NCBI GenBank assembly: GCA_022180565.1
Contig: BQML01000007.1
Coordinates: forward strand, 1-64,000
Origin: Bacteroidia bacterium
GTDB lineage: Bacteria > Bacteroidota > Ignavibacteria > UBA10030
DNA length: 64,000 nt
Direction: 5' to 3'
Part shown: positions 1 to 64,000 of the stretch, piece after piece
How positions within the stretch are numbered: position 1 is the first letter of the stretch
Layout: every line of letters starts with the position of its first letter
The notes under the pieces: generated by a model
The model's database searches: none
What the model was told of the DNA's origin: nothing
What the model saw: only the letters and a program-made list of their open reading frames with translations
Position numbers and translations under genes: made by a program

Positions 1-509
1 GGATTGACGATGTGACTGATCACAATATTGGCATCGGGATGGTAGACCGCAACATCGACGATATGGCTGGGATGGGAAAATTTGATCTTCCCCCGCGGAT
101 TGTAGGTGTCGCCCGAATGGATCATCACAGGAACGCCGAACTCCGCCGCAAGCTCGTACACCGGTTGGAGCTTCTCATCGTTCGGATAGAACGGCTCATA
201 GCCGGGATACAGCTTCAGGCCGCGTATGGATCCCTCGGAGAGATACTCCCGGAGTTCGGACAGCGTCTCTTTGCTGAATGAGGTGTACGAAATCCCCGCG
301 ACGATATAGATGTTCTGAAGACCCCTCGTGGCCAGAACAGCATCCCGTGTTGATGGCCTTCCCGGGGTCACCTTGTAGGAGGTCAGTACGAGGGCGATGT
401 CGACACGGTTTCTCCTCATCTCGCGCTGAAGGTTCTCGAGGCATTCCGGAAGCGACACAACCTCATCGTTATGGTAGTTGTTGATGTGTGTGTGGCAATC
501 GATGATCAC
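1..509 (-). CDS. Amidohydrolase family 2 (TIM-barrel metal-dependent hydrolase), partial
   Basis: The reading frame enters from the left edge, so the C-terminus is missing. It starts at GTG 509, with a GGAG five to six bases upstream, 14 bases after the stop of the preceding gene. The N-terminus has the metal-binding IDCHTHIN motif. Further on, GLKLYPGYEP, MIHSGDT and IVISHIV match the strand-end histidines of amidohydrolase-2 proteins, where His ligands bind one catalytic metal. The substrate cannot be told; these enzymes hydrolyse or decarboxylate small ring or amide compounds in the cytoplasm. It is the last visible gene of the trehalose/mechanosensitive operon, which may mean co-transcription without shared function. 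Confidence 0.8.
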   Translation of the reverse strand, partial: MIIDCHTHINNYHNDEVVSLPECLENLQREMRRNRVDIALVLTSYKVTPGRPSTRDAVLATRGLQNIYIVAGISYTSFSKETLSELREYLSEGSIRGLKLYPGYEPFYPNDEKLQPVYELAAEFGVPVMIHSGDTYNPRGKIKFSHPSHIVDVAVYHPDANIVISHIVN

Positions 510-523
510 AGGAACTCCGCTTG

Positions 524-1189
524 CTATTTCTTTGTCAGTCGTGAAAGCACCTGGCCTGCCCACTCTCTTCCCCCCAGGCCGAATGCGAGGGCGAGAGCAA
601 GGCATAATGCCCCGAAGGCGATCTGAAAGGCGGAGATGAGGATCTGTCCTCCGATCTGGAGCTGCTCAAGGGCGACAGAAACAACGAAGAACAAGAGAGC
701 ATACTGGGCGATCAGGCTGATTGCCTCCGCCCCCGCAATGCCGACGTTGCTGAGGTAGGTGAATGCGATCCCCTGGACAAAACGCGCAAACTGGGTTCCG
801 AAGATCAACACGATCACGGCGACCACGACATTCGGAAGATAGAGAATGATCCGATTAAACAATTGCGCCGCAACTTCAAGACCCATGCTGTTCAGAACGG
901 CAAGAACAACGGTAAACAGAATGATCCAGTACACGAGGCTTCCCAACAGCGTCACGGTGGTAAATTTGACGTTCCCTCTCAAAAGAAAGTCTTCTATTCC
1001 CGACTTCTCTGCAATGACATCCACCCGAAGAAGCCGCAGGAGTCGAATGGTTGCCTTCCGAACAAGTTTGGCTACCAGCCAGCCGGCGGTGAGAAGAAAA
1101 ACAGCGGCGATCACGTTCGGCAAAAGCGACGCAAGTTGTTCCCAAAATTGTCTCAGCGATGACACCAGGATGTCTACTTGTTTTTCCAT
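524..1189 (-). CDS. CmpX-like membrane protein with conserved TM-helix repeats
   Basis: A 221-residue protein with five or six hydrophobic helices. It carries two related segments, LPNVIAAVFLLTAGWLVAKLV near residue 25 and LPNVVVAVIVLIFGTQFARFV near residue 118. These match the 'conserved TM helix' repeat found in CmpX of Pseudomonas and in some MscS relatives. The soluble beta/alpha domain of MscS is absent, so channel function is not certain. CmpX-type proteins are linked to envelope stress and mechanosensing in the cytoplasmic membrane. Position behind trehalose synthesis genes and in the same operon as a full MscS supports an osmotic-stress role. The ATG is preceded by GGAGCCTGCC. Confidence 0.75.
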   Translation of the reverse strand: MEKQVDILVSSLRQFWEQLASLLPNVIAAVFLLTAGWLVAKLVRKATIRLLRLLRVDVIAEKSGIEDFLLRGNVKFTTVTLLGSLVYWIILFTVVLAVLNSMGLEVAAQLFNRIILYLPNVVVAVIVLIFGTQFARFVQGIAFTYLSNVGIAGAEAISLIAQYALLFFVVSVALEQLQIGGQILISAFQIAFGALCLALALAFGLGGREWAGQVLSRLTKK

Positions 1190-1202
1190 GGCAGGCTCCG
1201 GT

Positions 1203-1487
1203 TTACTTGAATTGGTTCATTGCCCGGTCGATGCCGGATTTCAGCTCTCTCCATGCCGCCTCTGCTCCTTCCCGCAATTCCTCCCAGGCATCGCCGCCCT
1301 TTTCACGAAGCTCCTCAAGCGTCTTCCGTGCTGAATCGCGTTGCCGCGTCAGATTTCTGATCTGATCCTGAAGATCCGCTTTCAGATCCACGCGCACTTT
1401 CTCCACCTTTGCAGAAAGCTTCTGAATTTCCTCGTCAAAAACCTTCAATTGTGCCTCGAGCTTTTCAAGCAAGGTCTTCTTGTCCAT
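1203..1487 (-). CDS. Small coiled-coil protein, Sll1863 stress-response family
   Basis: A 94-residue, highly charged, fully helical protein. It starts MDKKTLLEKLEAQLKVFD and continues in heptads to AWRELKSGIDRAMNQF, with no membrane segment or signal. The pattern of a long coiled coil followed by a GDAWEELREG segment matches the Sll1863-type stress-response family. Function is unknown; members are induced by stress in cyanobacteria. The ATG at 1487 has GGAGGG three bases upstream. A longer frame extends upstream into the otsAB gene but lacks that site. It lies 29 bp after the otsAB stop, so it is probably part of the same transcript. Confidence 0.7.
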   Translation of the reverse strand: MDKKTLLEKLEAQLKVFDEEIQKLSAKVEKVRVDLKADLQDQIRNLTRQRDSARKTLEELREKGGDAWEELREGAEAAWRELKSGIDRAMNQFK

Positions 1488-1516
1488 ATACCCTCCGTTC
1501 AGTTCGATCCGATGTC

Positions 1517-3808
1517 TTATTCCATCTTCTTCCGCATAACCGATCCTTTCCCCGGCAACCTGCCCGCCCGTACCCGGCGCGCATTCTTCCCGCCTCTCTC
1601 TGTGGAAAGAAATGCGAGCAGTGCAAGGACATCCTGCACCCCCTGTACCATATACCGCGCATGCGTGCGTGCCATCCCTACTTTCACGGAATAGGCTGTT
1701 GAGGGAAGCACCTTGAACAGATCTTCGTCGGTCCAATCGTCTCCGATGAACAATACAAATTCATCGTTTGCGCGTTGAATTAACTCTTCACCAATTGTGC
1801 CTTTCGTGATCCCTAGGGGCCGCACCTCAATAATTTTGTTGCCGCGCATGACCTGGGCATCGATATTTGCTGTGAATCCCATCAACGTGTCCATCAGTTC
1901 CGCCGCGAGGGATTCACTGTGCTCGGGATCCGCGGCCCGATAATGCCACACGACGGAGAATTCCTTCTCTTCCACAAACGAACCCGGCAGGCGATCGGCG
2001 TACAACTCAAAGATGGGCATAATTGCACCCTTCCAGGAATTGTTGATCGGCTTTGTCATCTTCCAATCGTCTTGCGGCTCCCGGACCCAGACCCCGTGCT
2101 CCGCAACAAGCCGGATCGGCATGGACCGGAACCACTGTCCCAGCACCTCGCGCTTCCGGCCACTGATAATCGTTACGTTGTTCTTTGGATCCTTTGCCAG
2201 ATTCTTGAGCACTCCAAGCACGTTTTCCGAAGGCGCGGCGTCTTCGGGATGGAGTGTGAACGGTGAGAGCGTTCCATCATAGTCCAGGTAGATCCCCCGG
2301 CTCCGGCTGCGGCGGTACCGCTCCGCCATCTCCTCCTTCATCTGCTCCGTCAACAACTTCGAATAGAAACTTTTCTGAACGTCCCGTACAGAGAGTACCT
2401 GGGACACAAAGTCCTGTGCCCAGCGTACCACATCGTATCGCCGGATGCGGTCCCGCATAATCCGGTTTCTTCGTTTCTGTTCTTCCGGCGGCATTTCCAG
2501 GGCCGTCCGCATCGCTCCCGCAACTTCCTCACGGTAGTTCGGATTGATGATCACAGCCTCGCCGAGTTCCTTCGCCGCACCGGCCATTTCGCTCAAGATC
2601 AGCACACCTGTTTCATCGTTTCGGCTCGCGATATACTCCTTGGCAACAAGATTCATGCCGTCGCGCAACGGAGTGACCAGGGCAACGTCGCTCACGGTAT
2701 AGAAGGCCACCAACGGATGGAACGGAAGCGCTTTGTATTGATAGATGATGGGCGTCCACCGCACACTGCCGAATTTTCCGTTGATCCGTCCGACCGTCTC
2801 CTCAATTTGTTTCTTCATCCGCTCATACTGCTTTACCGCCACCCGCGACGGAACCACGATCATTACCAGCACGACCTTCCGCCGAAGCTCCTTGAAGTTC
2901 TCCAGCAGGAATTCATAGGCTTCCAGCCTGTTCAGGATTCCCTTCGTGTAGTCCAACCGATCCACCGAAAGGATGACCTTGTCCGCCTTGAGGGATTTTC
3001 TGATGGCTTCGCGTTCCCTCTGGACTTCGGGGGACTTCGCCGCCTCGCTGAAATGTGCAACGTCAATCCCCATGGGAAACGTTTCCGCCTTGACGAGGCG
3101 ATCATGCAGAATGATACTGCCCATCGTATGTCCCGTTCCGAGAATCCTCAGAACACAACGGAGGAAGTTCTGTGTGTATTCATACGTGTGGAATCCGACG
3201 AGGTCCGCTCCCATCAAACCCGTCAGAATTTCACGCCGCCATTCCTGAGGAATCAGGCGGAAGATCTCAAACGATGGAAAAGGGATGTGAAGAAAAAACC
3301 CGATAGGGTTCTGTGGTGCATAGTGTCGAAGGAGGCGGGGTACCAACATGAGCTGATAATCGTGCACCCAAACGATGTCATCGGGTTTGAGAATCTCCGC
3401 CACCCTCTCGGCAAAGACCTTGTTCACTTCCTGATACTGCTTCCAGTGACTTTCGCGGTAGGTCGTGATGCTGGGGAAATAGTGAAACAGAGGCCAGAGG
3501 GTCTCGTTGCAAAAGCCGTGATAGAACAGATCCATCTCCTCCGAGCTGAGGAAAATGGGGGAGGACTTGAATCGTTCCGCGGCTTCGCGGCGGACACGCG
3601 CCTTCATGCCGTCGCTCACGGTACTGCCGGGCCATCCAACCCACAGGTAATCGCTCACCATGGAATCCGCAGTCTCAAGGGACCGCAGAAAGGCGCTCAA
3701 TCCTGTAGCCAACCCGCCCACGCTCGCCGTAAAGCGCAGGTCCCCGGCCCGCTCACGCACCGTGAACGGCAGCCGGTTGGAAAGAATGACAAGCCGGCGT
3801 TTCCTCAT
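1517..3808 (-). CDS. otsAB: Bifunctional trehalose-6-phosphate synthase/phosphatase (OtsA-OtsB fusion)
   Basis: A 763-residue fusion. The N-terminal half (about residues 1-490) is a GT20 trehalose-6-phosphate synthase: SNRLP at the start, [35 protein letters not shown] and [13 protein letters not shown]. The C-terminal part (from about 510) is a HAD phosphatase with DYDGTLSPF carrying the nucleophile Asp and [10 protein letters not shown] for Mg. Together they make trehalose from UDP- or GDP-glucose and glucose-6-phosphate in the cytoplasm. The start [12 protein letters not shown] overlaps the stop of the preceding glycosyltransferase by ATGA, which implies translational coupling. A longer frame upstream exists but carries no family similarity. 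Confidence 0.95.
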
Positions 3809-5025
3809 GAGAAATGCACGATATCGTCGGCGTAAAAAAGCGAAAGGAACAGGAGGAGGTAATCCTTGATGTGGCGCGTGATCAGAAAGTTGTTCCGGAT
3901 GTGCTCCCGACCGTTGGAACCGAGTTTCGCTGCAAACTCCGGCTCGCTCAGCAAACGCTTGATCCACTGCGCTGTACCCTCAATCGAGTGCGTCAGGATC
4001 CCCGAATACTGGTGGCGGATCTGAAGCGGGATTCCGCCCACCGCCCCCGCAATGACCGGCTTGCCCTTCCAGAGAGCCTCGGAGACCGTCAAACCAAAGC
4101 CTTCCCGGAGGGATTTCTGCAAAACAATGGTGGATCCTCTCTGCAACGCATTGATCTCCAGGTCGCTCGACGGAGGGAGGAAGAGGACGAAAATATCTTT
4201 GTCTTTGTCCGCTTCCGCCTTCACCTGTTCCATGATCATCGGCCCTTCAGGATCATCCGTGGCACCGCCACCCGCCAGCACAAGCTGCATGTCCATCGAT
4301 CGTTTGGCCATTTTGTAGGCCTTGATCACACCAAGGGGATCCTTGAGAAAATCGAACCGCGAAATTTGCGTCACCACGGGCCGCGATCGGTCGATGCCGT
4401 ATCGTTCAAACGTCGCGTTCACTACATCCTCCGGAAGGTCCTTGTTCTTGTCGCTCAGCGGATCAATCGACGGAGAAATGAGAACCTGGCGGATCGGCAG
4501 GCGCGCCTCGAAGGCCGGCGCCGAAAAAACCGCGGCATCGTACATCGTGATATAGCGCTCCAAGAATCTCCAGATGGCCTTGTTCGGCTGTGACGAATCG
4601 ATGTGACAGCGCCAAACCCAATTCCGACCGATTGAAGCCCGCTTCTCGATCAGCGCAATCGGCTGGGGATCGTGCACGAACACAATGTCCGCGAAATCGA
4701 ACTCTTCCGCATTCTGGCGGTTGATTTCAAGGAACCAGTCATACTCCTCCCGGGAGACCTCCACCGGCACGCCGTGCAACCCGTTGTGAAATTTCTTGGT
4801 CACGGCGTAGAACTTTTCATTCCCCTTGATGACATCCCATCGCGCATTCAAGCCCAACTGTTTCAACAGAGGCATCATCCGCGAAAGAATTTCGGCCACA
4901 CCCCCGCCGACCGCCGTGGAATTGATGTTTTGAATGGCCTTTCCCTCGAGCTGACGCGCGAGTCGAAACAATTCGTAAATCGTGGCTTGCCCGACGATGG
5001 GCGCGTAGTCTTCAATCCTAAGCAT
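3805..5025 (-). CDS. treT: Trehalose glycosyltransferring synthase TreT-like (GT4 glycosyltransferase)
   Basis: A 406-residue GT-B glycosyltransferase. The N-terminus has NINSTAVGGGVAEIL, the glycine-rich nucleotide-sugar loop typical of the TreT / trehalose-synthase branch. FADIVFVHDPQPIALI follows, and the C-terminal domain has REGFGLTVSEALWKGKPV, the GT4 E-x7-E signature. TreT couples an NDP-glucose to glucose to give trehalose directly; it can run reversibly. The ATG overlaps the DUF5752 stop by 8 bp and has GGTGAGG upstream. An OtsAB fusion lies directly downstream, so two trehalose routes share one operon. The specific substrate is inferred from family and context. Confidence 0.85.
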   Translation of the reverse strand: MLRIEDYAPIVGQATIYELFRLARQLEGKAIQNINSTAVGGGVAEILSRMMPLLKQLGLNARWDVIKGNEKFYAVTKKFHNGLHGVPVEVSREEYDWFLEINRQNAEEFDFADIVFVHDPQPIALIEKRASIGRNWVWRCHIDSSQPNKAIWRFLERYITMYDAAVFSAPAFEARLPIRQVLISPSIDPLSDKNKDLPEDVVNATFERYGIDRSRPVVTQISRFDFLKDPLGVIKAYKMAKRSMDMQLVLAGGGATDDPEGPMIMEQVKAEADKDKDIFVLFLPPSSDLEINALQRGSTIVLQKSLREGFGLTVSEALWKGKPVIAGAVGGIPLQIRHQYSGILTHSIEGTAQWIKRLLSEPEFAAKLGSNGREHIRNNFLITRHIKDYLLLFLSLFYADDIVHFS

Positions 5026-5653
5026 GGCGCCTCACCAAAACCTCCAGCCGTTTCCGCAATCCCTCCAACGTGTGAAGATACGGGTCGAGCTTTCGCACTT
5101 CCTCAGCCAAATCCTCCTTTCCGATCCCGCGAAACCATGCGGAGAAATCGTTCTCGCCCCGCCCCAGCCGCAGTCGCGCATCAAACATATGGTGATACAG
5201 AGAATTCAGGCTCACATGCTCCAGGTGAGCGGCAAACTCTTCCAGAGTGCGCACCACGATCGGGGTCGGAATAATAAACGCCTGTGAGGCCATGAAATGA
5301 AATTCTTCTCCTGGCGGACATTCGCGCCGCGAGCCGTTTTCGCTCACATGCTCCTCAACAACCCTGATGATGCTCTCCTTCAACGCTGCCAGGCTGTCGT
5401 ACTGGACGACGTCAACGCTCGAAAGCCGCTCGCCGAGAACATCGTCGTTGAGTGAGGTGATTGCCCATTGGGCAAAATCGTTCGGCGGGACCGGCGTAAT
5501 GTAATGATACTGCAGGAGGAACTTGTGCGTATGGAAGTAGATCGACGATTCCGGAACATACCGCAGACCCTCCAACAGCTGCCTGCTATTCTTCGCCCTC
5601 CGTCCAACGAGGATCGTGAGATCAAGTTTTGAGTAGAACCGGAACTCTACCAT
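5018..5653 (-). CDS. DUF5752 family protein, TreT companion
   Basis: A 211-residue soluble protein beginning MVEFRFYSKLDLTILVG. No catalytic motif is recognised. Conserved-looking parts are SIYFHTHKFLLQYHYITP (about 38-55), NDFAQWA, and LYHHMFDARLRLG near residue 160, which resembles DUF5752 proteins that sit next to trehalose synthase-like glycosyltransferases. A histidine-rich HTHKF...HYITP stretch suggests a binding site, but the function is unknown. An in-frame GTG at 5683 overlaps the MscS stop (GTGA) and would add 10 residues; the ATG at 5653 is preferred because the fold similarity begins there and GAAGGG lies upstream. It overlaps treT by 8 bp. Confidence 0.75.
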   Translation of the reverse strand: MVEFRFYSKLDLTILVGRRAKNSRQLLEGLRYVPESSIYFHTHKFLLQYHYITPVPPNDFAQWAITSLNDDVLGERLSSVDVVQYDSLAALKESIIRVVEEHVSENGSRRECPPGEEFHFMASQAFIIPTPIVVRTLEEFAAHLEHVSLNSLYHHMFDARLRLGRGENDFSAWFRGIGKEDLAEEVRKLDPYLHTLEGLRKRLEVLVRRHA

Positions 5654-5679
5654 GTCTTCGTTCCCTTCTTTCGGCCTTC

Positions 5680-6729
5680 TCACCCTTGATGAACATACAG
5701 CGTTCTCGTCGGATACGCGAATTCAATCTTTTCTTCCTCGAACCGACGCATGATCTCCAGATTGATCGCCTGTTGCGTATCCATGTAGATGTTGTATTCC
5801 GGCGATTTCACATAGTACACGGCTTCATACGTAAGCGCTGAATCTCCAAACTCCTTGAAGTGAGCGCGATCAAAACGAGCAACACTTTGTTTTTCAATAC
5901 TTTCCTTCAGAATCCGGGAAACGAGCTCGACCTTCTCCCTCGGAGTCTGGTACGTAACACCCACCCCGAACACCACGCGGCGTTCGAACATCCGCTTGTA
6001 ATTGCGGATCCTGCTCTTGAGGAGATCGGCATTCGAAAAGATTACCTGTTCACCGGAGAGACTTCGGACCCGCGTGGTCTTCAGCCCTATATGCTCAACG
6101 GTGCCCACGTACTGGTCGACGATGATGAAGTCCCCGATGACAAACGGTTTGTCAAGCACAATGGAGAGGGACGCGAACAGGTCGCCAAGAATACTCTGTA
6201 CTGCCAGAGCGATCGCAATGCCGCCGATTCCCAGACCGGCAGCCAACCCCGTGATATTCACCCCCACATTATCCAAGGCAAAAAGAAGAACGACCGACCA
6301 GAGGACAAATCGTCCCAGAAATCCCAACGCAGTCACCGTTGTTGCCGAGGCTCCGTCCGTCGCCATACGTGCCTTTACCACTCTCCCGACCAAAAACGTG
6401 ATCATCGCATTGCCCCAGAAACCCACCTGCAGCAAAACCGTGATGACCACAACGATATCCAGAACGCCCGCCACTGAAGCCGGTATGGTAATGAACTGGA
6501 CCCCCATATACAGGGCAAGAATCACCACAAAAAAGCGGCGGGTCTTGGCAACAACATCCACCAGGAAATCGTCAACCTGTGTCTCGGTCTTTTCTGCCAT
6601 CGCGACAAGTCGTCGGATCAGAAAAACACGCATCAATTTCAGCACTAACAGAGAGACAATGACAACACCAAACGCGATGAGCCACTGCTGAACCGAATTG
6701 CCGAAATAGCGATGGTCAAGAAAGTCCAT
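5680..6729 (-). CDS. MscS-family mechanosensitive channel
   Basis: A 349-residue inner-membrane protein with about five hydrophobic helices in the first 190 residues. The pore helix region GLAAGLGIGGIAIALAVQSILGDLFAS matches the Gly/Ala-packed TM3 of MscS. It is followed by the beta domain LDKPFVIGDFIIVDQYVGTVEHIGLKTTRVR and SNADLLKSRIRNYKR. MscS channels release solutes during hypo-osmotic shock. It is the first gene of the operon that makes trehalose, so solute build-up and emergency release appear to be transcribed together. The 259 bp in front hold an 8-bp hairpin (6810-6829, CTTTCACT/AGTGAAAG) that would lie in the leader. Confidence 0.93.
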   Translation of the reverse strand: MDFLDHRYFGNSVQQWLIAFGVVIVSLLVLKLMRVFLIRRLVAMAEKTETQVDDFLVDVVAKTRRFFVVILALYMGVQFITIPASVAGVLDIVVVITVLLQVGFWGNAMITFLVGRVVKARMATDGASATTVTALGFLGRFVLWSVVLLFALDNVGVNITGLAAGLGIGGIAIALAVQSILGDLFASLSIVLDKPFVIGDFIIVDQYVGTVEHIGLKTTRVRSLSGEQVIFSNADLLKSRIRNYKRMFERRVVFGVGVTYQTPREKVELVSRILKESIEKQSVARFDRAHFKEFGDSALTYEAVYYVKSPEYNIYMDTQQAINLEIMRRFEEEKIEFAYPTRTLYVHQG

Positions 6730-6988
6730 AGATGTTCTTTCAATACCTTGGGAACCGTTGAGGCTCTGGGAGTAAGGGGAGGGGAAGGATCAGCCGCAGT
6801 GGCACCGTACTTTCACTCCGAAGTGAAAGAACAGTGATGCCCGCGATCAGGGACAGGCTTTTCAGGGTTGTTCACCGGCGGCTGAGCCATTGCGCCCGCC
6901 CTGCAGGCACAAACCCCTGTTCCGACATGTTTTCCTGTTTTATACTGTAAGAATTTCTACGCAGAGATGCAAGGCAAATACACCCTCT

Positions 6989-8257
6989 TCATGCATCCTT
7001 CTCGTGATGTCCGATTTCTTGCGTCGAGATACCAAACCCCGAGAATAGCCAGCTTTTCGATTCATCGAGCTGTGCGCGCTCAAGCAAGAACACAAGAGCA
7101 GCGCTGAAGAGAATACTCAACGTCACCACTCCATACGTCACGTTCTGCATCAGATCTCCTCCCCCGATGCCCATTTGCAGGGGGAGACCCGCAAGCACCG
7201 CGGCGGCGGTTCCCTTTGGAACGAGAACCGACATCAGCATCGCATCATTGCCTGGCGTGGAACGGCTTGCCCCCACTCGGACAGCCGCAAAGCGGGAAAA
7301 GAGAAGAATCCCCGTTAGCGTGACACCAATCGCTATCGAACGATAGTCGGTCAACTGCACCGAAAGACCGATGAAGACGAAGAAAAACGTCTTCACCACG
7401 AACACCAATTCACCGAAGAACAGCTTCTCCGTTTCATTGTGAACCAACGGCGTAAGGTGAAGGCGCCTTTCCAGCCACTCCATGCTGAAGGTCTTGATGT
7501 TCCCCAGGACGATGCCGAACGTCAAAACGGCAATGGGTCCGCTGAAACCCAAAAAATCTGCCACGCCATACAGGATAAAAGCAAAAGACGGAGTCGTGAT
7601 GATGGCATTACGGAGCTGGCGCATCTTGTTCAACAAAACCGACCAGACGTATCCGCCAATCGCCCCAATGACGACCGCAAACAGGAACGAGGCCACGAGA
7701 GACCCAAGCACGCGTCCGATCCGTACTTCCTCAACTTTGTAGGCCTCGAGGATGGCCAGGGCAATAACGATGCACAACGCCTCTCCCAGAGACGATTCAA
7801 GCGTCAACGTGGTTTTGCTGGAATCCTTGAGTCTGAGGTGGCGTACCAGCGGAATAATAACAGATGGCGCCGGCCCCGCCAGAACTGCTGCAACAAACAT
7901 GGATGCGTGAAGGTCGAGTACCGTCATGTAGTAGAGAACGACGGTCAGCAGGATCGAAGAGAGAAAATAGCTCAGGAAGGTTATGAAAACCGTCTCACGC
8001 CAGGATTTCATCAAATCTGCAATGGCAAGATCGAGCCCCCCCTCAAACAGAATAATGACCAGAGCAATCGTGGTAAATACGTGGCCGACCTTTCCGAAAT
8101 CCTCCGGCCGGACAAGGCTCAGAATCGGCCCAAGCACCAAGCCGATGAGAATCAGGTAGAGAACATCGGGGACCCTCGTTTTTTCAAACAAGGCCACAAA
8201 GAAGTGGGCCATGAAGATCAGGAGGCCGACAAACACGATAACGGGTGCAATTTCCAT
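6989..8257 (-). CDS. Cation:proton antiporter, CPA1/NhaP-like, with variant ion-site motifs
   Basis: A 422-residue protein with about 12 hydrophobic helices, fitting monovalent cation:H+ antiporters of the CPA superfamily. The first unwound-helix motif, usually TDP or similar, reads AAVLAGPAPSVIIPLV here. The second, usually with an Asn-Asp or Thr-Asp pair, reads LESSLGEALCIVIA, so a Glu stands where an acidic Asp is normally found. The C-terminus SGFGISTQEIGHHEKDA is short and cytoplasmic. It follows a TrkA-type RCK protein by 8 bp, and such RCK proteins often gate K+ transporters, so K+ (or Na+) extrusion coupled to the Trk system is plausible. Ion choice is unproven. Confidence 0.85.
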   Translation of the reverse strand: MEIAPVIVFVGLLIFMAHFFVALFEKTRVPDVLYLILIGLVLGPILSLVRPEDFGKVGHVFTTIALVIILFEGGLDLAIADLMKSWRETVFITFLSYFLSSILLTVVLYYMTVLDLHASMFVAAVLAGPAPSVIIPLVRHLRLKDSSKTTLTLESSLGEALCIVIALAILEAYKVEEVRIGRVLGSLVASFLFAVVIGAIGGYVWSVLLNKMRQLRNAIITTPSFAFILYGVADFLGFSGPIAVLTFGIVLGNIKTFSMEWLERRLHLTPLVHNETEKLFFGELVFVVKTFFFVFIGLSVQLTDYRSIAIGVTLTGILLFSRFAAVRVGASRSTPGNDAMLMSVLVPKGTAAAVLAGLPLQMGIGGGDLMQNVTYGVVTLSILFSAALVFLLERAQLDESKSWLFSGFGISTQEIGHHEKDA

Positions 8258-8265
8258 GACGGTCC

Positions 8266-8958
8266 TCAGGCACTTAACATGAGTTCAATGTCTTTCTTAC
8301 TGCCGAAAACCACCAGAATATCCCCGCGTTCAATGGTCAAATCCGGCTCAGGGATTCCCAGAATCCGGTCTCTTTCATGTTTCCCGATCCCCAGGAAACC
8401 CGTGTATTCCTCGCGGCGCTTGATAGTCACCAGAGTTACCCGGTAGCGCGAGGCAAATTCCGCTTCCGCAACACTCTTCCCATGAAAAAGCGGCGGCGCG
8501 TTGACCTCCATGATCGTGAAATCGGAAGACAGCGAGAATGAGTCGACCACCTTTTCGAACAAGAGACTGTTTGCCAACCGCATGGCCGCCTCCACCGCGG
8601 GAAGAATGACCTCCTTGACGCCGAGATGCTTCAAAATGCGTTCGTGGATCTCTGTCGTCGCCCGCACAATGATCCTCTTCGCCTTCAGATTCTGCAGTGC
8701 CGCAACCGTCATCAGAGTCGCCTCAAAGTCATCGCCGATTGCTACCACAACGGCATCAAACTCGTCGATCCCCTGGTTTCGCAAGGCCTTTTCCTCCCGT
8801 GCATCCAGACGCACTGCGTGGGTCACTTTGTCCTGAATGTCCTCAAGACGCCCCATGTCGTCATCCACCGCCAGCACCTCAGCGCCCTTTTCCGTCAACT
8901 CGACCGCCAATTGAAATCCAAAATGGCCCAGTCCAATCACCGCGATTTTCTTCGCCAT
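8266..8958 (-). CDS. TrkA/KtrA-type K+ channel regulatory protein
   Basis: A 230-residue cytoplasmic regulator. The N-terminus has the Rossmann loop IGLGHFGFQLA and VDDD at the end of strand 2, the NAD(H)/nucleotide-binding RCK_N domain. An RCK_C domain follows (about 140-225, with ending DILVVFGSKKDIELM). Such proteins form rings that gate TrkH/KtrB in answer to ATP/ADP or c-di-AMP. Its length, about half of E. coli TrkA, fits the single-unit KtrA type. It lies 4 bp after the trkH-like gene and 8 bp before an antiporter, so it may control one or both. Confidence 0.93.
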   Translation of the reverse strand: MAKKIAVIGLGHFGFQLAVELTEKGAEVLAVDDDMGRLEDIQDKVTHAVRLDAREEKALRNQGIDEFDAVVVAIGDDFEATLMTVAALQNLKAKRIIVRATTEIHERILKHLGVKEVILPAVEAAMRLANSLLFEKVVDSFSLSSDFTIMEVNAPPLFHGKSVAEAEFASRYRVTLVTIKRREEYTGFLGIGKHERDRILGIPEPDLTIERGDILVVFGSKKDIELMLSA

Positions 8959-8962
8959 GAGC

Positions 8963-10756
8963 TCAGGTCACCAGAACGTTTTCAGGAACATATTCATAGG
9001 AGCCTTCTTCGCGCCGCCGGGTGAACGCCACGACAACCGCCAGCAATCCGACCCTGCCGAAAAACATGGACAGAATTATAACGATTTTCCCGACCATCGA
9101 CAATGTGGGGGTCACTCCCATGGAAAGCCCCACGGTGCTCATTGCTGAAACCACTTCAAACAGGAGGTCGAGAAAGTTCTGGCGCTCGGTCAACAGCAGA
9201 ATAAAGACCGCCATGGCAATGAATCCGAACGAAAGGAGGGCAGTACTGAATGCCCGGACAATGGCCGACGAGGCCACCTGCCTGCCAAAGACCTCTACGG
9301 TGCTCCGTCCCGAAGCGACAGCCCGGATGTTCAGAAACGCAAGTGCCACGGTGGTTGTCTTGACTCCTCCGCCCGTAGAACCGGGAGAAGCTCCAACCCA
9401 CATCAGAAACACAAGGAGGAACAGCGTTGCGGGCGCAAGAGAGCCGATATCGACGGTGTTGAATCCAGCCGTGCGTGCCGAAACCGAGTGAAAGAGGGCC
9501 TCAACAATTGAAATCCCTCCACCGTCGGCCTCCAACAAAAAAATTCCCGCCGTCCCGAGCAGAAGCAGAACTCCCGTGGTTACAAGGACAATCTTGCTGT
9601 GAAGCGAAAGCCTTGCCTGCACGGATCCAGCTTTCTGCGTGAAGGAGGTCCCCAAATCGGACAGGACAGGAAACCCCAACCCGCCGAGAATCACCAGCAT
9701 CATGATGACAGCCTGAAAGCCGGCGTTGTTTACCAGGCCGCTTTCCGCCAGGTTGTGTGTCGTCAGCGTAAACCCTGCGTTGCAGAAACCGGAAACAGCA
9801 TGGAAGACAGCAAAGAACACCCGCCGCCCCTCCGCTGCCGGGATATCGCCGCTTGCTTCAAAAAGCGCGAGCGCGCCAAAGGCCTCCAGAACAATCGTCG
9901 TCAGCGTGATGGTCACGATGGTTCGGCGTATTCTTCCAACGCCTTCCTCGCCAAGCAGTGTCTGCATGGTTGCATATTCTTTCAGGTTCGCTCCACTGCC
10001 AAGAATGTAGGCAAAGAACGTCGTCAACGTCATGATACCCAATCCGCCCGCTTGCATGAGAATCAGAAGAATGGTGTGGCCCAGTGGCGTGAAGTACGTT
10101 GCAGTGTCCACCACAATCAGGCCGGTCACGCACACGGCGCTCGTGGCAGTGAACAGAGCGTCAACCAACGGCATCGAACCCGAGACGGTGGCACGGGGAA
10201 GCAAAAGCAAGACGGATCCCAGAAGAATGAGAACGAGAAAGCTGCCAAGAATGAGCACCGAGGGCTGGATGTTGCCCGCCATGATACGCCTGCTGAGCCG
10301 AAGAGCCGTCGGAATGAACGCAAGGAGGGAGAACATTTGCGCAAGCACAACATAGACGCTTGTGAGGCTTTCCGGCGTGAGGAGGGGATTGAGCGAAAGG
10401 AGGAGCCGCTCGATCGTACCCGGAAGAATCAGATACAGCAAGATTAAGAAGAGGAGAAGCTGGTCGGGCCATCGTGTTCGGAGAAAAGCGGCCCGTTCGC
10501 CGGTGAGGAGGATCTTCGCGATTCCGAGCACAACGTATCCGTACAGCACGACACGCGTGGCAGTCCGGGTCGCCAGGGCAACGTCTGCCGTCAGATAGAA
10601 TCCGTACTCTGCAATCAGGGCGAGAACCGCGAGAAGAGCAAGTATAAAGAACAGTGCGTTGATCAGAGTGAGTAGTCGCGCACGAGTGTCTTCACCGGGA
10701 ACACGGCTGCGAAGAAGCTGCCAAACACGCAACGGAGCCAATCTCGATTGCACCAC
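8963..10756 (-). CDS. TrkH/KtrB-family potassium uptake protein
   Basis: A 597-residue inner-membrane protein with the four pore-loop repeats of the SKT family: TSAVCVTGLIVVDT, VSGFCNAGFTLTT, VSARTAGFNTVDI and VSAMSTVGLSMGVTP, each with the selectivity-filter glycine. The first approx. 140 residues add extra helices, longer than plain KtrB. It imports K+ (possibly with Na+ or H+), the primary response to high osmolarity. It starts at GTG 10756, 9 bp after pdxJ, and is followed directly by its RCK regulator. A second GTG at 10753 is equally possible. Confidence 0.93.
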   Translation of the reverse strand: MVQSRLAPLRVWQLLRSRVPGEDTRARLLTLINALFFILALLAVLALIAEYGFYLTADVALATRTATRVVLYGYVVLGIAKILLTGERAAFLRTRWPDQLLLFLILLYLILPGTIERLLLSLNPLLTPESLTSVYVVLAQMFSLLAFIPTALRLSRRIMAGNIQPSVLILGSFLVLILLGSVLLLLPRATVSGSMPLVDALFTATSAVCVTGLIVVDTATYFTPLGHTILLILMQAGGLGIMTLTTFFAYILGSGANLKEYATMQTLLGEEGVGRIRRTIVTITLTTIVLEAFGALALFEASGDIPAAEGRRVFFAVFHAVSGFCNAGFTLTTHNLAESGLVNNAGFQAVIMMLVILGGLGFPVLSDLGTSFTQKAGSVQARLSLHSKIVLVTTGVLLLLGTAGIFLLEADGGGISIVEALFHSVSARTAGFNTVDIGSLAPATLFLLVFLMWVGASPGSTGGGVKTTTVALAFLNIRAVASGRSTVEVFGRQVASSAIVRAFSTALLSFGFIAMAVFILLLTERQNFLDLLFEVVSAMSTVGLSMGVTPTLSMVGKIVIILSMFFGRVGLLAVVVAFTRRREEGSYEYVPENVLVT

Positions 10757-10765
10757 GGATTGTCG

Positions 10766-11482
10766 TCAGGAGTCCTTGATCAAAGAAAGCATTTCACGCA
10801 CCGCCCGATCAAGTCCCGCAAACACCGCCCGTGTGATCACGGCATGTCCGATGCTGAGCTCATCAATTTCCGCAATCGATGCCACCGGTCGCGTATTGAC
10901 GTAATTGAGACCGTGGCCGGCGTGGACGCCCAGTCCCAACGATTTGCCCAGCGCCGCCGCCTGCTTGATGGCCACGAGACATTCCTGAATGTCGCGTTCC
11001 CGACGCGCATTTGCGTACTCGCCGGTATGAAGCTCCACCATGTCCGCTCCTGCTTCTTTCGCCGCCTCAATGTGTGCAGGCGATGGATCCACGAACAAAC
11101 TGACGGGAATCTTGTGGTTGTGAAACTCCCTGATGACACCCTCCAGAAACCTCTTCTGCCCCGCGACGTCCAATCCCCCTTCTGTCGTCAGTTCCTGCCG
11201 TCGTTCAGGGACGAGTGTGACAAAATCTGGTACTACGTCAATCGCGATCTTGATGATCTCCTCCGTCGCCCCCATTTCAAGATCAAGCCTCGTCTTGACT
11301 ACCTCCCGAAGAAGCTTCACATCTCTGTCCTTGATGTGCCGTCTGTCCTCCCGAAGATGACACACGATCCCCTCGGCCCCGGCCAGTTCCGCAACCTGAG
11401 CGGCCGTGACCGGATCGGGCTCCTCCCCGCCCCGGGCGTTTCTCAAAGTCGCTACGTGGTCAATGTTGATGGCAAGCCGCAT
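10766..11482 (-). CDS. pdxJ: Pyridoxine 5'-phosphate synthase PdxJ
   Basis: A 238-residue TIM barrel, the usual length for PdxJ. Family signatures are the start RLAINIDHVATLRNARGG, EGIVCHLREDRRHI, PVSLFVDPSP, VELHTGEYA, LGVHAGHGLNY and the ending SIGHAVITRAVF. It joins 1-deoxyxylulose 5-phosphate and 3-amino-2-oxopropyl phosphate to make pyridoxine phosphate. Deoxyxylulose phosphate is also the substrate of the dxr gene in this window. The ATG at 11482 was chosen over a longer frame because homology begins at MRLAINIDHVA. It is probably the first gene of the pdxJ-trkH-trkA-antiporter transcript. Confidence 0.96.
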   Translation of the reverse strand: MRLAINIDHVATLRNARGGEEPDPVTAAQVAELAGAEGIVCHLREDRRHIKDRDVKLLREVVKTRLDLEMGATEEIIKIAIDVVPDFVTLVPERRQELTTEGGLDVAGQKRFLEGVIREFHNHKIPVSLFVDPSPAHIEAAKEAGADMVELHTGEYANARRERDIQECLVAIKQAAALGKSLGLGVHAGHGLNYVNTRPVASIAEIDELSIGHAVITRAVFAGLDRAVREMLSLIKDS

Positions 11483-11515
11483 GGCAAGAATCGGCCTGCA
11501 ATATACAAAATTTGG

Positions 11516-11531
11516 CCGTTTGAATAAACGG
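11516..11531. promoter_or_regulatory. Palindrome in the divergent pdxJ / barrel-gene promoter region
   Basis: The inverted repeat CCGTTT-GAAT-AAACGG lies in the 66 bp between the divergent pdxJ and bactofilin-barrel genes. A TATATT box for pdxJ can be read just to the left on the minus strand (about 11500-11505). The palindrome could be an operator, or a weak hairpin. No regulator can be named. Confidence 0.3.
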
Positions 11532-11548
11532 AAAGAGAAAGACACAAG

Positions 11549-13288
11549 GTGAAACTTTTTACACAAAAGAAGCGTAATTTCAGGAAATTTCAGATTGCTC
11601 CTGTTCTTATGCGACCCTTGCCTTCGCTTGTTCTCCTTGTCCCGCTCCTGCTTCCCGCCTCTTTGTTCGCTCAGACGCGTCATGCCGATGTGCGCGCAGA
11701 GGACCACCACGACAGCTTCGGCAGGCGGCTCGAATCCATGATCGATCGCTTCCTCCAAAACATTCATGAAGAGTTTTCAGAATCCGGGAACGACACGATT
11801 CCCCCCGCCCGTCCATCCCGTGATGATGACGACATCGATCAGTGGCGAACTCCCTCCACGATGTCATTTGACGGCGATGCCACGATTGAAGAAGACGAAA
11901 CGATTACCGGCAATGTGGTTGTCAAAGGGGGCGATCTTACGGTCTTCGGCCGCGTGGAAGGCGATGTTCTTGTGGTCGGGGGTACTCTCTACGTGAAGAA
12001 CGGAGCGCGCATTACGGGCAACGCGCGTGTGATCAATGGCGACGTGGTCCGAGAGGAGGATGGTGTCGTCGAGGGATACGTCGACCAAGCCTCGGCATCG
12101 ACGGCCTCCTACCGGTACGACCGCGGCAGATTCACGCGTTCCGGATACCGGTTCGAAGCCCCCTGGACCAATCCACTCACTAATCTCGACAATTTCATCT
12201 ACCACTTCAATCGCGTTGAAGGCCATTTCATCGGCCTGGGCTCCGAGAAGAGATACTACTGGGACGGAGCGAGGACGATCAGCCCCTATGGCTTCATCGG
12301 CTGGGGATTCAAATCGCATCGCTGGCGGGGCATGCTCGGTGTCGATAGGCAATTCAGCATTTCATCCGAAGACGAGAACACAGGGCGCATTCTGGAATTC
12401 GGCATTGAAGGACACAGCCTGACCGATTCCAAGGAATCATGGATCATCGGTACGAATGAAAACACCGCTGCGGCTGTTTTGATCCATGAGGATTTCCATG
12501 ATTACTTCGGGCGCGAGGGCGCGAGCGTCCATGCAGGATACTATACGAAAGAAGATGACATTCAGATGCAGTTCAGGATCGAATTCACTGCCGACCGCTA
12601 CGAGTCCCTGGACAAAAAGACGGAGTGGTCCGTCTTCGGTGGGAAAAAAGTGTTTCGCCCTAATTCCCCCGTTGATGAAGGACACATGCGCTCTGTGATC
12701 ATCCGTCCGGGCTTCAGCACGGTGGAGCGTACCAGTCGAGGACAATACGGCTGGAGCATCTACGCTGTGAGCGAGATTGCCGACAAAGGGCTCGGGGGCA
12801 GGTTTTCCTTCAGCACGCTCCTGACCGACATCCGACGTTATCAACCGCTCAGCCGCTATGATAACCTGAACATCAGATTCCGCCTGGGCACGTCGGGCGG
12901 ATTACTCCCGGTGCAGAGAATCTATGAGATCGGCGGATTGGGTACGCTTCACGCTCGACCGTATAAATCGGGAACCGGCAACCGTCTGATCCTTCTGAAT
13001 GCCGAATACATTCTCAACGCCGACGTTCTCAATGATCTGGACTTCTGGCCCAGCTGGCTCTTCAGCCGCGTCAATCTCATCTTCATGGTTGACGCCGGGT
13101 TCATTCGCACTGTCCCGCGGGACTACGGATGGACCGAAGGTTTCGACAATATCCGCCTCTCCGACTTCCAAAATGATCTCGGGTTGGGAATCTCGAACAG
13201 GTCCGGCTCGTGGAGGGTGGGATTTGCCTGGCAGACAGACCGAAAGGCTCCGGCGCGCTTCTTCTTCAGATTTACGCGACCCTTCTGA
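11549..13288 (+). CDS. Bactofilin-like repeat fused to an outer-membrane beta-barrel (Omp85-like C-terminus)
   Basis: A secreted protein of up to 579 residues. It has a hydrophobic signal (RPLPSLVLLVPLLLPASLFAQ), then about 80 acidic residues with coiled parts. Residues about 110-185 contain short Gly/Val repeats such as GNVVVKGGDLTVFGRVEGDV and GTLYVKNGARITG, the ladder pattern of bactofilin / polymer-forming beta-helix domains. The remaining approx. 390 residues alternate aromatic and polar positions and end in FFFRFTRPF, typical of a barrel inserted by BAM. IGGLGTLHARPYKSGTGNR resembles the Omp85 / surface-antigen barrel loop. Start is either GTG 11549 or ATG 11609; the latter gives a normal signal peptide but no clear ribosome site. 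Function is unknown. Confidence 0.75.
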   Translation: MKLFTQKKRNFRKFQIAPVLMRPLPSLVLLVPLLLPASLFAQTRHADVRAEDHHDSFGRRLESMIDRFLQNIHEEFSESGNDTIPPARPSRDDDDIDQWRTPSTMSFDGDATIEEDETITGNVVVKGGDLTVFGRVEGDVLVVGGTLYVKNGARITGNARVINGDVVREEDGVVEGYVDQASASTASYRYDRGRFTRSGYRFEAPWTNPLTNLDNFIYHFNRVEGHFIGLGSEKRYYWDGARTISPYGFIGWGFKSHRWRGMLGVDRQFSISSEDENTGRILEFGIEGHSLTDSKESWIIGTNENTAAAVLIHEDFHDYFGREGASVHAGYYTKEDDIQMQFRIEFTADRYESLDKKTEWSVFGGKKVFRPNSPVDEGHMRSVIIRPGFSTVERTSRGQYGWSIYAVSEIADKGLGGRFSFSTLLTDIRRYQPLSRYDNLNIRFRLGTSGGLLPVQRIYEIGGLGTLHARPYKSGTGNRLILLNAEYILNADVLNDLDFWPSWLFSRVNLIFMVDAGFIRTVPRDYGWTEGFDNIRLSDFQNDLGLGISNRSGSWRVGFAWQTDRKAPARFFFRFTRPF

Positions 13289-13300
13289 CCATACATGAAA

Positions 13301-13321
13301 AATCCCCCAAGGCGGGGGATT
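13301..13321 (-). terminator. Intrinsic terminator of the microcompartment-shell operon
   Basis: An 8-bp stem, AATCCCCC / GGGGGATT with a five-base loop. On the minus strand it is followed by a T-run (ATTTTTC). It lies 25 bp after the stop of the second shell gene, and could also stop the convergent barrel gene. Confidence 0.8.
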
Positions 13322-13345
13322 CTTCAATGTTTCGCCACTTTCTCT

Positions 13346-13900
13346 CTACTTCCCGAACTTCGTCTTCATCAATTCTTCGATGAGCTGTTTCTTGTTGGCA
13401 CGCGAGATTTCGCGCCCATAAATCGAGAGCCCCTCGACCGTCCTGGCATGCGATCGAAGTTCATGCACGGTCATTTCGTTCAGCTTCTCAAAGTACCGCT
13501 CCTCTTCCGGACTCAGATTGTCCGGCTTTGAATACGGCTCTTCCGGCACCGCATCGGTTTCCTCTTCGCTCTCTTCTTCTGACGACCTTCCCAGAAGCTC
13601 CAGCACCTGCGCTTCGCTGAGCGAGGCTTTTGCATAAATCAAATCCTCCATTCCCTCCGCCGGTCGGGGAATGACATGCTTCGAAACGAGTTCTCCCACC
13701 CGCTGAGCAGCGGATGCTCCCGCTTCGACCGCCGAAATGACAGCAGCGGTTTCGCCAATGATTTTCACCGTAATCAGAGCGGGGTCTGTTCGTTCCTTTC
13801 CCACCAGGATCACGCGGGCGGTTTTTACCATAGCATCGGCCGCCTCTACGGCACCGACAAGACCGCGAGTTTCAACGAGTCCGAGTGCGTAATCGATCAT
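13346..13900 (-). CDS. BMC-domain shell protein with acidic linker and SAP/Rho-N-like tail
   Basis: A 184-residue protein. Residues 1-95 are one BMC (Pfam00936-type) domain: [49 protein letters not shown]. This is the hexamer-forming fold of microcompartment shells. Next come a Glu-rich linker (about 105-135) and a helical tail, LNEMTVHELRSHARTVEGL..ISRANKKQLIEELM. That tail has the spacing of SAP or Rho N-terminal helix-extended-helix domains that touch nucleic acid. Some shell proteins (EutK, PduK) also carry C-terminal extensions, so this may be a cargo- or DNA-contacting shell part. It follows the short shell gene by 54 bp holding a hairpin. Confidence 0.88.
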   Translation of the reverse strand: MIDYALGLVETRGLVGAVEAADAMVKTARVILVGKERTDPALITVKIIGETAAVISAVEAGASAAQRVGELVSKHVIPRPAEGMEDLIYAKASLSEAQVLELLGRSSEEESEEETDAVPEEPYSKPDNLSPEEERYFEKLNEMTVHELRSHARTVEGLSIYGREISRANKKQLIEELMKTKFGK

Positions 13901-13909
13901 GGAGGAAAG

Positions 13910-13941
13910 GGCCTCTGCCGGAACGGGATTCCGGCAGGGCC
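13910..13941 (-). other. Intercistronic hairpin between the two shell genes
   Basis: A stem of CTGCCGGAA / TTCCGGCAG with a five-base loop, extended by GGCC/GGCC across one bulged base, 13 bp in all. It fills most of the 54-bp gap between the shell genes. On the minus strand no T-run follows, so it is unlikely to end transcription fully; mRNA processing or a differential stability role that sets shell-protein ratio is a reasonable guess. Confidence 0.55.
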
Positions 13942-13954
13942 GCTACGGGGAAGA

Positions 13955-14248
13955 CTACTTCGAAGGCCGTTTCGGAAGAATCATTTCAACGTCGCTGTGC
14001 GGCCGCGGGATCACATGCACGGATACCAATTCTCCTACCCGCTGGGCGGCCGCCGCCCCCGCGTCGGTCGCAGCCTTCACAGCACCGACGTCACCGCGCA
14101 CCATCACGGTCACGTAGCCTCCGCCGATCTGCTCTTTGCCGATCAACGTAACACGTGCGGCTTTGACCATTGCATCGGCTGCTTCAATGGCTCCAACCAA
14201 CCCCTTGGTTTCCACCATCCCGAGCGCGTCCAGCGAGATGTCCGACAT
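13955..14248 (-). CDS. BMC-H microcompartment shell hexamer protein (PduA/CcmK type)
   Basis: A 97-residue single BMC-domain protein of the usual PduA/PduJ/CcmK length. It has [23 protein letters not shown], the edge motif, [25 protein letters not shown], then [19 protein letters not shown]. These proteins form hexamers that tile the facets of bacterial microcompartments; the pore loop is probably the GG in [14 protein letters not shown] stands ahead of the ATG. It is first in a two-gene operon with a longer shell protein. No pentamer (EutN/CcmL) or encapsulated enzyme gene is within 10 kb on either side. Confidence 0.95.
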
Positions 14249-14280
14249 TGAACGTTCTCCTTACGAAAATAGTGTCGTGG

Positions 14281-14315
14281 CCCTGCTCCCAAGTGCCTGA
14301 TTCCCGGGAGCAGGG
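14281..14315 (-). other. 5'-terminal hairpin of the shell-operon mRNA
   Basis: A perfect 10-bp inverted repeat, CCCTGCTCCC / GGGAGCAGGG, with a 15-base loop. The predicted start of transcription from the adjacent promoter is at about 14316, so the stem would form the very 5' end of the mRNA. A 5' stem of this sort often protects against RNase E/J attack. Confidence 0.55.
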
Positions 14316-14322
14316 TGCCGCC

Positions 14323-14351
14323 AATATAAAGAAAGGGGCGGGGAATGTCAA
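14323..14351 (-). promoter_or_regulatory. Sigma-70-type promoter of the shell operon
   Basis: On the minus strand, TTGACA (14351-14346) and TATATT (14328-14323) are separated by exactly 17 bp. This gives a start near 14316, about 67 bases before the BMC-H start codon. Confidence 0.65.
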
Positions 14352-14497
14352 CCATGGGGAGCATGATCATCGATGCTTTCATAGCCTGATGTCCCATGCA
14401 CTTCCTCGACCCCAGGCGGGGTACACACTGCTATTGTTGATTTTCCGATGATTTCTTGCGTTTATCTGAATCACGTTTCAGGACGGCACTCTCTTCA

Positions 14498-15727
14498 ATG
14501 AAACTCCGGTTTCCTCTCGCAGTCCTTCTCATTGTTCATCCGGTCAGAGCACAAATGATTTCATCGAACGAACTTCTCGGTCTCGCATATTCATACCGCC
14601 TGACCGACATTACTTCACGGCGCTTTCCGCAAAGCCGCTTGTTGCAATGGATCGATCCCCTTCTCGCCACCGGCCGGTTCACGTCCTCACCCGCAGGAAC
14701 ATCGGCAGAAGGACGCACCGTTTACCTCTATACCTATGGAACCGGCACGACCAAGATTCTCCTCTGGTCGCAAATGCACGGGGACGAATCGACCGCGACC
14801 ATGGCTCTGGTCGATTTGCTTAACCTGTTCGCCAACGCGCACGATCATCCCCTTGTCACGTCCATTCGCACCCATCTCACGCTTCTCATGGTCCCAATGC
14901 TGAATCCGGACGGTGCGGAGCGTTTCCAGAGAAGAACGGCTCAGCAGATTGACATGAACCGCGACGCCCTACGGCTTGCCACGCCGGAGGCACGCATTCT
15001 CAAGACCCTTCAGGAAACTCATCGTCCTTCATTTGGATTCAATCTGCACGACCAGGATCCGCGTTCAACCGTCGGGCAATCGAAGGAAGTCGCAGCCATC
15101 GCGCTCCTTGCCCCCGCCGTCGATGACGCCAATTCCGACACGCCGGAACGAACACGTGCCAAGCTCGTCGCCGCACGAATCGTTCAAGCCATCACCCCGC
15201 TGGTGCCCGGACACATCACCCGCTACGACGACACCTTCGAACCCCGGGCTTTTGGAGATAACATCCAGAAATGGGGTACAAGCACGATTCTGATCGAGTC
15301 GGGAGGATGGAGAGACGATCCGGAAAAGATGCACTTGAGGACGACCAATGTCGTTGCCCTGCTTGCCGCGTTCCTCTCCATCGCCGAAGGCGATTACCAT
15401 CAGGCAGACCCCGCCGTGTACGAAACACTCCCCAAGAACGGGAGGAATCTCTTCGACATCGTGATCCGGGGCGCGTCGTTCAAGGCCGGTTTCTCCGTGC
15501 CCCCCCTCACGGTCGACATCGGCATCAATGTCGATCAAGAGGTCGATTCCACCGGCCTCATTGTCCCCATGGCAACAATCGTCGATGTGGGAGATCTTAG
15601 TACGTTCGGGGCTTACCGGGAGTTTGATGGAACGGGAATGATGTTCGACTCCACGGTGATCGAATTGAAGAAGAGCCTTCCGGAAAAGGACCTTCTCCAC
15701 CTCCTCGAGCACATACGGAGCCGATAG
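14498..15727 (+). CDS. Secreted M14-family zinc carboxypeptidase-like protein
   Basis: A 409-residue exported protein with the signal MKLRFPLAVLLIVHPVRAQ. SQMHGDEST carries the first zinc ligands (H-x-x-E) of M14 peptidases, MLNPDGAERFQRRT the NPDG element, NRDA a substrate-binding Arg, FGFNLHDQ the third zinc ligand His and ILIESGGW the catalytic Glu. Substrate may be a peptide or a peptidoglycan stem in the periplasm. An upstream in-frame GTG/ATG at 14456 would add 14 residues ahead of the signal, so ATG 14498 was chosen. The C-terminal approx. 100 residues are beta-rich and not recognised. It stands alone between the shell operon and the sigma factor gene. Confidence 0.88.
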   Translation: MKLRFPLAVLLIVHPVRAQMISSNELLGLAYSYRLTDITSRRFPQSRLLQWIDPLLATGRFTSSPAGTSAEGRTVYLYTYGTGTTKILLWSQMHGDESTATMALVDLLNLFANAHDHPLVTSIRTHLTLLMVPMLNPDGAERFQRRTAQQIDMNRDALRLATPEARILKTLQETHRPSFGFNLHDQDPRSTVGQSKEVAAIALLAPAVDDANSDTPERTRAKLVAARIVQAITPLVPGHITRYDDTFEPRAFGDNIQKWGTSTILIESGGWRDDPEKMHLRTTNVVALLAAFLSIAEGDYHQADPAVYETLPKNGRNLFDIVIRGASFKAGFSVPPLTVDIGINVDQEVDSTGLIVPMATIVDVGDLSTFGAYREFDGTGMMFDSTVIELKKSLPEKDLLHLLEHIRSR

Positions 15728-15838
15728 CCCTCACCTGTATCACAGAGGTTATGGGCGATGACCGCACCGGTTGCAGGCCAACCCCTTATTTCGTACTTTG
15801 CGAATTCTGCGGATTCGCCCCTTTTTCAGGGAGCTATC

Positions 15839-15994
15839 ACCTGCACAGGAATCTCCCCCGGAACTCGTTGGAACCGATTCCTGTTCAATGTGCAGGTCGC
15901 CTTGCGCCAGAATCACCCGGTTCCTCGAAGGGGATACCGTGAATGGCGATGACGAGTCCGAGAACCACTCAGCAGTTGAGAAGGGAAAAGGCGA
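15839..15994 (+). promoter_or_regulatory. Structured leader of the ECF sigma gene with possible Shine-Dalgarno masking
   Basis: The leader holds nested inverted repeats: ACCTGCACA (15839-15847) with TGTGCAGGT (15889-15897), enclosing GGAATC/GATTCC; a second long hairpin from CGCCA (15905) to TGGCG (15948) with TCAC..GGT/ACCGTGA inside; and TCGCCTT (15897-15903), which is an exact 7-base complement of AAGGCGA (15988-15994) at the ribosome-binding site. The 7-bp helix would share its first base with the first stem, so the two may compete. All pairings were found by eye. Confidence 0.4.
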
Positions 15995-15997
15995 CTC

Positions 15998-16594
15998 ATG
16001 ATCCCAGTTGTTCTGGCGGCTGTTCTTTCCCGCTCCACACGCCGGAAACAGGAGGATTTCCAAAAAGAGGCTCTGCCTCACATGGATATCCTGTACAACT
16101 ACGCGCTCCGGACCACAGGGAATGTGGAAGACGCGCGAGACCTCCTTCAGGAAACCTATCTGAAGGCCTACCGCTTCTGGGACAAGTACGAAAAGGGAAC
16201 CAACATCCGGGCCTGGCTTTTCCGGATCATGAAGAACTCCTACATCAACCGGTACCGGAAGGAGTCTAAAGAGCCGGACAAGGTTGATTATGGAGACGTT
16301 GAAAACTTCTACAATTCTGTTCGGGCTGAATACAAGGACACCAACGACCTCCAGGAAAAACTTTACAGGAACCTCCTGGGGGACGAAGTCGCAAATGCGC
16401 TTGAGAGTCTCCCCGAAGACTTCAGAACGGTGGTCATCTTGTGCGATATCGAAGGGCTGACCTACGAGGAGATCGCAGAGTTCATCGACCGGCCGATCGG
16501 GACCGTGCGGTCACGGCTCCATCGCGGAAGGAAACTCCTGCAGGCAAAGCTCCTGAACTACGCGAGGAAACAGGGAATCGCTCCAAATGACTGA
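15998..16594 (+). CDS. ECF-type RNA polymerase sigma factor
   Basis: A 198-residue sigma factor. Region 2 spans about 25-95 (ILYNYALRTTGNVEDARDLLQETYLKAYRFWDKYEKGTNIRAWLFRIMKN). Region 4 spans about 130-190 (LPEDFRTVVILCDIEGLTYEEIAEFIDRPIGTVRSRLHRGRK). No region 1 or 3 is present, as in ECF factors of the RpoE/SigE class. It directs RNA polymerase to stress promoters when its anti-sigma factor lets go. The ATG is 4 bases after AAAAGGCGACTC. The anti-sigma gene follows by 27 bp. GGAAC motifs in the leader resemble ECF -35 boxes and may reflect self-control, but no clear -10 was seen. Confidence 0.95.
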   Translation: MIPVVLAAVLSRSTRRKQEDFQKEALPHMDILYNYALRTTGNVEDARDLLQETYLKAYRFWDKYEKGTNIRAWLFRIMKNSYINRYRKESKEPDKVDYGDVENFYNSVRAEYKDTNDLQEKLYRNLLGDEVANALESLPEDFRTVVILCDIEGLTYEEIAEFIDRPIGTVRSRLHRGRKLLQAKLLNYARKQGIAPND

Positions 16595-16621
16595 GACGCA
16601 CAAGCAGGAGAACACGCAGCG

Positions 16622-17440
16622 TTGAATTGCTTCGAAGTACAGCAGTATCTTCTTGATCTGGTTGATCGCGACATTCCTGACGATGTTCGTGCAGCGATGC
16701 TCGGACATTTTGACCTCTGTGGAATTTGCAGGAACGAATACGAGCTTCAACTCCTTGCCAAGAAAATCATTCGCTCGCATCTCTCGCGCTCTTCCACTCC
16801 TCCCCATGTGCAGTCTTCCGTTCTTGCCGCCCTTGCGCGCGAAGACCAGCGATCATCAATGACTCGGTTCTTTTCGTCCCGCGGATTCGCACCAGCCGTT
16901 GTCATGGGCCTCGCCGCCGTCATTGTCCTGATCATCCTAAATTTCCCCCGCACCATCACCCATGACGACTTCGCCCACGACGCCGCAAACGACGTCATCA
17001 ACCGCTCCGTGCAGAATTTCTCCCTGGTGCGATCGGGAGAGCTCAAACCCTCCATGGTGGCGTGTTATCCCGACATTGTAGTCGGGTACTTTCAGGAACA
17101 AGGATTGGACTTTGCCGTCAGTGTTCCCAAGGACGACAGTTGCGATTGGTATGGGGCCGTGGTGAGTTCCTACGAGGGAAGCAAGGAGGCCCACATTGTT
17201 TATAAGAGGGGGGATGATATCGTGTACGTTCTGGAGATCAACAAGAAGAGAGTTCAACCCGGATCAACGCTCTCACTTCCTCCCGCCGCGCTTCAATCCT
17301 TGACAGAGACCGGGTGGTACACCGACCCTCAGCATGAACACTGCAATGTTGTGGTGTGGACCAATGATGAGACGCTTTGCGCCGCTGTGTCAACAATGAA
17401 CAAGGATCGTCTCCTGGCTCTCCTCACCTCAAGCCGCTGA
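16622..17440 (+). CDS. Membrane-bound zinc anti-sigma factor (partner of the upstream ECF sigma)
   Basis: A 272-residue protein starting at TTG 16622, with AGGAG 11 bases upstream. The N-terminal cytoplasmic part has HFDLCGIC, the H-x3-C-x2-C zinc anti-sigma motif (residues about 29-36). One transmembrane helix follows, GFAPAVVMGLAAVIVLIILNF, at about 88-108. The approx. 160-residue outer domain has Cys residues (ACYPD, DDSCDWY, HCNVVVW, TLCAAV) that might sense redox or bind a ligand. The order and spacing indicate that it binds and inhibits the ECF sigma factor until an envelope signal. The outer domain matches no family that I recognise. Confidence 0.85.
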   Translation: MNCFEVQQYLLDLVDRDIPDDVRAAMLGHFDLCGICRNEYELQLLAKKIIRSHLSRSSTPPHVQSSVLAALAREDQRSSMTRFFSSRGFAPAVVMGLAAVIVLIILNFPRTITHDDFAHDAANDVINRSVQNFSLVRSGELKPSMVACYPDIVVGYFQEQGLDFAVSVPKDDSCDWYGAVVSSYEGSKEAHIVYKRGDDIVYVLEINKKRVQPGSTLSLPPAALQSLTETGWYTDPQHEHCNVVVWTNDETLCAAVSTMNKDRLLALLTSSR

Positions 17441-17454
17441 GGTTACCCTCTCCG

Positions 17455-18156
17455 CTATCTCCCCCGCAACAATCGGTCACCCAGAATCGCAGGCAATCCT
17501 GCATCGAGGATTTTTCTTCGTGCACGAGCAGTGTCGTACTCAGCCCGGATATTCCGGTACTCCCACCGGTCAGGATTGAAAACGCCGACACTCAGTCTCG
17601 GATCTCCATCCCGGGGCTGACCAACACTTCCCACGTTTACAAGAAATCTGTCGCCCCTGTTTACTTCATCCATTCCCGTCTTCTCCGCGAAGATTCCGGG
17701 GACATGCGAATGTCCGACAAAACAGATCTGTTCTCCGAACTGGCGAAAAGCGAGGCGGGCATCGGATTCCGAAAAAATGTAGTGCCACTCGCCCGGCTCC
17801 AAAGGCGAGGCGTGAACGAGAAATGCCCCCCGGCGCGTGCCGGTAAGTGCAAGGTTCCGAAGGTACTCCCGATGATCCTGTGTCAACTCCCTTGCTGTCC
17901 AATAAGCCGCAGCACGCGCAGGCGCTGTGAAATATTCAGCGGCTTCAAGATTCACCGCAGCCTGGTCATGATTTCCCATGAGGACCACCGAACAGTGTTG
18001 CCGAACCAGATCGAGGCATTCATTTGGATTCGCGCCGTATCCTACAATGTCGCCAAGACAAACGATCTCGGTGACTTCGGCTTCGCGCAGAAGGTCGAGG
18101 CCCTTCGTGAGAGCCTCAAGATTCGAATGAATGTCCGAAAGGATTCCCAACTTCAC
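17455..18156 (-). CDS. Metallophosphoesterase (YfcE/calcineurin-like)
   Basis: A 233-residue cytoplasmic enzyme of the calcineurin-like fold. Metal-binding blocks are ILSDIHSNLEAL (D-x-H), LGDIVGYGANPNECLD (GD), MGNHDQAA (GNHD), FLVHASP, FVGHSHVPG (GHSH) and LVNVGSVGQPRDGDPR. It is likely a phosphodiesterase with two divalent metals; the substrate is not known. The start GTG at 18156 overlaps the upstream gene's stop as GTGA, while a GTG five codons earlier lies inside that gene, so 18156 was chosen. It is probably co-transcribed with the deiodinase-like flavoprotein. Confidence 0.92.
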   Translation of the reverse strand: MKLGILSDIHSNLEALTKGLDLLREAEVTEIVCLGDIVGYGANPNECLDLVRQHCSVVLMGNHDQAAVNLEAAEYFTAPARAAAYWTARELTQDHREYLRNLALTGTRRGAFLVHASPLEPGEWHYIFSESDARLAFRQFGEQICFVGHSHVPGIFAEKTGMDEVNRGDRFLVNVGSVGQPRDGDPRLSVGVFNPDRWEYRNIRAEYDTARARRKILDAGLPAILGDRLLRGR

Positions 18157-18818
18157 GGCTCGCGGTGCCACAGAATGTATTCATCCGTCCGTTTTCTTCC
18201 GATCGCCGGCACCACGGCATCCGCCGCGGGATATCCCACGGGAATAAGCATGTAGGGCCGTTCGTTTTCAGGCCGGTGCAGAATTTTCTGGAGAAAATTC
18301 ATTGGACTCGGGGTGTGCGTCAGCGAAACCAGGCCGGCATGGTGAACCGCCGCCAGGAAGAATCCCACCGCAATGCCCACAGACTCCTTGACGTAGTAAT
18401 TCTTGTGAACCTTTCCGTCCTCGAGATCGTAGTTCACGGCAAACACAACAATTAACGCGGGAGCCTGCTCGAGGAACTCCTTGTGCCAGTCCGTCCCGAG
18501 AACTTCCAGATCCTTCAACCATTGCTCCGGCATGCGCTCCTCGTAGCTCTCCTTTTCCTCCTTCTCGGCAGCAATGCGAATCTTGCGTTTCGTTTCCTGG
18601 TCTGTCACCACAACAAACTGCCAGGGCTGACGGTTTGCTCCTGATGGGGCGGTCCCTGCTGTACGGAGGAGGGTCATCAGGAGTTCCCGCGAAACGGGAT
18701 GTGGGGCGAATTGCCGGACGGTCCTTCGCATCGCACACTGCTTGTAAAACGCGTTCGCGCGACGAAGCTGTTCTTCTTCGGACAACGGAGTAAACTGAAG
18801 CGGTATGAATTCTGGCAT
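18153..18818 (-). CDS. Nitroreductase-fold flavoprotein, iodotyrosine deiodinase (IYD)-like
   Basis: A 221-residue FMN enzyme of the nitroreductase superfamily. RRTVRQFAPHPV and APSGANRQPWQFVVV form the FMN site. The IYD-specific active-site lid is present: Glu88, Tyr92 and Lys113, in EEKESYEERMPEQWLKDL and GTDWHKEFLEQAP. These align with the Glu-Tyr-Lys that grips the zwitterion of halotyrosine in animal IYD (recalled, not aligned by tool). IYD homologues in bacteria remove iodine, bromine or chlorine from tyrosine. Start ATG 18818 has GGAAGG upstream. What a bacterium gains from the reaction is unknown; other tyrosine-like substrates are possible. Confidence 0.88.
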   Translation of the reverse strand: MPEFIPLQFTPLSEEEQLRRANAFYKQCAMRRTVRQFAPHPVSRELLMTLLRTAGTAPSGANRQPWQFVVVTDQETKRKIRIAAEKEEKESYEERMPEQWLKDLEVLGTDWHKEFLEQAPALIVVFAVNYDLEDGKVHKNYYVKESVGIAVGFFLAAVHHAGLVSLTHTPSPMNFLQKILHRPENERPYMLIPVGYPAADAVVPAIGRKRTDEYILWHREP

Positions 18819-18867
18819 GGAAACCTTCCGGAAACTTGAACACATGATACCGATTGCCGTCAAACAA

Positions 18868-18896
18868 AAACAAAACCCGGAGGGTAAGTCCGGGTT
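18868..18896 (-). terminator. Intrinsic terminator after the secreted beta-rich protein gene
   Basis: The minus strand reads AACCCGG, a 9-base loop, CCGGGTT, then a T-rich tract TTTGTTTTTGTTTG. It is 24 bp after the stop of the gene at 18921 and before the flavoprotein gene, so it separates the two transcripts. Confidence 0.8.
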
Positions 18897-18920
18897 ATCT
18901 GCGAATATCTGGAACCGCAT

Positions 18921-19613
18921 TCAGTTCCAACGCGGCGGCGCGAACGCAATTCCAAACGAGAACCCTGTAAGATGGTGCAGTGGAGGTGAGGAACCCCCAA
19001 GCACCAGCGGTGTCCCTATGATGCGCTTGAGCTCAACAAATCCCGACACACTATCTGCAAACCGCGCCAAAACTCCGCCTTTCACAGTTGGGGCGATCGT
19101 TCCGGCAAAGGCTTTCTGATATGGCCATCCCAGAATCATGGCGCCTGCACCAACGTATGGCCGGAAATCAGCGTCGGAAAGATACCAGGTGTACTCAAGC
19201 CCGCCGAAGAGCAAACCCAGCCGAAAACCGCGTAGAAATGATTCCGACGATCCAGGAGAAGTCGCCGGTCTCAATCCCAGCGGAGCATACTCACCCGGGT
19301 TCACCGGAGATGATGTATCACGAAAACGGAACATCAGCCCCGCAAGGAGATCGAGAGATTCCGTCGTGTTCCTGAACAGGCTTGACTGAATCGAAAGCAG
19401 GGGGCCAGAGCGTTGGGCGCCGGAAAGTGAATAACTTGAGTACGAAAGCAACGGGGAAAGCGTTGCCGACGGGTATGTCAGGCGCCGAAGAGATTTGTGC
19501 GATACCTCCGACGGCGACCCCACGGTGCTTTGTACGACACAAGGCGCCGGAAGCTGAGAGATCGCGACCTGTACCAGCACTGCGCAAAGCCCAATGACAA
19601 GAAAAGGCTTCAT
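18921..19613 (-). CDS. Secreted beta-rich protein of unknown function, likely outer membrane
   Basis: A 230-residue protein with an N-terminal signal (MKPFLVIGLCAVLVQVAIS). No family recognised. After the signal, alternating patterns such as LGLLFGGLEYTWYLSDADFRPYVGAGAMI, TVKGGVLARFADSVSGFVELK and TGFSFGIAFAPP suggest a small outer-membrane barrel of the OmpW/OmpX size. It contains just one Cys after the signal. It lies 85 bp after the redoxin gene on the same strand and ends in an intrinsic terminator, so it is probably the last gene of that transcript. No defined role can be given. Confidence 0.65.
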   Translation of the reverse strand: MKPFLVIGLCAVLVQVAISQLPAPCVVQSTVGSPSEVSHKSLRRLTYPSATLSPLLSYSSYSLSGAQRSGPLLSIQSSLFRNTTESLDLLAGLMFRFRDTSSPVNPGEYAPLGLRPATSPGSSESFLRGFRLGLLFGGLEYTWYLSDADFRPYVGAGAMILGWPYQKAFAGTIAPTVKGGVLARFADSVSGFVELKRIIGTPLVLGGSSPPLHHLTGFSFGIAFAPPRWN

Positions 19614-19698
19614 GGTCGTTCTCCTCGAATCGTTCTCACGTCATGGTACAAACTCCCAACGGAAACCGCAAGCCGCCCCTGCGAGACGGAACGGAACC

Positions 19699-20313
19699 TT
19701 AAGAGGAGTACTTCACAGAACAGCCGTACGGACGGCTCGTGGCTGTGGTAATTGCTTTCCCCCCAAGGAGTTCGGTCAAAGCCTGGTCGACATAATTGAC
19801 CCTGTCGGACTTGTTTCCCCGGGGATCGTCGTCAATTCCCCCGGCATAAACAAGCCTGCCATCCTTGTCGATGATGTACATGTGCGGTGTCGTTTTGGCA
19901 TCAAAAGTTTTCCCAACGGACCCGTCGGGATCAAGCAGCATGGTCGTAAACGCCGCATCCCAGTCCTTGTATGTTTTCGCCAGAGCTTCTGCGGTTTCAT
20001 GGTCCTGATGATCCGGATGCGTCGAGTTGACCGCCAGCCAAACAACCTTGCCGGCATACTTTTTCTGCACCGACGTCATGACACCGCTCTTATACACCCG
20101 CTGGACAAATGGGCAGTTCGGATTGGTCCATTCAAGAACAACAACCTTGCCCTTGAAATCAGCAAGGGAGTACTCCTTGCCATCGATGCCCTTCAGCGTG
20201 AACCCGGGAGCCGGTTTTCCGATCTCAACCGTTTCCGGGGCGATGGAAAAGGCCGCAAGCACGGAAACAATTGCCAACGCGGCAAAGACGATGAACAGTG
20301 GTTTCTTCAGCAT
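19699..20313 (-). CDS. Membrane-anchored or exported redoxin (AhpC/TlpA thioredoxin fold)
   Basis: A 204-residue protein with an N-terminal hydrophobic segment (PLFIVFAALAIVSVLAAFSI). The thioredoxin fold is seen in IGKPAPGFTLKGIDGKEYSLADFKGKVVVLEW, then NPNCPFVQRVY with a single Cys in place of CxxC, and TTPHMYIIDKDGRLVYAG with the cis-Pro. The ending SRPYGCSVKYSS holds a second Cys, which may act as the resolving residue as in atypical 2-Cys enzymes of this family. It likely works in the periplasm in thiol redox chemistry. It follows the DsbD-domain gene by 22 bp and has AGGAGGG ahead of the ATG. Confidence 0.85.
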   Translation of the reverse strand: MLKKPLFIVFAALAIVSVLAAFSIAPETVEIGKPAPGFTLKGIDGKEYSLADFKGKVVVLEWTNPNCPFVQRVYKSGVMTSVQKKYAGKVVWLAVNSTHPDHQDHETAEALAKTYKDWDAAFTTMLLDPDGSVGKTFDAKTTPHMYIIDKDGRLVYAGGIDDDPRGNKSDRVNYVDQALTELLGGKAITTATSRPYGCSVKYSS

Positions 20314-20335
20314 GAACCTACCCTCCTGAAAATGG

Positions 20336-21127
20336 TTACAGTGGTGAAAGTTGAAGGGGAATCGCTGTTTGGAATCCCGTCGAAGGAGTGATGAATAATC
20401 CCGACAATGAAATTTCTGATGGAGCGGGCACCGGCACTTCGAAGTTGATCCTCAGGACGTTGTCCTTAACCCGAATGCTCCTCAAATCGACAGACAGCGA
20501 TTCCGACAAGTCGGGATAGAAGTCGATCACCTCTCCTGCATCGGAGCCGCCCAGCGCAATCTCTGCCTCCCAGCCGGAACCGGACTTCCTTGCCTGGGCG
20601 CGTATGGGCTGAATACCCGATTCAGAAGATGGCCGGGGAAGCTTCTCCGCCGCCGAAGCGAGCATCTCCGCACCTTTGGAGGTTGAGGTCAGCGGGACCT
20701 CAACTTCGGTCGAGCCACGAAGGCAACTTTCTTTGCAAACGAGCCAGTCGAGATTCGCTTTCAATGAGGTTAAGGGTGTAGATCCTTGAGTAATCGTCGC
20801 GAGAAAAATTACCTCGTTTTTGTACCCGTAAGAAACCAAATCGTCATGGACGAACTTCTGGGGAACCGGGAATTTGAGAGGGGAGACCTCCCAGCCCTCA
20901 GGAAGCTCCCATTCAACACCTAACGGAAGCCCGGAGTCACCGGGATTCTTCCAGTAGATGTACCACCCCGGCTGAAGGACGAACCGAATACCGACCGTGA
21001 TCGATACGCCCGGCTTCGCAATCTCGTACAGCAATTCAGGCCGCGCCACGATTTGTCCGTCCACCGTTTGCCCCGAGGCCGGCGTACGAATGACAAGCGC
21101 AACCAGGATGATCAACATTCTCTTCAT
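20336..21127 (-). CDS. Stand-alone DsbD N-terminal-domain protein
   Basis: A 263-residue exported protein (signal MKRMLIILVALVIRTPASG). It resembles the alpha (N-terminal) domain of DsbD: GWYIYWKNPGDSGLPLGVEWELPEGW, GYKNEVIFLATIT and LDWLVCKESCLRG with the Cys pair that passes electrons on in the periplasm. The membrane and thioredoxin parts of DsbD are missing here; a partner (CcdA-type) may be elsewhere. A redoxin gene lies directly downstream and an amidohydrolase gene 28 bp upstream, so a shared transcript is likely. The pair may form a periplasmic reducing chain. Confidence 0.87.
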   Translation of the reverse strand: MKRMLIILVALVIRTPASGQTVDGQIVARPELLYEIAKPGVSITVGIRFVLQPGWYIYWKNPGDSGLPLGVEWELPEGWEVSPLKFPVPQKFVHDDLVSYGYKNEVIFLATITQGSTPLTSLKANLDWLVCKESCLRGSTEVEVPLTSTSKGAEMLASAAEKLPRPSSESGIQPIRAQARKSGSGWEAEIALGGSDAGEVIDFYPDLSESLSVDLRSIRVKDNVLRINFEVPVPAPSEISLSGLFITPSTGFQTAIPLQLSPL

Positions 21128-21155
21128 TGCTCAGAGGAACAACTGGGACATGCCG

Positions 21156-22532
21156 TCAGTTCCGCTCTTTTCCTCTCTCCTCATGAATCTGACGATATTT
21201 TTCAGTGTATTTTTCATACAACTGCTTGTGCATGTCCCTCATGTCGATTGTCTTCCCCTGAATGTACAATTGGTCAACCGTGGAATTGAGCTCGAGAATG
21301 TCGCCGCTGACAACCATCAGCGTTGCCTGCTTGCCGGGCTCAATTGAGCCGACCAGAGTATCGATCCCCAACACTCGTGCAGCATCGAGTGTAATTGCCC
21401 GAAGGGCGTCTTCCTTCGACAACCCGAACGCCGCCGCCGTCGCGGCATGATGATTCAGGTTTCGCGCATTGGAGGGATCGGTGTCGCCGGAAATGCAGAA
21501 GAGAATCCCTGCGTCCTTCAGTTTCTTTGGAAGAGAATAGACAAGATCGTAGCCCTCCCAACGTCTCGATGGAGAATTCAGGACATCAACGACAATAACC
21601 GGAATACTCTTTGCTTTGAGCTGACTCGTGATCCGCCAAGCATCCCTTCCGCCGACAAGAACCAGCTTCACGTTTTCGCGTTCCGCCCACGTGATCGCCG
21701 CCTGGATCTGCGTGAGCTCGTTGGCTTGAACCCAAACCGGCACTTTGCCTTCAAGGACCGGGATCATGGCTTCCCATCGCACATCAGTTTCATGATAAGG
21801 AACCCCACGCTGCCGCTCCGCCTTTTTCGCCACCATGTAGGCACGCGCGCTTTCGAAGGACTCCATCAGTGTCTTCAAACGTGCATCGCGATTCTTCGTC
21901 CATTCTTCCTTTGACTGACGAGAAAAGGGGCTCGGAGTATACACCATGGCGGGCCAGTTGACAACCAATCCGACCGGTGCTTTCAGCGTCATGTCCTCCC
22001 AAGTCCAGCCGTCCATCATAATCGCAGCGGACGTCCCGGCAATCAGTCCGCCCATGGGCGAGGACCCTGTGATGGCAATGCCGCCCGAGCGCGCAACAGG
22101 GATAAGCTCGCTTTCAGGATGTACTGCGACCTCTGCGCGGGCATTCGGATTGACATCCCCGGTTTCATTGTAGTCCAGCGTTCCGCGGACAGAACCTATC
22201 TCGGTCAATCCCATGATCGAATAGGCATCGACCAAACCCGGATACACGGACTTCCCCTTGACGTCAACCCTCTCCGCATCGGCAGGAATGGCTACGTTGG
22301 TGCCCACGGCTGTGATCACTCCTTTGTCAAACACGACTGTGCCGCCGGAAATGACTTCCCCACTTACGGTGTAGATCGTTCCACCGATCAAAGCAATCGG
22401 TTTTTTTTGCTTCGGCGCCGGTATCGGGTCCGATGCAAGTGCCCCGCCGGCAAAAACCAGTATGCCCACGATGGCTAAGCCGGCTCTTCTCCATCCTCCG
22501 TTTTCCATCTTCCGCCCTCTCTTCCTATTCAT
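21156..22532 (-). CDS. Secreted amidohydrolase-like protein lacking the HxH metal motif
   Basis: A 458-residue exported protein of the amidohydrolase superfamily (signal GLAIVGILVFAGGALA). The N-terminal beta-sandwich starts IALIGGTIYTVSGEVISGGTVVFDKGVITAVG, and the barrel opens with YPGLVDAYSIMGL where active enzymes have PG-x-ID-x-H-x-H. Later parts, such as FCISGDTDPSNARNLNHHAATAAAFGLSKEDALRAITLDAA and GSIEPGKQATLMV, are kept. Loss of both His of strand 1 suggests a non-catalytic or a one-metal variant. The ATG overlaps the upstream gene by 8 bp with GGAGGTGG in front, so the two are translated together. Confidence 0.87.
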   Translation of the reverse strand: MNRKRGRKMENGGWRRAGLAIVGILVFAGGALASDPIPAPKQKKPIALIGGTIYTVSGEVISGGTVVFDKGVITAVGTNVAIPADAERVDVKGKSVYPGLVDAYSIMGLTEIGSVRGTLDYNETGDVNPNARAEVAVHPESELIPVARSGGIAITGSSPMGGLIAGTSAAIMMDGWTWEDMTLKAPVGLVVNWPAMVYTPSPFSRQSKEEWTKNRDARLKTLMESFESARAYMVAKKAERQRGVPYHETDVRWEAMIPVLEGKVPVWVQANELTQIQAAITWAERENVKLVLVGGRDAWRITSQLKAKSIPVIVVDVLNSPSRRWEGYDLVYSLPKKLKDAGILFCISGDTDPSNARNLNHHAATAAAFGLSKEDALRAITLDAARVLGIDTLVGSIEPGKQATLMVVSGDILELNSTVDQLYIQGKTIDMRDMHKQLYEKYTEKYRQIHEERGKERN

Positions 22533-25500
22533 AAACCACCTCCTCGATGCAGGATTGAATGCCAAGTTCGTCGGGACGACGTGTTGCGCCGCTGTTTCCT
22601 CCCCCCTGCGGACTCGTCTTACCGGCCGCCAGGACCTTTTGAACCAGTACCGCCCTCTGCTCTTCAATTTCCTTCCGCAGGATGCGATCATCTTCGAGAT
22701 CGAAGTATTTCCGTCCGTCCACCCAGGTCTGCTCGCATCGTGTCACGGTAGACAACGGGTTTCCGCTCCAAATCACAAAATCAGCGTCCTTCCCCGGCTC
22801 GAGGGACCCAACCCGCGCATCAATGTGCAATTGTTTTGCGGGATTCAGTGTTACAAAGTTCAATGCCTCTTCTTCGGATAGACCAAACTCCAGCGCCTTC
22901 GCCGCCTCCCAGTTCAGCCTCGTGGCTAACTGACTGTTGTCGGAATTATACGACACCACGACACCCTGCTTGTGCATCAACGGCCCGTTGCCGGGAATTG
23001 CTTCCCAGGCCTCTATCTTGTATGCCCACCAGTCGCTGAACGTCGAGGCCCCCGCACCGTGTTTGGCTATGGCATCTGCCACCTTGTATCCTTCAAGCAC
23101 ATGCTGGAGGCTCGCAATCCGAATCCCGAATTCCTCTGCGACACGCAGAAGCATCAGGATCTCATCCTGACGGTAGCAGTGAGAATGGATCAGTCTCTTG
23201 CCTTCAAGCATCTCACCAATCGCCTCAAGCTCGAGGTCACGGTGAGGGGGGATCTTTGACCTATCCTTTTCCCATTCTTTCCATTTTCGCTTGTAGTCAA
23301 GCGCAGCTTTGAAACGATCGCGGATAATCTGCTCTACACCCATGCGGGTTGCAGGATATCGCGTCGGCGTGCCGGGCGGAGGCGTGAAATTGCTTCGCTT
23401 GACATTCTCTCCGAGAGCGAACTTTACTCCTGGAGGAGCGCCCTCAAGCAACAATCCCTCCGCCATGGAGCCCCACCGCCATTTGACGACCGCATTCTGG
23501 CCGCCAATGGGGTTCGCCGATCCATGCAGAATGTTGGCGGCTGTGGTTCCTCCCGCAAGTTGCCGATAGATCCATATGTCATCAGGATCGAGAACATCCT
23601 CAATCCGTGTTTCACAGGTGATCGCCTGGCCGCCTTCGTTAATGCTCGAGGCCGCAGTGTGCGAATGGGCATCGATCAGGCCCGGTGTGAGATGTTTCCC
23701 CGTTGCGTCGATGATCACAGCCCCGGCCGGGGCTGAAAGAGTGCGGCCAATCTGGCTGATCTTGCCCCGACGGACAAGCATGTCGGCATTCTCAAGCTTT
23801 CCCTGTTTTCCCTGCGTCCAGATGGTCGCGTTTTTCACGAGAACGTACTCGGGCTGGTCGGGTTGTTTTGTCCGGCCATATTCCCCCGGTGGAAATACCT
23901 CCGGAAACGAGGCCATTTCCGGTTGTTTGAGCTTTGACGTATCTGCTTCCGGCTCTACGGACTTTGTTCGGTGCGCTTCCCACATGAAAGGAACTCCATC
24001 AGCTCTGTTGCCGACGCCGAAGATTTCCCTCTCCGAAACCGTGCCGGACATCGTCATCATGCCCTTCCATCCGATCGAATCCGTCCGTACCCTGAAAGCA
24101 ATCCTGTCCATCGTCGACGCGGCATTCTCGATCTTCAGTTCCTTTCCTTCCCAAGTCATCGACCCCGTCGGTTTTTCCGCATCACCTTTCAGCGTAAGAC
24201 GTCCCGTCTGCCCCGGCTGTGCCGACAACGTGAATTCCCATGTACCGCGCACATCGACAACGGGGGCAGACTTGACCTCATACCGCACGCCGTCAATCCA
24301 GACTTCGCGCACAAGCGTTTTTTCCTTGAAGATGTCGCCGTCAGCCACCAGAATATTCGCCGTCTTTCCTTGTTCAAGCGTGCCCACCTCTCTCCCCACG
24401 CCAAGCCAGGCTGCGGGATTCACCGTCAGCGCGGCAAGAGCCGCATCCGGCGACAGGCCTCGGCTTACCGCCTTGCGGAGCTGACTGAGAAACGTACCCG
24501 GATCTTTCAACTGGTCCGCCGTCAGGGCAATTGGCACTCCTACGCGCGAAAGCCGTCCGGCGTTTTCCGGAGCGGCATCCCAGTGACGCAACTCCTCCAG
24601 AGGCACATTCAGGGCTTCCTCCGGAGTCCCCACAGCGGGAGCCTCGGGAAAATTCAGATGAACAATGATCGGCACTTTCGCTTGTTTGACGGCGTCAAGG
24701 CGTCTGTACTCCTGTCCACTCCCTCGGACAATCAGATTGAGCGAAAATTCTTTCCCAATCTTGACTGCTCGAAAATATCCAAGATCGTCCCTCGCGTCCA
24801 TGATCACCGGCTGACGACCCCGTGAGGCATTTGCAAGAACCGCAAGGGCATTGTTGGTTTCGGGTCTCGTTTGAGAGGGATTCTGCTGGTAGGAGTCCCA
24901 CGCCCGCTGGTACCAATCGGCGTCAATCCATGTTTGCCGGATGAACGCGATGATGCCCATCAGGGAGTTCGGATAACCGCTGAAGAATCCCGCTTCGGCG
25001 TAGAAAGAAACGCTGTGTGCGGCGTTCTTTTTTACCACAGCCTTTCTCTGCGATCCCGACCCCAGAGCAATCAACGCGCTCTGGCCGCGGAAGATCCCCT
25101 GCTGAGGGACAACATGAACCAGGGCAAATCCCTGCGAACGGAGTTTCTCCGCCGCCTTTTCATCCGTGACGAACTCTTCAGCAACGTCAAAATCCGATCG
25201 CATCTTGGTATTCCAATGGGCAGCACCTGGTGTCTGTTCCTGACGCTGTTGGCTTTGGGCTCCTGCGGAAGGAGGTTTGGGGAGACCGTAAGTGGAGTAC
25301 GCGTCCAGAAAGGCAGGATACAGTGTACGCCCCTCCATGTCCCAGACTCGCGCATCAGCCGGTATCGCAGCGCGTTCCCCCACGGCTTCGATGACTCCGT
25401 CGCGAATCACGAGCGTACCCTTCTCGATGATCCGTCCCGGTGCGGTGACAATCCGCCCATTCACAAAAGCGTGCACAGCGGGTGTGTTGTCCCGCAAGCC

Positions 25501-25581
25501 CGTCGTGGGTTCGATCTGAGCGTGGGCAATCGAAAGGAATAGGACAAAGGGGGCAAGAGGAGCTGAAATGGGGAACCGCAT
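22525..25581 (-). CDS. Tandem amidohydrolase: degenerate first unit, metal-binding second unit
   Basis: A 1018-residue exported protein (signal to SIAHA). Residues about 35-430 are one amidohydrolase unit with LYPAFLDAYSTYG at strand 1, so the HxH is missing. A beta-rich linker follows (about 440-560, GTWEFTLSAQPGQTGRLTLKG). The second unit (about 580-990) has LTPGLIDAHSHTAASSI, LIHSHCYRQDEI, ASLQHVLEG and YNSDNSQLATRLNWEAAKALEFGL, the full metal set of imidazolonepropionase-like peptidase/amidohydrolases. It probably hydrolyses peptides or amides outside the cytoplasm. AAGGAGG precedes the ATG. The downstream overlapping gene is a relative of the degenerate first unit, which suggests a multi-subunit complex. 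Confidence 0.9.
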   Translation of the reverse strand: MRFPISAPLAPFVLFLSIAHAQIEPTTGLRDNTPAVHAFVNGRIVTAPGRIIEKGTLVIRDGVIEAVGERAAIPADARVWDMEGRTLYPAFLDAYSTYGLPKPPSAGAQSQQRQEQTPGAAHWNTKMRSDFDVAEEFVTDEKAAEKLRSQGFALVHVVPQQGIFRGQSALIALGSGSQRKAVVKKNAAHSVSFYAEAGFFSGYPNSLMGIIAFIRQTWIDADWYQRAWDSYQQNPSQTRPETNNALAVLANASRGRQPVIMDARDDLGYFRAVKIGKEFSLNLIVRGSGQEYRRLDAVKQAKVPIIVHLNFPEAPAVGTPEEALNVPLEELRHWDAAPENAGRLSRVGVPIALTADQLKDPGTFLSQLRKAVSRGLSPDAALAALTVNPAAWLGVGREVGTLEQGKTANILVADGDIFKEKTLVREVWIDGVRYEVKSAPVVDVRGTWEFTLSAQPGQTGRLTLKGDAEKPTGSMTWEGKELKIENAASTMDRIAFRVRTDSIGWKGMMTMSGTVSEREIFGVGNRADGVPFMWEAHRTKSVEPEADTSKLKQPEMASFPEVFPPGEYGRTKQPDQPEYVLVKNATIWTQGKQGKLENADMLVRRGKISQIGRTLSAPAGAVIIDATGKHLTPGLIDAHSHTAASSINEGGQAITCETRIEDVLDPDDIWIYRQLAGGTTAANILHGSANPIGGQNAVVKWRWGSMAEGLLLEGAPPGVKFALGENVKRSNFTPPPGTPTRYPATRMGVEQIIRDRFKAALDYKRKWKEWEKDRSKIPPHRDLELEAIGEMLEGKRLIHSHCYRQDEILMLLRVAEEFGIRIASLQHVLEGYKVADAIAKHGAGASTFSDWWAYKIEAWEAIPGNGPLMHKQGVVVSYNSDNSQLATRLNWEAAKALEFGLSEEEALNFVTLNPAKQLHIDARVGSLEPGKDADFVIWSGNPLSTVTRCEQTWVDGRKYFDLEDDRILRKEIEEQRAVLVQKVLAAGKTSPQGGGNSGATRRPDELGIQSCIEEVVYE

Positions 25582-25709
25582 GAATCCTCCTTATACGTGT
25601 GCCTGAAAGAGACGGAATTCGACGATGAAAGTTCCGTGTCCGGGTTCAAACTTGTGGAAAATAGAGAGAAAGATTTGCCGATGCAAAGAACTCTCAGACT
25701 ATCATCACC

Positions 25710-25738
25710 TTGACCTTCCTGGGTTTATTGCGTACCAT
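25710..25738 (+). promoter_or_regulatory. Sigma-70-type promoter for dxr
   Basis: TTGACC (25710-25715), 17 bp, TACCAT (25733-25738). Transcription would start near 25745, leaving only about 7 bases before the dxr ATG at 25752. No ribosome-binding site is visible in that space, so a near-leaderless mRNA is implied. Confidence 0.4.
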
Positions 25739-25751
25739 TTTTTTTACCCCT

Positions 25752-26909
25752 ATGCGCTCCACCCCGAAAAATATTGCTATTCTCGGTGCTACGGGCTCCA
25801 TCGGAAGAAACAGTTTACAGGTAATTAAGGCACTTCCGGACCGCTTCCGGGCAACCTATCTCGTCGTCCGCCGGAATGTCGATGGGTTGATGGACCTCGT
25901 GGCAGAACACAGACCCAAGGGTGTTGCTCTTCTTGATGAGGCCGCGGCTGACGCGTTTCGGCAAAAGGCGGGTGACTCGCTTGAAGTCCTTTCCGGCGCC
26001 AAGGGGGTCAAGGAAATCGTTGGAAGGGATGATGTAGACCTGGTCATCAGCGCCCTGGTCGGGTTTGCGGGTCTGGAACCCACACTGGAGGCCGTTCGGA
26101 AACGGAAGACGATAGCGCTCGCCAACAAGGAGACCTTGGTCGCGGGAGGAGAATTGATCACCCGCCTTGTGCAGGAGCACGGCGTGGATTTGATTCCGAT
26201 CGACAGCGAGCATTCCGCGATCCTTCAATGCCTGGTCGGCGAAGAACCCGCCTCGGTCGCCAAGCTTATCCTCACAGCGTCCGGCGGGCCGTTTCTCACC
26301 ACTCCTGTTGAACGCCTCGCTTCAGTCACCGTCGAAGAAGCGCTCAACCACCCTAACTGGAAAATGGGCAACAAGATCACGATCGACTCCGCTACGCTGA
26401 TGAACAAGGGGCTTGAGGTGATCGAAGCGCATTGGCTCTTTCGGCTTCCCCCGGAACGCATCGACGTGGTCATTCATCCACAATCGATTATTCATTCCAT
26501 GGTGGAGTTTGTTGACGGCTCGGTAAAGGCCCAACTGGGGCTCCCCGACATGAAACTGCCCATCCAGTACGCACTTACCTACCCGAACCGGACACCCATG
26601 AACGGTGCACGGGTCGATTTCCCCGGCATCCAATCCATGACTTTCTTTGAGCCCGATCGTCGAAAGTTTCGCTGTCTGGAGCTCGCGTACGGTGCTCTTC
26701 AGCTGGGGGGAACCGCTCCGGCCGTCATGAACGCAGCAAACGAAGTTGCTGTCGAAGCTTTCCTCGACCGGCGAATCTCTTTCCAGAAGATCCCCGACCT
26801 CATTGGCAGGACGCTCGATGCCCATGCGCCGGGACCGGTGTCCGAGCTGAATCAAATTCTTGAAGCGGATCATTTCGCCCGCTCGCACGCCCGCTCGCTT
26901 CTTTCATAG
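25752..26909 (+). CDS. dxr: 1-deoxy-D-xylulose-5-phosphate reductoisomerase
   Basis: A 385-residue enzyme, the usual Dxr length. NIAILGATGSIGRNSLQVI is the NADPH loop, ALANKETLVAGG and IPIDSEHSAILQCL the metal/substrate block, TASGGPF the flexible lid and HPNWKMGNKITIDSATLMNKGLE the conserved core. It makes 2-C-methylerythritol 4-phosphate, the committed step to isoprenoids. The start was set at MRSTPKNIAILG, which is where family similarity begins; a longer frame to 25710 would run over the promoter. rseP follows by 16 bp, as in many bacteria. Confidence 0.97.
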   Translation: MRSTPKNIAILGATGSIGRNSLQVIKALPDRFRATYLVVRRNVDGLMDLVAEHRPKGVALLDEAAADAFRQKAGDSLEVLSGAKGVKEIVGRDDVDLVISALVGFAGLEPTLEAVRKRKTIALANKETLVAGGELITRLVQEHGVDLIPIDSEHSAILQCLVGEEPASVAKLILTASGGPFLTTPVERLASVTVEEALNHPNWKMGNKITIDSATLMNKGLEVIEAHWLFRLPPERIDVVIHPQSIIHSMVEFVDGSVKAQLGLPDMKLPIQYALTYPNRTPMNGARVDFPGIQSMTFFEPDRRKFRCLELAYGALQLGGTAPAVMNAANEVAVEAFLDRRISFQKIPDLIGRTLDAHAPGPVSELNQILEADHFARSHARSLLS

Positions 26910-26925
26910 AAAGGTTCCCGCATCA

Positions 26926-28239
26926 ATGGAATTCCTGACAACCGCCTTCTACTTTATCGTTACGATCGGCATTCTCGTCCTCGTTCACGAACTTGGGCAT
27001 TTTGCTACGGCAAAGTTCTTCGGAATGCGTGTGGACCGGTTTAGTATCGGCTTCCCGCCTCGCGCCTTTGGCAAACAGATCGGTGAAACCGACTATTGCA
27101 TTTCCTGGATTCCGATTGGAGGATACGTGAAGATTGCCGGAATGATTGACGAGAGCTTCGACACGGACTTTGTGAATCGCGAACCTCAGCCATGGGAATT
27201 CCGCGCCAAACCGATCTGGCAAAGAATGATTGTGCTGTCGGGCGGTGTGATCATGAATGTGCTCCTCGCCGTGGCGATCTTCTGGGGAATCATCTACACA
27301 TCGGGCAAGTCCGTGTGGCCCACGACGGAGATCGGCTATGTGACAGAGCAGAGCCCCGCCCAGACGGCCGGCCTGCAGCGAGGCGACCGCATTCTGTCTA
27401 TCAATGAGACCCCAATCCGGTATTGGGACGAAATCGAAAGCGCCATCTATGTCAATGAGATGGGGAAGGATCTCGTCTTTCGGATCGAACGGGAAGGATC
27501 GGTTTTGACACTTTCGGTGCCTCGCTCAATCATTCCTCCCGTGAACGAGGCGCGGTTCGGCATTCTCCCGCACGGCGTTGTTCCGGTCATTGCATCCGTT
27601 CAAGAGGGCAAACCGGCGGCTGAGGCGGGACTCCAGGCCGGCGACATTCTTACCGCCGTGAATGGTGAGCCTGTAGACTTCTACACTTTGCCGCAGAGAA
27701 TCAAACGCTTCGCGGGTACGCCTGTCGCCATCTCATGGCGGAGGGACTCCGTTACCATGGAGGCCCGCCTCATCCCAACCTCTGAAGGTCTCATCGGCAT
27801 CGCATTCAATCCGCGCTACGAAGGGCCGGTTGATCGACGCATGTTCTCGTTCTTCGGCGCCCTCGGCGAAGCGTTGATTGATTCCAAGAATGCTGTAGGA
27901 GCGTTTCTTCAGAATATCTACGCGATCATCGCCGGTAGAGTCTCCTTCTCGGAATCAGTCGGCGGACCGGTTCGCATTGCCCAGATTGCCACCCGGTCGG
28001 CTCAGGCGGGACTGGCAAGTTTCCTCACGGTAATGGCTTGGCTCAGTTTAACTCTTGCATTACTTAATATCCTTCCTTTTCCGGCCCTGGACGGCGGACA
28101 CTTAATGTTTCTTGCCTATGAAGGTATCTTTCGGCGCGAAATCCCGGCAAGAGTGAAAATTGTCCTCCAGCAAGCGGGTTTTGCCCTCTTGCTTGTATTT
28201 ATGGCGTTCGTTGTCTATAATGACATCGTAAACTTTTGA
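26926..28239 (+). CDS. rseP: Site-2 intramembrane metalloprotease RseP
   Basis: A 437-residue inner-membrane protease. HELGH at residues 21-25 in the first helix is the zinc site and LPFPALDGGHLMFLAYE near residue 385 supplies the Asp ligand (LDGGH). Two PDZ-like regions lie between them (around 120-200, and GKPAAEAGLQAGDILTAVNGEPV at 225-250). Family members cut the transmembrane helix of anti-sigma factors and remnant signal peptides. It could act on the membrane anti-sigma factor encoded at 16622, an idea based only on family knowledge. Start ATG 26926 has GAAAGG upstream. Confidence 0.95.
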   Translation: MEFLTTAFYFIVTIGILVLVHELGHFATAKFFGMRVDRFSIGFPPRAFGKQIGETDYCISWIPIGGYVKIAGMIDESFDTDFVNREPQPWEFRAKPIWQRMIVLSGGVIMNVLLAVAIFWGIIYTSGKSVWPTTEIGYVTEQSPAQTAGLQRGDRILSINETPIRYWDEIESAIYVNEMGKDLVFRIEREGSVLTLSVPRSIIPPVNEARFGILPHGVVPVIASVQEGKPAAEAGLQAGDILTAVNGEPVDFYTLPQRIKRFAGTPVAISWRRDSVTMEARLIPTSEGLIGIAFNPRYEGPVDRRMFSFFGALGEALIDSKNAVGAFLQNIYAIIAGRVSFSESVGGPVRIAQIATRSAQAGLASFLTVMAWLSLTLALLNILPFPALDGGHLMFLAYEGIFRREIPARVKIVLQQAGFALLLVFMAFVVYNDIVNF

Positions 28240-28250
28240 CGCCGCAGACG

Positions 28251-28266
28251 TGTGACCAAAGTCACT
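28251..28266 (+). promoter_or_regulatory. CRP/FNR-family-like binding site
   Basis: TGTGA-CCAAAG-TCACT matches the CRP consensus TGTGA-N6-TCACA at nine of ten key positions. It sits 12 bp after rseP and about 70 bp before the first gene of the cluster that ends in an adenylate cyclase. No promoter boxes were identified with confidence. Confidence 0.4.
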
Positions 28267-28333
28267 CCACGCCGTTGTATCCAGTCGTATGTTTCAAGGG
28301 TTGTCTTCTTTCAGCATTAAGGAGCGTGTTGCC

Positions 28334-29413
28334 ATGAAGCCATTACGTCTCTCGCTTGCCGCGGCCCTGATGCTTTTCGGCGCCGTGTCCGCCAGCGCCC
28401 AGGGAACCACGGTTGAGTTCAACCTCAACCTTCCGAACTACGACGTGATCTATCTTTCCGACCTTGTCGACGTCCGAAATGTCCGCCTCGCCGAAAATAT
28501 TCCCGACATGTCCATTGAAATGCGGACGAATCCTCCGGGTCAATCGATTTCCATTTTTCTCAGGTTCCGGGCCGCTATACAGCTCAGGGAAGATTCAAGG
28601 CCGGAAGACCTTGTCCGCGCGCGCACCGAGCCCTTCACGCTGAATGGTTCACGCAGGCTGTCTTCACGAGATCTCACGACCGGAAGCGTCGACATCCAGA
28701 CCAGAACGGATTACCGGCTTCCTGATGGATCGCCCTTGAGGCAGAAACTCGAGGATTACATCCAGCGATTTCCCACAGCTCCCGTCGGACAGTACTTTTT
28801 CGACATTGAGGCCTTCAACGCGAACACACAGGCAAAAATAGGCGAGGTTCGCAAGGTCATCACCGTTCGGAATGCTTCCGAAAGTGAAATCGTCGTAACG
28901 CTGGTCTCTCCGGAACAGGGGGCGAATGTCCCCACGACGTTCCCAACGTTCAGTTGGTCTTCCCAGAAACCGAACGTCGTTCTCTATGTTTATGAAATGC
29001 TTCCCATTCACCGCTCACCGGAAGAGGCCGTCACCGGCATTCCGTATCTCCGACGTCTGGTCACCGGCGCCCAAACTTTCACGTATCCCGCAGACGCCGA
29101 ACGCCGTCTGGAAATGGGAAAGACGTACCTTTGGTTCGTCGAAACCAAGGTCGTAACAACGCGTGGCGAGCTGACAAAGCGAAGTGAGGTCAGGCTTTTC
29201 CGCATTCGCCCCCAGGGCGGCGAAAACGCTCTGGCAAGACTTCTTTCATCCCTGCCCGGCGATGTGGCAACTCAGCTGAATGCTCTTATTCAAAGCGGAT
29301 GGCAGCCGACGTCGGTCACTCTCGACGGTCAGACCATCAATCAGGGTGAATTGACCGCCTTGTTCCAGAAACTTTCCCGTGAGAACACCGAGGTCCGGTT
29401 CCGGGTCGAATAG
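28334..29413 (+). CDS. Secreted protein of unknown function heading the FecR/cyclase cluster
   Basis: A 359-residue exported protein (signal MKPLRLSLAAALMLFGAVSASA). After about 180 residues of unrecognised beta-rich sequence comes an Ig-like segment, VTLVSPEQGANVPTTFPTFSWSS, followed by VLYVYEMLPI, a pattern common in FCB envelope proteins. The C-terminal approx. 70 residues (LARLLSSLPGDVATQLNALIQ... FQKLSRENTEVRFRVE) look like a small helical/beta tail. It probably sits in the periplasm or on the outer membrane. AAGGAG precedes the chosen ATG. The next gene (FecR domain) begins 13 bp on, so they are co-transcribed. Confidence 0.75.
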   Translation: MKPLRLSLAAALMLFGAVSASAQGTTVEFNLNLPNYDVIYLSDLVDVRNVRLAENIPDMSIEMRTNPPGQSISIFLRFRAAIQLREDSRPEDLVRARTEPFTLNGSRRLSSRDLTTGSVDIQTRTDYRLPDGSPLRQKLEDYIQRFPTAPVGQYFFDIEAFNANTQAKIGEVRKVITVRNASESEIVVTLVSPEQGANVPTTFPTFSWSSQKPNVVLYVYEMLPIHRSPEEAVTGIPYLRRLVTGAQTFTYPADAERRLEMGKTYLWFVETKVVTTRGELTKRSEVRLFRIRPQGGENALARLLSSLPGDVATQLNALIQSGWQPTSVTLDGQTINQGELTALFQKLSRENTEVRFRVE

Positions 29414-29426
29414 AAGGAGATTGATC

Positions 29427-30134
29427 ATGAAAACGAAACACGTTCTTCTCATTGCCCTCGTTTCGGCCCTTCTCGTCATGAGTCCCGCCTGGGCTCCGCA
29501 GGATGGTAAGCGCGATATCCAGGCCATGTTGGTGAGGATCATCAATAATGTCGAGACCAAGGCGCCGACGAAGGCCTTCACCAAGGCCATCAATTTTCAG
29601 CAGTTGAAGGCGGGATATGAAGTCCGCACCGCCGCCAAGTCGGTGGCTGTCATCAAATTCGTCGACAACTCTAAGCTCGTCGTCCGTGAACGTTCTATTG
29701 CGGAAATCAAGGGGCAGGTTCAGGGGAGAGAAATCCTTGACCGGCAGGTACACATGACCAAGGGCAACATCAAGTTTGAAGTCACCAAGGGACCCAAAGA
29801 ACAGTTCCGCTTTACATCTCCTATTTCCGTGGCGTCGATTCGCGGGACAAGCGGCACATGGGGTCAGGGTGACTCCACGTCCACCTACGTCATGCTCACC
29901 GGCCTGCTGAATCTTCTCAACCTGGTTTCAAATCGTTCCGAGGATCTCAGCGGCGGACAAACGGGGATCACCGACGCTGCCGGCAACATCATCGTAAGGC
30001 AATCCACAGAAGAAGAGCAAAATGATGCCGAGAAGAATGAGGAGCAGGAGGAACGAACTCGCCGAACCATCCGCATCACCGGTGAGGACAAAGACGGAAA
30101 AGTTCGCACGGTAATTCTGGAATGGGAAGAGTGA
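29427..30134 (+). CDS. Secreted FecR-domain protein
   Basis: A 235-residue exported protein (signal KTKHVLLIALVSALLVMSPAWA). The FecR fold is visible in FQQLKAGYEVRTAAKSVAVIKFVDNSKLVV, MTKGNIKFEVTK and FRFTSPISVASIRGTSGTWG, the classic 'threshold and exclusion' beta-helix start. No transmembrane helix other than the signal, so it is not a canonical anti-sigma. The C-terminus turns highly acidic (EEEQNDAEKNEEQEERTRR). FecR domains often pair with CHASE2-cyclases, here encoded further down the same strand. It may present or sense an envelope state; ligand unknown. Confidence 0.87.
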   Translation: MKTKHVLLIALVSALLVMSPAWAPQDGKRDIQAMLVRIINNVETKAPTKAFTKAINFQQLKAGYEVRTAAKSVAVIKFVDNSKLVVRERSIAEIKGQVQGREILDRQVHMTKGNIKFEVTKGPKEQFRFTSPISVASIRGTSGTWGQGDSTSTYVMLTGLLNLLNLVSNRSEDLSGGQTGITDAAGNIIVRQSTEEEQNDAEKNEEQEERTRRTIRITGEDKDGKVRTVILEWEE

Positions 30135-30201
30135 CGTTGATTCGCTGAAAAAACGCACCTTCTTGGTTCTTGCATCCATCTCGTTGTTTTCCTACATTTT
30201 G

Positions 30202-30228
30202 CGGTCCCGTCCCAGGAGGGCGGGACCG
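30202..30228 (+). terminator. Hairpin between the FecR gene and the outer-membrane gene
   Basis: CGGTCCCG and CGGGACCG pair around CCC..GGG with one bulge, 11 bp in all. It is followed by TCTTCATTT, which is a poor T-run, so ending of transcription is likely partial. It would reduce expression of the two downstream genes. Confidence 0.5.
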
Positions 30229-30276
30229 TCTTCATTTGCATCGTAACGCGCCTTTATCTCACAAAGGGAAACTGTC

Positions 30277-32715
30277 ATGATTGCACGCCGTTTCTTGCTC
30301 CCTTTCCTTGGGTTTGTTCTTGGGTTCCCCCTGACCGTCACGTCCCAGATTGTTCCAATCGTCTCCGGCGTCAAGTCGGGAGAGGCACTCGAGGGTCAAC
30401 CCCTTGAAGTGACTGTTGAGCTTTCACAGAATCTCGGGGTCACCCGGGTTCTCTTTGCATACAGACCCCTGGGCGCAAGCGAATTCAGTGAGATGGAAAT
30501 GCTCTTGAGCGGCCGCTCTGCCGCGGTGACGCTCCCGGGTTCCGTCGTCCGAGCACCCTCCATCGAATACTATGTCCGTGTTTTGATGGCCGGCGGTAAG
30601 ACCGAGACCTACCCCGTTCAGAATCCCGAGGCAAATCCGTTAAGGCTTGCCGTCAAACAGCCGAGTCCCAAGGACCAGGAAATCCTCATCATCAGCCCCG
30701 AACCAGGTGCGGCCGTCGCCATCGAAGGATTGGGAATCGTGATCTCCTTCTTCTATGCACCTCCCGTCGTTGATCCAAAGGCGACGCGAATTCTCCTTGA
30801 CAACGTTGATGTCAGCGAGGGTGCGGTGCTCTCGGAAGACCTGCTCATCTATTCTCCCCAGAACTTCAATCTCCCCCTGAGCAAGGGTGTCCACACCGTG
30901 ACCGTCGAAGTTAAAGACACGACAGGCAAACCTTACCATAGGATGAGCCGGACTTTTACGCTGACAACCGCAGAAGAACTTGCAGCGGAACAGACCCGTT
31001 TTCGCGGCCGCGTAGACGGTCAGCTCGAACTCCGAGACGAGGCACTTTCTGCCAGTCACCGGTCTTATATCCGGGGCGACTTGCGGGCAAATGCGAGCTA
31101 CAGCATCTTTGAATTCGGGGGGCTGATGCATCTCGACAACCAGGACAAGCCGACCGTTCAACCGCAGAACAGGTTCAATGTCTTCGCACAGACTGATTGG
31201 CTGAGGTTGGAGTATGGCGACGCGTATCCGCGTTTCCCGAGCCTGATGGTCAGCGGCAAGCGTGTGCGCGGGTTCAGCGCCAGCTTGTCCACGGGCGCAA
31301 TAAACATCGATTTCTCGACGGGTGAAACAGCCCGCGCCGTCGAGGGCATCGTCGACAGCGTGGCTGCGATCGACACTGCAACCACCGTTCCCCCGAAGAA
31401 CAGCCGCCTCCTGCGGGACACGACCTACGAATTCTTCACCAGCGGCACGTTTAAACGCCGGTTTCTGGCTGTCCGAACGAGCTTCGGGTCTTCCTACGAA
31501 GGAACGCAATTCGGAATTGGTTTTGTCAAAGCCAAGGATGACGTCGGCTCCATTCTTCGCGGCACTCTTCCCCAGGAAAATCTTGTCGTGGGAACGGACT
31601 TCCGCGTTTCCCTCGACGACGAGCGTTTCAAATGGGAAACCCAGGCGGCATTGTCGCTGACAAACACGGATATTTCCGGCGGGAGCTTCACACAAGCCGA
31701 TTATGACCAGCTCAAAGCCTCCGATCCCGAAACAGGCGATCAGATTGAAAAAATCGGCAAGGTGGCGGAAAAGATCATCACGGTCAACGAATTTCTCTTT
31801 CCCACGAATCCCGTGGGCAAGGGGCTTCCGAGCATATCGTTGGAGAGCTCCCTGAATCTGAATTATCTGAACAACTATCTCACGGGCATGTTCTTCCGTA
31901 GAGGCGCATCCTATGTGTCCTTCGGAAACGATTTTTTGCAAACCGACATCCAGGGTTTCCTTGTGTCTGACCGGATCAGAATGTTTGACAACAGGGTGTA
32001 CCTGAGTCTGTCGTACGAGCGCAAGCAAGATAATACGGCTGACACGAAGGAAGGGACGACCACCTATGGATACTTCAATTCTTCGATCACGGTCAGCCCG
32101 GCGAACTTCCCCTCTTTTACTCTGGGGTATGGTTTCAACGACCGCGTGGCCGATTTCAATGCGATCTCGGGATCTGACAGCACATTGGCAACCATAAGCA
32201 AGTTTGCCGATGAAAAGACTAACCGATTCTACGTTGGCGCCAACCATGACTTCACTGCAATGGGGAATCGTCAAAGCGTGAGCTTCACTCTCAGCATCGC
32301 CGACAAGAAGGACAACACCTTTCACAAGGCCAACCAGAACAACCTGTTTTTCCAGCTTGCCTGGACGTCCGAGTATCGCATTCCACTTCAAACCGTTGTG
32401 GGATTCGCAATCTCCAACAACAAGAACGACCTGCAGATTTTTACCCCTGCAGGAGCAGACAGTCTTCTCACCACAACCGAGTTCAATTACTCCTCTCTGA
32501 CCTTGGGGGCCCGCTACCGTCTCCTTGGCGACAAACTGCGGTTGGCGGCAGACATCATCCCGATTTTCGGAGCCATCAGGAGAGTGTCGTTCCAGGCCGG
32601 GGCCCAATACGCCGTTACCCAGAACCATCATTTGGAATTGTTCTTCAGCTACATTCAGAACTCGGCCCTTGCCGACGACATGATTTCCAGCCTCATCTAT
32701 CGCTTCAACTTCTAG
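30277..32715 (+). CDS. Large outer-membrane protein with Ig-like N-terminus and beta-barrel
   Basis: An 812-residue exported protein (signal ARRFLLPFLGFVLGFPLTVTS). Residues about 25-230 are beta-sandwich-like (VPIVSGVKSGEALEGQPLEVTVELS). From about 240 on, alternating strands (QLELRDEALSASHRSYIRGDLRA, YVSFGNDFLQTDIQGFLVSD, FTLGYGFNDR) continue to the C-terminal Phe (SSLIYRFNF), as expected for a barrel folded by BAM. Length would allow more than 20 strands. No plug or TonB box is seen, so a passive or structural role is likelier than TonB transport. The cyclase gene starts 9 bp after it. Confidence 0.8.
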   Translation: MIARRFLLPFLGFVLGFPLTVTSQIVPIVSGVKSGEALEGQPLEVTVELSQNLGVTRVLFAYRPLGASEFSEMEMLLSGRSAAVTLPGSVVRAPSIEYYVRVLMAGGKTETYPVQNPEANPLRLAVKQPSPKDQEILIISPEPGAAVAIEGLGIVISFFYAPPVVDPKATRILLDNVDVSEGAVLSEDLLIYSPQNFNLPLSKGVHTVTVEVKDTTGKPYHRMSRTFTLTTAEELAAEQTRFRGRVDGQLELRDEALSASHRSYIRGDLRANASYSIFEFGGLMHLDNQDKPTVQPQNRFNVFAQTDWLRLEYGDAYPRFPSLMVSGKRVRGFSASLSTGAINIDFSTGETARAVEGIVDSVAAIDTATTVPPKNSRLLRDTTYEFFTSGTFKRRFLAVRTSFGSSYEGTQFGIGFVKAKDDVGSILRGTLPQENLVVGTDFRVSLDDERFKWETQAALSLTNTDISGGSFTQADYDQLKASDPETGDQIEKIGKVAEKIITVNEFLFPTNPVGKGLPSISLESSLNLNYLNNYLTGMFFRRGASYVSFGNDFLQTDIQGFLVSDRIRMFDNRVYLSLSYERKQDNTADTKEGTTTYGYFNSSITVSPANFPSFTLGYGFNDRVADFNAISGSDSTLATISKFADEKTNRFYVGANHDFTAMGNRQSVSFTLSIADKKDNTFHKANQNNLFFQLAWTSEYRIPLQTVVGFAISNNKNDLQIFTPAGADSLLTTTEFNYSSLTLGARYRLLGDKLRLAADIIPIFGAIRRVSFQAGAQYAVTQNHHLELFFSYIQNSALADDMISSLIYRFNF

Positions 32716-32724
32716 GAATTCCTA

Positions 32725-34926
32725 ATGACCGGATATGATTTCAAGAAGAACGTCCTCCCCCTTCTGATCAAGATCGGAATCGGGCTGGGGATCGGCCTTC
32801 TTGTCGTCGCCGTATCGTATTTCCTTAATATCGACTTTCTCAAGAAGGTCGAGTTGTTGACCCTCGATTACCGCTACCAGACCCGTTACGATCGATTGGC
32901 GGAAAGCGGGACTTTGAAGGACTTCTCCACGGCGGGAGATGTGGTCATTATCGGAATCAGCGATCAGGATAGCCGTGCCATGCCGGAGCCGTTTCCCTTT
33001 CCGCGGTCATACTACGGCCATCTCGTTGAAAATCTCAATCGTGCGGGTGCACGCGTCATTGCATTCGATATAACTTTTCAGGATCAGCGGGAAGGAGACG
33101 AGGTGTTCCGTGAGATCCTCCGGAAATACGATAACGTTGTTCTGGCTGTCAAATCCGAGGAGCAATCCACAGAACGTGCGTATGTCCGCTCCATCGAGCG
33201 GACGTATAACAACGTCTTCTACGATGTGAACAAGCGTGTGGGGGTCGTGAACATCATCAAGGACCGCGACGATATCGCTCGACGCTACTTTCCGATGATG
33301 ACGATCGGTGATTACCTTACGCCGACATTCGCGTTTGCGGTCCTCAACCGCCATTTTCAGCTTGACCCTACGGCAACACCACAACTGATCGACGATTTCA
33401 TTGTCATTGGAACGGCGCAAGGAGCCTACCGGGTTATTCCGCGGTTCGACGATCGATCGCTTCTTCTCAATTACTACGGTCCCAACAAATCCATTCCGTA
33501 CATCGACTTTGCCCAAGCCATCGACGACGCGGGGTTCAACACGAAGGACGAAATCGAAATCGGGGAAGAACTGAATCTGTTCGAGGGATCGGAGGCCCTC
33601 TTCAGGAACAAAATCGTTCTCATCGGCTCAACCATGCCGGAGGAACGAGACTATCACAGCGTGCCGATCAAAAATCCTGACGGCAACACGCTCATGAATG
33701 GGGTGGAAATCCATGCCACGGCGATTCAAAACATCCTCGATCAGGATTACATTACCGTCGCAAATCCTGCAACAGAAATCACCGTGATCCTTGTCCTCTC
33801 TCTCCTCGTTTTTCTAGGACTCCTCTGGTTGAAGTCCATCAAAACAAGACTGACCATCCTGGTTGAGATTGGCGCCGTTCTCGTCGTTCTTTTGCTGATC
33901 GGTGGCATCTTTGAATTCTCGGTGCTGATGTTTACCGAGTCCAATGCCTTGTTCAATATCGTCAATCCGAGCCTTGCCGTTGTCTTCTGTTACTTCGGCA
34001 CCGCCGTCTATCAATATCTGGCAGAGCGTCAGCAAAAAGCGCTTATCAAAGGCGTGTTCAGCCATTACATCAGCGCGGCGGTGGTGAATGAGCTGGTAAA
34101 CAATCCGGAAAAGGCCAAATTGGGCGGCGACCGCCGGGAGTTGACGGTATTCTTCTCGGACATCGCCGGTTTTACCACCATCTCCGAGCAATTTCACAAC
34201 AGGCCGGAAGGCCTCGTGGAATTACTGAACGAGTACCTTGACGAGATGACGTCCATCGTGCTCAAATACGGCGGAACGCTGGACAAGTACGAAGGCGACG
34301 CCATTATGGCATTTTGGGGGGCGCCCATCCCACAGAAGGATCATGCTTTGCGGACATGTGTTGCGGCCCTCGAGATGCAAAAACGACTGGCTGCCCTTCG
34401 GCCAAAATGGAAGAAGGACGGACGCCCACCTCTAGAGGTACGCTGTGGCATCAATACCGGTGTGATGATCGTTGGCAATATGGGAGGAAAAGACCGGTTC
34501 GACTATACGGTTATCGGCGACAGTGTGAACCTCGCTTCGCGCCTTGAGGGAGCCAACAAGCAATACGGGTCCAACATTATGATTAGCGATATGACCTACC
34601 AGCACGTGAAGGATAAGGTCATCGTACGGGAACTCGATCTTATCCAAGTCAAAGGCAAGACGGAGCCCGTGAAGGTGTGGGAATTACTGGGGACGAGCGA
34701 TATGCAGATGACCCCACAGCAGAAAGAGGCGTTGGAGATTTACACTCAAGGATTGGAACTTTACCGGGCACGCAACTGGCAGGAAGCCATCGGATACTTC
34801 AATCAGGCCCACACGCTGGACCCCCAATGCCACGTCGCCACGATTTATGCACAGCGCGCAGAACTGTACCAGCTCAATCCGCCCCCCGACGATTGGAACG
34901 GTGTGTTTGTGATGACAACGAAGTGA
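32725..34926 (+). CDS. CHASE2-domain adenylate cyclase (class III)
   Basis: A 733-residue membrane protein. A first helix (about 12-32) leads to a CHASE2 sensor domain in the periplasm (about 45-350; VVIIGISDQDSRAM, RVIAFDITFQD, PIKNPDGNTLMNGVEIHATAIQNIL). Three helices follow (about 353-435), then the cyclase (about 460-650). The metal Asp residues are in VFFSDIAGFTTIS and LDKYEGDAIMAFWGAP; the Lys there and the Asp in DYTVIGDSVNLASRLE fit ATP use. A TPR-like tail ends PPPDDWNGVFVMTTK. It likely makes cAMP in answer to an envelope signal, perhaps from the FecR protein of the same cluster. Confidence 0.94.
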   Translation: MTGYDFKKNVLPLLIKIGIGLGIGLLVVAVSYFLNIDFLKKVELLTLDYRYQTRYDRLAESGTLKDFSTAGDVVIIGISDQDSRAMPEPFPFPRSYYGHLVENLNRAGARVIAFDITFQDQREGDEVFREILRKYDNVVLAVKSEEQSTERAYVRSIERTYNNVFYDVNKRVGVVNIIKDRDDIARRYFPMMTIGDYLTPTFAFAVLNRHFQLDPTATPQLIDDFIVIGTAQGAYRVIPRFDDRSLLLNYYGPNKSIPYIDFAQAIDDAGFNTKDEIEIGEELNLFEGSEALFRNKIVLIGSTMPEERDYHSVPIKNPDGNTLMNGVEIHATAIQNILDQDYITVANPATEITVILVLSLLVFLGLLWLKSIKTRLTILVEIGAVLVVLLLIGGIFEFSVLMFTESNALFNIVNPSLAVVFCYFGTAVYQYLAERQQKALIKGVFSHYISAAVVNELVNNPEKAKLGGDRRELTVFFSDIAGFTTISEQFHNRPEGLVELLNEYLDEMTSIVLKYGGTLDKYEGDAIMAFWGAPIPQKDHALRTCVAALEMQKRLAALRPKWKKDGRPPLEVRCGINTGVMIVGNMGGKDRFDYTVIGDSVNLASRLEGANKQYGSNIMISDMTYQHVKDKVIVRELDLIQVKGKTEPVKVWELLGTSDMQMTPQQKEALEIYTQGLELYRARNWQEAIGYFNQAHTLDPQCHVATIYAQRAELYQLNPPPDDWNGVFVMTTK

Positions 34927-34973
34927 TCCACAGAACAGGCTGAAAGAGGCCATCGCCTCCGGCAGACCCCCCC

Positions 34974-36008
34974 CTACTCCCTCGCAAATCTTTCTTCCTG
35001 GAGCATTAACCTCAAGGAAATCCTGTGTGTTTCGCCCAGGTCATTGACAGTTGATCCGAACCGCGCAAACGAGTAGTCCACGTCGAGCTTGCGGAGGTGC
35101 AGACCGACACCCAAGGTTATCTGTTTGATGTCGTTATAACCCACCCGCAGGGCGACGATCTTCCTGAAATCGAATTCGAGACCGAGATGCGGATCGAGGC
35201 TTGCCGCGCCGACGTACGGGAGCTTGATGTACGCCACAGAGGCATACCGCCGGTGTTCAAACCGCACGTCCACATCAAACGCGGGGGCAAAGCGCCCTCC
35301 CCACATTTCAAAGAAATACACACTTCCGAATTTCAATGTGGGTGTAATAAGCTCCGTCCGACCCGTGTTCCATGCCACGAATGTTGTCGTGATGTCTTGT
35401 GCGTTGAGCGCGATGGACAGATTCTCCAGGGGGGAATAGAGAACACCGACGTCAAATCCGATTCCCGTCGCTCCGAATTCTGCCAGATCACGACGGATGA
35501 TCTTAACATTGGCGCCATAGGCAAACGTCGCATCGTCCCTCTTTGCGTATGAGAGATAGATTGCCCAGTCCGACGCGTTGAAGTAGGTGATCGAGCCATA
35601 ATCCGGCCGGTTATTGTCGTCGAAAAGGCCGTTGCCATTCACGTCCACCCAGGCATTGCGTGTATCGGGGATGCCGTCCACGCCAAGCCGTAAGACACTC
35701 AACGCCACTGTCGCATCCGGACCGTACGGAAGCGCGACCGACGCAAAATCGTAATTCACCAGGCCGCCGAATCGTTCATCGTGCATGCCGACAATGTCCG
35801 GATAATCGATGCGGGAAAGCGCGGCGGGATTCCAATACGCTGCGGTTGCATCATTGGCCAGAGCTGCGTGCGCTCCACCCATCCCAAGCGCCCGCCCACC
35901 GACGCCAATCGCCATGAATTCCCCTGCATACTTTCCAATGACGGTCTGGGCGGAGAGCCCAACAGTGCAGCAGGACAAGGCACCGATTGCAATCAGCAGT
36001 TTCTTCAT
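34974..36008 (-). CDS. PorV/PorQ-family outer-membrane barrel protein
   Basis: A 344-residue exported protein (signal MKKLLIAIGALSCCTVGLSA). The start of the mature part, AGEFMAIGVGGRALGMGGAHAALANDATAAYWNPAAL, is the signature of the PorV/PorQ (UPF0164, FadL-like) family. NLSIALNAQDITTTFVAW, DPHLGLEFDFRKIVALRVGYND and the aromatic strands to the end agree with a barrel. In Bacteroidota, PorV helps type IX secretion, but many relatives have no known link to it, and no por genes are nearby. Start ATG 36008 has GGAG upstream. A candidate small RNA with its own promoter lies upstream on the same strand and might instead be its attenuated leader. Confidence 0.88.
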   Translation of the reverse strand: MKKLLIAIGALSCCTVGLSAQTVIGKYAGEFMAIGVGGRALGMGGAHAALANDATAAYWNPAALSRIDYPDIVGMHDERFGGLVNYDFASVALPYGPDATVALSVLRLGVDGIPDTRNAWVDVNGNGLFDDNNRPDYGSITYFNASDWAIYLSYAKRDDATFAYGANVKIIRRDLAEFGATGIGFDVGVLYSPLENLSIALNAQDITTTFVAWNTGRTELITPTLKFGSVYFFEMWGGRFAPAFDVDVRFEHRRYASVAYIKLPYVGAASLDPHLGLEFDFRKIVALRVGYNDIKQITLGVGLHLRKLDVDYSFARFGSTVNDLGETHRISLRLMLQEERFARE

Positions 36009-36107
36009 GCAGGCTCCATAAAACGACAAACCGAATTCCCGCTCACGGAAACTCGGTTATGAAAACTAAGCGAATCGAAGAAGACAATCAAGCAGGGGGG
36101 CCTGAGC

Positions 36108-36214
36108 AAAAAAACTTGTGTCGCCGGTGCAAGGACGGGGACGTCACGGGAGGAATCCCCGCCTCGCTGGCCCACCCACCCCCCAGGATTAAGAAATGGG
36201 CCCGCCGGCGACAC
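36108..36214 (-). ncRNA. Candidate structured small RNA (about 107 nt) with terminator
   Basis: Transcription from the adjacent consensus promoter would start near 36214. That base begins GTGTCGCCGG, which is an exact 10-base partner of CCGGCGACAC at 36127-36118; the second arm is followed by AAG and seven T (36114-36108). The molecule is therefore closed end to end and terminates right after its closing stem. Inside, GGCCCA/TGGGCC (about 36202 and 36173) and CGGGGA/TCCCCG form two more stems, so a three-way junction is likely. The first loop is G-rich (GGGGGGTGGGTGGG). The SRP signature GGAAG..AGC and tRNA T-loop are absent. It could be a free RNA or an attenuator of the PorV-like gene 100 nt downstream. 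Confidence 0.6.
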
Positions 36215-36220
36215 AGTGGC

Positions 36221-36252
36221 ATTATACAATAATTTTTGGCACTTGTCAAGTG
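36221..36252 (-). promoter_or_regulatory. Consensus sigma-70 promoter with a palindromic operator over the -35 box
   Basis: On the minus strand, TTGACA (36249-36244) and TATAAT (36226-36221) are both perfect and separated by exactly 17 bp. The perfect 13-bp palindrome CACTTG-A-CAAGTG (36252-36240) is centred on the -35 box, which would let a dimeric repressor block polymerase. A 7-bp hairpin (36256-36274) immediately upstream, right after the stop of the preceding gene, isolates it. Confidence 0.8.
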
Positions 36253-36276
36253 TTTTTTCGGAAAATATCCGAAATT

Positions 36277-37449
36277 TTACGGAGACGATCCTGGCGGGTC
36301 TTTGACAACGAACCGATTCTTGAAGGGGTTCTCCCGGAAAAGCCTGCCGATGATGTAATTATCGAGGGCATCCCGCCAGCGGGTGATTTTCACGGGTTCG
36401 CTTGCCAGGCGCGATTCGTAGTAGCGTCCCTCAAGGCTCAGCGCAAACCGTAGTCGAAGGACAAAGAGAACGATGAGTCCAAAAACCGTCAAAAGCGAAA
36501 GCAACGCTCCGATGTTGAAATACCTGATGTAGGCGGCATTGTCTTTAAGACCTGCATAGATCGAGAAGTGGAAGACTTCAAAGATCGAGAAGCAAAGGAG
36601 CAGAATCGTAATCCGCTCAAAATAGACCCCCCGTGGTGATTCGCCGACAAACCAGTACAAAATGAGGCACAGGATAAGGGCACCTGCAATCAGATTTCCC
36701 TTCCACCACATCACGTTAAGGGGTTTGAAGACCAACAGGTTGTAATTACTGCCGAACAGATACGGCTCGAGTTCCGCTATTCGCTGCACTTCCTCTTCGT
36801 GCGTCAGTTCCCCGACGCGCTTCTGTCCGTCCCAACGCGATAATCCCACCCTTTCCGCAACGAGCGATGGTTCCGGATGTGTCTGAGTCTGACCATAGAG
36901 TTCCATCCAGGCCCTGTCCACAATTCTGAAGTCCGTGACATCCGGCGTAGTGTAGAGATAGCGCGGATTTTCGATCATCGGCCAGTACACCGACAGGAAC
37001 AGCACGACGGCGGGGACAAAGATCATTGCCAGCGCTCTCGAAACCCGCATCTGTGTATTCATCAGCACACCCGCACCGACGATGCACGTTCCCTGAATAA
37101 CCAGGCCCAAACCGGCTGTGACATATTGAAAGTAGAAGAATCCGGCAAAACGCTCTCCGGGAAACAGGATAGGCGCGAAGAAGTAAGCAATGTCGAGGAC
37201 CTGTTGGATTCCAAGCACCGCAAAGAGCGCGAAAACGATCTTGTTCCTTCCACTCATCTCCGCCCGCCAAAGAAACATGGCAATGATCCCAAGAAACAAC
37301 AGCATTAGTTGCCGATACAAAGAGAAAAGCGGTGTTGCCTCGTGCGGCAGTTCCATGAGCGCAGCAATCAGGAGGATCACCACAAGCCCAAAAACACCGA
37401 CGGCGCTCAGAAGGTACTCGCGAAAGCCGAACAACCTTGCCGAAGTCAT
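36277..37449 (-). CDS. Polytopic membrane protein of unknown function, paralogue A
   Basis: A 390-residue protein with about five hydrophobic helices in the first 165 residues, a soluble segment of about 85 residues, then four more helices and a basic tail. The soluble segment (TPDVTDFRIVDRAWMELYG... LSRWDGQKRVGELTHEEEVQRIAELEPYLFG) matches that of the next gene almost block by block. The tail YYESRLASEPVKITRWRDALDN also matches. I recognise no family. It overlaps its paralogue by ATGA, so the two are translationally coupled and may form a heterodimer. Membrane sensor or transporter roles are both possible. Confidence 0.8.
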   Translation of the reverse strand: MTSARLFGFREYLLSAVGVFGLVVILLIAALMELPHEATPLFSLYRQLMLLFLGIIAMFLWRAEMSGRNKIVFALFAVLGIQQVLDIAYFFAPILFPGERFAGFFYFQYVTAGLGLVIQGTCIVGAGVLMNTQMRVSRALAMIFVPAVVLFLSVYWPMIENPRYLYTTPDVTDFRIVDRAWMELYGQTQTHPEPSLVAERVGLSRWDGQKRVGELTHEEEVQRIAELEPYLFGSNYNLLVFKPLNVMWWKGNLIAGALILCLILYWFVGESPRGVYFERITILLLCFSIFEVFHFSIYAGLKDNAAYIRYFNIGALLSLLTVFGLIVLFVLRLRFALSLEGRYYESRLASEPVKITRWRDALDNYIIGRLFRENPFKNRFVVKDPPGSSP

Positions 37450-38615
37450 TGTTCTGTCGTTTTATCCGGCCGATGGCTCGCGCCCTGTACTCTCCGTTTG
37501 ACCGCCAACCTCCGCGCGAAACGGCCAGACCAGGCAAACCGATGAATGACCAGCTCGTCAATTCCATCCCGCCACCTGCTGATCGATCCCGCATCTGTTG
37601 CAATCCGCCGTTCGTAGTATGTACCCTCGGACCTTCCCAGAAACGCAAGCCGTTTGTAAAAGAAGACCGCGAAGAGAATCATGACCAGTGCCGTTACATA
37701 TTTCCCGATCTCGTCCAGAGTTGTTACTTCCAGAAACGAGGTTGCCCGAAAGAGCGCGAGGGCATGAACGTACTCCAGCACGCAATACAGCAAGAGCGTG
37801 AAATGAATCTTCTCCATGTGCGCCGGGTCCGGAGGATCGTGGATGTATTTCAGCCCCAGAAAGATCGTCAGCATCAAAACACAGAAAAGGGAGAGAACGG
37901 CCGTTAACGCATGGAGCGGCCGGTTGACAAGCGCAATATAGTCGTTTCCAATCGTGTACGGGAGCAATTCGGCAATCCTTGCTCTCTCCCTCTCAGCGGA
38001 CAACTCTCCGATCCTTCGCACACCCTCCCATTCCGACAACGCCACCAATTGAGCCAGGTCTTCAGGCAACGGATTCGACAGCCCGCGGCTTATCAACTCC
38101 CCTTTCGCCCTGTCGATAATTCTGAAATCCGTTATTTCCGGCACCGTATAGACGTAGTGCGGATCCTTGAGAAACGGGTAGCTGTACGTCCCCACCAGAA
38201 GGACGGTTATGACTCCGGCAAGCGATGCCTGCTCCCAGAGCGCGCGATACTTTGCAACAACCTTCAGGAGCAGAAACGCCGAGAGCAGCGTCAACAATCC
38301 GCAATACACGACGTTGCCGTATTGAATAATTACGAACGCCCTGTCGAAGCCGACAAGGAACGACACCATGTCGGCCTTGATCAGCCCGAACAAGGCATGA
38401 ACTGAAAAGAAGAGTCCATAGATGACGGCGGTGACGCGGGACATCCCCTTTTGACTCTTTCCAGCTACGGCAAAGGCCAGAAGGGCGAGGAAGACCCCCA
38501 GACTGCGGATGAACGCATGGGCAAGGCCTGGAGAGTGGCGTGGAACCATCAGAACAGCAAAGACTGCAATGCCGGCGATCCCCGCAGAAGCCGCAAGGCA
38601 ACGATGCGAGTTCAT
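37446..38615 (-). CDS. Polytopic membrane protein of unknown function, paralogue B
   Basis: A 389-residue protein with the same layout as its neighbour: about five helices, a soluble segment (TVPEITDFRIIDRAKGELIS... LSEWEGVRRIGELSAERERARIAELLPYTIG), further helices, and a tail YYERRIATDAGSISRWRDGIDELVI. Shared blocks with paralogue A are DFRI-x-DRA, LS-x-W-x-G-x-x-R-x-GEL and RIAEL-x-PY. The N-terminal helices differ. Its ATG follows directly on the TGA of the AAA+ regulator gene. Function not known; the arrangement implies that the regulator and both membrane proteins work together. Confidence 0.8.
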   Translation of the reverse strand: MNSHRCLAASAGIAGIAVFAVLMVPRHSPGLAHAFIRSLGVFLALLAFAVAGKSQKGMSRVTAVIYGLFFSVHALFGLIKADMVSFLVGFDRAFVIIQYGNVVYCGLLTLLSAFLLLKVVAKYRALWEQASLAGVITVLLVGTYSYPFLKDPHYVYTVPEITDFRIIDRAKGELISRGLSNPLPEDLAQLVALSEWEGVRRIGELSAERERARIAELLPYTIGNDYIALVNRPLHALTAVLSLFCVLMLTIFLGLKYIHDPPDPAHMEKIHFTLLLYCVLEYVHALALFRATSFLEVTTLDEIGKYVTALVMILFAVFFYKRLAFLGRSEGTYYERRIATDAGSISRWRDGIDELVIHRFAWSGRFARRLAVKRRVQGASHRPDKTTEQ

Positions 38616-39560
38616 TCAGTGTTGAATGTTCTGGATCCCGAGCTTTTTCATACGGTACCGCAACGTGTCTTCCGTGATTTTCAGAAAACGCGCTGCTTTG
38701 CTCTGGTTGAAGCCGAACTTGCGCAATACCCGCTCAAGGATCCTCTTTTCGATCAGATCCATCGATCGATCAATCGCGAAGCCTATCCCCTGATCGATCC
38801 GTTCCAGCATCTGCGTCAACTCCGACTGTTCATCAACAAGGGTTTCCGGAAGGACAAAGGTTTCTTTGTTCTCCGAAAGAAGCATTGCGCGCTCAACGAA
38901 CGATTTCAATTCCCGGATGTTTTCCTTCCATTCCTTCCGCACCAACACCGCCACGGCATTCACATCAAGAACCACTTCACCAAGACCCATTTCTCTCGCT
39001 GTTTCAAACACGAAGTGTTCCACCAGGTCGGGAATATCCTCGACGCGCTCTCGCAGAGAGGGCATGTGGATCGTATCCCATGATCGGGTCAACTTGATCA
39101 GCGCAGGGATGATCTTCCCCTCCTTCTGAAGGTTTTTCGGAGAATCGTTCAGCAAAAGCATCAACCTGATTCCGGAATCCGACTCCTCCACCCTCTGGAT
39201 GAAATCCGCAAGAATGGTTTGAGCGGGCTCACTTGCGCGATCAACTTCGTCAAGGATCACCGCGGCACCGTCCGGAAGATGGAAGTTCCCGTGCGCGGAT
39301 GTGATGGGGTTCAGGAATTCTCGTTTCGAAAGAATCGATTGGACGATCGACCGAAGTCTGAGTTCGTCTATTGTCGCTGTGTTCAGATTGGCAAACGGCT
39401 GATGTGACATCTTGCCCGACTGGTGCAGGAGTTCAGCAACGACGCTTTTTCCTGTCCCCGGCTCGCCCGTGATAAGCACATGGGAACCGGACTGTGCCAG
39501 GCGCTTGACGGTTTCACGAACCTGTTGGATGTGCTTGCTGCCCCCGATGAGAGTTTTCAC
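38616..39560 (-). CDS. Sigma-54-activator-like AAA+ protein lacking GAFTGA, with Fis-type HTH
   Basis: A 314-residue protein with no N-terminal receiver domain. Walker A is GEPGTGKS (32-39), Walker B GAAVILDEVD (99-107), and MPSLRERVEDIPDLVEHF is the sensor/arginine-finger block of enhancer-binding proteins. The ending FGFNQSKAARFLKITEDTLRYRMKKLGI is a Fis-type helix-turn-helix. The loop that contacts sigma-54 (GAFTGA, expected at about 75-90) is replaced by SILSKREFLNPITSAHGNF. It therefore probably does not activate sigma-54, and may act as an ordinary DNA-binding regulator. GTG start with AAGGGG upstream. First gene of a coupled three-gene operon. Confidence 0.88.
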   Translation of the reverse strand: MKTLIGGSKHIQQVRETVKRLAQSGSHVLITGEPGTGKSVVAELLHQSGKMSHQPFANLNTATIDELRLRSIVQSILSKREFLNPITSAHGNFHLPDGAAVILDEVDRASEPAQTILADFIQRVEESDSGIRLMLLLNDSPKNLQKEGKIIPALIKLTRSWDTIHMPSLRERVEDIPDLVEHFVFETAREMGLGEVVLDVNAVAVLVRKEWKENIRELKSFVERAMLLSENKETFVLPETLVDEQSELTQMLERIDQGIGFAIDRSMDLIEKRILERVLRKFGFNQSKAARFLKITEDTLRYRMKKLGIQNIQH

Positions 39561-39619
39561 GCTGATGATCCCCTTGAGTTTTTTGATGAGAGTTTGGCGG
39601 GTTACCCCCGTAGTAGTGC

Positions 39620-39648
39620 AAAGTAAAACTTTCGAACGAAAGAGTCAA
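39620..39648 (-). promoter_or_regulatory. Promoter of the AAA+/membrane operon with a palindrome in its spacer
   Basis: Minus strand: TTGACT (39648-39643), 17 bp, TACTTT (39625-39620). A perfect palindrome CTTTCG-AA-CGAAAG (39629-39642) fills the spacer, which suits repression or activation by a dimer, possibly the Fis-type protein encoded downstream. Start would be near 39613. Confidence 0.5.
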
Positions 39649-39661
39649 GATTCGGCCGGTT

Positions 39662-39679
39662 CTCCGAAGTTTTTCGGAG
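39662..39679 (-). terminator. Hairpin after dnaX
   Basis: CTCCGAA-GTTT-TTCGGAG, a 7-bp stem 18 bp after the dnaX stop. No T-run follows on the minus strand, so it is a weak terminator at best. Confidence 0.4.
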
Positions 39680-39696
39680 TGAGGTGGGATTCTGCC

Positions 39697-41469
39697 TTAA
39701 ATTTCAACCTTTTCCGCACCCAATTCGCGGATCAAGGCCTGAACAACCGGGTGCTGTTCCTCCCTGCGATGCTCCATTTGTTCCTGAAGACTCGCCGGAG
39801 GATCGCTTCTCTGGGATTGAGGCGGCAGAGAAACGGAGACGTCCGGATTCTCCGCAAGGACCTCCGGTTCGATGCGGACCTGATAGCCGGTTACTTTTCG
39901 GAACGAATCGGTCAAGAACTCCCGGTTGCGACGGAGAGTGGAAACATGGTAATCATCGGGACACGCGATGCGGATGGATCCATTGCTCACTTCTGCGATC
40001 CTGCTATGATCCAGTGAGGATGCAACGCTGATTCGCTCCTTCCTCACTTCCCCCACCCACTCCTGCCATCGCGCGTACGCCTCCTCGGCTGAGATCGCCC
40101 GCATGGACGCTCCACCCGACATGACTCCCATCGAAGGAACCGTCCGCGCTGCCACAGAGGTCAACCCCGCGTGACTCTGCATGCTCATTCCCATCACCTC
40201 TCGTCCCACGGGCATTGCTGCCGCCGTGCGCAGGGTCCCGGCGCTCACGCTTCCCACCACCCGCACATCTCCGCTTGAGCGGGATCCCTTTTCGGCCGAC
40301 CGCCCCCCGGATGTTGAAGAGCTCCCTAATTTCTTTCTGAGCTCCCCGATTTGCTCCAGCAATTCGCCGATCTTCACCGATCGTTCCATCGCGATCATTT
40401 GCAGAAGACCGGTCTCCAGTTTGTATCGGGGCTGGGCGGCCCAGCGCATGGATTGCTCGAGCTCGTTGGATTGACGGAGCAGTCTGAGGAGATCGGCTTC
40501 ATCCCAACCGGCCGCTTCTTCCTGGTACCGTTTCCGATAATGGTCGGATGTCTCCACAAGCTGTGTTGATTGCGTTGAGAGGGCGACCAGAAGATTCCGC
40601 AAATGCTCGGTGAGGCCGTTCACGAATTCCTTCAGGTCGTATCCCGAGTGAATGATGTCATTGATGATTTCAATGCCGCGCCGCTGTTCCTTCGATCGAA
40701 TGGCATCGGTCACCTTAAAGTACACATCAAGATCCACCGCGTTCAATGTTCTCAGCGCATCCGCTGTCGTAATGCTGTTTCCGCAGAACGATCGCACCTG
40801 GTCGAAGATGCTCTGAGCGTCTCTCAACGAGCCGTCGCCCTTCTTCGCGACCACCATCAACGCGTCCTCTTCGATCGACACGTTCTCCTCCGCAGCAATG
40901 TACCGCAGGCGCGCCATGATCTCGTCAATGCCGATGCGCCGAAAATCGAACCGCTGACAGCGCGAAACAATCGTTGCGGGAACCTTATGGATCTCCGTCG
41001 TTGCAAAAATGAACACGATATGAGGCGGGGGCTCCTCAAGAGTCTTCAACAAAGCGTTGAAAGCCTCCTTCGTCAACATGTGCACTTCGTCGATGATGTA
41101 TACCTTGTACTTCCCGCGCGTGGGTGTATAGCGGACAGATTCCCTCAGGTTTCTGATCTCTTCGACGCCGCGGTTTGACGCGCCATCGATCTCAATTACA
41201 TCAAGACTTCTGCCTTCCGTGATCTCCTTGCAGACATCACAGTCGTTGTCGGGATTAAAGTCTTTTGTGAGATGAGAGCAGTTAAGTGCTTTGGCGAGAA
41301 TGCGCGCTGTGGTGGTTTTTCCGCACCCGCGTTGGCCGCTGAAGATGTACGCATGGGCGATGCGGCCTGTGGCAAGGGCATTGCGAAGTGTTGTGGTGAT
41401 GTGCGTCTGTCCGACGACATCTTCGAACACCATCGGGCGCCATTTGCGTGCAGTGACCTGGTACGACAT
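39697..41469 (-). CDS. dnaX: DNA polymerase III subunit gamma/tau
   Basis: A 590-residue clamp-loader ATPase. YQVTARKWRPMVFEDVVGQ is the classical start; SGQRGCGKTTTARILAKAL is Walker A, and Cys residues in NCSHLTKDFNPDNDCDVCKE form the zinc finger. IIDEVHMLTKEAFNALLKTLEEPP is Walker B / sensor 1. From about 380 the tail is poorly conserved with Ser/Gly-rich stretches, then a tau-like domain (WQEWVGEVRKERISVASSLDH). The protein loads the DnaN clamp and links polymerase cores in the replisome. Start set at MSYQVTARKW; a longer frame of 15 residues has no homology. No frameshift site was looked for with certainty. Confidence 0.96.
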   Translation of the reverse strand: MSYQVTARKWRPMVFEDVVGQTHITTTLRNALATGRIAHAYIFSGQRGCGKTTTARILAKALNCSHLTKDFNPDNDCDVCKEITEGRSLDVIEIDGASNRGVEEIRNLRESVRYTPTRGKYKVYIIDEVHMLTKEAFNALLKTLEEPPPHIVFIFATTEIHKVPATIVSRCQRFDFRRIGIDEIMARLRYIAAEENVSIEEDALMVVAKKGDGSLRDAQSIFDQVRSFCGNSITTADALRTLNAVDLDVYFKVTDAIRSKEQRRGIEIINDIIHSGYDLKEFVNGLTEHLRNLLVALSTQSTQLVETSDHYRKRYQEEAAGWDEADLLRLLRQSNELEQSMRWAAQPRYKLETGLLQMIAMERSVKIGELLEQIGELRKKLGSSSTSGGRSAEKGSRSSGDVRVVGSVSAGTLRTAAAMPVGREVMGMSMQSHAGLTSVAARTVPSMGVMSGGASMRAISAEEAYARWQEWVGEVRKERISVASSLDHSRIAEVSNGSIRIACPDDYHVSTLRRNREFLTDSFRKVTGYQVRIEPEVLAENPDVSVSLPPQSQRSDPPASLQEQMEHRREEQHPVVQALIRELGAEKVEI

Positions 41470-41568
41470 AGCGGATTGCGGAATGTCCAGTGAGAATTGC
41501 GGACTGCGATGCAACTCTCCTAAGTTAGAAGGGAATGGATAAAAAGCAAGCAGCTTGCGTGGGCCGTC

Positions 41569-43980
41569 TCAATCTTTCCGCTTCTTTGACCTTAAGGAAG
41601 CTTTCGATGGACCGAACACATGGCCTATCGCTTCTTCGATGCGCTCGACAGGAATGATCTTTAAGCCTTCTTTGACTTTTTCGGGGATTTCCGTCAGATC
41701 CTTCAGGTTTTCCCGGGGAATGAGGACTGTTTTGATCCCGCTGCGTTGGGCCGCCAGGAGTTTTTCGTTCAGTCCGCCGATCGGAAGGACGTTGCCTCTG
41801 AGCGTGATTTCGCCGGTCATGGCAACATCGTTGCGCGCCCTTCGACCCGATGCCGCCGAAATGATGGCCATCGCCATCGTGAGTCCGGCCGAAGGCCCGT
41901 CTTTCGGAATAGCCCCCTCCGGAAGATGGATATGGATTTCGTGTCCCTTGTAGAAATCCGGAGGAACTCTCAGCTTCACGGCATTGGCCCGAATGTAACT
42001 CAACGCGGCCTGGGCAGATTCCTTCATCACATCGCCCAACTGACCGGTGAGCGTGAACTTTTCCTGCCCGCGCATGATCGTGACGTCCACATTGAGAATA
42101 TCGCCGCCGACGCTTGTCCATGCCAGCCCCGTCACGGAGCCCACCCGACGCTCACGCTCCGCGGACCGTTTGCGGAATTTCGGTACTCCCAGATAGGTCT
42201 CGATCTTGTCGGCCGTCACCTCCACCCTCTTTTGGTTCTTGCGCGAAGAGCCATTCTTCGAAAGTACGATTTCCTTTGCTACTTTGCGGCAAATGGAAGC
42301 GATTTCGCGTTCAAGATTTCTGACGCCCGCTTCACGTGTGTACTCATTGATTACCTTCCGGATCGCATCGTCCGTAATTTTCACGCTCGCCGTTTCCAGT
42401 CCGTGCGCTTTGAGCTGTTTGGGGACAATGTGCCGTTTTGCGATCTCGAGCTTGTCGTGATCAAGATACCCGGGCAACTCGATGATCTCCATACGATCCT
42501 GGAGGGGGAGCGGAATATTGTACCTCACGTTGGCCGTGGTGATGAACATAACCTTCGAGAGGTCATAATCCACTTCGAGGTAATGGTCGTTGAACGTGCT
42601 GTTTTGTTCGGGGTCGAGGACCTCCAGCATTGCTGCCGAAGGATCCCCGCGGAAATCCATGCTCATTTTGTCGATCTCGTCGAGCAGCATGACCGGATTC
42701 ACGACGCCGGCGCGCTTCATCGACTGGACAATCTTCCCCGGCATTGAGCCGATGTACGTCCGTCGGTGACCCCGGATCTCGGCCTCATCGCGGACACCGC
42801 CGAGCGATATCCTGACAAATTTTCTGCCCAGCGCCCGGGCAATCGATTTGGCCAGCGATGTTTTCCCGACTCCCGGCGGCCCAACGAAGCAAAGAATCTG
42901 GCCCTTCATCGACCCAACAAGGTTCAGAACAGCAATGAACTCCAGGATCCGTTCCTTCGGCTTCTCCAGCCCGAAATGATCCTCGTCGAGGATTTTCTTG
43001 ACGTGAGCAACGTTCAGATTATCGCGGGTTTTCTTGCTCCAGGGGACATTCACGAGCCAGTCAAGGTAATTGCGCGTGACGGTAAACTCCGGCGACATGG
43101 GGGACGTCTTGCGAAGTTTATTGAATTCCTCAAGCGCTTTCTCCTCCGCATCCTTCGGCATCTTTGCCTGGCGGATCTGATCCCTGAGCTTGGCAAGCTC
43201 GGGACTTGCCTCGTCTTCCCCCAGCTCGTCCTGCAGGATTCGGATCTGTTCCTGAATGAAGAACTTTCGCTGTGATTTCTGGATGTTATCCTGGACCTTC
43301 GTATCGATCTCTTTCTCGATCTTCAGAATATCAATTTCCGTGGTGAGAATTTTGGAAAGCTCGTAGAACTGATCGCGCAGGCTTTGGAGCTCGAGAATGC
43401 GCTGTTTCACCTCGACCCCTTGGACGATGTTCGACGCCATATAGTAAAGCTTTCTCTGGGGCTCTTTGATGCCGTCAAATGCCACGACAACCTCGGGGGC
43501 GACGTTTCGGCTCAAGCGAACATATTCTCCGAACAATGTTGTTGTGTGGCGGACCAGAGCGTCGATTTCCTTGTCCGGAGGGACCTCCGCCCTGTTCATC
43601 GAGATTTCCGCTTCCATGAACGGCGTGGTTTTCAGGATCTTTTGAATCCCCGCCTGGACGACGCCGTCAACGAGGATCTTCATCAGCCCGTTCGGCAGTT
43701 TGAGCATCTGGATGATCTTCGCCACCGTGCCATTCCGGTAGATATCGTCGGGGCCCGGCTCGTCCACACTGGCGTTCTTTTGGGCGACCAGAAAAATGTT
43801 CTTCCCTCGTTCCAGAGATTCATTGGCTGCCCGCAAGGAGGATTCCCGTCCGACCAGGACAGGAAAGATCATATAGGGAAACACCACAACATCCCTGAGA
43901 GGAAGAATGGGAAGAGTCGTTGGGATATTATCCAACGTTTCAATAGCCTGACTGCCCGGTTTTATGGTTTGTTCACTCAT
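41569..43980 (-). CDS. lon: ATP-dependent Lon protease
   Basis: An 803-residue LonA protease. The N-terminal substrate domain begins LPILPLRDVVVFPYMIFPVLVGR. FVGPPGVGKTSLAKSIA is Walker A and VMLLDEIDKM Walker B. The C-terminal serine protease has PKDGPSAGLTMA (Ser) and PIGGLNEKLLAAQRSG (Lys), the catalytic dyad. It degrades misfolded and regulatory proteins in the cytoplasm. ATG 43980 is chosen over TTG 43989, three codons earlier. An intrinsic terminator ends only about 30 bases upstream, so little room is left for a promoter (see findings). Confidence 0.97.
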   Translation of the reverse strand: MSEQTIKPGSQAIETLDNIPTTLPILPLRDVVVFPYMIFPVLVGRESSLRAANESLERGKNIFLVAQKNASVDEPGPDDIYRNGTVAKIIQMLKLPNGLMKILVDGVVQAGIQKILKTTPFMEAEISMNRAEVPPDKEIDALVRHTTTLFGEYVRLSRNVAPEVVVAFDGIKEPQRKLYYMASNIVQGVEVKQRILELQSLRDQFYELSKILTTEIDILKIEKEIDTKVQDNIQKSQRKFFIQEQIRILQDELGEDEASPELAKLRDQIRQAKMPKDAEEKALEEFNKLRKTSPMSPEFTVTRNYLDWLVNVPWSKKTRDNLNVAHVKKILDEDHFGLEKPKERILEFIAVLNLVGSMKGQILCFVGPPGVGKTSLAKSIARALGRKFVRISLGGVRDEAEIRGHRRTYIGSMPGKIVQSMKRAGVVNPVMLLDEIDKMSMDFRGDPSAAMLEVLDPEQNSTFNDHYLEVDYDLSKVMFITTANVRYNIPLPLQDRMEIIELPGYLDHDKLEIAKRHIVPKQLKAHGLETASVKITDDAIRKVINEYTREAGVRNLEREIASICRKVAKEIVLSKNGSSRKNQKRVEVTADKIETYLGVPKFRKRSAERERRVGSVTGLAWTSVGGDILNVDVTIMRGQEKFTLTGQLGDVMKESAQAALSYIRANAVKLRVPPDFYKGHEIHIHLPEGAIPKDGPSAGLTMAMAIISAASGRRARNDVAMTGEITLRGNVLPIGGLNEKLLAAQRSGIKTVLIPRENLKDLTEIPEKVKEGLKIIPVERIEEAIGHVFGPSKASLRSKKRKD

Positions 43981-44010
43981 TTTCTGCAATTACTATGAAA
44001 AACGGCCTCA

Positions 44011-44045
44011 AAAAACGAAAAAAGGGAGTTCCTTGGGGCACTCCC
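44011..44045 (-). terminator. Intrinsic terminator between DUF2461 gene and lon
   Basis: Minus strand: GGGAGT, a 10-base loop, ACTCCC, then TTTTTTCGTTTTTT. It is well formed, and ends the murQ/DUF2461 transcript. It lies 31-65 bases before the lon start codon. Confidence 0.85.
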
Positions 44046-44123
44046 GGATCGTAATGTACCCATTCGGGGTTGGAGTGTCAAGGCGGCCCAACGATCGACA
44101 TAATGGGGGAGAAGAGCAGGGCT

Positions 44124-44831
44124 TTATTTCATCGCCTCGTTCAAAAACCGCACCAGAGGTGTGGCGATTTCGAACGCCTTTGCCGCTTCGGCTACAAACC
44201 GAGGAGAATGGCATTTTTCAGCAGCAAGCGACTTTCCCACGAAGAACTGCTTAAGCCTTAACCATTCGCCCATCGGGTGATCCGGTTCATACCCCACAGG
44301 GACGCGTTGAAGTCGGTCTCCTTCGAGTTTGCCGAAAGTGCGTTTGAGGGCTGGATTGCTGATAATGGCCAGAAACTCGTCCGGATGCTCCGCGAGCGCT
44401 TTTCGGATGGCCTTGAGTTGTTCACCGTCGGGCATGTAGATCCCTGCACCCAAGAAAACCTCACCCGGCTCGATGTGCAGATAGTATCCTGAGCCTTCGA
44501 CTCCTTTTGGCTTCCCTCGCAGGACAAAGTGAGCCGCCACGTGCGTTTTGTACGGGCTTTTGTCCTTGCTGAAGCGAACATCGCGGTGAATGCGAAACAT
44601 CGAGCGTTTGGGGTTCACGTCAAACTCCGGGGCGAAGGAGTGAAAGTGCGGCTGGAGTGCCGCGATCAGTGACTGCATGGGCAGTTTGACCATGGTTTCA
44701 TAACCGCCTTTGTGCTGTTCAAACCACTCGCGCTTATTGTTCTTTTTGAGCTGTCGCAAGAACGTCAGCCCCTTTTTGGGAAAGCCCTCAAAGGGTGGAT
44801 ACATTTCGAAGTCTATGCCTTCGGGCCTCAT
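44124..44831 (-). CDS. DUF2461 (TIGR02453) family protein
   Basis: A 235-residue cytoplasmic protein. Family blocks are GLTFLRQLKKNNKREWFEQHKGGYE, NPKRSMFRIHRDVRFSKDKSPYKTHVAAHF, GYYLHIEPGEVFLGAGIYMPDGEQLKAIR and RVPVGYEPDHPMGEWLRLKQFF. They match DUF2461, whose function is not known; the conserved R-x-H-R-D-x-R-F-S-x-D-K-S-P-Y block looks like an active or nucleotide-binding site. It overlaps murQ by ATGA, and a terminator follows, so it is last in the mnmE-mnmG-rsmG-murQ run. Confidence 0.9.
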   Translation of the reverse strand: MRPEGIDFEMYPPFEGFPKKGLTFLRQLKKNNKREWFEQHKGGYETMVKLPMQSLIAALQPHFHSFAPEFDVNPKRSMFRIHRDVRFSKDKSPYKTHVAAHFVLRGKPKGVEGSGYYLHIEPGEVFLGAGIYMPDGEQLKAIRKALAEHPDEFLAIISNPALKRTFGKLEGDRLQRVPVGYEPDHPMGEWLRLKQFFVGKSLAAEKCHSPRFVAEAAKAFEIATPLVRFLNEAMK

Positions 44832-45781
44832 TGGTCTTTGGTCCTGTTTTCTATTGCCAGTCTGACACTCCCTCCTGCCTGTTTCAGGCGCCTTCTGGCC
44901 TCTGATTCGTTCACACCTGCTTTGATCATCACGAGTGCGGTTTTTACGTGTCCACCGCCTTTCCTGAGGGCTTCCTCCGCCTCTTCATAGCCCACGCCCG
45001 TGGCGATCATAACAATGCGTTTTGCCCGCTCCCGGAGTTTCTTGTTTGTCATTTGCAGATCGATCATCATGTTCTCATAGATCTTTCCGAGCTGAATCAT
45101 TGCTGTTGTGGTAATCATGTTCAGGACCATTTTCTGCGCGGTTCCCGATTTCATTCGTGTAGATCCCATGATCACTTCCGGTCCGACATCCGGACAGATA
45201 GCCACATCCACAACCGACGATAGTTCGTTGAATTCTTGCGAATATAGAACATCCCTGCTATTGGTTGTGATAAAGAGAGTACGGGCTTTCCTGTTTTTTG
45301 CCTCCTGAACAGCACCAATCACATAAGGAGTTCGGAGACTCGCCGCGATTCCGCATACGACATCGGTTGGACCGACGTCGAGGGCCTTGATATCTGCTGC
45401 ACCGTTTTCTTTTGAGTCTTCGGCTCCTTCTTGTGCTTTGAACATCGCTTTTTCGCCGCCTGCAATGATGCCCATGATTGTGGCCGGATCTGTCCCGAAC
45501 GTTGGGGGGCACTCAACGGCATCAAGGACCCCCAGCCGGCCGCTTGTACCCGCCCCCACATAGATCAGCCGTCCGTTTCTCCTGAGCGTGTCTGTGACAA
45601 TTTCAACTGCCTTCGCGATATATGGGATTTCTTTTTGAACAATTCCTGCAATTTTGTGGTCTTCCGTATTGATGACAGCGAGGGCCTCTTCCACGGACAT
45701 AGCATCGATGTTCATGCTTGCCGGATTGCGCTGTTCGGTAGCCAGTTTCGTCAATTGCTCAAATACCTTATTGTTCTTCAT
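44828..45781 (-). CDS. murQ: N-acetylmuramic acid 6-phosphate etherase
   Basis: A 317-residue SIS-domain enzyme, near the usual MurQ length. LATEQRNPASMNIDAMSVEEAL at the start, VGAGTSGRLGVLDAVECPPTFG (catalytic Glu in AVECPP), AGGEKAMFKAQEGAEDS and GPEVIMGSTRMKSGTAQKMVLNM are all diagnostic. It removes lactate from MurNAc-6-phosphate so that peptidoglycan sugars can be recycled as GlcNAc-6-phosphate. It overlaps rsmG by ATGA. No MurNAc transporter or AnmK is nearby. Confidence 0.97.
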   Translation of the reverse strand: MKNNKVFEQLTKLATEQRNPASMNIDAMSVEEALAVINTEDHKIAGIVQKEIPYIAKAVEIVTDTLRRNGRLIYVGAGTSGRLGVLDAVECPPTFGTDPATIMGIIAGGEKAMFKAQEGAEDSKENGAADIKALDVGPTDVVCGIAASLRTPYVIGAVQEAKNRKARTLFITTNSRDVLYSQEFNELSSVVDVAICPDVGPEVIMGSTRMKSGTAQKMVLNMITTTAMIQLGKIYENMMIDLQMTNKKLRERAKRIVMIATGVGYEEAEEALRKGGGHVKTALVMIKAGVNESEARRRLKQAGGSVRLAIENRTKDQ

Positions 45782-46506
45782 GACTTTCCCAAGTGAACAA
45801 TCACAAGTTTCTTATCGGTCCACCCTCCGTCCTCTTCGCCTGTCAAAACAAGCTCTGTGATGTCTGCCACCTGTTTGCTTCTGCGGCTTTTCTCGATTTC
45901 CATCTCCAGATTTCCTCCTTTGTAAGCCAGCAGGCACGGAGTGGCAAGGTACGGTCTTTTTCCTTCTTCTGAAGTTTGCATCTGCACCGACGTCATGAAG
46001 GGAACCGCGAGGTGCACGAGTTCGGAAAGCGGACCAACGCCTCGCGCGACGGCAACATCGAACCTTCCTTGAAATTCCTTCTTCCTTCCAATCTCTTCGG
46101 CCCTTCCCCAAACCACGGTTGTGTCGGAGAGATTTAGTTCTTTCACTATTTCGTCCACAGCGACAGTCTTTTTCTTTGTCGCGTCCAACAGGACCGTCTG
46201 CATGGAATCATTGAGAATCTTCAGAGGAATTCCCGGGAGTCCGCCGCCCGATCCAAGATCAATCAGCCGACATCCCATTGGGAGGGCAACGCGAAACAAC
46301 GGGCTAATGCTGTGAAGAATGTGTTTCTGCCATACGTTATCCTCATCTTTGCGTGAGATCAAATTGATCTTCTTGTTCCATTCCAGCAAAAGAGCCACAT
46401 AACGCTCAAGAAGAGAGAGCTGGGTATCCGTTATCGGGAATCCGTGCCTGGCACAAAGAGTGCGGAAACGGAGCAATTCGGACAGCGGGTCCTGTAAGTT
46501 ATTCAC
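45778..46506 (-). CDS. rsmG: 16S rRNA (guanine-527-N7)-methyltransferase RsmG
   Basis: A 242-residue SAM-dependent methyltransferase. LLERYVALLLEWNKKINLISRKDEDNVW leads, LIDLGSGGGLPGIPLKIL is the SAM loop and VAVARGVGPLSELV the motif IV region. It methylates 16S rRNA at G527. The usual place in the mnmE-mnmG-rsmG order is kept. GTG 46506 was picked; a TTG at 46575 is in frame but would put a parS site inside the coding region and overlap mnmG. Neither has a good ribosome-binding site, so the start is uncertain. Confidence 0.93.
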   Translation of the reverse strand: MNNLQDPLSELLRFRTLCARHGFPITDTQLSLLERYVALLLEWNKKINLISRKDEDNVWQKHILHSISPLFRVALPMGCRLIDLGSGGGLPGIPLKILNDSMQTVLLDATKKKTVAVDEIVKELNLSDTTVVWGRAEEIGRKKEFQGRFDVAVARGVGPLSELVHLAVPFMTSVQMQTSEEGKRPYLATPCLLAYKGGNLEMEIEKSRRSKQVADITELVLTGEEDGGWTDKKLVIVHLGKS

Positions 46507-46527
46507 TTTGAAGGAGTTGCGGTGATT

Positions 46528-46543
46528 TGTTCCACGTGAAACA
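46528..46543. promoter_or_regulatory. parS centromere-like site 1
   Basis: TGTTCCACGTGAAACA, identical to the strong ParB-binding parS sequence known from Bacillus subtilis and near the consensus TGTTTCACGTGAAACA. It is about 6.5 kb from the origin, within the usual range. Confidence 0.92.
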
Positions 46544-46558
46544 CCGGTAACTGGGCCA

Positions 46559-48463
46559 TTACTTGAGATGGACAAGGAGAACGGAAATATCAGACGGTGT
46601 TACTCCGCTTATCCTCGAGGCCTGGCCGATGGAAGCTGGTCGTACTTTTTGCAGTTTTTCCTTTCCTTCTGCCGAGAGAGAGCGGATTCTGGAAAAATCA
46701 AAGTCCTGAGGAATCGCTTGTGATTCGAGTTGTTCAAACCGTTCAACCTGCTCTTGTTGCCGGGCGATGTATCCCTCGTATTTTACCTCTATCTCTATTT
46801 GCTCGATGACCTCTTCTGCAAGGCTCGGGCGTTCCATAAGCGCGATCGGAAACGGTTGAGATTTGATTGCCTCCAGTCTGAGCAAGCTTTCAAGCTTCAC
46901 CTCGGGACGTTTCACAATGCGTTCAAGCCGTTCTCTTCCGGAAAGTTGGTCTGAGCCCACGTATTCAAGATAGGCATTGACATCTTCCGGGGCCGGCGCA
47001 AAAGACCTGAGAAACCAGAGTCCCTGCCGGATGAGATCTTCCTTCTCCATGAGCCTTCCGTACACTCCATTTTGAATCAGACCAAGGCTATGTCCTTTGG
47101 GCATGAGGCGCCTGTCGGCATTATCCTGGCGGAGCAGGAGTCTGTACTCGGCGCGAGAGGTAAACATGCGGTAGGGTTCGTCCGTACTTTTGTTGACCAA
47201 GTCGTCAATGAGAACCCCGATGTATGCTTCTGATCTCTTCAGAATAAAGGGGTCCTTCTTCTGAACCCGCAGTGCGGCATTGATGCCGGCAACCAAACCT
47301 TGTGCTGCAGCTTCTTCATAGCCGGATGTTCCATTTACCTGGCCTGCGAAAAAAAGCCCTTCCACCAGTTTCGTTTCCAGGGTAAGTTTCAATTGGTGCG
47401 GAGGAAAGAAATCATACTCCACAGCATAGCCGGGCCTGAGCATTCTGACGTTCTCCAGGCCTGGAATGGATCTAAGTCCCTCGAGCTGGATTTCCTCGGG
47501 AAGACTGGTTGAGAATCCATTGACATAAACAACGGGTGTGTTGTACCCTTCGGGCTCCAGAAAGATCTGATGGTGTTCCCTATCGGCAAACCTGTTGATT
47601 TTGTCTTCAATCGATGGACAGTAGCGGGGACCAACACCCTTGATTCTCCCGGTAAACATCGGGGATCGCTCAAAACCCTTTTTCAGGATTTCGTGCGTTC
47701 GCGGACTGGTGTGGGTTAAGAACATCGGAATCAGTTTGTTTCGAATCTCCCCGGTTTGGAACGAAAATGGGCGGGGCGGAATATCGCTGTGCTGTTCGAT
47801 TGTTCTTGATAGATCGATGGTTTCGATATCGATTCTCGGGGGTGTTCCCGTCTTAAGTCTTCCGCTCACGAATCCCAGTTGCTCAAGCTTCTCTGTCACA
47901 CCATTTGAAGCTGGTTCGCCATACCGTCCCCCGGGTTTCTGGTTCAAGCCCGTGTGCATGATACCCCGCATAAACGTTCCTGCGCACAGGACCAACGATG
48001 TGCAGGTGATATGAAACCCCTTCCCCGTCGAAATACCCCTTATTCTGTACCCTTCAGAATATCCGGTCTCCTCTGCGTGGAGGTCTGCCAGAAAATCCTC
48101 CAGGATGTCGATGCCCTCTTGGCTTTTTACCCGTGTAGCAGCTTCCCTGGAATACCACTCGCGGTCGTTCTGACAACGCGGTGACCATACGGCGGGTCCC
48201 TTCGACCTGTTGAGCATTCGGAACTGGATTCCCGTAGCGTCGGCAATCTTGGCCATTTCTCCGCCCAAGGCATCTATTTCTCTGACAAGGTGGCCTTTTG
48301 CCGTTCCCCCTATCGCCGGGTTGCAGGACATGCGCCCAATGGCCTTTGGATCCATCGTCATCATCAGCACAGAGCAACCCATTCGGGCCCCGGCCAGGGC
48401 GGCCTCGATGCCTGCGTGTCCACCCCCCACAACGAGAACATCGTATGTATTTCTCGTCGACAT
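46559..48463 (-). CDS. mnmG: tRNA uridine-5-carboxymethylaminomethyl modification enzyme MnmG (GidA)
   Basis: A 634-residue FAD protein of normal length. [23 protein letters not shown] is the FAD loop, [24 protein letters not shown] the conserved second block, [20 protein letters not shown] and [19 protein letters not shown] the MnmG signatures. With MnmE it puts the carboxymethylaminomethyl group on wobble U34 of tRNAs. A parS site lies right ahead of the ATG and another behind the stop. mnmE is directly upstream on the same strand. Confidence 0.97.
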
Positions 48464-48466
48464 TAT

Positions 48467-48482
48467 TGTTTCACGTGAAACA
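48467..48482. promoter_or_regulatory. parS centromere-like site 2
   Basis: TGTTTCACGTGAAACA, a perfect palindrome and the ParB consensus, in the 19 bp between mnmE and mnmG. ParA and ParB genes are not in the window and are probably further away. Confidence 0.95.
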
Positions 48483-49892
48483 TTACTTGCCTATGCAGAA
48501 TTTCGAGAAAATATCATTAAGAATGTCATCGGTGGTGACTGCGCCGGTAATCTCGCCTAAAGCATCGAGAGCGGCCCTGAGGTCAATAGCAATGAACTCT
48601 CCGCTGACACCGTCGGTTAGTGATTTCAGGGCAAGATTCAGGCTCTCTTTTGCTCTCGCCAGGGCATGGAAATGCCTTGCGTTGGTTATGGTTATCCCGC
48701 TCTCTCCATGTCCCCCGCTTTCCAAAATGGCCTCTCTGAACAGCGTCTCACGAAGGTCGTCAATCCCCTCGCCTGTTAGCGCTGAGATTCTGACCACTGC
48801 TCGCGGGTTCAGGACCTTTGCTTTCTCCGCCAGATGTCCGTTCATCCCGACACCCAAGTCAATCTTATTCAAGACCACAATAGATTGCACCTGACCACGT
48901 AGGTCTTCAACAAGCCTGCCGGCAAGGTGTATCTCTTCGGCATCCAGGGAACGGCTTGAATCCAGAACGAGGAGCAAGAGATCGCTCGTCCTTATAGCGT
49001 CCTGTGATCTTCGAATCCCTTCCTGCTCCACCCTGTCCACGGCCTCCCTTAAACCCGCCGTGTCGACAATCCGGAACTGTACCCCCCGGATGTTGAGACT
49101 TTCTTCGATGGTATCTCGGGTTGTCCCCGGGATATCAGTCACTATTGCCCTGTCCTCTTTCAGCAGAGCATTCAGAATACTGGATTTCCCGACATTCGGC
49201 ATTCCTGCGAGAACCACCTTCACCCCATCCCGCAACATCCTACCTGTGTGGTAGGTTTCCAATAGCTGGGACACAAGTTCTATTCCTTTGAGGATATGGT
49301 CTTTCACGTTCTCCTTCCCCGCAAATTCAAGCCCCTCTTCCGCAAAATCCAACTCAAGCTCCAGAAGTCCGGTCGTCTTTACCAGGTTTTCCCTCAGAGC
49401 ATTGATTTTCTTGGCCAGCTCTCCCTGAAGATGCTGAAACGAGCTCCGGCGCGAGCGTTCAGACCTGGCATGAATCAGATCTGCAACCGCCTCCGCCTGC
49501 GAAAGGTCTATTCTGCCATTAAGAAAAGCCCTCTTCGTGAACTCACCAGGCCCGGCAGGCCTGCAGCCGTATGCGTACAGGGACTCAAGAATCCGTCTTG
49601 TCACGAGCATCCCGCCATGACAACTGATCTCGACAACATCCTCGCCGGTATATGATGTCGGCTTCAGAAAAACGGTCGCAACAATCTGATCCATATCTTC
49701 GCCCCCGGGCCCGACAAAGAGACCGACATGGGCCGTGTGGGACCTCGCCTGTTGGAGTGTGACCTTGCCCCGGAATCCTCTGTCTGCTAATCCGACGGCC
49801 TCCGGTCCGCTCACGCGAATAACCGCGATCCCTCCCTCCCCTGGCGGAGTGGCCAGAGCCGCAATGGTATCTGTTATCCCTTGAGTTGACAT
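48483..49892 (-). CDS. mnmE: tRNA modification GTPase MnmE (TrmE)
   Basis: A 469-residue protein. The tetrahydrofolate-binding N-domain begins [22 protein letters not shown]. The GTPase domain has [15 protein letters not shown] (G1), [12 protein letters not shown] (G2/G3), DTAGLR and NKID (G4). The C-terminus ends FCIGK, the catalytic Cys motif of MnmE. It works with MnmG in tRNA wobble modification at U34. The 150-bp gap behind it holds a terminator of yidC. Confidence 0.97.
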
Positions 49893-49980
49893 GCCGCGAT
49901 GGTTTCACCTTGGGGCTGTGAATGTACGAAAAGCGTGACGGAGAAACAACGCAGGCGGAAAGGGGTGGGCAGGAACGAAC

Positions 49981-50005
49981 AACCCCGTCGGGTAAGGACG
50001 GGGTT
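49981..50005 (-). terminator. Hairpin terminator after yidC
   Basis: AACCCCGTC and GACGGGGTT, a 9-bp stem with a 7-base loop. It lies 40 bp after the yidC stop; a short T/G-rich tail (TTGTTCGTT) follows on the minus strand. Confidence 0.65.
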
Positions 50006-50044
50006 TCTTCGGAAGGAGAACGATAAGTTGATTACATTGAATCG

Positions 50045-51835
50045 TTATGTTTTCTTGTTGATCCGCGGGATGTCCCCAAGCTTGCCGAAGACACCGCCGC
50101 GGTTTTTCTTCTTCGCGTCGACTTTTCTCAGAGGCTCCCCCTCATGCTGTCTGTTGATGTACATCTGCTGACCGATCGACAACAGGTTAAACATAAAGTA
50201 GTACAGATTGAGGCCGGCGGGAAAACCGTTGAAGAGCAAGGTCATCATTACCGGCATCATCCAGACCATTGCCTTTTGACGCGGATCCTTGACGGACATC
50301 TTCTGTTGAATAAACGTGGTAATGCCCATGAGGAGCGCCAGTCCGCTGACTTCCTGTACACCGAACAAAGGAATCTTAAACGGGAGCGTGAAAAGTTTGT
50401 CGGGCACCGAAAGATCATTGATCCACCAAAAGAACGAAGCCTGGCGCAACTCTATTGCGGCGCGGAAAACATTATAGAGTGCAATGAGGATCGGAAACTG
50501 CAGTAACAACGGAAGACAGCCCCCCGCAGGATTCACGCCGTACTCACGGTAGAGATTCATAATTTGCGCGTTCATTTTCTGCGGATCGTCCTTGTACTTT
50601 TCCCGGATCTCCTCCATCTTCGGCTGAAGAGCCTGCATCTTCCGCATCGACGTCATGCTGCTCTTTGTAAGGGGATGAAGGACAATTTTTATAATAATCG
50701 CAAAAATTATGAGAATTATCCCCCAGTTGGGAATGAAGCCGTGGAGAAAGACGAAGAGGGGAAGCATGATGTACACGGAGATCGGGCGGACGATCCATGT
50801 CCAACCCAGGTAGATCACATTTTCAAGACCTTTGTTGTACGACGAGAGGATGTCGTAGTCTGCCGGACCGAAGTACACCGAAATCGTACTGCGCTCTCTC
50901 GCGTTGCCCCGAAACGGCAATTCCAGAATCATCCCGTAGCGCTCGACCAAGCCTTTGTCGGGCGCTGCGTGCGCCGTGCCCTCCAGATATGCCGCCGAAG
51001 TCTCTACAGACTTGGGGAGCATTGCCATGACAAAATACTTCGTGTTCATGGCTACCCAATCCACTTTGCCCTGGTGGTCTTTCTTTACCTCCTCTCCTAC
51101 CGAAGATGCATTGAGCACCGCATGCTCTCCAGCGGCATACACGTGGGCCTCGGCAAATCCCGATTCCTCAATGCTGTTCCGTTCCGTGTACCGAAGACCC
51201 GATTCCCACGCAAACTCGTATTTGTAATTGGCCACCACGTCTCCCAGGCGGTCAAATTCGACATCTACATCAAAGTCATATGCGCCGTTTCGAAAACGAA
51301 ATGTTTTGATCAAACGGCCTCCGTTGGAAGCAGGCAGAACGAACCGAACCTCCCGTTCGTCGCTTCCCGTCAACGTGATCGTACCGCGCTGTTCGGGATC
51401 GAAATACAACTCCTTCGTATCGACAAGCCTTCCATCTGCCGTCATAAACCTGACGCCGAGCTCACCGGGCGATTCATAATCCACAAGCTGAACCGGGTCC
51501 CCTCGCCAGGTCTTGAAATTCTTAAGCTCCCATTCCTTCACCACAGCTCCATGCGATGAAAGCACAGCCCTGTAGAGATCGGTCTCAATCAGAATCATTT
51601 TTTCCCGTCCGGCAGCCCTTTCAGAGAAAAACCTCCCGAACCGGTCTTTGCCTGTGGGAGTTGATTCTTCTTGGCCGGCCATCCGTTCGGTCGGTTCTTG
51701 CTTGGGAGGTGTCACAACGGCGCTATCAGCCTTTGCCCGCTCTGCGGGGGCGGGAGGAGGGGGCGCGTTAAGATACATCCACACCATCAGGATGATAAAA
51801 ATCAGAACAAAACCGGCTATAGCTTGACGGTCCAT
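50045..51835 (-). CDS. yidC: Membrane protein insertase YidC
   Basis: A 596-residue inner-membrane insertase of the Gram-negative kind. One N-terminal helix (IAGFVLIFIILMVWMYL) is followed by a large periplasmic beta domain (about 60-340). The C-terminal insertase core has GFIPNWGIILIIFAIIIKIVLHPLTKSSMTSMRKMQALQPKM, then YREYGVNPAGGCLPLLLQFPILIALYNVF and more helices. It helps insert membrane proteins with or without Sec. The gene sits in the standard rpmH-rnpA-yidD-yidC order, 3 bp after yidD. Confidence 0.97.
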   Translation of the reverse strand: MDRQAIAGFVLIFIILMVWMYLNAPPPPAPAERAKADSAVVTPPKQEPTERMAGQEESTPTGKDRFGRFFSERAAGREKMILIETDLYRAVLSSHGAVVKEWELKNFKTWRGDPVQLVDYESPGELGVRFMTADGRLVDTKELYFDPEQRGTITLTGSDEREVRFVLPASNGGRLIKTFRFRNGAYDFDVDVEFDRLGDVVANYKYEFAWESGLRYTERNSIEESGFAEAHVYAAGEHAVLNASSVGEEVKKDHQGKVDWVAMNTKYFVMAMLPKSVETSAAYLEGTAHAAPDKGLVERYGMILELPFRGNARERSTISVYFGPADYDILSSYNKGLENVIYLGWTWIVRPISVYIMLPLFVFLHGFIPNWGIILIIFAIIIKIVLHPLTKSSMTSMRKMQALQPKMEEIREKYKDDPQKMNAQIMNLYREYGVNPAGGCLPLLLQFPILIALYNVFRAAIELRQASFFWWINDLSVPDKLFTLPFKIPLFGVQEVSGLALLMGITTFIQQKMSVKDPRQKAMVWMMPVMMTLLFNGFPAGLNLYYFMFNLLSIGQQMYINRQHEGEPLRKVDAKKKNRGGVFGKLGDIPRINKKT

Positions 51836-51838
51836 GGC

Positions 51839-52081
51839 TTATTGTGTGTTTCTGGGAGATGCGGGATCCGGCACCGGATCGTAGCCGCTGTGTTTATGGA
51901 ACGGGTGGCATCGGAAAAGCCGGCGGATTGCCAGAAGGCCCCCTTTTGTTACCCCGTGCCTTTCGACAGCTTCAATGGCGTATTCGGAACAGGACGGAAA
52001 AAACCTGCAGTGGTTAAAAGGCAGAATAGGGGAGAGCGCCGTTTGGTACGCCTTGATTGCAAAAACGACTGCTTTCTTCAC
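51839..52081 (-). CDS. yidD: Membrane protein insertion efficiency factor YidD
   Basis: An 80-residue protein. [36 protein letters not shown] is the hallmark of YidD (three Cys), then [25 protein letters not shown]. It aids YidC-dependent insertion. The GTG start overlaps the rnpA stop by GTGA, so it is translationally coupled. Confidence 0.96.
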
Positions 52082-52443
52082 TGAAGCTCCTTTGCAAGCT
52101 TTTCGAAGGTCGACAGCAGGTCCTTTTCCACCAAACCCCTCTTTACAAATTCGCCTTCTTTGCCCCGGTAAAGAATCACGACGTCAAGGCTCCGGCCTGG
52201 GGGGGTTGCAATTTTCGTCAAGTGGTGACGGCACGCTTCTCTCAGGCATCGTCTGATCCGGTTCCGTTCCGAGGCGCTGCGTATTGCCCGGGAAACCGAA
52301 AAACCCACGCGGGGCGGAGAGATGCGGTCGGCGGGGAGGTAAAAGAGCCTGATGGAGCCCGAGCTTATGGAGTTCCCGCGGGCAAGCACATCCGAAAACG
52401 CTCTATAACCGCGAAGAATTCTTGCTTTGGGGAGCTCAAACAC
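52078..52443 (-). CDS. rnpA: Ribonuclease P protein component
   Basis: A 121-residue basic protein. [46 protein letters not shown] and [11 protein letters not shown] are the RnpA blocks; the RNR motif binds RNase P RNA. It starts at GTG 52443, 16 bp after rpmH. It supports 5' trimming of tRNAs with the RNA part, rnpB, which is not in the window. Confidence 0.96.
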
Positions 52444-52459
52444 CGTGGGAACAGTCCGC

Positions 52460-52606
52460 TTACCGCTCGCTGCTTACGGTAAGCTTATGACGCCCTTTCG
52501 CGCGTCTCCGGCTCAAGACCTTCCTTCCGTTCTTGCTTGCCATCCGGGCGCGGAAACCATGTGTGTTCTTGCGTTTTCGCTTGTGCGGCTGAAACGTCCT
52601 CTTCAT
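52460..52606 (-). CDS. rpmH: 50S ribosomal protein L34
   Basis: A 48-residue, Arg/Lys-rich protein. [20 protein letters not shown] starts it and [18 protein letters not shown] follows, the L34 consensus. It is the first gene of the rpmH-rnpA-yidD-yidC group, divergent from dnaA across the origin region. Confidence 0.97.
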
Positions 52607-53006
52607 CCAATAACTCCATTCCTTTGTGCAGAACGCAAATGTAACAAAAACGCGGAGGAAATTCAACCTTGTAATTTTTCCCCTTGCGTTCAGCACCTGC
52701 CTGTATTATAATGACTCCCCAGGATTTTCTCCAATGTGGGTGTGGATAACTTGTGTGTTCTGTGTTTTCGTGAGCGAATACCGTCATCAGGCGGTGAATT
52801 TGCGGGTTATTTGTTATCCACGGTCCTGTTGATAAGGTGGTGAGAAGTCCGAGAGGAGTTGTGCAGTTTCAACGTCTTCCGATTGTCTTGTTCATGTGAA
52901 TCATTGACGAAGTGACGTAAGCATTTATCGACACGATTGTGAATAAATCTGTTCATAGGTTGTACGTTTCCATGGTTTATCACCCGCAATTTTTTTGATT
53001 TTTTCC
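52607..53006. other. Probable oriC, dnaA-upstream part (DnaA boxes)
   Basis: The 400 bp between rpmH and dnaA have no gene. DnaA boxes (consensus TTATNCACA) are seen at 52741-52749 (TGTGGATAA, exact), 52814-52822 (TTATCCACG, one mismatch), 52925-52933 (TTATCGACA, one mismatch) and 52938-52946 (TGTGAATAA, exact). The last two lie 4 bp apart in opposite orientation. The dnaA promoter should also lie here. Gene direction reverses at this point. Confidence 0.85.
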
Positions 53007-54467
53007 ATGAGTCTTCAAGAACCTGTCGTTTTCCCTTCTTCACAGAACCTTCCTCCCTCAGACCACGTTGCGGTCTGGCAACGCTGTCTCGAGTACATCC
53101 GGTCTGACGTCAGCTCGCTCAGCTACAAGACCTGGTTTCAGCCGATTGTGCCGTTAAAGCTTGAGGGATCCAACCTCACCATCAAGGTTCCAAGCCAGTT
53201 TTTCTATGATTGGCTGGAGGGCCACTACAGTTCTCTCCTACGCTCAGCACTCATTGCCAGCCTGGGCGAGGGCGCCAAGCTTTTTTATTCCATTGCTTCC
53301 GAAGAGGCGCAGAACCTGCTCGTTGAAGCAGCTGACCAGAACGGGCCTGACGGCGTCGAATTCTCTTCTCCTCCTGCAGTGCCGACCCCCGCCACGCCCT
53401 TTTCAGCCCGAATGAGCGGGCGTCTTGCGACAGTACAAAGCAATCTCAATCCGCGATACACGTTCGACAATTTTATCAAAGGCGACAGCAACCAGCTTGC
53501 CCGCGCGGCGAGCATGGCCGTTGCCAATAATCCGGGCGGTACGTCCTTCAATCCCCTTGTGATTTACGGCGGAACAGGTCTGGGGAAGACCCATCTGATG
53601 CATGCCCTCGGGAACCATGCGCTCCAATCAGGGAAAGCGACGCGGGCTGTCTATGTCTCCAGCGAAAAGTTTACCATCGATTTCGTCGAGGCTATCCAGG
53701 CCGATAAGGTGAATGAATTTTCGCTTTTCTACCGTTCTGTCGATCTTCTCATTGTCGACGATATTCAGTTTTTCGCGGGCAAGGAGAAAACGCAAGACAA
53801 TTTCTTTCATACCTTCAACACCCTCTATCAGCTCGGCAAGCAGATCGTCTTGTCCTCTGATGTGCCTCCCAAGGAACTCAAGGGCCTTGATGATCGATTA
53901 ATTTCCCGCTTTCAATGCGGCCTCACGGCTGATATTCAGCCTCCGGACCTCGAGACGCGCATTGCCATTCTGCGTAAAAAGAGCGATGAAAATAATCTCG
54001 ATCTACCGTCCGACGTCCTTGAATTCATCGCCGCCAATGTCACCAGTAATATTCGTGAGCTTGAAGGATGTCTCATCAGTCTGTTTGCTCGTGCTTCACT
54101 TGAAAACCGTGAAATCAATATAGGCCTCGCCAAGGATGTTCTTCGCGTCGTCGTCAACGAGCTCAAGAGTCCGGTCTCTATTGAACATATTCAACGAACG
54201 GTCTGTGAGTTCTACGGCCTTCCGGAGGACCTTCTCCGGGCCAAAACGCGCAAGCAAGAGGTTGTCACGGCCAGGCAGGTTGCCATGTTTCTTGCCAAGC
54301 AACTGACGAATTCTTCATTAAAAACCATCGGTCTTCATTTTGGCGGACGCGATCACAGTACCGTCATTCACGCGTGTCAAGCAGTCGAGGACAGAGTCAC
54401 CACTGATTTGGTCTTTCGACAGAACGTGGAACAGCTCCAGCGGCACCTTCAGCTGAACCATTCCTGA
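53007..54467 (+). CDS. dnaA: Chromosomal replication initiator DnaA
   Basis: A 486-residue initiator. The N-terminal domain (WQRCLEYIRSDVSSLSYKTWFQPI) binds helicase. YTFDNFIKGDSNQLARAASMAVANNPG leads into the AAA+ core with GGTGLGKTHLMHALG (Walker A) and LLIVDDIQFFAGKEKTQDNFFHTFN (Walker B). The C-terminal DNA-binding domain has KTRKQEVVTARQVAMFLAK and GLHFGGRDHSTVIHA, the DnaA signature. It opens the origin and loads DnaB. ATG 53007 lacks a clear Shine-Dalgarno; an in-frame TTG at 52995 is less likely. Confidence 0.98.
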   Translation: MSLQEPVVFPSSQNLPPSDHVAVWQRCLEYIRSDVSSLSYKTWFQPIVPLKLEGSNLTIKVPSQFFYDWLEGHYSSLLRSALIASLGEGAKLFYSIASEEAQNLLVEAADQNGPDGVEFSSPPAVPTPATPFSARMSGRLATVQSNLNPRYTFDNFIKGDSNQLARAASMAVANNPGGTSFNPLVIYGGTGLGKTHLMHALGNHALQSGKATRAVYVSSEKFTIDFVEAIQADKVNEFSLFYRSVDLLIVDDIQFFAGKEKTQDNFFHTFNTLYQLGKQIVLSSDVPPKELKGLDDRLISRFQCGLTADIQPPDLETRIAILRKKSDENNLDLPSDVLEFIAANVTSNIRELEGCLISLFARASLENREINIGLAKDVLRVVVNELKSPVSIEHIQRTVCEFYGLPEDLLRAKTRKQEVVTARQVAMFLAKQLTNSSLKTIGLHFGGRDHSTVIHACQAVEDRVTTDLVFRQNVEQLQRHLQLNHS

Positions 54468-54892
54468 TCTTCATTTTCAACTTGGTGTTGTCGGACCGCC
54501 TCTCACGGCTTTCTCCACATTTTTTGGCTCTTCCTGTTGATTTCTGTGGATGGATTGTTGGTAATTCTCTTCGAACTCATTGTTAGCTTTATTATTATCT
54601 TTCTATGTCGATAACGTATTTCTTCTTCACACATCTTTCACAATCTCTTCTCTTCCTGTTTTCTGTTTTTTCCGCTGTTTTTTCCTCTCATTTTCTCTTC
54701 ATCCACAGTATCAACAGTCTTATAACTCTTCTTCTTCATATCTTTTATCTTTAAGATTAAGATGAAAAGAATCATTCAATGTACATAGGCAGAACGAAGG
54801 GCTTCAGAAGAGAGAATTTCTTGTTTGTGGAGAAAAATTTTGGTATTTTTTGATGTTTTCACCCCGAATGTTTCCAACGGAGGAGCCTCTCA
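54468..54892. other. Probable oriC, dnaA-dnaN part (DnaA boxes and AT-rich unwinding tract)
   Basis: The 425 bp between dnaA and dnaN have no gene. They hold TGTCGATAA (54606-54614, the same variant box as at 52925), TCATCCACA (54699-54707, one mismatch) and TGTGGATGG (54545-54553, two mismatches). From about 54580 to 54760 the plus strand is almost all T and C, and 54715-54790 is very AT-rich, which would be a good unwinding element. The dnaN promoter is probably towards the right end. Confidence 0.75.
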
Positions 54893-56008
54893 ATGAAATT
54901 CACCGTTGCCAGTACCGAGATTCAAAGAGTTCTCTCGAAGATCATTGGAGTTGTTCCGGCCAAGTCAACGCTCCCTATCCTGGAAAATATCCTGTTTGAA
55001 CTGAAGAAAAACACACTTCGGCTGATGGCGACAGATCTTGAAGTATCTATGGCCGCGACGGTGGAAGTGAAAGGCACCGAGGATGGATCCATTACAATAC
55101 CTGCAAAGAGGCTGATGGAAACCATTCGGGCCTTAAGCGATGTGAATATTGTCTTTACGGCCGACCTTGCTTCGAATAAGGTGAAAATGATGACGGAAAA
55201 CGGGGAGTACACTCTCTTGGGTGAGTCCGGAGAGGAGTTTCCAACGATTCCTCAATTTAAGGGAGAGGATCGTATTGTTCTGGATGGCTCAATTCTCAGG
55301 AAAATTATCGGCAGGACGAACTTCTCCGTGAGTACAGATGAATTGCGGCCGGCGATGACCGGCGTTTTGTTCCAGGCTCAACCCCAGGGTCTCCGCGCTG
55401 TGGCAACTGACGGGCATCGGCTTGTCCGTTTTACCGTGAAGGGCATAAAACAATCCCAACTCCGCAAGGACATCATCATTCCGGCAAAAGCATTGAATCT
55501 CGCTCTTCGGACGGCGGAAGAGGCGGAGAGTACAATCCTTGTTGATGCAACCCATGTACAATTTCTCTTCGGCACAACAACACTCACGTCGCGACTGATC
55601 GAAGAGCACTACCCGAATTATGAATCAGTTATTCCGCTTGACAACACGAAGATCGTATCGGTCAACCGCGAAACGCTCCTGGCATCGGTACGAAGAGTAG
55701 CGTTGTATTCGAGCACCACAACGCACCAAATCAGGTTTTCCATTAAGGGGAACGAGATGCGGATTGCGGCGGAGGATCTTGATTTTGGAGGAGAGGCGCG
55801 CGAAAATGTTGCATGTAAGTACAACGGGGAGGAGATAGAAATTGGTTTCAACTCGTTGTACGTCATTGACATGCTTTCGCACATGGATGCGGATGAGGTA
55901 TCCTTCAAGCTCAGCACGCCTGTGAGGGCAGCGATCATGACGCCTGCCGCACAAAAGGAGAATGAAGATCTGCTGATGCTTGTCATGCCCGTGAGACTGA
56001 ATGTCTAG
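54893..56008 (+). CDS. dnaN: DNA polymerase III beta sliding clamp
   Basis: A 371-residue protein of standard size with three repeated clamp domains. KFTVASTEIQRVLSKIIGVVPAKSTLPILENILFE is the start, TDLEVSMAATVEVKG, PAMTGVLFQ, VATDGHRLV and the C-terminal LLMLVMPVRLN match the beta-clamp family. It keeps polymerase III on DNA. GGAGGAG precedes the ATG. Confidence 0.98.
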   Translation: MKFTVASTEIQRVLSKIIGVVPAKSTLPILENILFELKKNTLRLMATDLEVSMAATVEVKGTEDGSITIPAKRLMETIRALSDVNIVFTADLASNKVKMMTENGEYTLLGESGEEFPTIPQFKGEDRIVLDGSILRKIIGRTNFSVSTDELRPAMTGVLFQAQPQGLRAVATDGHRLVRFTVKGIKQSQLRKDIIIPAKALNLALRTAEEAESTILVDATHVQFLFGTTTLTSRLIEEHYPNYESVIPLDNTKIVSVNRETLLASVRRVALYSSTTTHQIRFSIKGNEMRIAAEDLDFGGEARENVACKYNGEEIEIGFNSLYVIDMLSHMDADEVSFKLSTPVRAAIMTPAAQKENEDLLMLVMPVRLNV

Positions 56009-56041
56009 CGGATTCGGGACCGTGGCCGCCTGGGATGTCAT

Positions 56042-56066
56042 GATAGCCCCGCGTGACGGGGCTATC
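56042..56066. terminator. Hairpin between dnaN and recF
   Basis: GATAGCCCCG-CGTGA-CGGGGCTATC, a perfect 10-bp stem, 33 bp after the dnaN stop. No T-run follows on the plus strand, so it may trim or stabilise mRNA, rather than end transcription. Confidence 0.5.
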
Positions 56067-56088
56067 GCATTGTAGGTGATGGCAGGCG

Positions 56089-57225
56089 ATGAAGGTGGTG
56101 TCTGTTGAAATCCGAAATTTTCGCAATCATACCGACACAACGTTGGAATGCGGCGGGGGTCTGAACGTTCTCGTGGGAAATAACGGTGAGGGGAAAACGA
56201 ACGTCGTGGAGGCCATTTCCTACCTGTCGCTGACAAAGAGCTTTTATGCCGCAAGTGATGCCGTTGTTCTTCAGGTGGGGAGAGATGAGTTTGCGTTAAA
56301 GGGGGATTTTAGCGGTGATACCGGAGTTAGACGTCACGTCGAGGTAAGATATCGGAGGGACACGGCACGCAAGACATTCCTGGTTGATCACACAGCGGCC
56401 GAATCGCTCGCGTCGGTGGTTGGGGAATTTCCCGTGGTGGTGCTTTCACCCGAACAGACAGGGATTACCATGGGGGCGCCAACAGAACGACGAAGATTCC
56501 TCGACCTGGTGATTGCCCAAGCGAGCAAGACGTATCTTCAGGACCTTCTGGAGTACAGAAGAATTCTTCGTCAACGGAACAAAATTCTTTTGGATGCAAG
56601 AATTCAACGCCGCGAGCCCGGAGATGCTCTTGAGCCGTGGAACAAAAGCCTTGTGGAGACGGGCAGTGCCTTGATGGAGCGTCGAGCAGCGTTTTTCGCG
56701 TCGTTCAAAGACGCGCTTGAACGGGCGTATAGGACGTTGGCGGGGAATGAGGAACATCCCGGAGCCGACTATGTGCCTTCATTCAAAGTTCCTTCCTGGA
56801 GCGACCCGAAGGAGATCCGTGCTCTCTTTGAAGATGAGCTGCGACAGCACGAAGACGAGGAGCGAAGAACGGGTGCCACGGGCGTTGGACCACATCGGGA
56901 CGACATCGAATTCACCATTGGGGGCATCAGTGCGCGGAAGTTCGCTTCTCAGGGGCAGCACCGGACGCTTCTGGTGGCTCTCAAGATCGCGGAGTTTGAT
57001 TACCTGAAACGGCAAAAGGGCGAAACGCCGATTCTTCTTCTGGATGATGTTTTCGGTGAGCTTGACGGACATCGAAGTGAACGGCTTCTGGAGGAAGCGC
57101 AAACGCTGGGACAAGTTTTTGTGACGACGACCGATCTTCGGTCGTTCCCCCGCGGTCTGGTACCGGGGGAGAAAACAAAGGTGTTTGAAGTGGAGGGAGG
57201 AACCGTGATGGAGGGGGTTCACTGA
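56089..57225 (+). CDS. recF: DNA replication and repair protein RecF
   Basis: A 378-residue SMC-like ATPase. VEIRNFRNHTDTTLECGGGLNVLVGNNGEGKTNVVEAI has Walker A, RRFLDLVIAQASKTYLQDLLEYRRILRQRN the central part, FASQGQHRTLLVALKIAEFDYL the ABC signature and PILLLDDVFGELDGHRSERLL Walker B / D-loop. It helps RecOR load RecA on gapped DNA at stalled forks. It follows dnaN by 80 bp and precedes dciA by 1 bp. Confidence 0.96.
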   Translation: MKVVSVEIRNFRNHTDTTLECGGGLNVLVGNNGEGKTNVVEAISYLSLTKSFYAASDAVVLQVGRDEFALKGDFSGDTGVRRHVEVRYRRDTARKTFLVDHTAAESLASVVGEFPVVVLSPEQTGITMGAPTERRRFLDLVIAQASKTYLQDLLEYRRILRQRNKILLDARIQRREPGDALEPWNKSLVETGSALMERRAAFFASFKDALERAYRTLAGNEEHPGADYVPSFKVPSWSDPKEIRALFEDELRQHEDEERRTGATGVGPHRDDIEFTIGGISARKFASQGQHRTLLVALKIAEFDYLKRQKGETPILLLDDVFGELDGHRSERLLEEAQTLGQVFVTTTDLRSFPRGLVPGEKTKVFEVEGGTVMEGVH

Positions 57226-57226
57226 C

Positions 57227-59579
<2,353 letters not shown>

Positions 59580-59623
59580 CAGCGGCAGGGAGTTTGAAGG
59601 AAAACGAGAATCGCATATCTTGA

Positions 59624-62224
59624 ATGGTGATGGCGCAACTGAACGAAAAAGTCATTCCGGTTGATATTGAAGAGGAAATGAAGGGATCGTACATCGATTA
59701 TTCGATGTCGGTCATTGTGGCGCGCGCGTTGCCGGACGTGCGGGATGGGCTGAAGCCCGTGCACCGGCGCGTGTTGTTCGGGATGCAGGAACTTGGTTTG
59801 GCATCGAACCGGCCCTACAAGAAGAGCGCGAGGATCGTAGGCGAGGTCCTGGGCAAGTACCATCCGCACGGTGACAGCGCGGTGTATGACACCATGGTAC
59901 GCATGGCGCAAAGCTTCTCTCTGAGGTATCCTCTGGTGGACGGCCAGGGGAACTTTGGATCGGTCGACGGCGATTCGCCGGCCGCCATGCGGTACACGGA
60001 GGCCCGTCTGGCGCGGATGGCCGAAGAGATGCTGAGGGATCTGGAAAAAAACACGGTCGATTTCGCGCCAAACTTTGATGATACCCTGAAAGAGCCCGTG
60101 GTTCTGCCTGCGTTGTTTCCGAACCTCCTTTGCAACGGAACGAGCGGCATTGCGGTCGGCATGGCCACGAACATTCCTCCGCATAATCTGCGTGAAGTGA
60201 TCGACGGATGTGTTGCTTTCATTAAGGATCCCTCGATCGACAATAACAAGCTCATGAAGCACATCCTTGCGCCGGACTTCCCGACCGGGGGAATCCTCTA
60301 TGGCTACGAGGGTGTACAGGAGGCTTACCGGACCGGGCGCGGGCGGCTGTTGATCAGAGCGAGGGCGTCGATCGAGACGGTCAAGGGTGACCGTCAGAGG
60401 ATCGTGGTGTCGGAATTGCCCTACATGGTGAACAAGGCGGGGCTCATTGGCAAGATCGCGGACCTCGTGAACGAGAAGAAACTCGAGGATATTTCCGATG
60501 TTCGCGACGAGTCGGACCGCGATGGTTTGCGCGTGGTGATCGAGTTGAAGAGGGATGCCACGGCTGAGGTTGTGCTGAATAATCTGTTCAAGCACACGCA
60601 GATGCAGGTGACGTACGGTGTCATCATGCTTGCGTTGGTGGACGGTCGGCCGCAGGTTCTGACCCTCCGCGACATGATTCGTCACTTTGTGGAGCATCGG
60701 AACGATGTCGTTGTTCGGCGATCCAAGTATGAGCTCGACGAAGCCGAGAAGCGGGCGCATATTCTCGAGGGGTACATCATTGCGCTCGACAATATTGATG
60801 CCGTCATCAAGCTGATCAAGCAGTCGAAGGATGTCGAGAGCGCGAAAACCGGCCTCATGAAGAAGTTCAAGCTGTCGGAGATCCAGGCGAAAGCGATCCT
60901 CGACATGCGTCTTCAAAGGCTGACGGGTCTGGAACGGAAGAAGGTCGAGGATGAATACCGTGAGACGATCAAGCTGATCGAGAAGCTGAAGGCGATTCTG
61001 AAGAGTAAACAGCTCCAGATGAACATCATTGAGCAGGAATTGAAGGAGCTGAAGGAGAAGTACGGTGATGATCGGCGCACGGAGGTTGTCTACAAGGCCG
61101 AAGAGTTCAAGATTGAAGACATGATCGCGGAAGAGAATGTCGCGATCACCATCAGCCACAAAGGGTACATCAAACGGTTCCCGGTATCCGGCTACCGACG
61201 TCAAGCAAGAGGAGGACGGGGGGTGACGGGAGCGGCGACGCGTGAGGATGACTTTGTGGCACACGTGTTTGTAGCAAGCACCCACGACTACGTGCTGTTC
61301 TTCTCCGACAAGGGTCGTTGTTACTGGCTCAAGGTTCATGAGGTTCCGGAGGGGGGGCGGACGGCCAAGGGAAAGCCAATCAACAGCCTTATTTCGACCG
61401 GAGCAGATGAAGGAATTGCAGGGTTTGTCGCGGTCCGGGCGTTCGACGACAAGCACTATATCCTCATGGTGACCGAGCAGGGGATGGTGAAGAAGGTTGT
61501 TCTTTCTGAGTTCAGCAATCCGCGAAGGAGCGGCATCACGGCCATGGGGTTGAAATCGGGAGACAAGCTGAACGACGTGAAATTGACGACCGGCAATCAA
61601 GACATCATCCTGGGTACGCGGCTCGGCATGGCGATTCGCTTCCACGAAGACGAGGCGCGCGCGATGGGCCGCGGCGCCGCGGGCGTTCGGGGAATTCGGC
61701 TTGGCAAGGGTGATCGCGTCGTCGGCGCTGTAACCCTGCACCGGAATGACACCACCATTCTTGTGGCGACTGAGAGAGGATACGGGAAACGGAGTCAGGC
61801 GGAGGAGTACAGGATCAGTCACCGCGGCGGCAAGGGCATCATAACGGTCAAGACCTCGGAAAAGACCGGCAAGATGGTGGCGATCAAGGAAGTAACCGAT
61901 AGCGACGACATCGTCGTGATCACGACACGCGGGGTTGTGATTCGCCAGCATGCTTCCGATGTACGGGTGGCGGGTCGAAACACGCAGGGTGTTCGCTTGA
62001 TTCGTCTGGACGACGGCGATGCGGTTGCGGATGTTGCGGTGGTGGTGGCGGAGGAAGAAGAAGACAAAAAGATTGAAGAAGCGGATAAAGCGCTCAACAA
62101 AGGCGGTACAGACGGAATGAAAGATGGAGGCGAAAGGAACGGAAAGAGGAAAGAAGTGAAGGAGAAATCCTCCGGAAGGAAGGGAAAAGGGAAGAAGGAG
62201 AGCGCGAAGAAGAAAAAGAAATAG
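59624..62224 (+). CDS. gyrA: DNA gyrase subunit A
   Basis: An 866-residue cleavage subunit. [30 protein letters not shown] starts the domain; [18 protein letters not shown] has the catalytic Tyr. [17 protein letters not shown] has the Ser and Asp of wild-type quinolone-target positions. [15 protein letters not shown] is a GyrA box, so it is gyrase and not topoisomerase IV. The tail is unusually Lys/Glu-rich ([24 protein letters not shown]). Start ATG 59624 or ATG 59630 (MAQLNEK); no strong ribosome site is seen. The stop is 16 bp from the convergent TIGR03545 gene. Confidence 0.97.
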
Positions 62225-62243
62225 GAACGGTTCCCCTTCCTAT
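62221..62243. terminator. Hairpin between the convergent gyrA and TIGR03545 genes
   Basis: ATAGGAA and TTCCTAT, a 7-bp stem with a 9-base loop, overlapping both stops. No long T-run on either side, so termination would be modest. Confidence 0.4.
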
Positions 62244-64000
62244 CTCTTGAAAATTCCTTTTAGAACATCCTCACCTTTCTTTTTCAAAGCGTCTTCCTGC
62301 TTCTTCTTCCCTTCGGCGATTTTCTGTTCGAGTTCTGCCTTCTTGCCGTCGACAAGGCCGAGTCTTTCGCGCACTTGTGTTTCATAGTCGCGTAGGCCTT
62401 CGGTGATCTCCTCTTTCTTACCGTTTATCAGTCTCTCTATCTGCGTTCGTTGTTCGGTCACCCTCTTTTCAAGCTTTGTCCGCAGTTCGTTTCTCAAGCG
62501 CGCGACCTCTTCTCCAATCACTCTTCGGGCCTGCACCGCCAGGTGATTGTCCAGGTCTGTTTCGAAGGCCACCTGAAGCCCCCCCTGTGTTCTCCACAGT
62601 CGTAGTTTGAGACGAACGGCAGAAATGGAGGCGAGAACGTCGCGCACAAGGCGCTCAATCGTGGTCCGGGGTTCCCGTTCAAACTGGAGCGCAAGACTGC
62701 TCAGATAGATTTGCGCATCTGCATCAAAGCCTGTTCGGGGCACCTTAGCCTGCACCGTGAACTCGCCGCGCGCACCAGTGATGCGTGAGGGCATAAAATC
62801 GGACCTTCCGAGATTCATCGCTGCAATCGGCAATCCGCTGAGCTGTGCCATATAGGTATCAAGCGGCTCCTGAGAACGGCGGTCGATGGAAGCCTTCAGC
62901 GCGGCTTTCGTTCCTCGCCCCTGCTCGGCAGTGAGATCGACCGTCAGAGGGAAGCCGGTGAGTGTCTGATTCGAACTGATGTTGAGGATCTCCCCTTTCG
63001 CGTAGAAATAATTGGGATTCCGGTCGCGTGCGGTTCCTCCGGATACGAGGATCTTCTTGATCCAGAACTTTGGATAGGCGCGTTCACTGGGAAAAGGGAT
63101 ATCCTGACCCTGAAGACGGGGCGGACTCGTCTTTTGGGGGGTGGGAGATGAGTTGCGGATGTTTTGCCTTGCGAAATCGACGTAAGAAAGATATTCTCCG
63201 GCTTTTTCAAAGATTTCGGGTCCCATAATCATCTCCGCCAGTCCTCGCATGGAGACATCCGGAAGGCGAGCTGCCCGAAGCAGGCTCTCAAAGTCTGATC
63301 GGACGAGGTCATCAATGGATCTGACAGACCGGTTCAGGGCGTCGAGGGAGGCAACAACGGCATTCTTCCGTGTTTGAAACGAAGAAGTCAGTTCTCCCGC
63401 TTCCTTCTTGATAGCGTCAACATTCTTCACAGCTTCCGTCAAGGCCGGCAGGGATTTCACCTCCTGAACGTTGATCGCCTTGACCCGACGTTCGATCTCA
63501 ACAATCCGTTGACGCGATTTATCGAGTTCTTCCTGTGTGTTCTTCCATTCTTCCTCTACCCGTTTGACCTGCTGACGCAGGCTGTCGATGTGCCGGAGGG
63601 TTGCCAGGTTTTCCCGATCCAACAGGCTGTCGATGTTGACAAGTGAGCGCAGGCTGGCCGGATCGAACAACGGCGACTCCCTCTTCTTTTCGGCTCTCAG
63701 AGAATCCATTTCGGCAGCAAGCGGAGGTCCGTCCGGTGAAGCAGTTTGGGCCGGGGGCATTCGAGATTGCCGGGCTTTCGGCAGAGAACCGTCCGTTTTA
63801 CGCTCGGATCCCAGAATGAGATCATGGGCCTCCATCGTTTCAATGATGTACTTGCCCCGAAGCAGTTGGCCGAAATCCAGTTCAAACGCGACCGTGCCGG
63901 TTTCGATCATATTGGTAAACGGCTCCCGGGGATCGGCAACCTGGAGCCGGGAGAACCTTATGCCGACGGGAATGAGCGTGAGTCGGAGGTCGTCGATTTC
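62240..64000 (-). CDS. TIGR03545-family protein, partial at the right edge
   Basis: The frame stays open to base 64000 and so lacks its N-terminus. Visible from the edge: LIPVGIRFSRLQVADPREPFTNMIETG and AFELDFGQLLRGKYIIETMEAHDLILGSERKTDG, an AsmA-like beta part. A long coiled coil follows (about residues 130-200, LRQQVKRVEEEWKNTQEELDKSRQRIVEIERRV), then VGGTARDRNPNYFYAKGEI-type beta sequence, and a charged helical end (KKEEITEGLRDYETQVRERLGLVDGKKAELEQKI). The order matches TIGR03545, a family of unknown function that is thought to lie in the envelope. An internal ATG at 63910 is probably not the start. Confidence 0.82.
   Translation of the reverse strand, partial: EIDDLRLTLIPVGIRFSRLQVADPREPFTNMIETGTVAFELDFGQLLRGKYIIETMEAHDLILGSERKTDGSLPKARQSRMPPAQTASPDGPPLAAEMDSLRAEKKRESPLFDPASLRSLVNIDSLLDRENLATLRHIDSLRQQVKRVEEEWKNTQEELDKSRQRIVEIERRVKAINVQEVKSLPALTEAVKNVDAIKKEAGELTSSFQTRKNAVVASLDALNRSVRSIDDLVRSDFESLLRAARLPDVSMRGLAEMIMGPEIFEKAGEYLSYVDFARQNIRNSSPTPQKTSPPRLQGQDIPFPSERAYPKFWIKKILVSGGTARDRNPNYFYAKGEILNISSNQTLTGFPLTVDLTAEQGRGTKAALKASIDRRSQEPLDTYMAQLSGLPIAAMNLGRSDFMPSRITGARGEFTVQAKVPRTGFDADAQIYLSSLALQFEREPRTTIERLVRDVLASISAVRLKLRLWRTQGGLQVAFETDLDNHLAVQARRVIGEEVARLRNELRTKLEKRVTEQRTQIERLINGKKEEITEGLRDYETQVRERLGLVDGKKAELEQKIAEGKKKQEDALKKKGEDVLKGIFKR

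Follow-up and report, generated by a model that had tools for sequence, protein, structure and literature searches.

A conserved structured RNA upstream of porV in one genus of Ignavibacteria: a candidate leader domain of a type IX secretion gene

Attenuators and riboswitch leaders, such as the rimP leader, place a promoter, a structured domain and an intrinsic terminator upstream of a coding region; a general survey of premature terminators (PMC2965389) was used for comparison. The RNA described here lies on the minus strand of a 64,000-nucleotide stretch of DNA (the window, from genome G000) and shares this arrangement, but it carries no known aptamer or binding motif, and its antiterminator pairing is no better than that of shuffled sequences. 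Two other described RNAs are comparable in part. SRP RNA (RF00169) is likewise about 100 nt long, single-copy and stably folded, whereas the window RNA is a three-way junction and the genome has its own SRP copy, the only match, on contig C9 (G000:C9:76499-76599). 6S RNA (RF00013) is a free-standing regulatory RNA with a closing stem, but the window RNA has no central bubble, and the only 6S-like match of the genome, below the cut-off, sits on contig C47 (G000:C47:22486-22713). Both identities were rejected because the corresponding RNAs are elsewhere in the genome, in agreement with an earlier note on this DNA, which had found no SRP or 6S signature. The Rfam search proposed there was run, and no family matched the window RNA: Rfam 15 gave no match in the 64 kb at the gathering score. 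The best sub-threshold matches in the window and in G001, a second genome of the same genus, were at chance level, and sR45, snoU61 and RsaE were rejected as being at chance level, on the wrong strand or outside the RNA. In the papers searched, no RNA-level control was found for type IX secretion system (T9SS) genes of Ignavibacteria-type bacteria, queries on leader RNAs or attenuation in connection with T9SS genes gave nothing relevant, and no single paper mentions Ignavibacteria, PorV and type IX secretion together. A flavobacterial transcriptome study (PMC9723704) lists a PorU gene among its promoters and treats structured 5' regions in general terms, in passages that do not describe the window RNA. 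The features of the locus are as follows.

36249-36244, minus strand: -35 box TTGACA, read from the sequence and kept in G001.
36226-36221, minus strand: -10 box TATAAT after a 17-bp spacer, no mismatches; TATACT in G001, also at 17-bp spacing.
36240-36252, no strand: 13-nt palindrome CACTTGACAAGTG, with 6-bp arms around one base, overlapping the -35 region.
36214-36205, minus strand: 5' arm of helix P1, GTGTCGCCGG, from the fold; its first base is the predicted transcription start.
36169-36202, minus strand: P2 arm, GGCCCATTTCTTAATCCTGGGGGGTGGGTGGGCC, with 33 consecutive nt the same in G001 and two possible pairing registers.
36129-36167, minus strand: P3 arm, with one compensatory and four one-sided changes in the stem and an invariant loop side, GGGGATTCCTCCCGTGAC.
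36127-36118, minus strand: 3' arm of P1, CCGGCGACAC, from the fold.
36117-36115, minus strand: AAG after P1, from the sequence.
36114-36108, minus strand: U7 tract (T7), a possible intrinsic terminator of the 107-nt RNA; TTTATAAT in G001.

The 107-nt RNA folds at -59.7 kcal/mol with a GC-corrected z of -4.6, below all 6,086 sampled 107-nt windows on both strands, and the 115-nt stretch folds at -60 kcal/mol (shuffle z -3.6), with none of 200 shuffles as good. The fold check suggested by the earlier note thus returned the most stable fold among the sampled windows. It also reproduced the proposed three-way junction, in which P1 closes the structure and P2 and P3 lie inside. As had been described, the predicted start base opens a 10-bp helix (11 bp counting the base before the start), the second arm of which is followed by AAG and T7. 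The G-rich run, for which a quadruplex had been considered, is present and invariant between the two genomes, but the predicted fold pairs it as P2 and the quadruplex carries little weight.

A homologue of the RNA was found in G001 (record JACQPU010000263.1, an Ignavibacteriales MAG), the one other carrier among 100 related genomes, where it adjoins the same upstream gene and keeps the promoter as TTGACA-N17-TATACT. The two RNAs are identical in 90 of 105 aligned columns (86%), with unchanged runs of 33 nt in the P2 arm and 19 nt on the loop side of P3, and the G001 RNA alone has a fold z of -4.7. The adjacent coding alignment shows 60% identity, 38% at third positions, and a longest run of 13 nt. 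Differences between the RNAs cluster in the P3 stem, where one C-G pair becomes U-A and four changes are between G-C and G-U, and no pair is broken. The covariation check thus shows one compensatory and four one-sided changes in P3. P1 and P2 are invariant across the two sequences, so that the support for these helices comes from folding energy and conservation only. In the two-sequence alignment, N placeholders at three 1-nt indels keep the register; since such indels break any frame, they argue against a conserved reading frame, and coding on either strand was rejected. A downstream C6 tract, able to pair with G6 of P2, was likewise rejected because it is absent in G001.

These data bear on the explanation that the locus has no specific function and is just a stable, GC-rich hairpin region, its conservation being due to chance or to recent common ancestry. 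There are two sequences only, and the invariance of P1 and P2 leaves these helices without covariation; against this stand the 33 identical nucleotides, compared with 38% identity at neighbouring third codon positions, and the extreme folding energy in both genomes, and we regard this explanation as very unlikely. A structured RNA with its own promoter, as first proposed, is borne out by the fold statistics together with the G001 homologue and its P3 changes, and a structured, conserved RNA at this locus is very likely.

The perfect TTGACA-N17-TATAAT promoter reported for the locus agrees with the sequence, and it is the single perfect pair with a spacing of 15-19 in the window. The promoter pattern with up to two mismatches has nine matches in the window, with 1.9 expected. 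The start base is predicted to be the G at 36214 on the minus strand. Promoters of the type AAAAAACACTTGACA also recur in the order before other genes, apparently for secreted proteins (L010, L011, L014 and L015). The CAC...AAG flanks of such promoters largely account for the palindrome in the window, which is probably a by-product of the promoter sequence and not an operator. The palindrome is present as had been noted, but it deserves little weight: 13-mers of the same palindromic type occur 17 times in the window, and the site is broken in G001, where it reads GACTTGACAAGCG. The operator was rejected on these grounds, and regulation through it, which the earlier note had inferred, is unsupported. 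Because the palindrome is lost and T7 reads TTTATAAT in G001, neither the operator nor, less firmly, self-termination is a conserved feature.

The RNA is single-copy in its genome. A covariance model built from the window and G001 sequences (R1) found only these two genomes among 391 of the class, and a 28-mer with three mismatches found only the same two among 98 genomes of the order. An 18-mer pattern run over GTDB genomes and viral contigs gave other matches, all of which fail the RNA model. The possibility that the locus is a small mobile, MITE-like DNA element with the P1 arms as terminal inverted repeats can draw on the perfect 10-bp ends in the window and ends of about 13 bp in G001. 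It is hard to reconcile with a single copy, with the same locus and promoter in both genomes, with an internal stem whose changes keep the pairs and with the lack of another copy in the 391 class genomes, and is the least probable explanation considered.

Downstream and upstream of the RNA lie the following features.

34974-36008, minus strand: porV-type gene of the PorV/PorQ family, above the cut-off of NF033709; the best model is PorVQ2, below its cut-off.
36059-36030, minus strand: second hairpin, AACCGAGTTTCCG-TGAG-CGGGAATTCGGTT, then TTTGTCGTTTT; the likely counterpart of the porV terminator of the family.
36277-37449, minus strand: upstream gene of 390 aa with no Pfam or NCBIfam match, which is also the neighbour of the RNA in G001.

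The upstream gene does not help to trace the RNA by synteny, since its homologues elsewhere precede a sigma-54-activator-like gene and not an RNA. It belongs to a pair of related membrane-protein-like genes (36277-39560), neither of them matched by Pfam or NCBIfam, and a gene resembling sigma-54 activators, with a Fis-type HTH, lies upstream of the two. Since homologues in other family genomes also precede a similar activator gene, this pair has the look of a recurring cassette.

The porV-type gene has 57-70% identity to its counterparts in most genomes of the family, with 27 strong matches including its own. Most of these orthologues are preceded by a TTGACA- or TTGATT-type promoter, AAAGGA near the 5' end, a P1 helix ATTGTTAGAG/CTCTAACAAT, a terminator hairpin CCGAATTC..GAATTCGG and U6, directly followed by porV. 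A model of nine such leaders (R2) has a covariation score exceeding all 500 shuffles and matches 19 of 26 family loci with E < 0.02, nine of these 19 being in the model itself. Over the class it gives single copies in 50 of 391 genomes, the weakest of which are doubtful. In a sister family, all 13 loci read have a terminator directly before the porV-type gene although the upstream genes differ, and the R2 matches lie mostly 10-20 nt from the porV start codon. The layout recurs in further lineages of the class, there ahead of genes resembling porU (L133, L139, L140, L142, L146, L150, L152 and L153). No Rfam family matched the leaders of fifteen porV loci.

Some further observations were made at these leaders. 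The ATTGTTAGAG/CTCTAACAAT helix and a CCGAAT..ATTCGG terminator occur before porV-type genes of the family and the sister family at L072-L096 and L119-L138. In several leaders (L079, L080, L074 and L085) GAAAGGACA at the 5' end and TGTCCTTTC behind the terminator are complementary; both sides are changed in G016 and G027, and a possible outer helix, P0, could form. Near porV in G013, L078:3258-3673 gave a sub-threshold match to the cspA thermoregulator, scoring 35 bits where the gathering score is 78, with an E of 1.7e-5.

In the window, a promoter, a structured leader and a terminator-like hairpin lie upstream of porV on the same strand, which is the attenuator layout. The hairpin at 36059-36030 folds at -18.1 kcal/mol, is followed by an interrupted U-tract (TTTGTCGTTTT) and aligns weakly to the R2 terminator, scoring 10.9 bits, with an E of 0.011 in a search of 501 bp and of 3.7 when 169 kb were searched. 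Only this terminator part of R2 aligns; the P1 helix ATTGTTAGAG/CTCTAACAAT preceded by AAAGGA is not in the window. The usual 5' domain, whether of the R2 type or of the porU type (R3, below), is missing; its position behind the same kind of promoter is occupied by the three-way junction. The computed features are the fold, its conservation, the promoter, the terminator-like hairpins and, in relatives, an attenuator layout ahead of porV. In G001 the contig stops short of porV and a contig overlapping downstream of its end was searched for and not found, so that the link between RNA and porV comes only from the window.

The earlier note had remarked that the RNA, if not free, might be an attenuator for the PorV-like gene. 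This reading is favoured because the structured leaders of porV orthologues end in a terminator directly ahead of porV, and a like hairpin is kept in the window. On the other side, the best candidate for an antiterminator here, in which the invariant P3 5' arm (CGGGGATT) pairs with the 5' arm of the terminator (-15 kcal/mol), is equalled by 43% of shuffled leaders. It was rejected on that account, and the statistics give no support to switching at this locus. We consider it slightly more probable than not that the RNA is peculiar to the genus and forms the structured 5' domain of a leader that controls porV (34974-36008) by transcription attenuation.

The strongest competitor is an independent trans-acting sRNA. 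P1 and U7 would end it at about 107 nt, its fixed loops (UCCUCCC in P3 and the G-rich P2 arm) would base-pair with mRNA targets or serve as a protein-binding site, and porV would be expressed via occasional read-through. This reading accords with the perfect promoter, the start base that opens P1 and the U7 right behind it, with loops that are fixed while the P3 stem drifts, and with the single copy. The evidence on termination is divided: U7 follows P1 in the window, as the proposal of a self-terminating, free RNA had it, but the tract is only partly kept in G001; P1 is longer there (about 13 bp), with TTTATAAT directly after it, and may still terminate. A P1 that closes a 97-nt three-way junction would be an unusual terminator stem. 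The RNA also shares its position and its type of promoter with the porV leaders of the family, and between it and porV there is a further hairpin that looks like a terminator. A cis leader of porV is thus favoured over a free sRNA, which we hold to be a substantial but lesser possibility.

The gene for the T9SS sortase, porU (NF033707), has a leader of its own in 29 of 32 family genomes, essentially one per genome; that of the genome of the window is at G000:C12:19627-19714 (L173), and others are L156-L178 and L184. It ends in a terminator directly before porU and contains a P1 of the form TTTG-n-TAAAGG / CCTTTA-n-CAAA plus an inner hairpin. These helices covary, with ten cells changed on both sides, a score reached by none of 500 shuffles and the best register at zero slide. 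As an alternative, the 3' arm of P1 is able to pair with the beginning of the terminator, as in ACCTTTTCA/TGAAAAGGT in G002, AAGCCTT/AAGGCTT in G006 and AGGCCTTTTTCA/TGAGAAAGCCT in G003. This pairing has a mean of -9.5 kcal/mol within a genome against -7.6 when swapped between genera (p 0.002), two terminators of genus g15 being wrongly parsed, an error that works against the result; averaged by genus (13 genera), p is 0.02. A mutually exclusive antiterminator pairing in porU leaders is therefore supported. Rfam gave no match at ten porU loci. Given their anatomy, covariation and lack of an Rfam match, together with the alternative pairing in the porU leaders, the porU and porV leaders look like undescribed T9SS transcription attenuators, and in related bacteria such leaders probably switch secretion genes on and off.

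The RNA of the window resembles these leaders in having a TTGACA-type promoter on one side and a T9SS gene on the other, with a structured 5' domain and a terminator-like hairpin shortly before the start codon. It differs in that its 5' domain has another sequence and fold, a three-way junction from +1 with a G-rich invariant arm. The shared position, promoter type and downstream hairpin would also fit membership of the porU/porV leader family with a divergence so strong that the sequence is no longer recognizable. However, R2 and R3 match nothing in the junction: the best R3 score in 34900-37500 is 5.4 bits (E 2.2), and a TATCG-TTGTTAAAGG/CCTTTATCAA P1 with an inner CCTGA hairpin was not found there. 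The start motif GGA-TATCG-TTGTTAAAGG/GTTAGAG is absent from the window, whereas porU in the same genome keeps it. We judge such divergence improbable. A bolder proposal is a new class of sensing RNA: the genus would have swapped its usual porV leader domain for an unrelated three-way junction with an invariant G-rich arm, while porU kept the ancestral leader. We advance this idea tentatively and consider it less likely than not. If it were true, two or more RNA sensors that are so far undescribed would act on T9SS genes of the class, feeding the same kind of terminator.

For the preferred reading as a porV leader, we infer transcription, termination, regulation and a signal as follows. Transcription would start at about 36214 from the strong promoter, and the first 100 or so nucleotides would fold into the three-way junction with its two arms of fixed sequence. 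The polymerase would then meet one or two terminator-like hairpins before porV, namely P1 with U7 and the hairpin at 36059-36030, and would either stop, releasing a short RNA, or read on into porV. The ratio of stop to read-through would be set by the signal that the junction senses, which may be a metabolite, a protein, an ion or the ribosome. Should U7 act as a terminator too, the 107-nt RNA would result, and the leader and sRNA readings would be two sides of one event.

These comparisons suggest that porU and porV each stand behind a conserved leader RNA, absent from Rfam and with the anatomy of an attenuator, and that one genus has replaced one of its T9SS leaders by a different, tightly conserved RNA. 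If confirmed, the leaders would add new candidates for riboswitches or protein-sensing RNAs whose targets are clear, and the locus in this genus would be a natural experiment in the exchange of leader RNAs.
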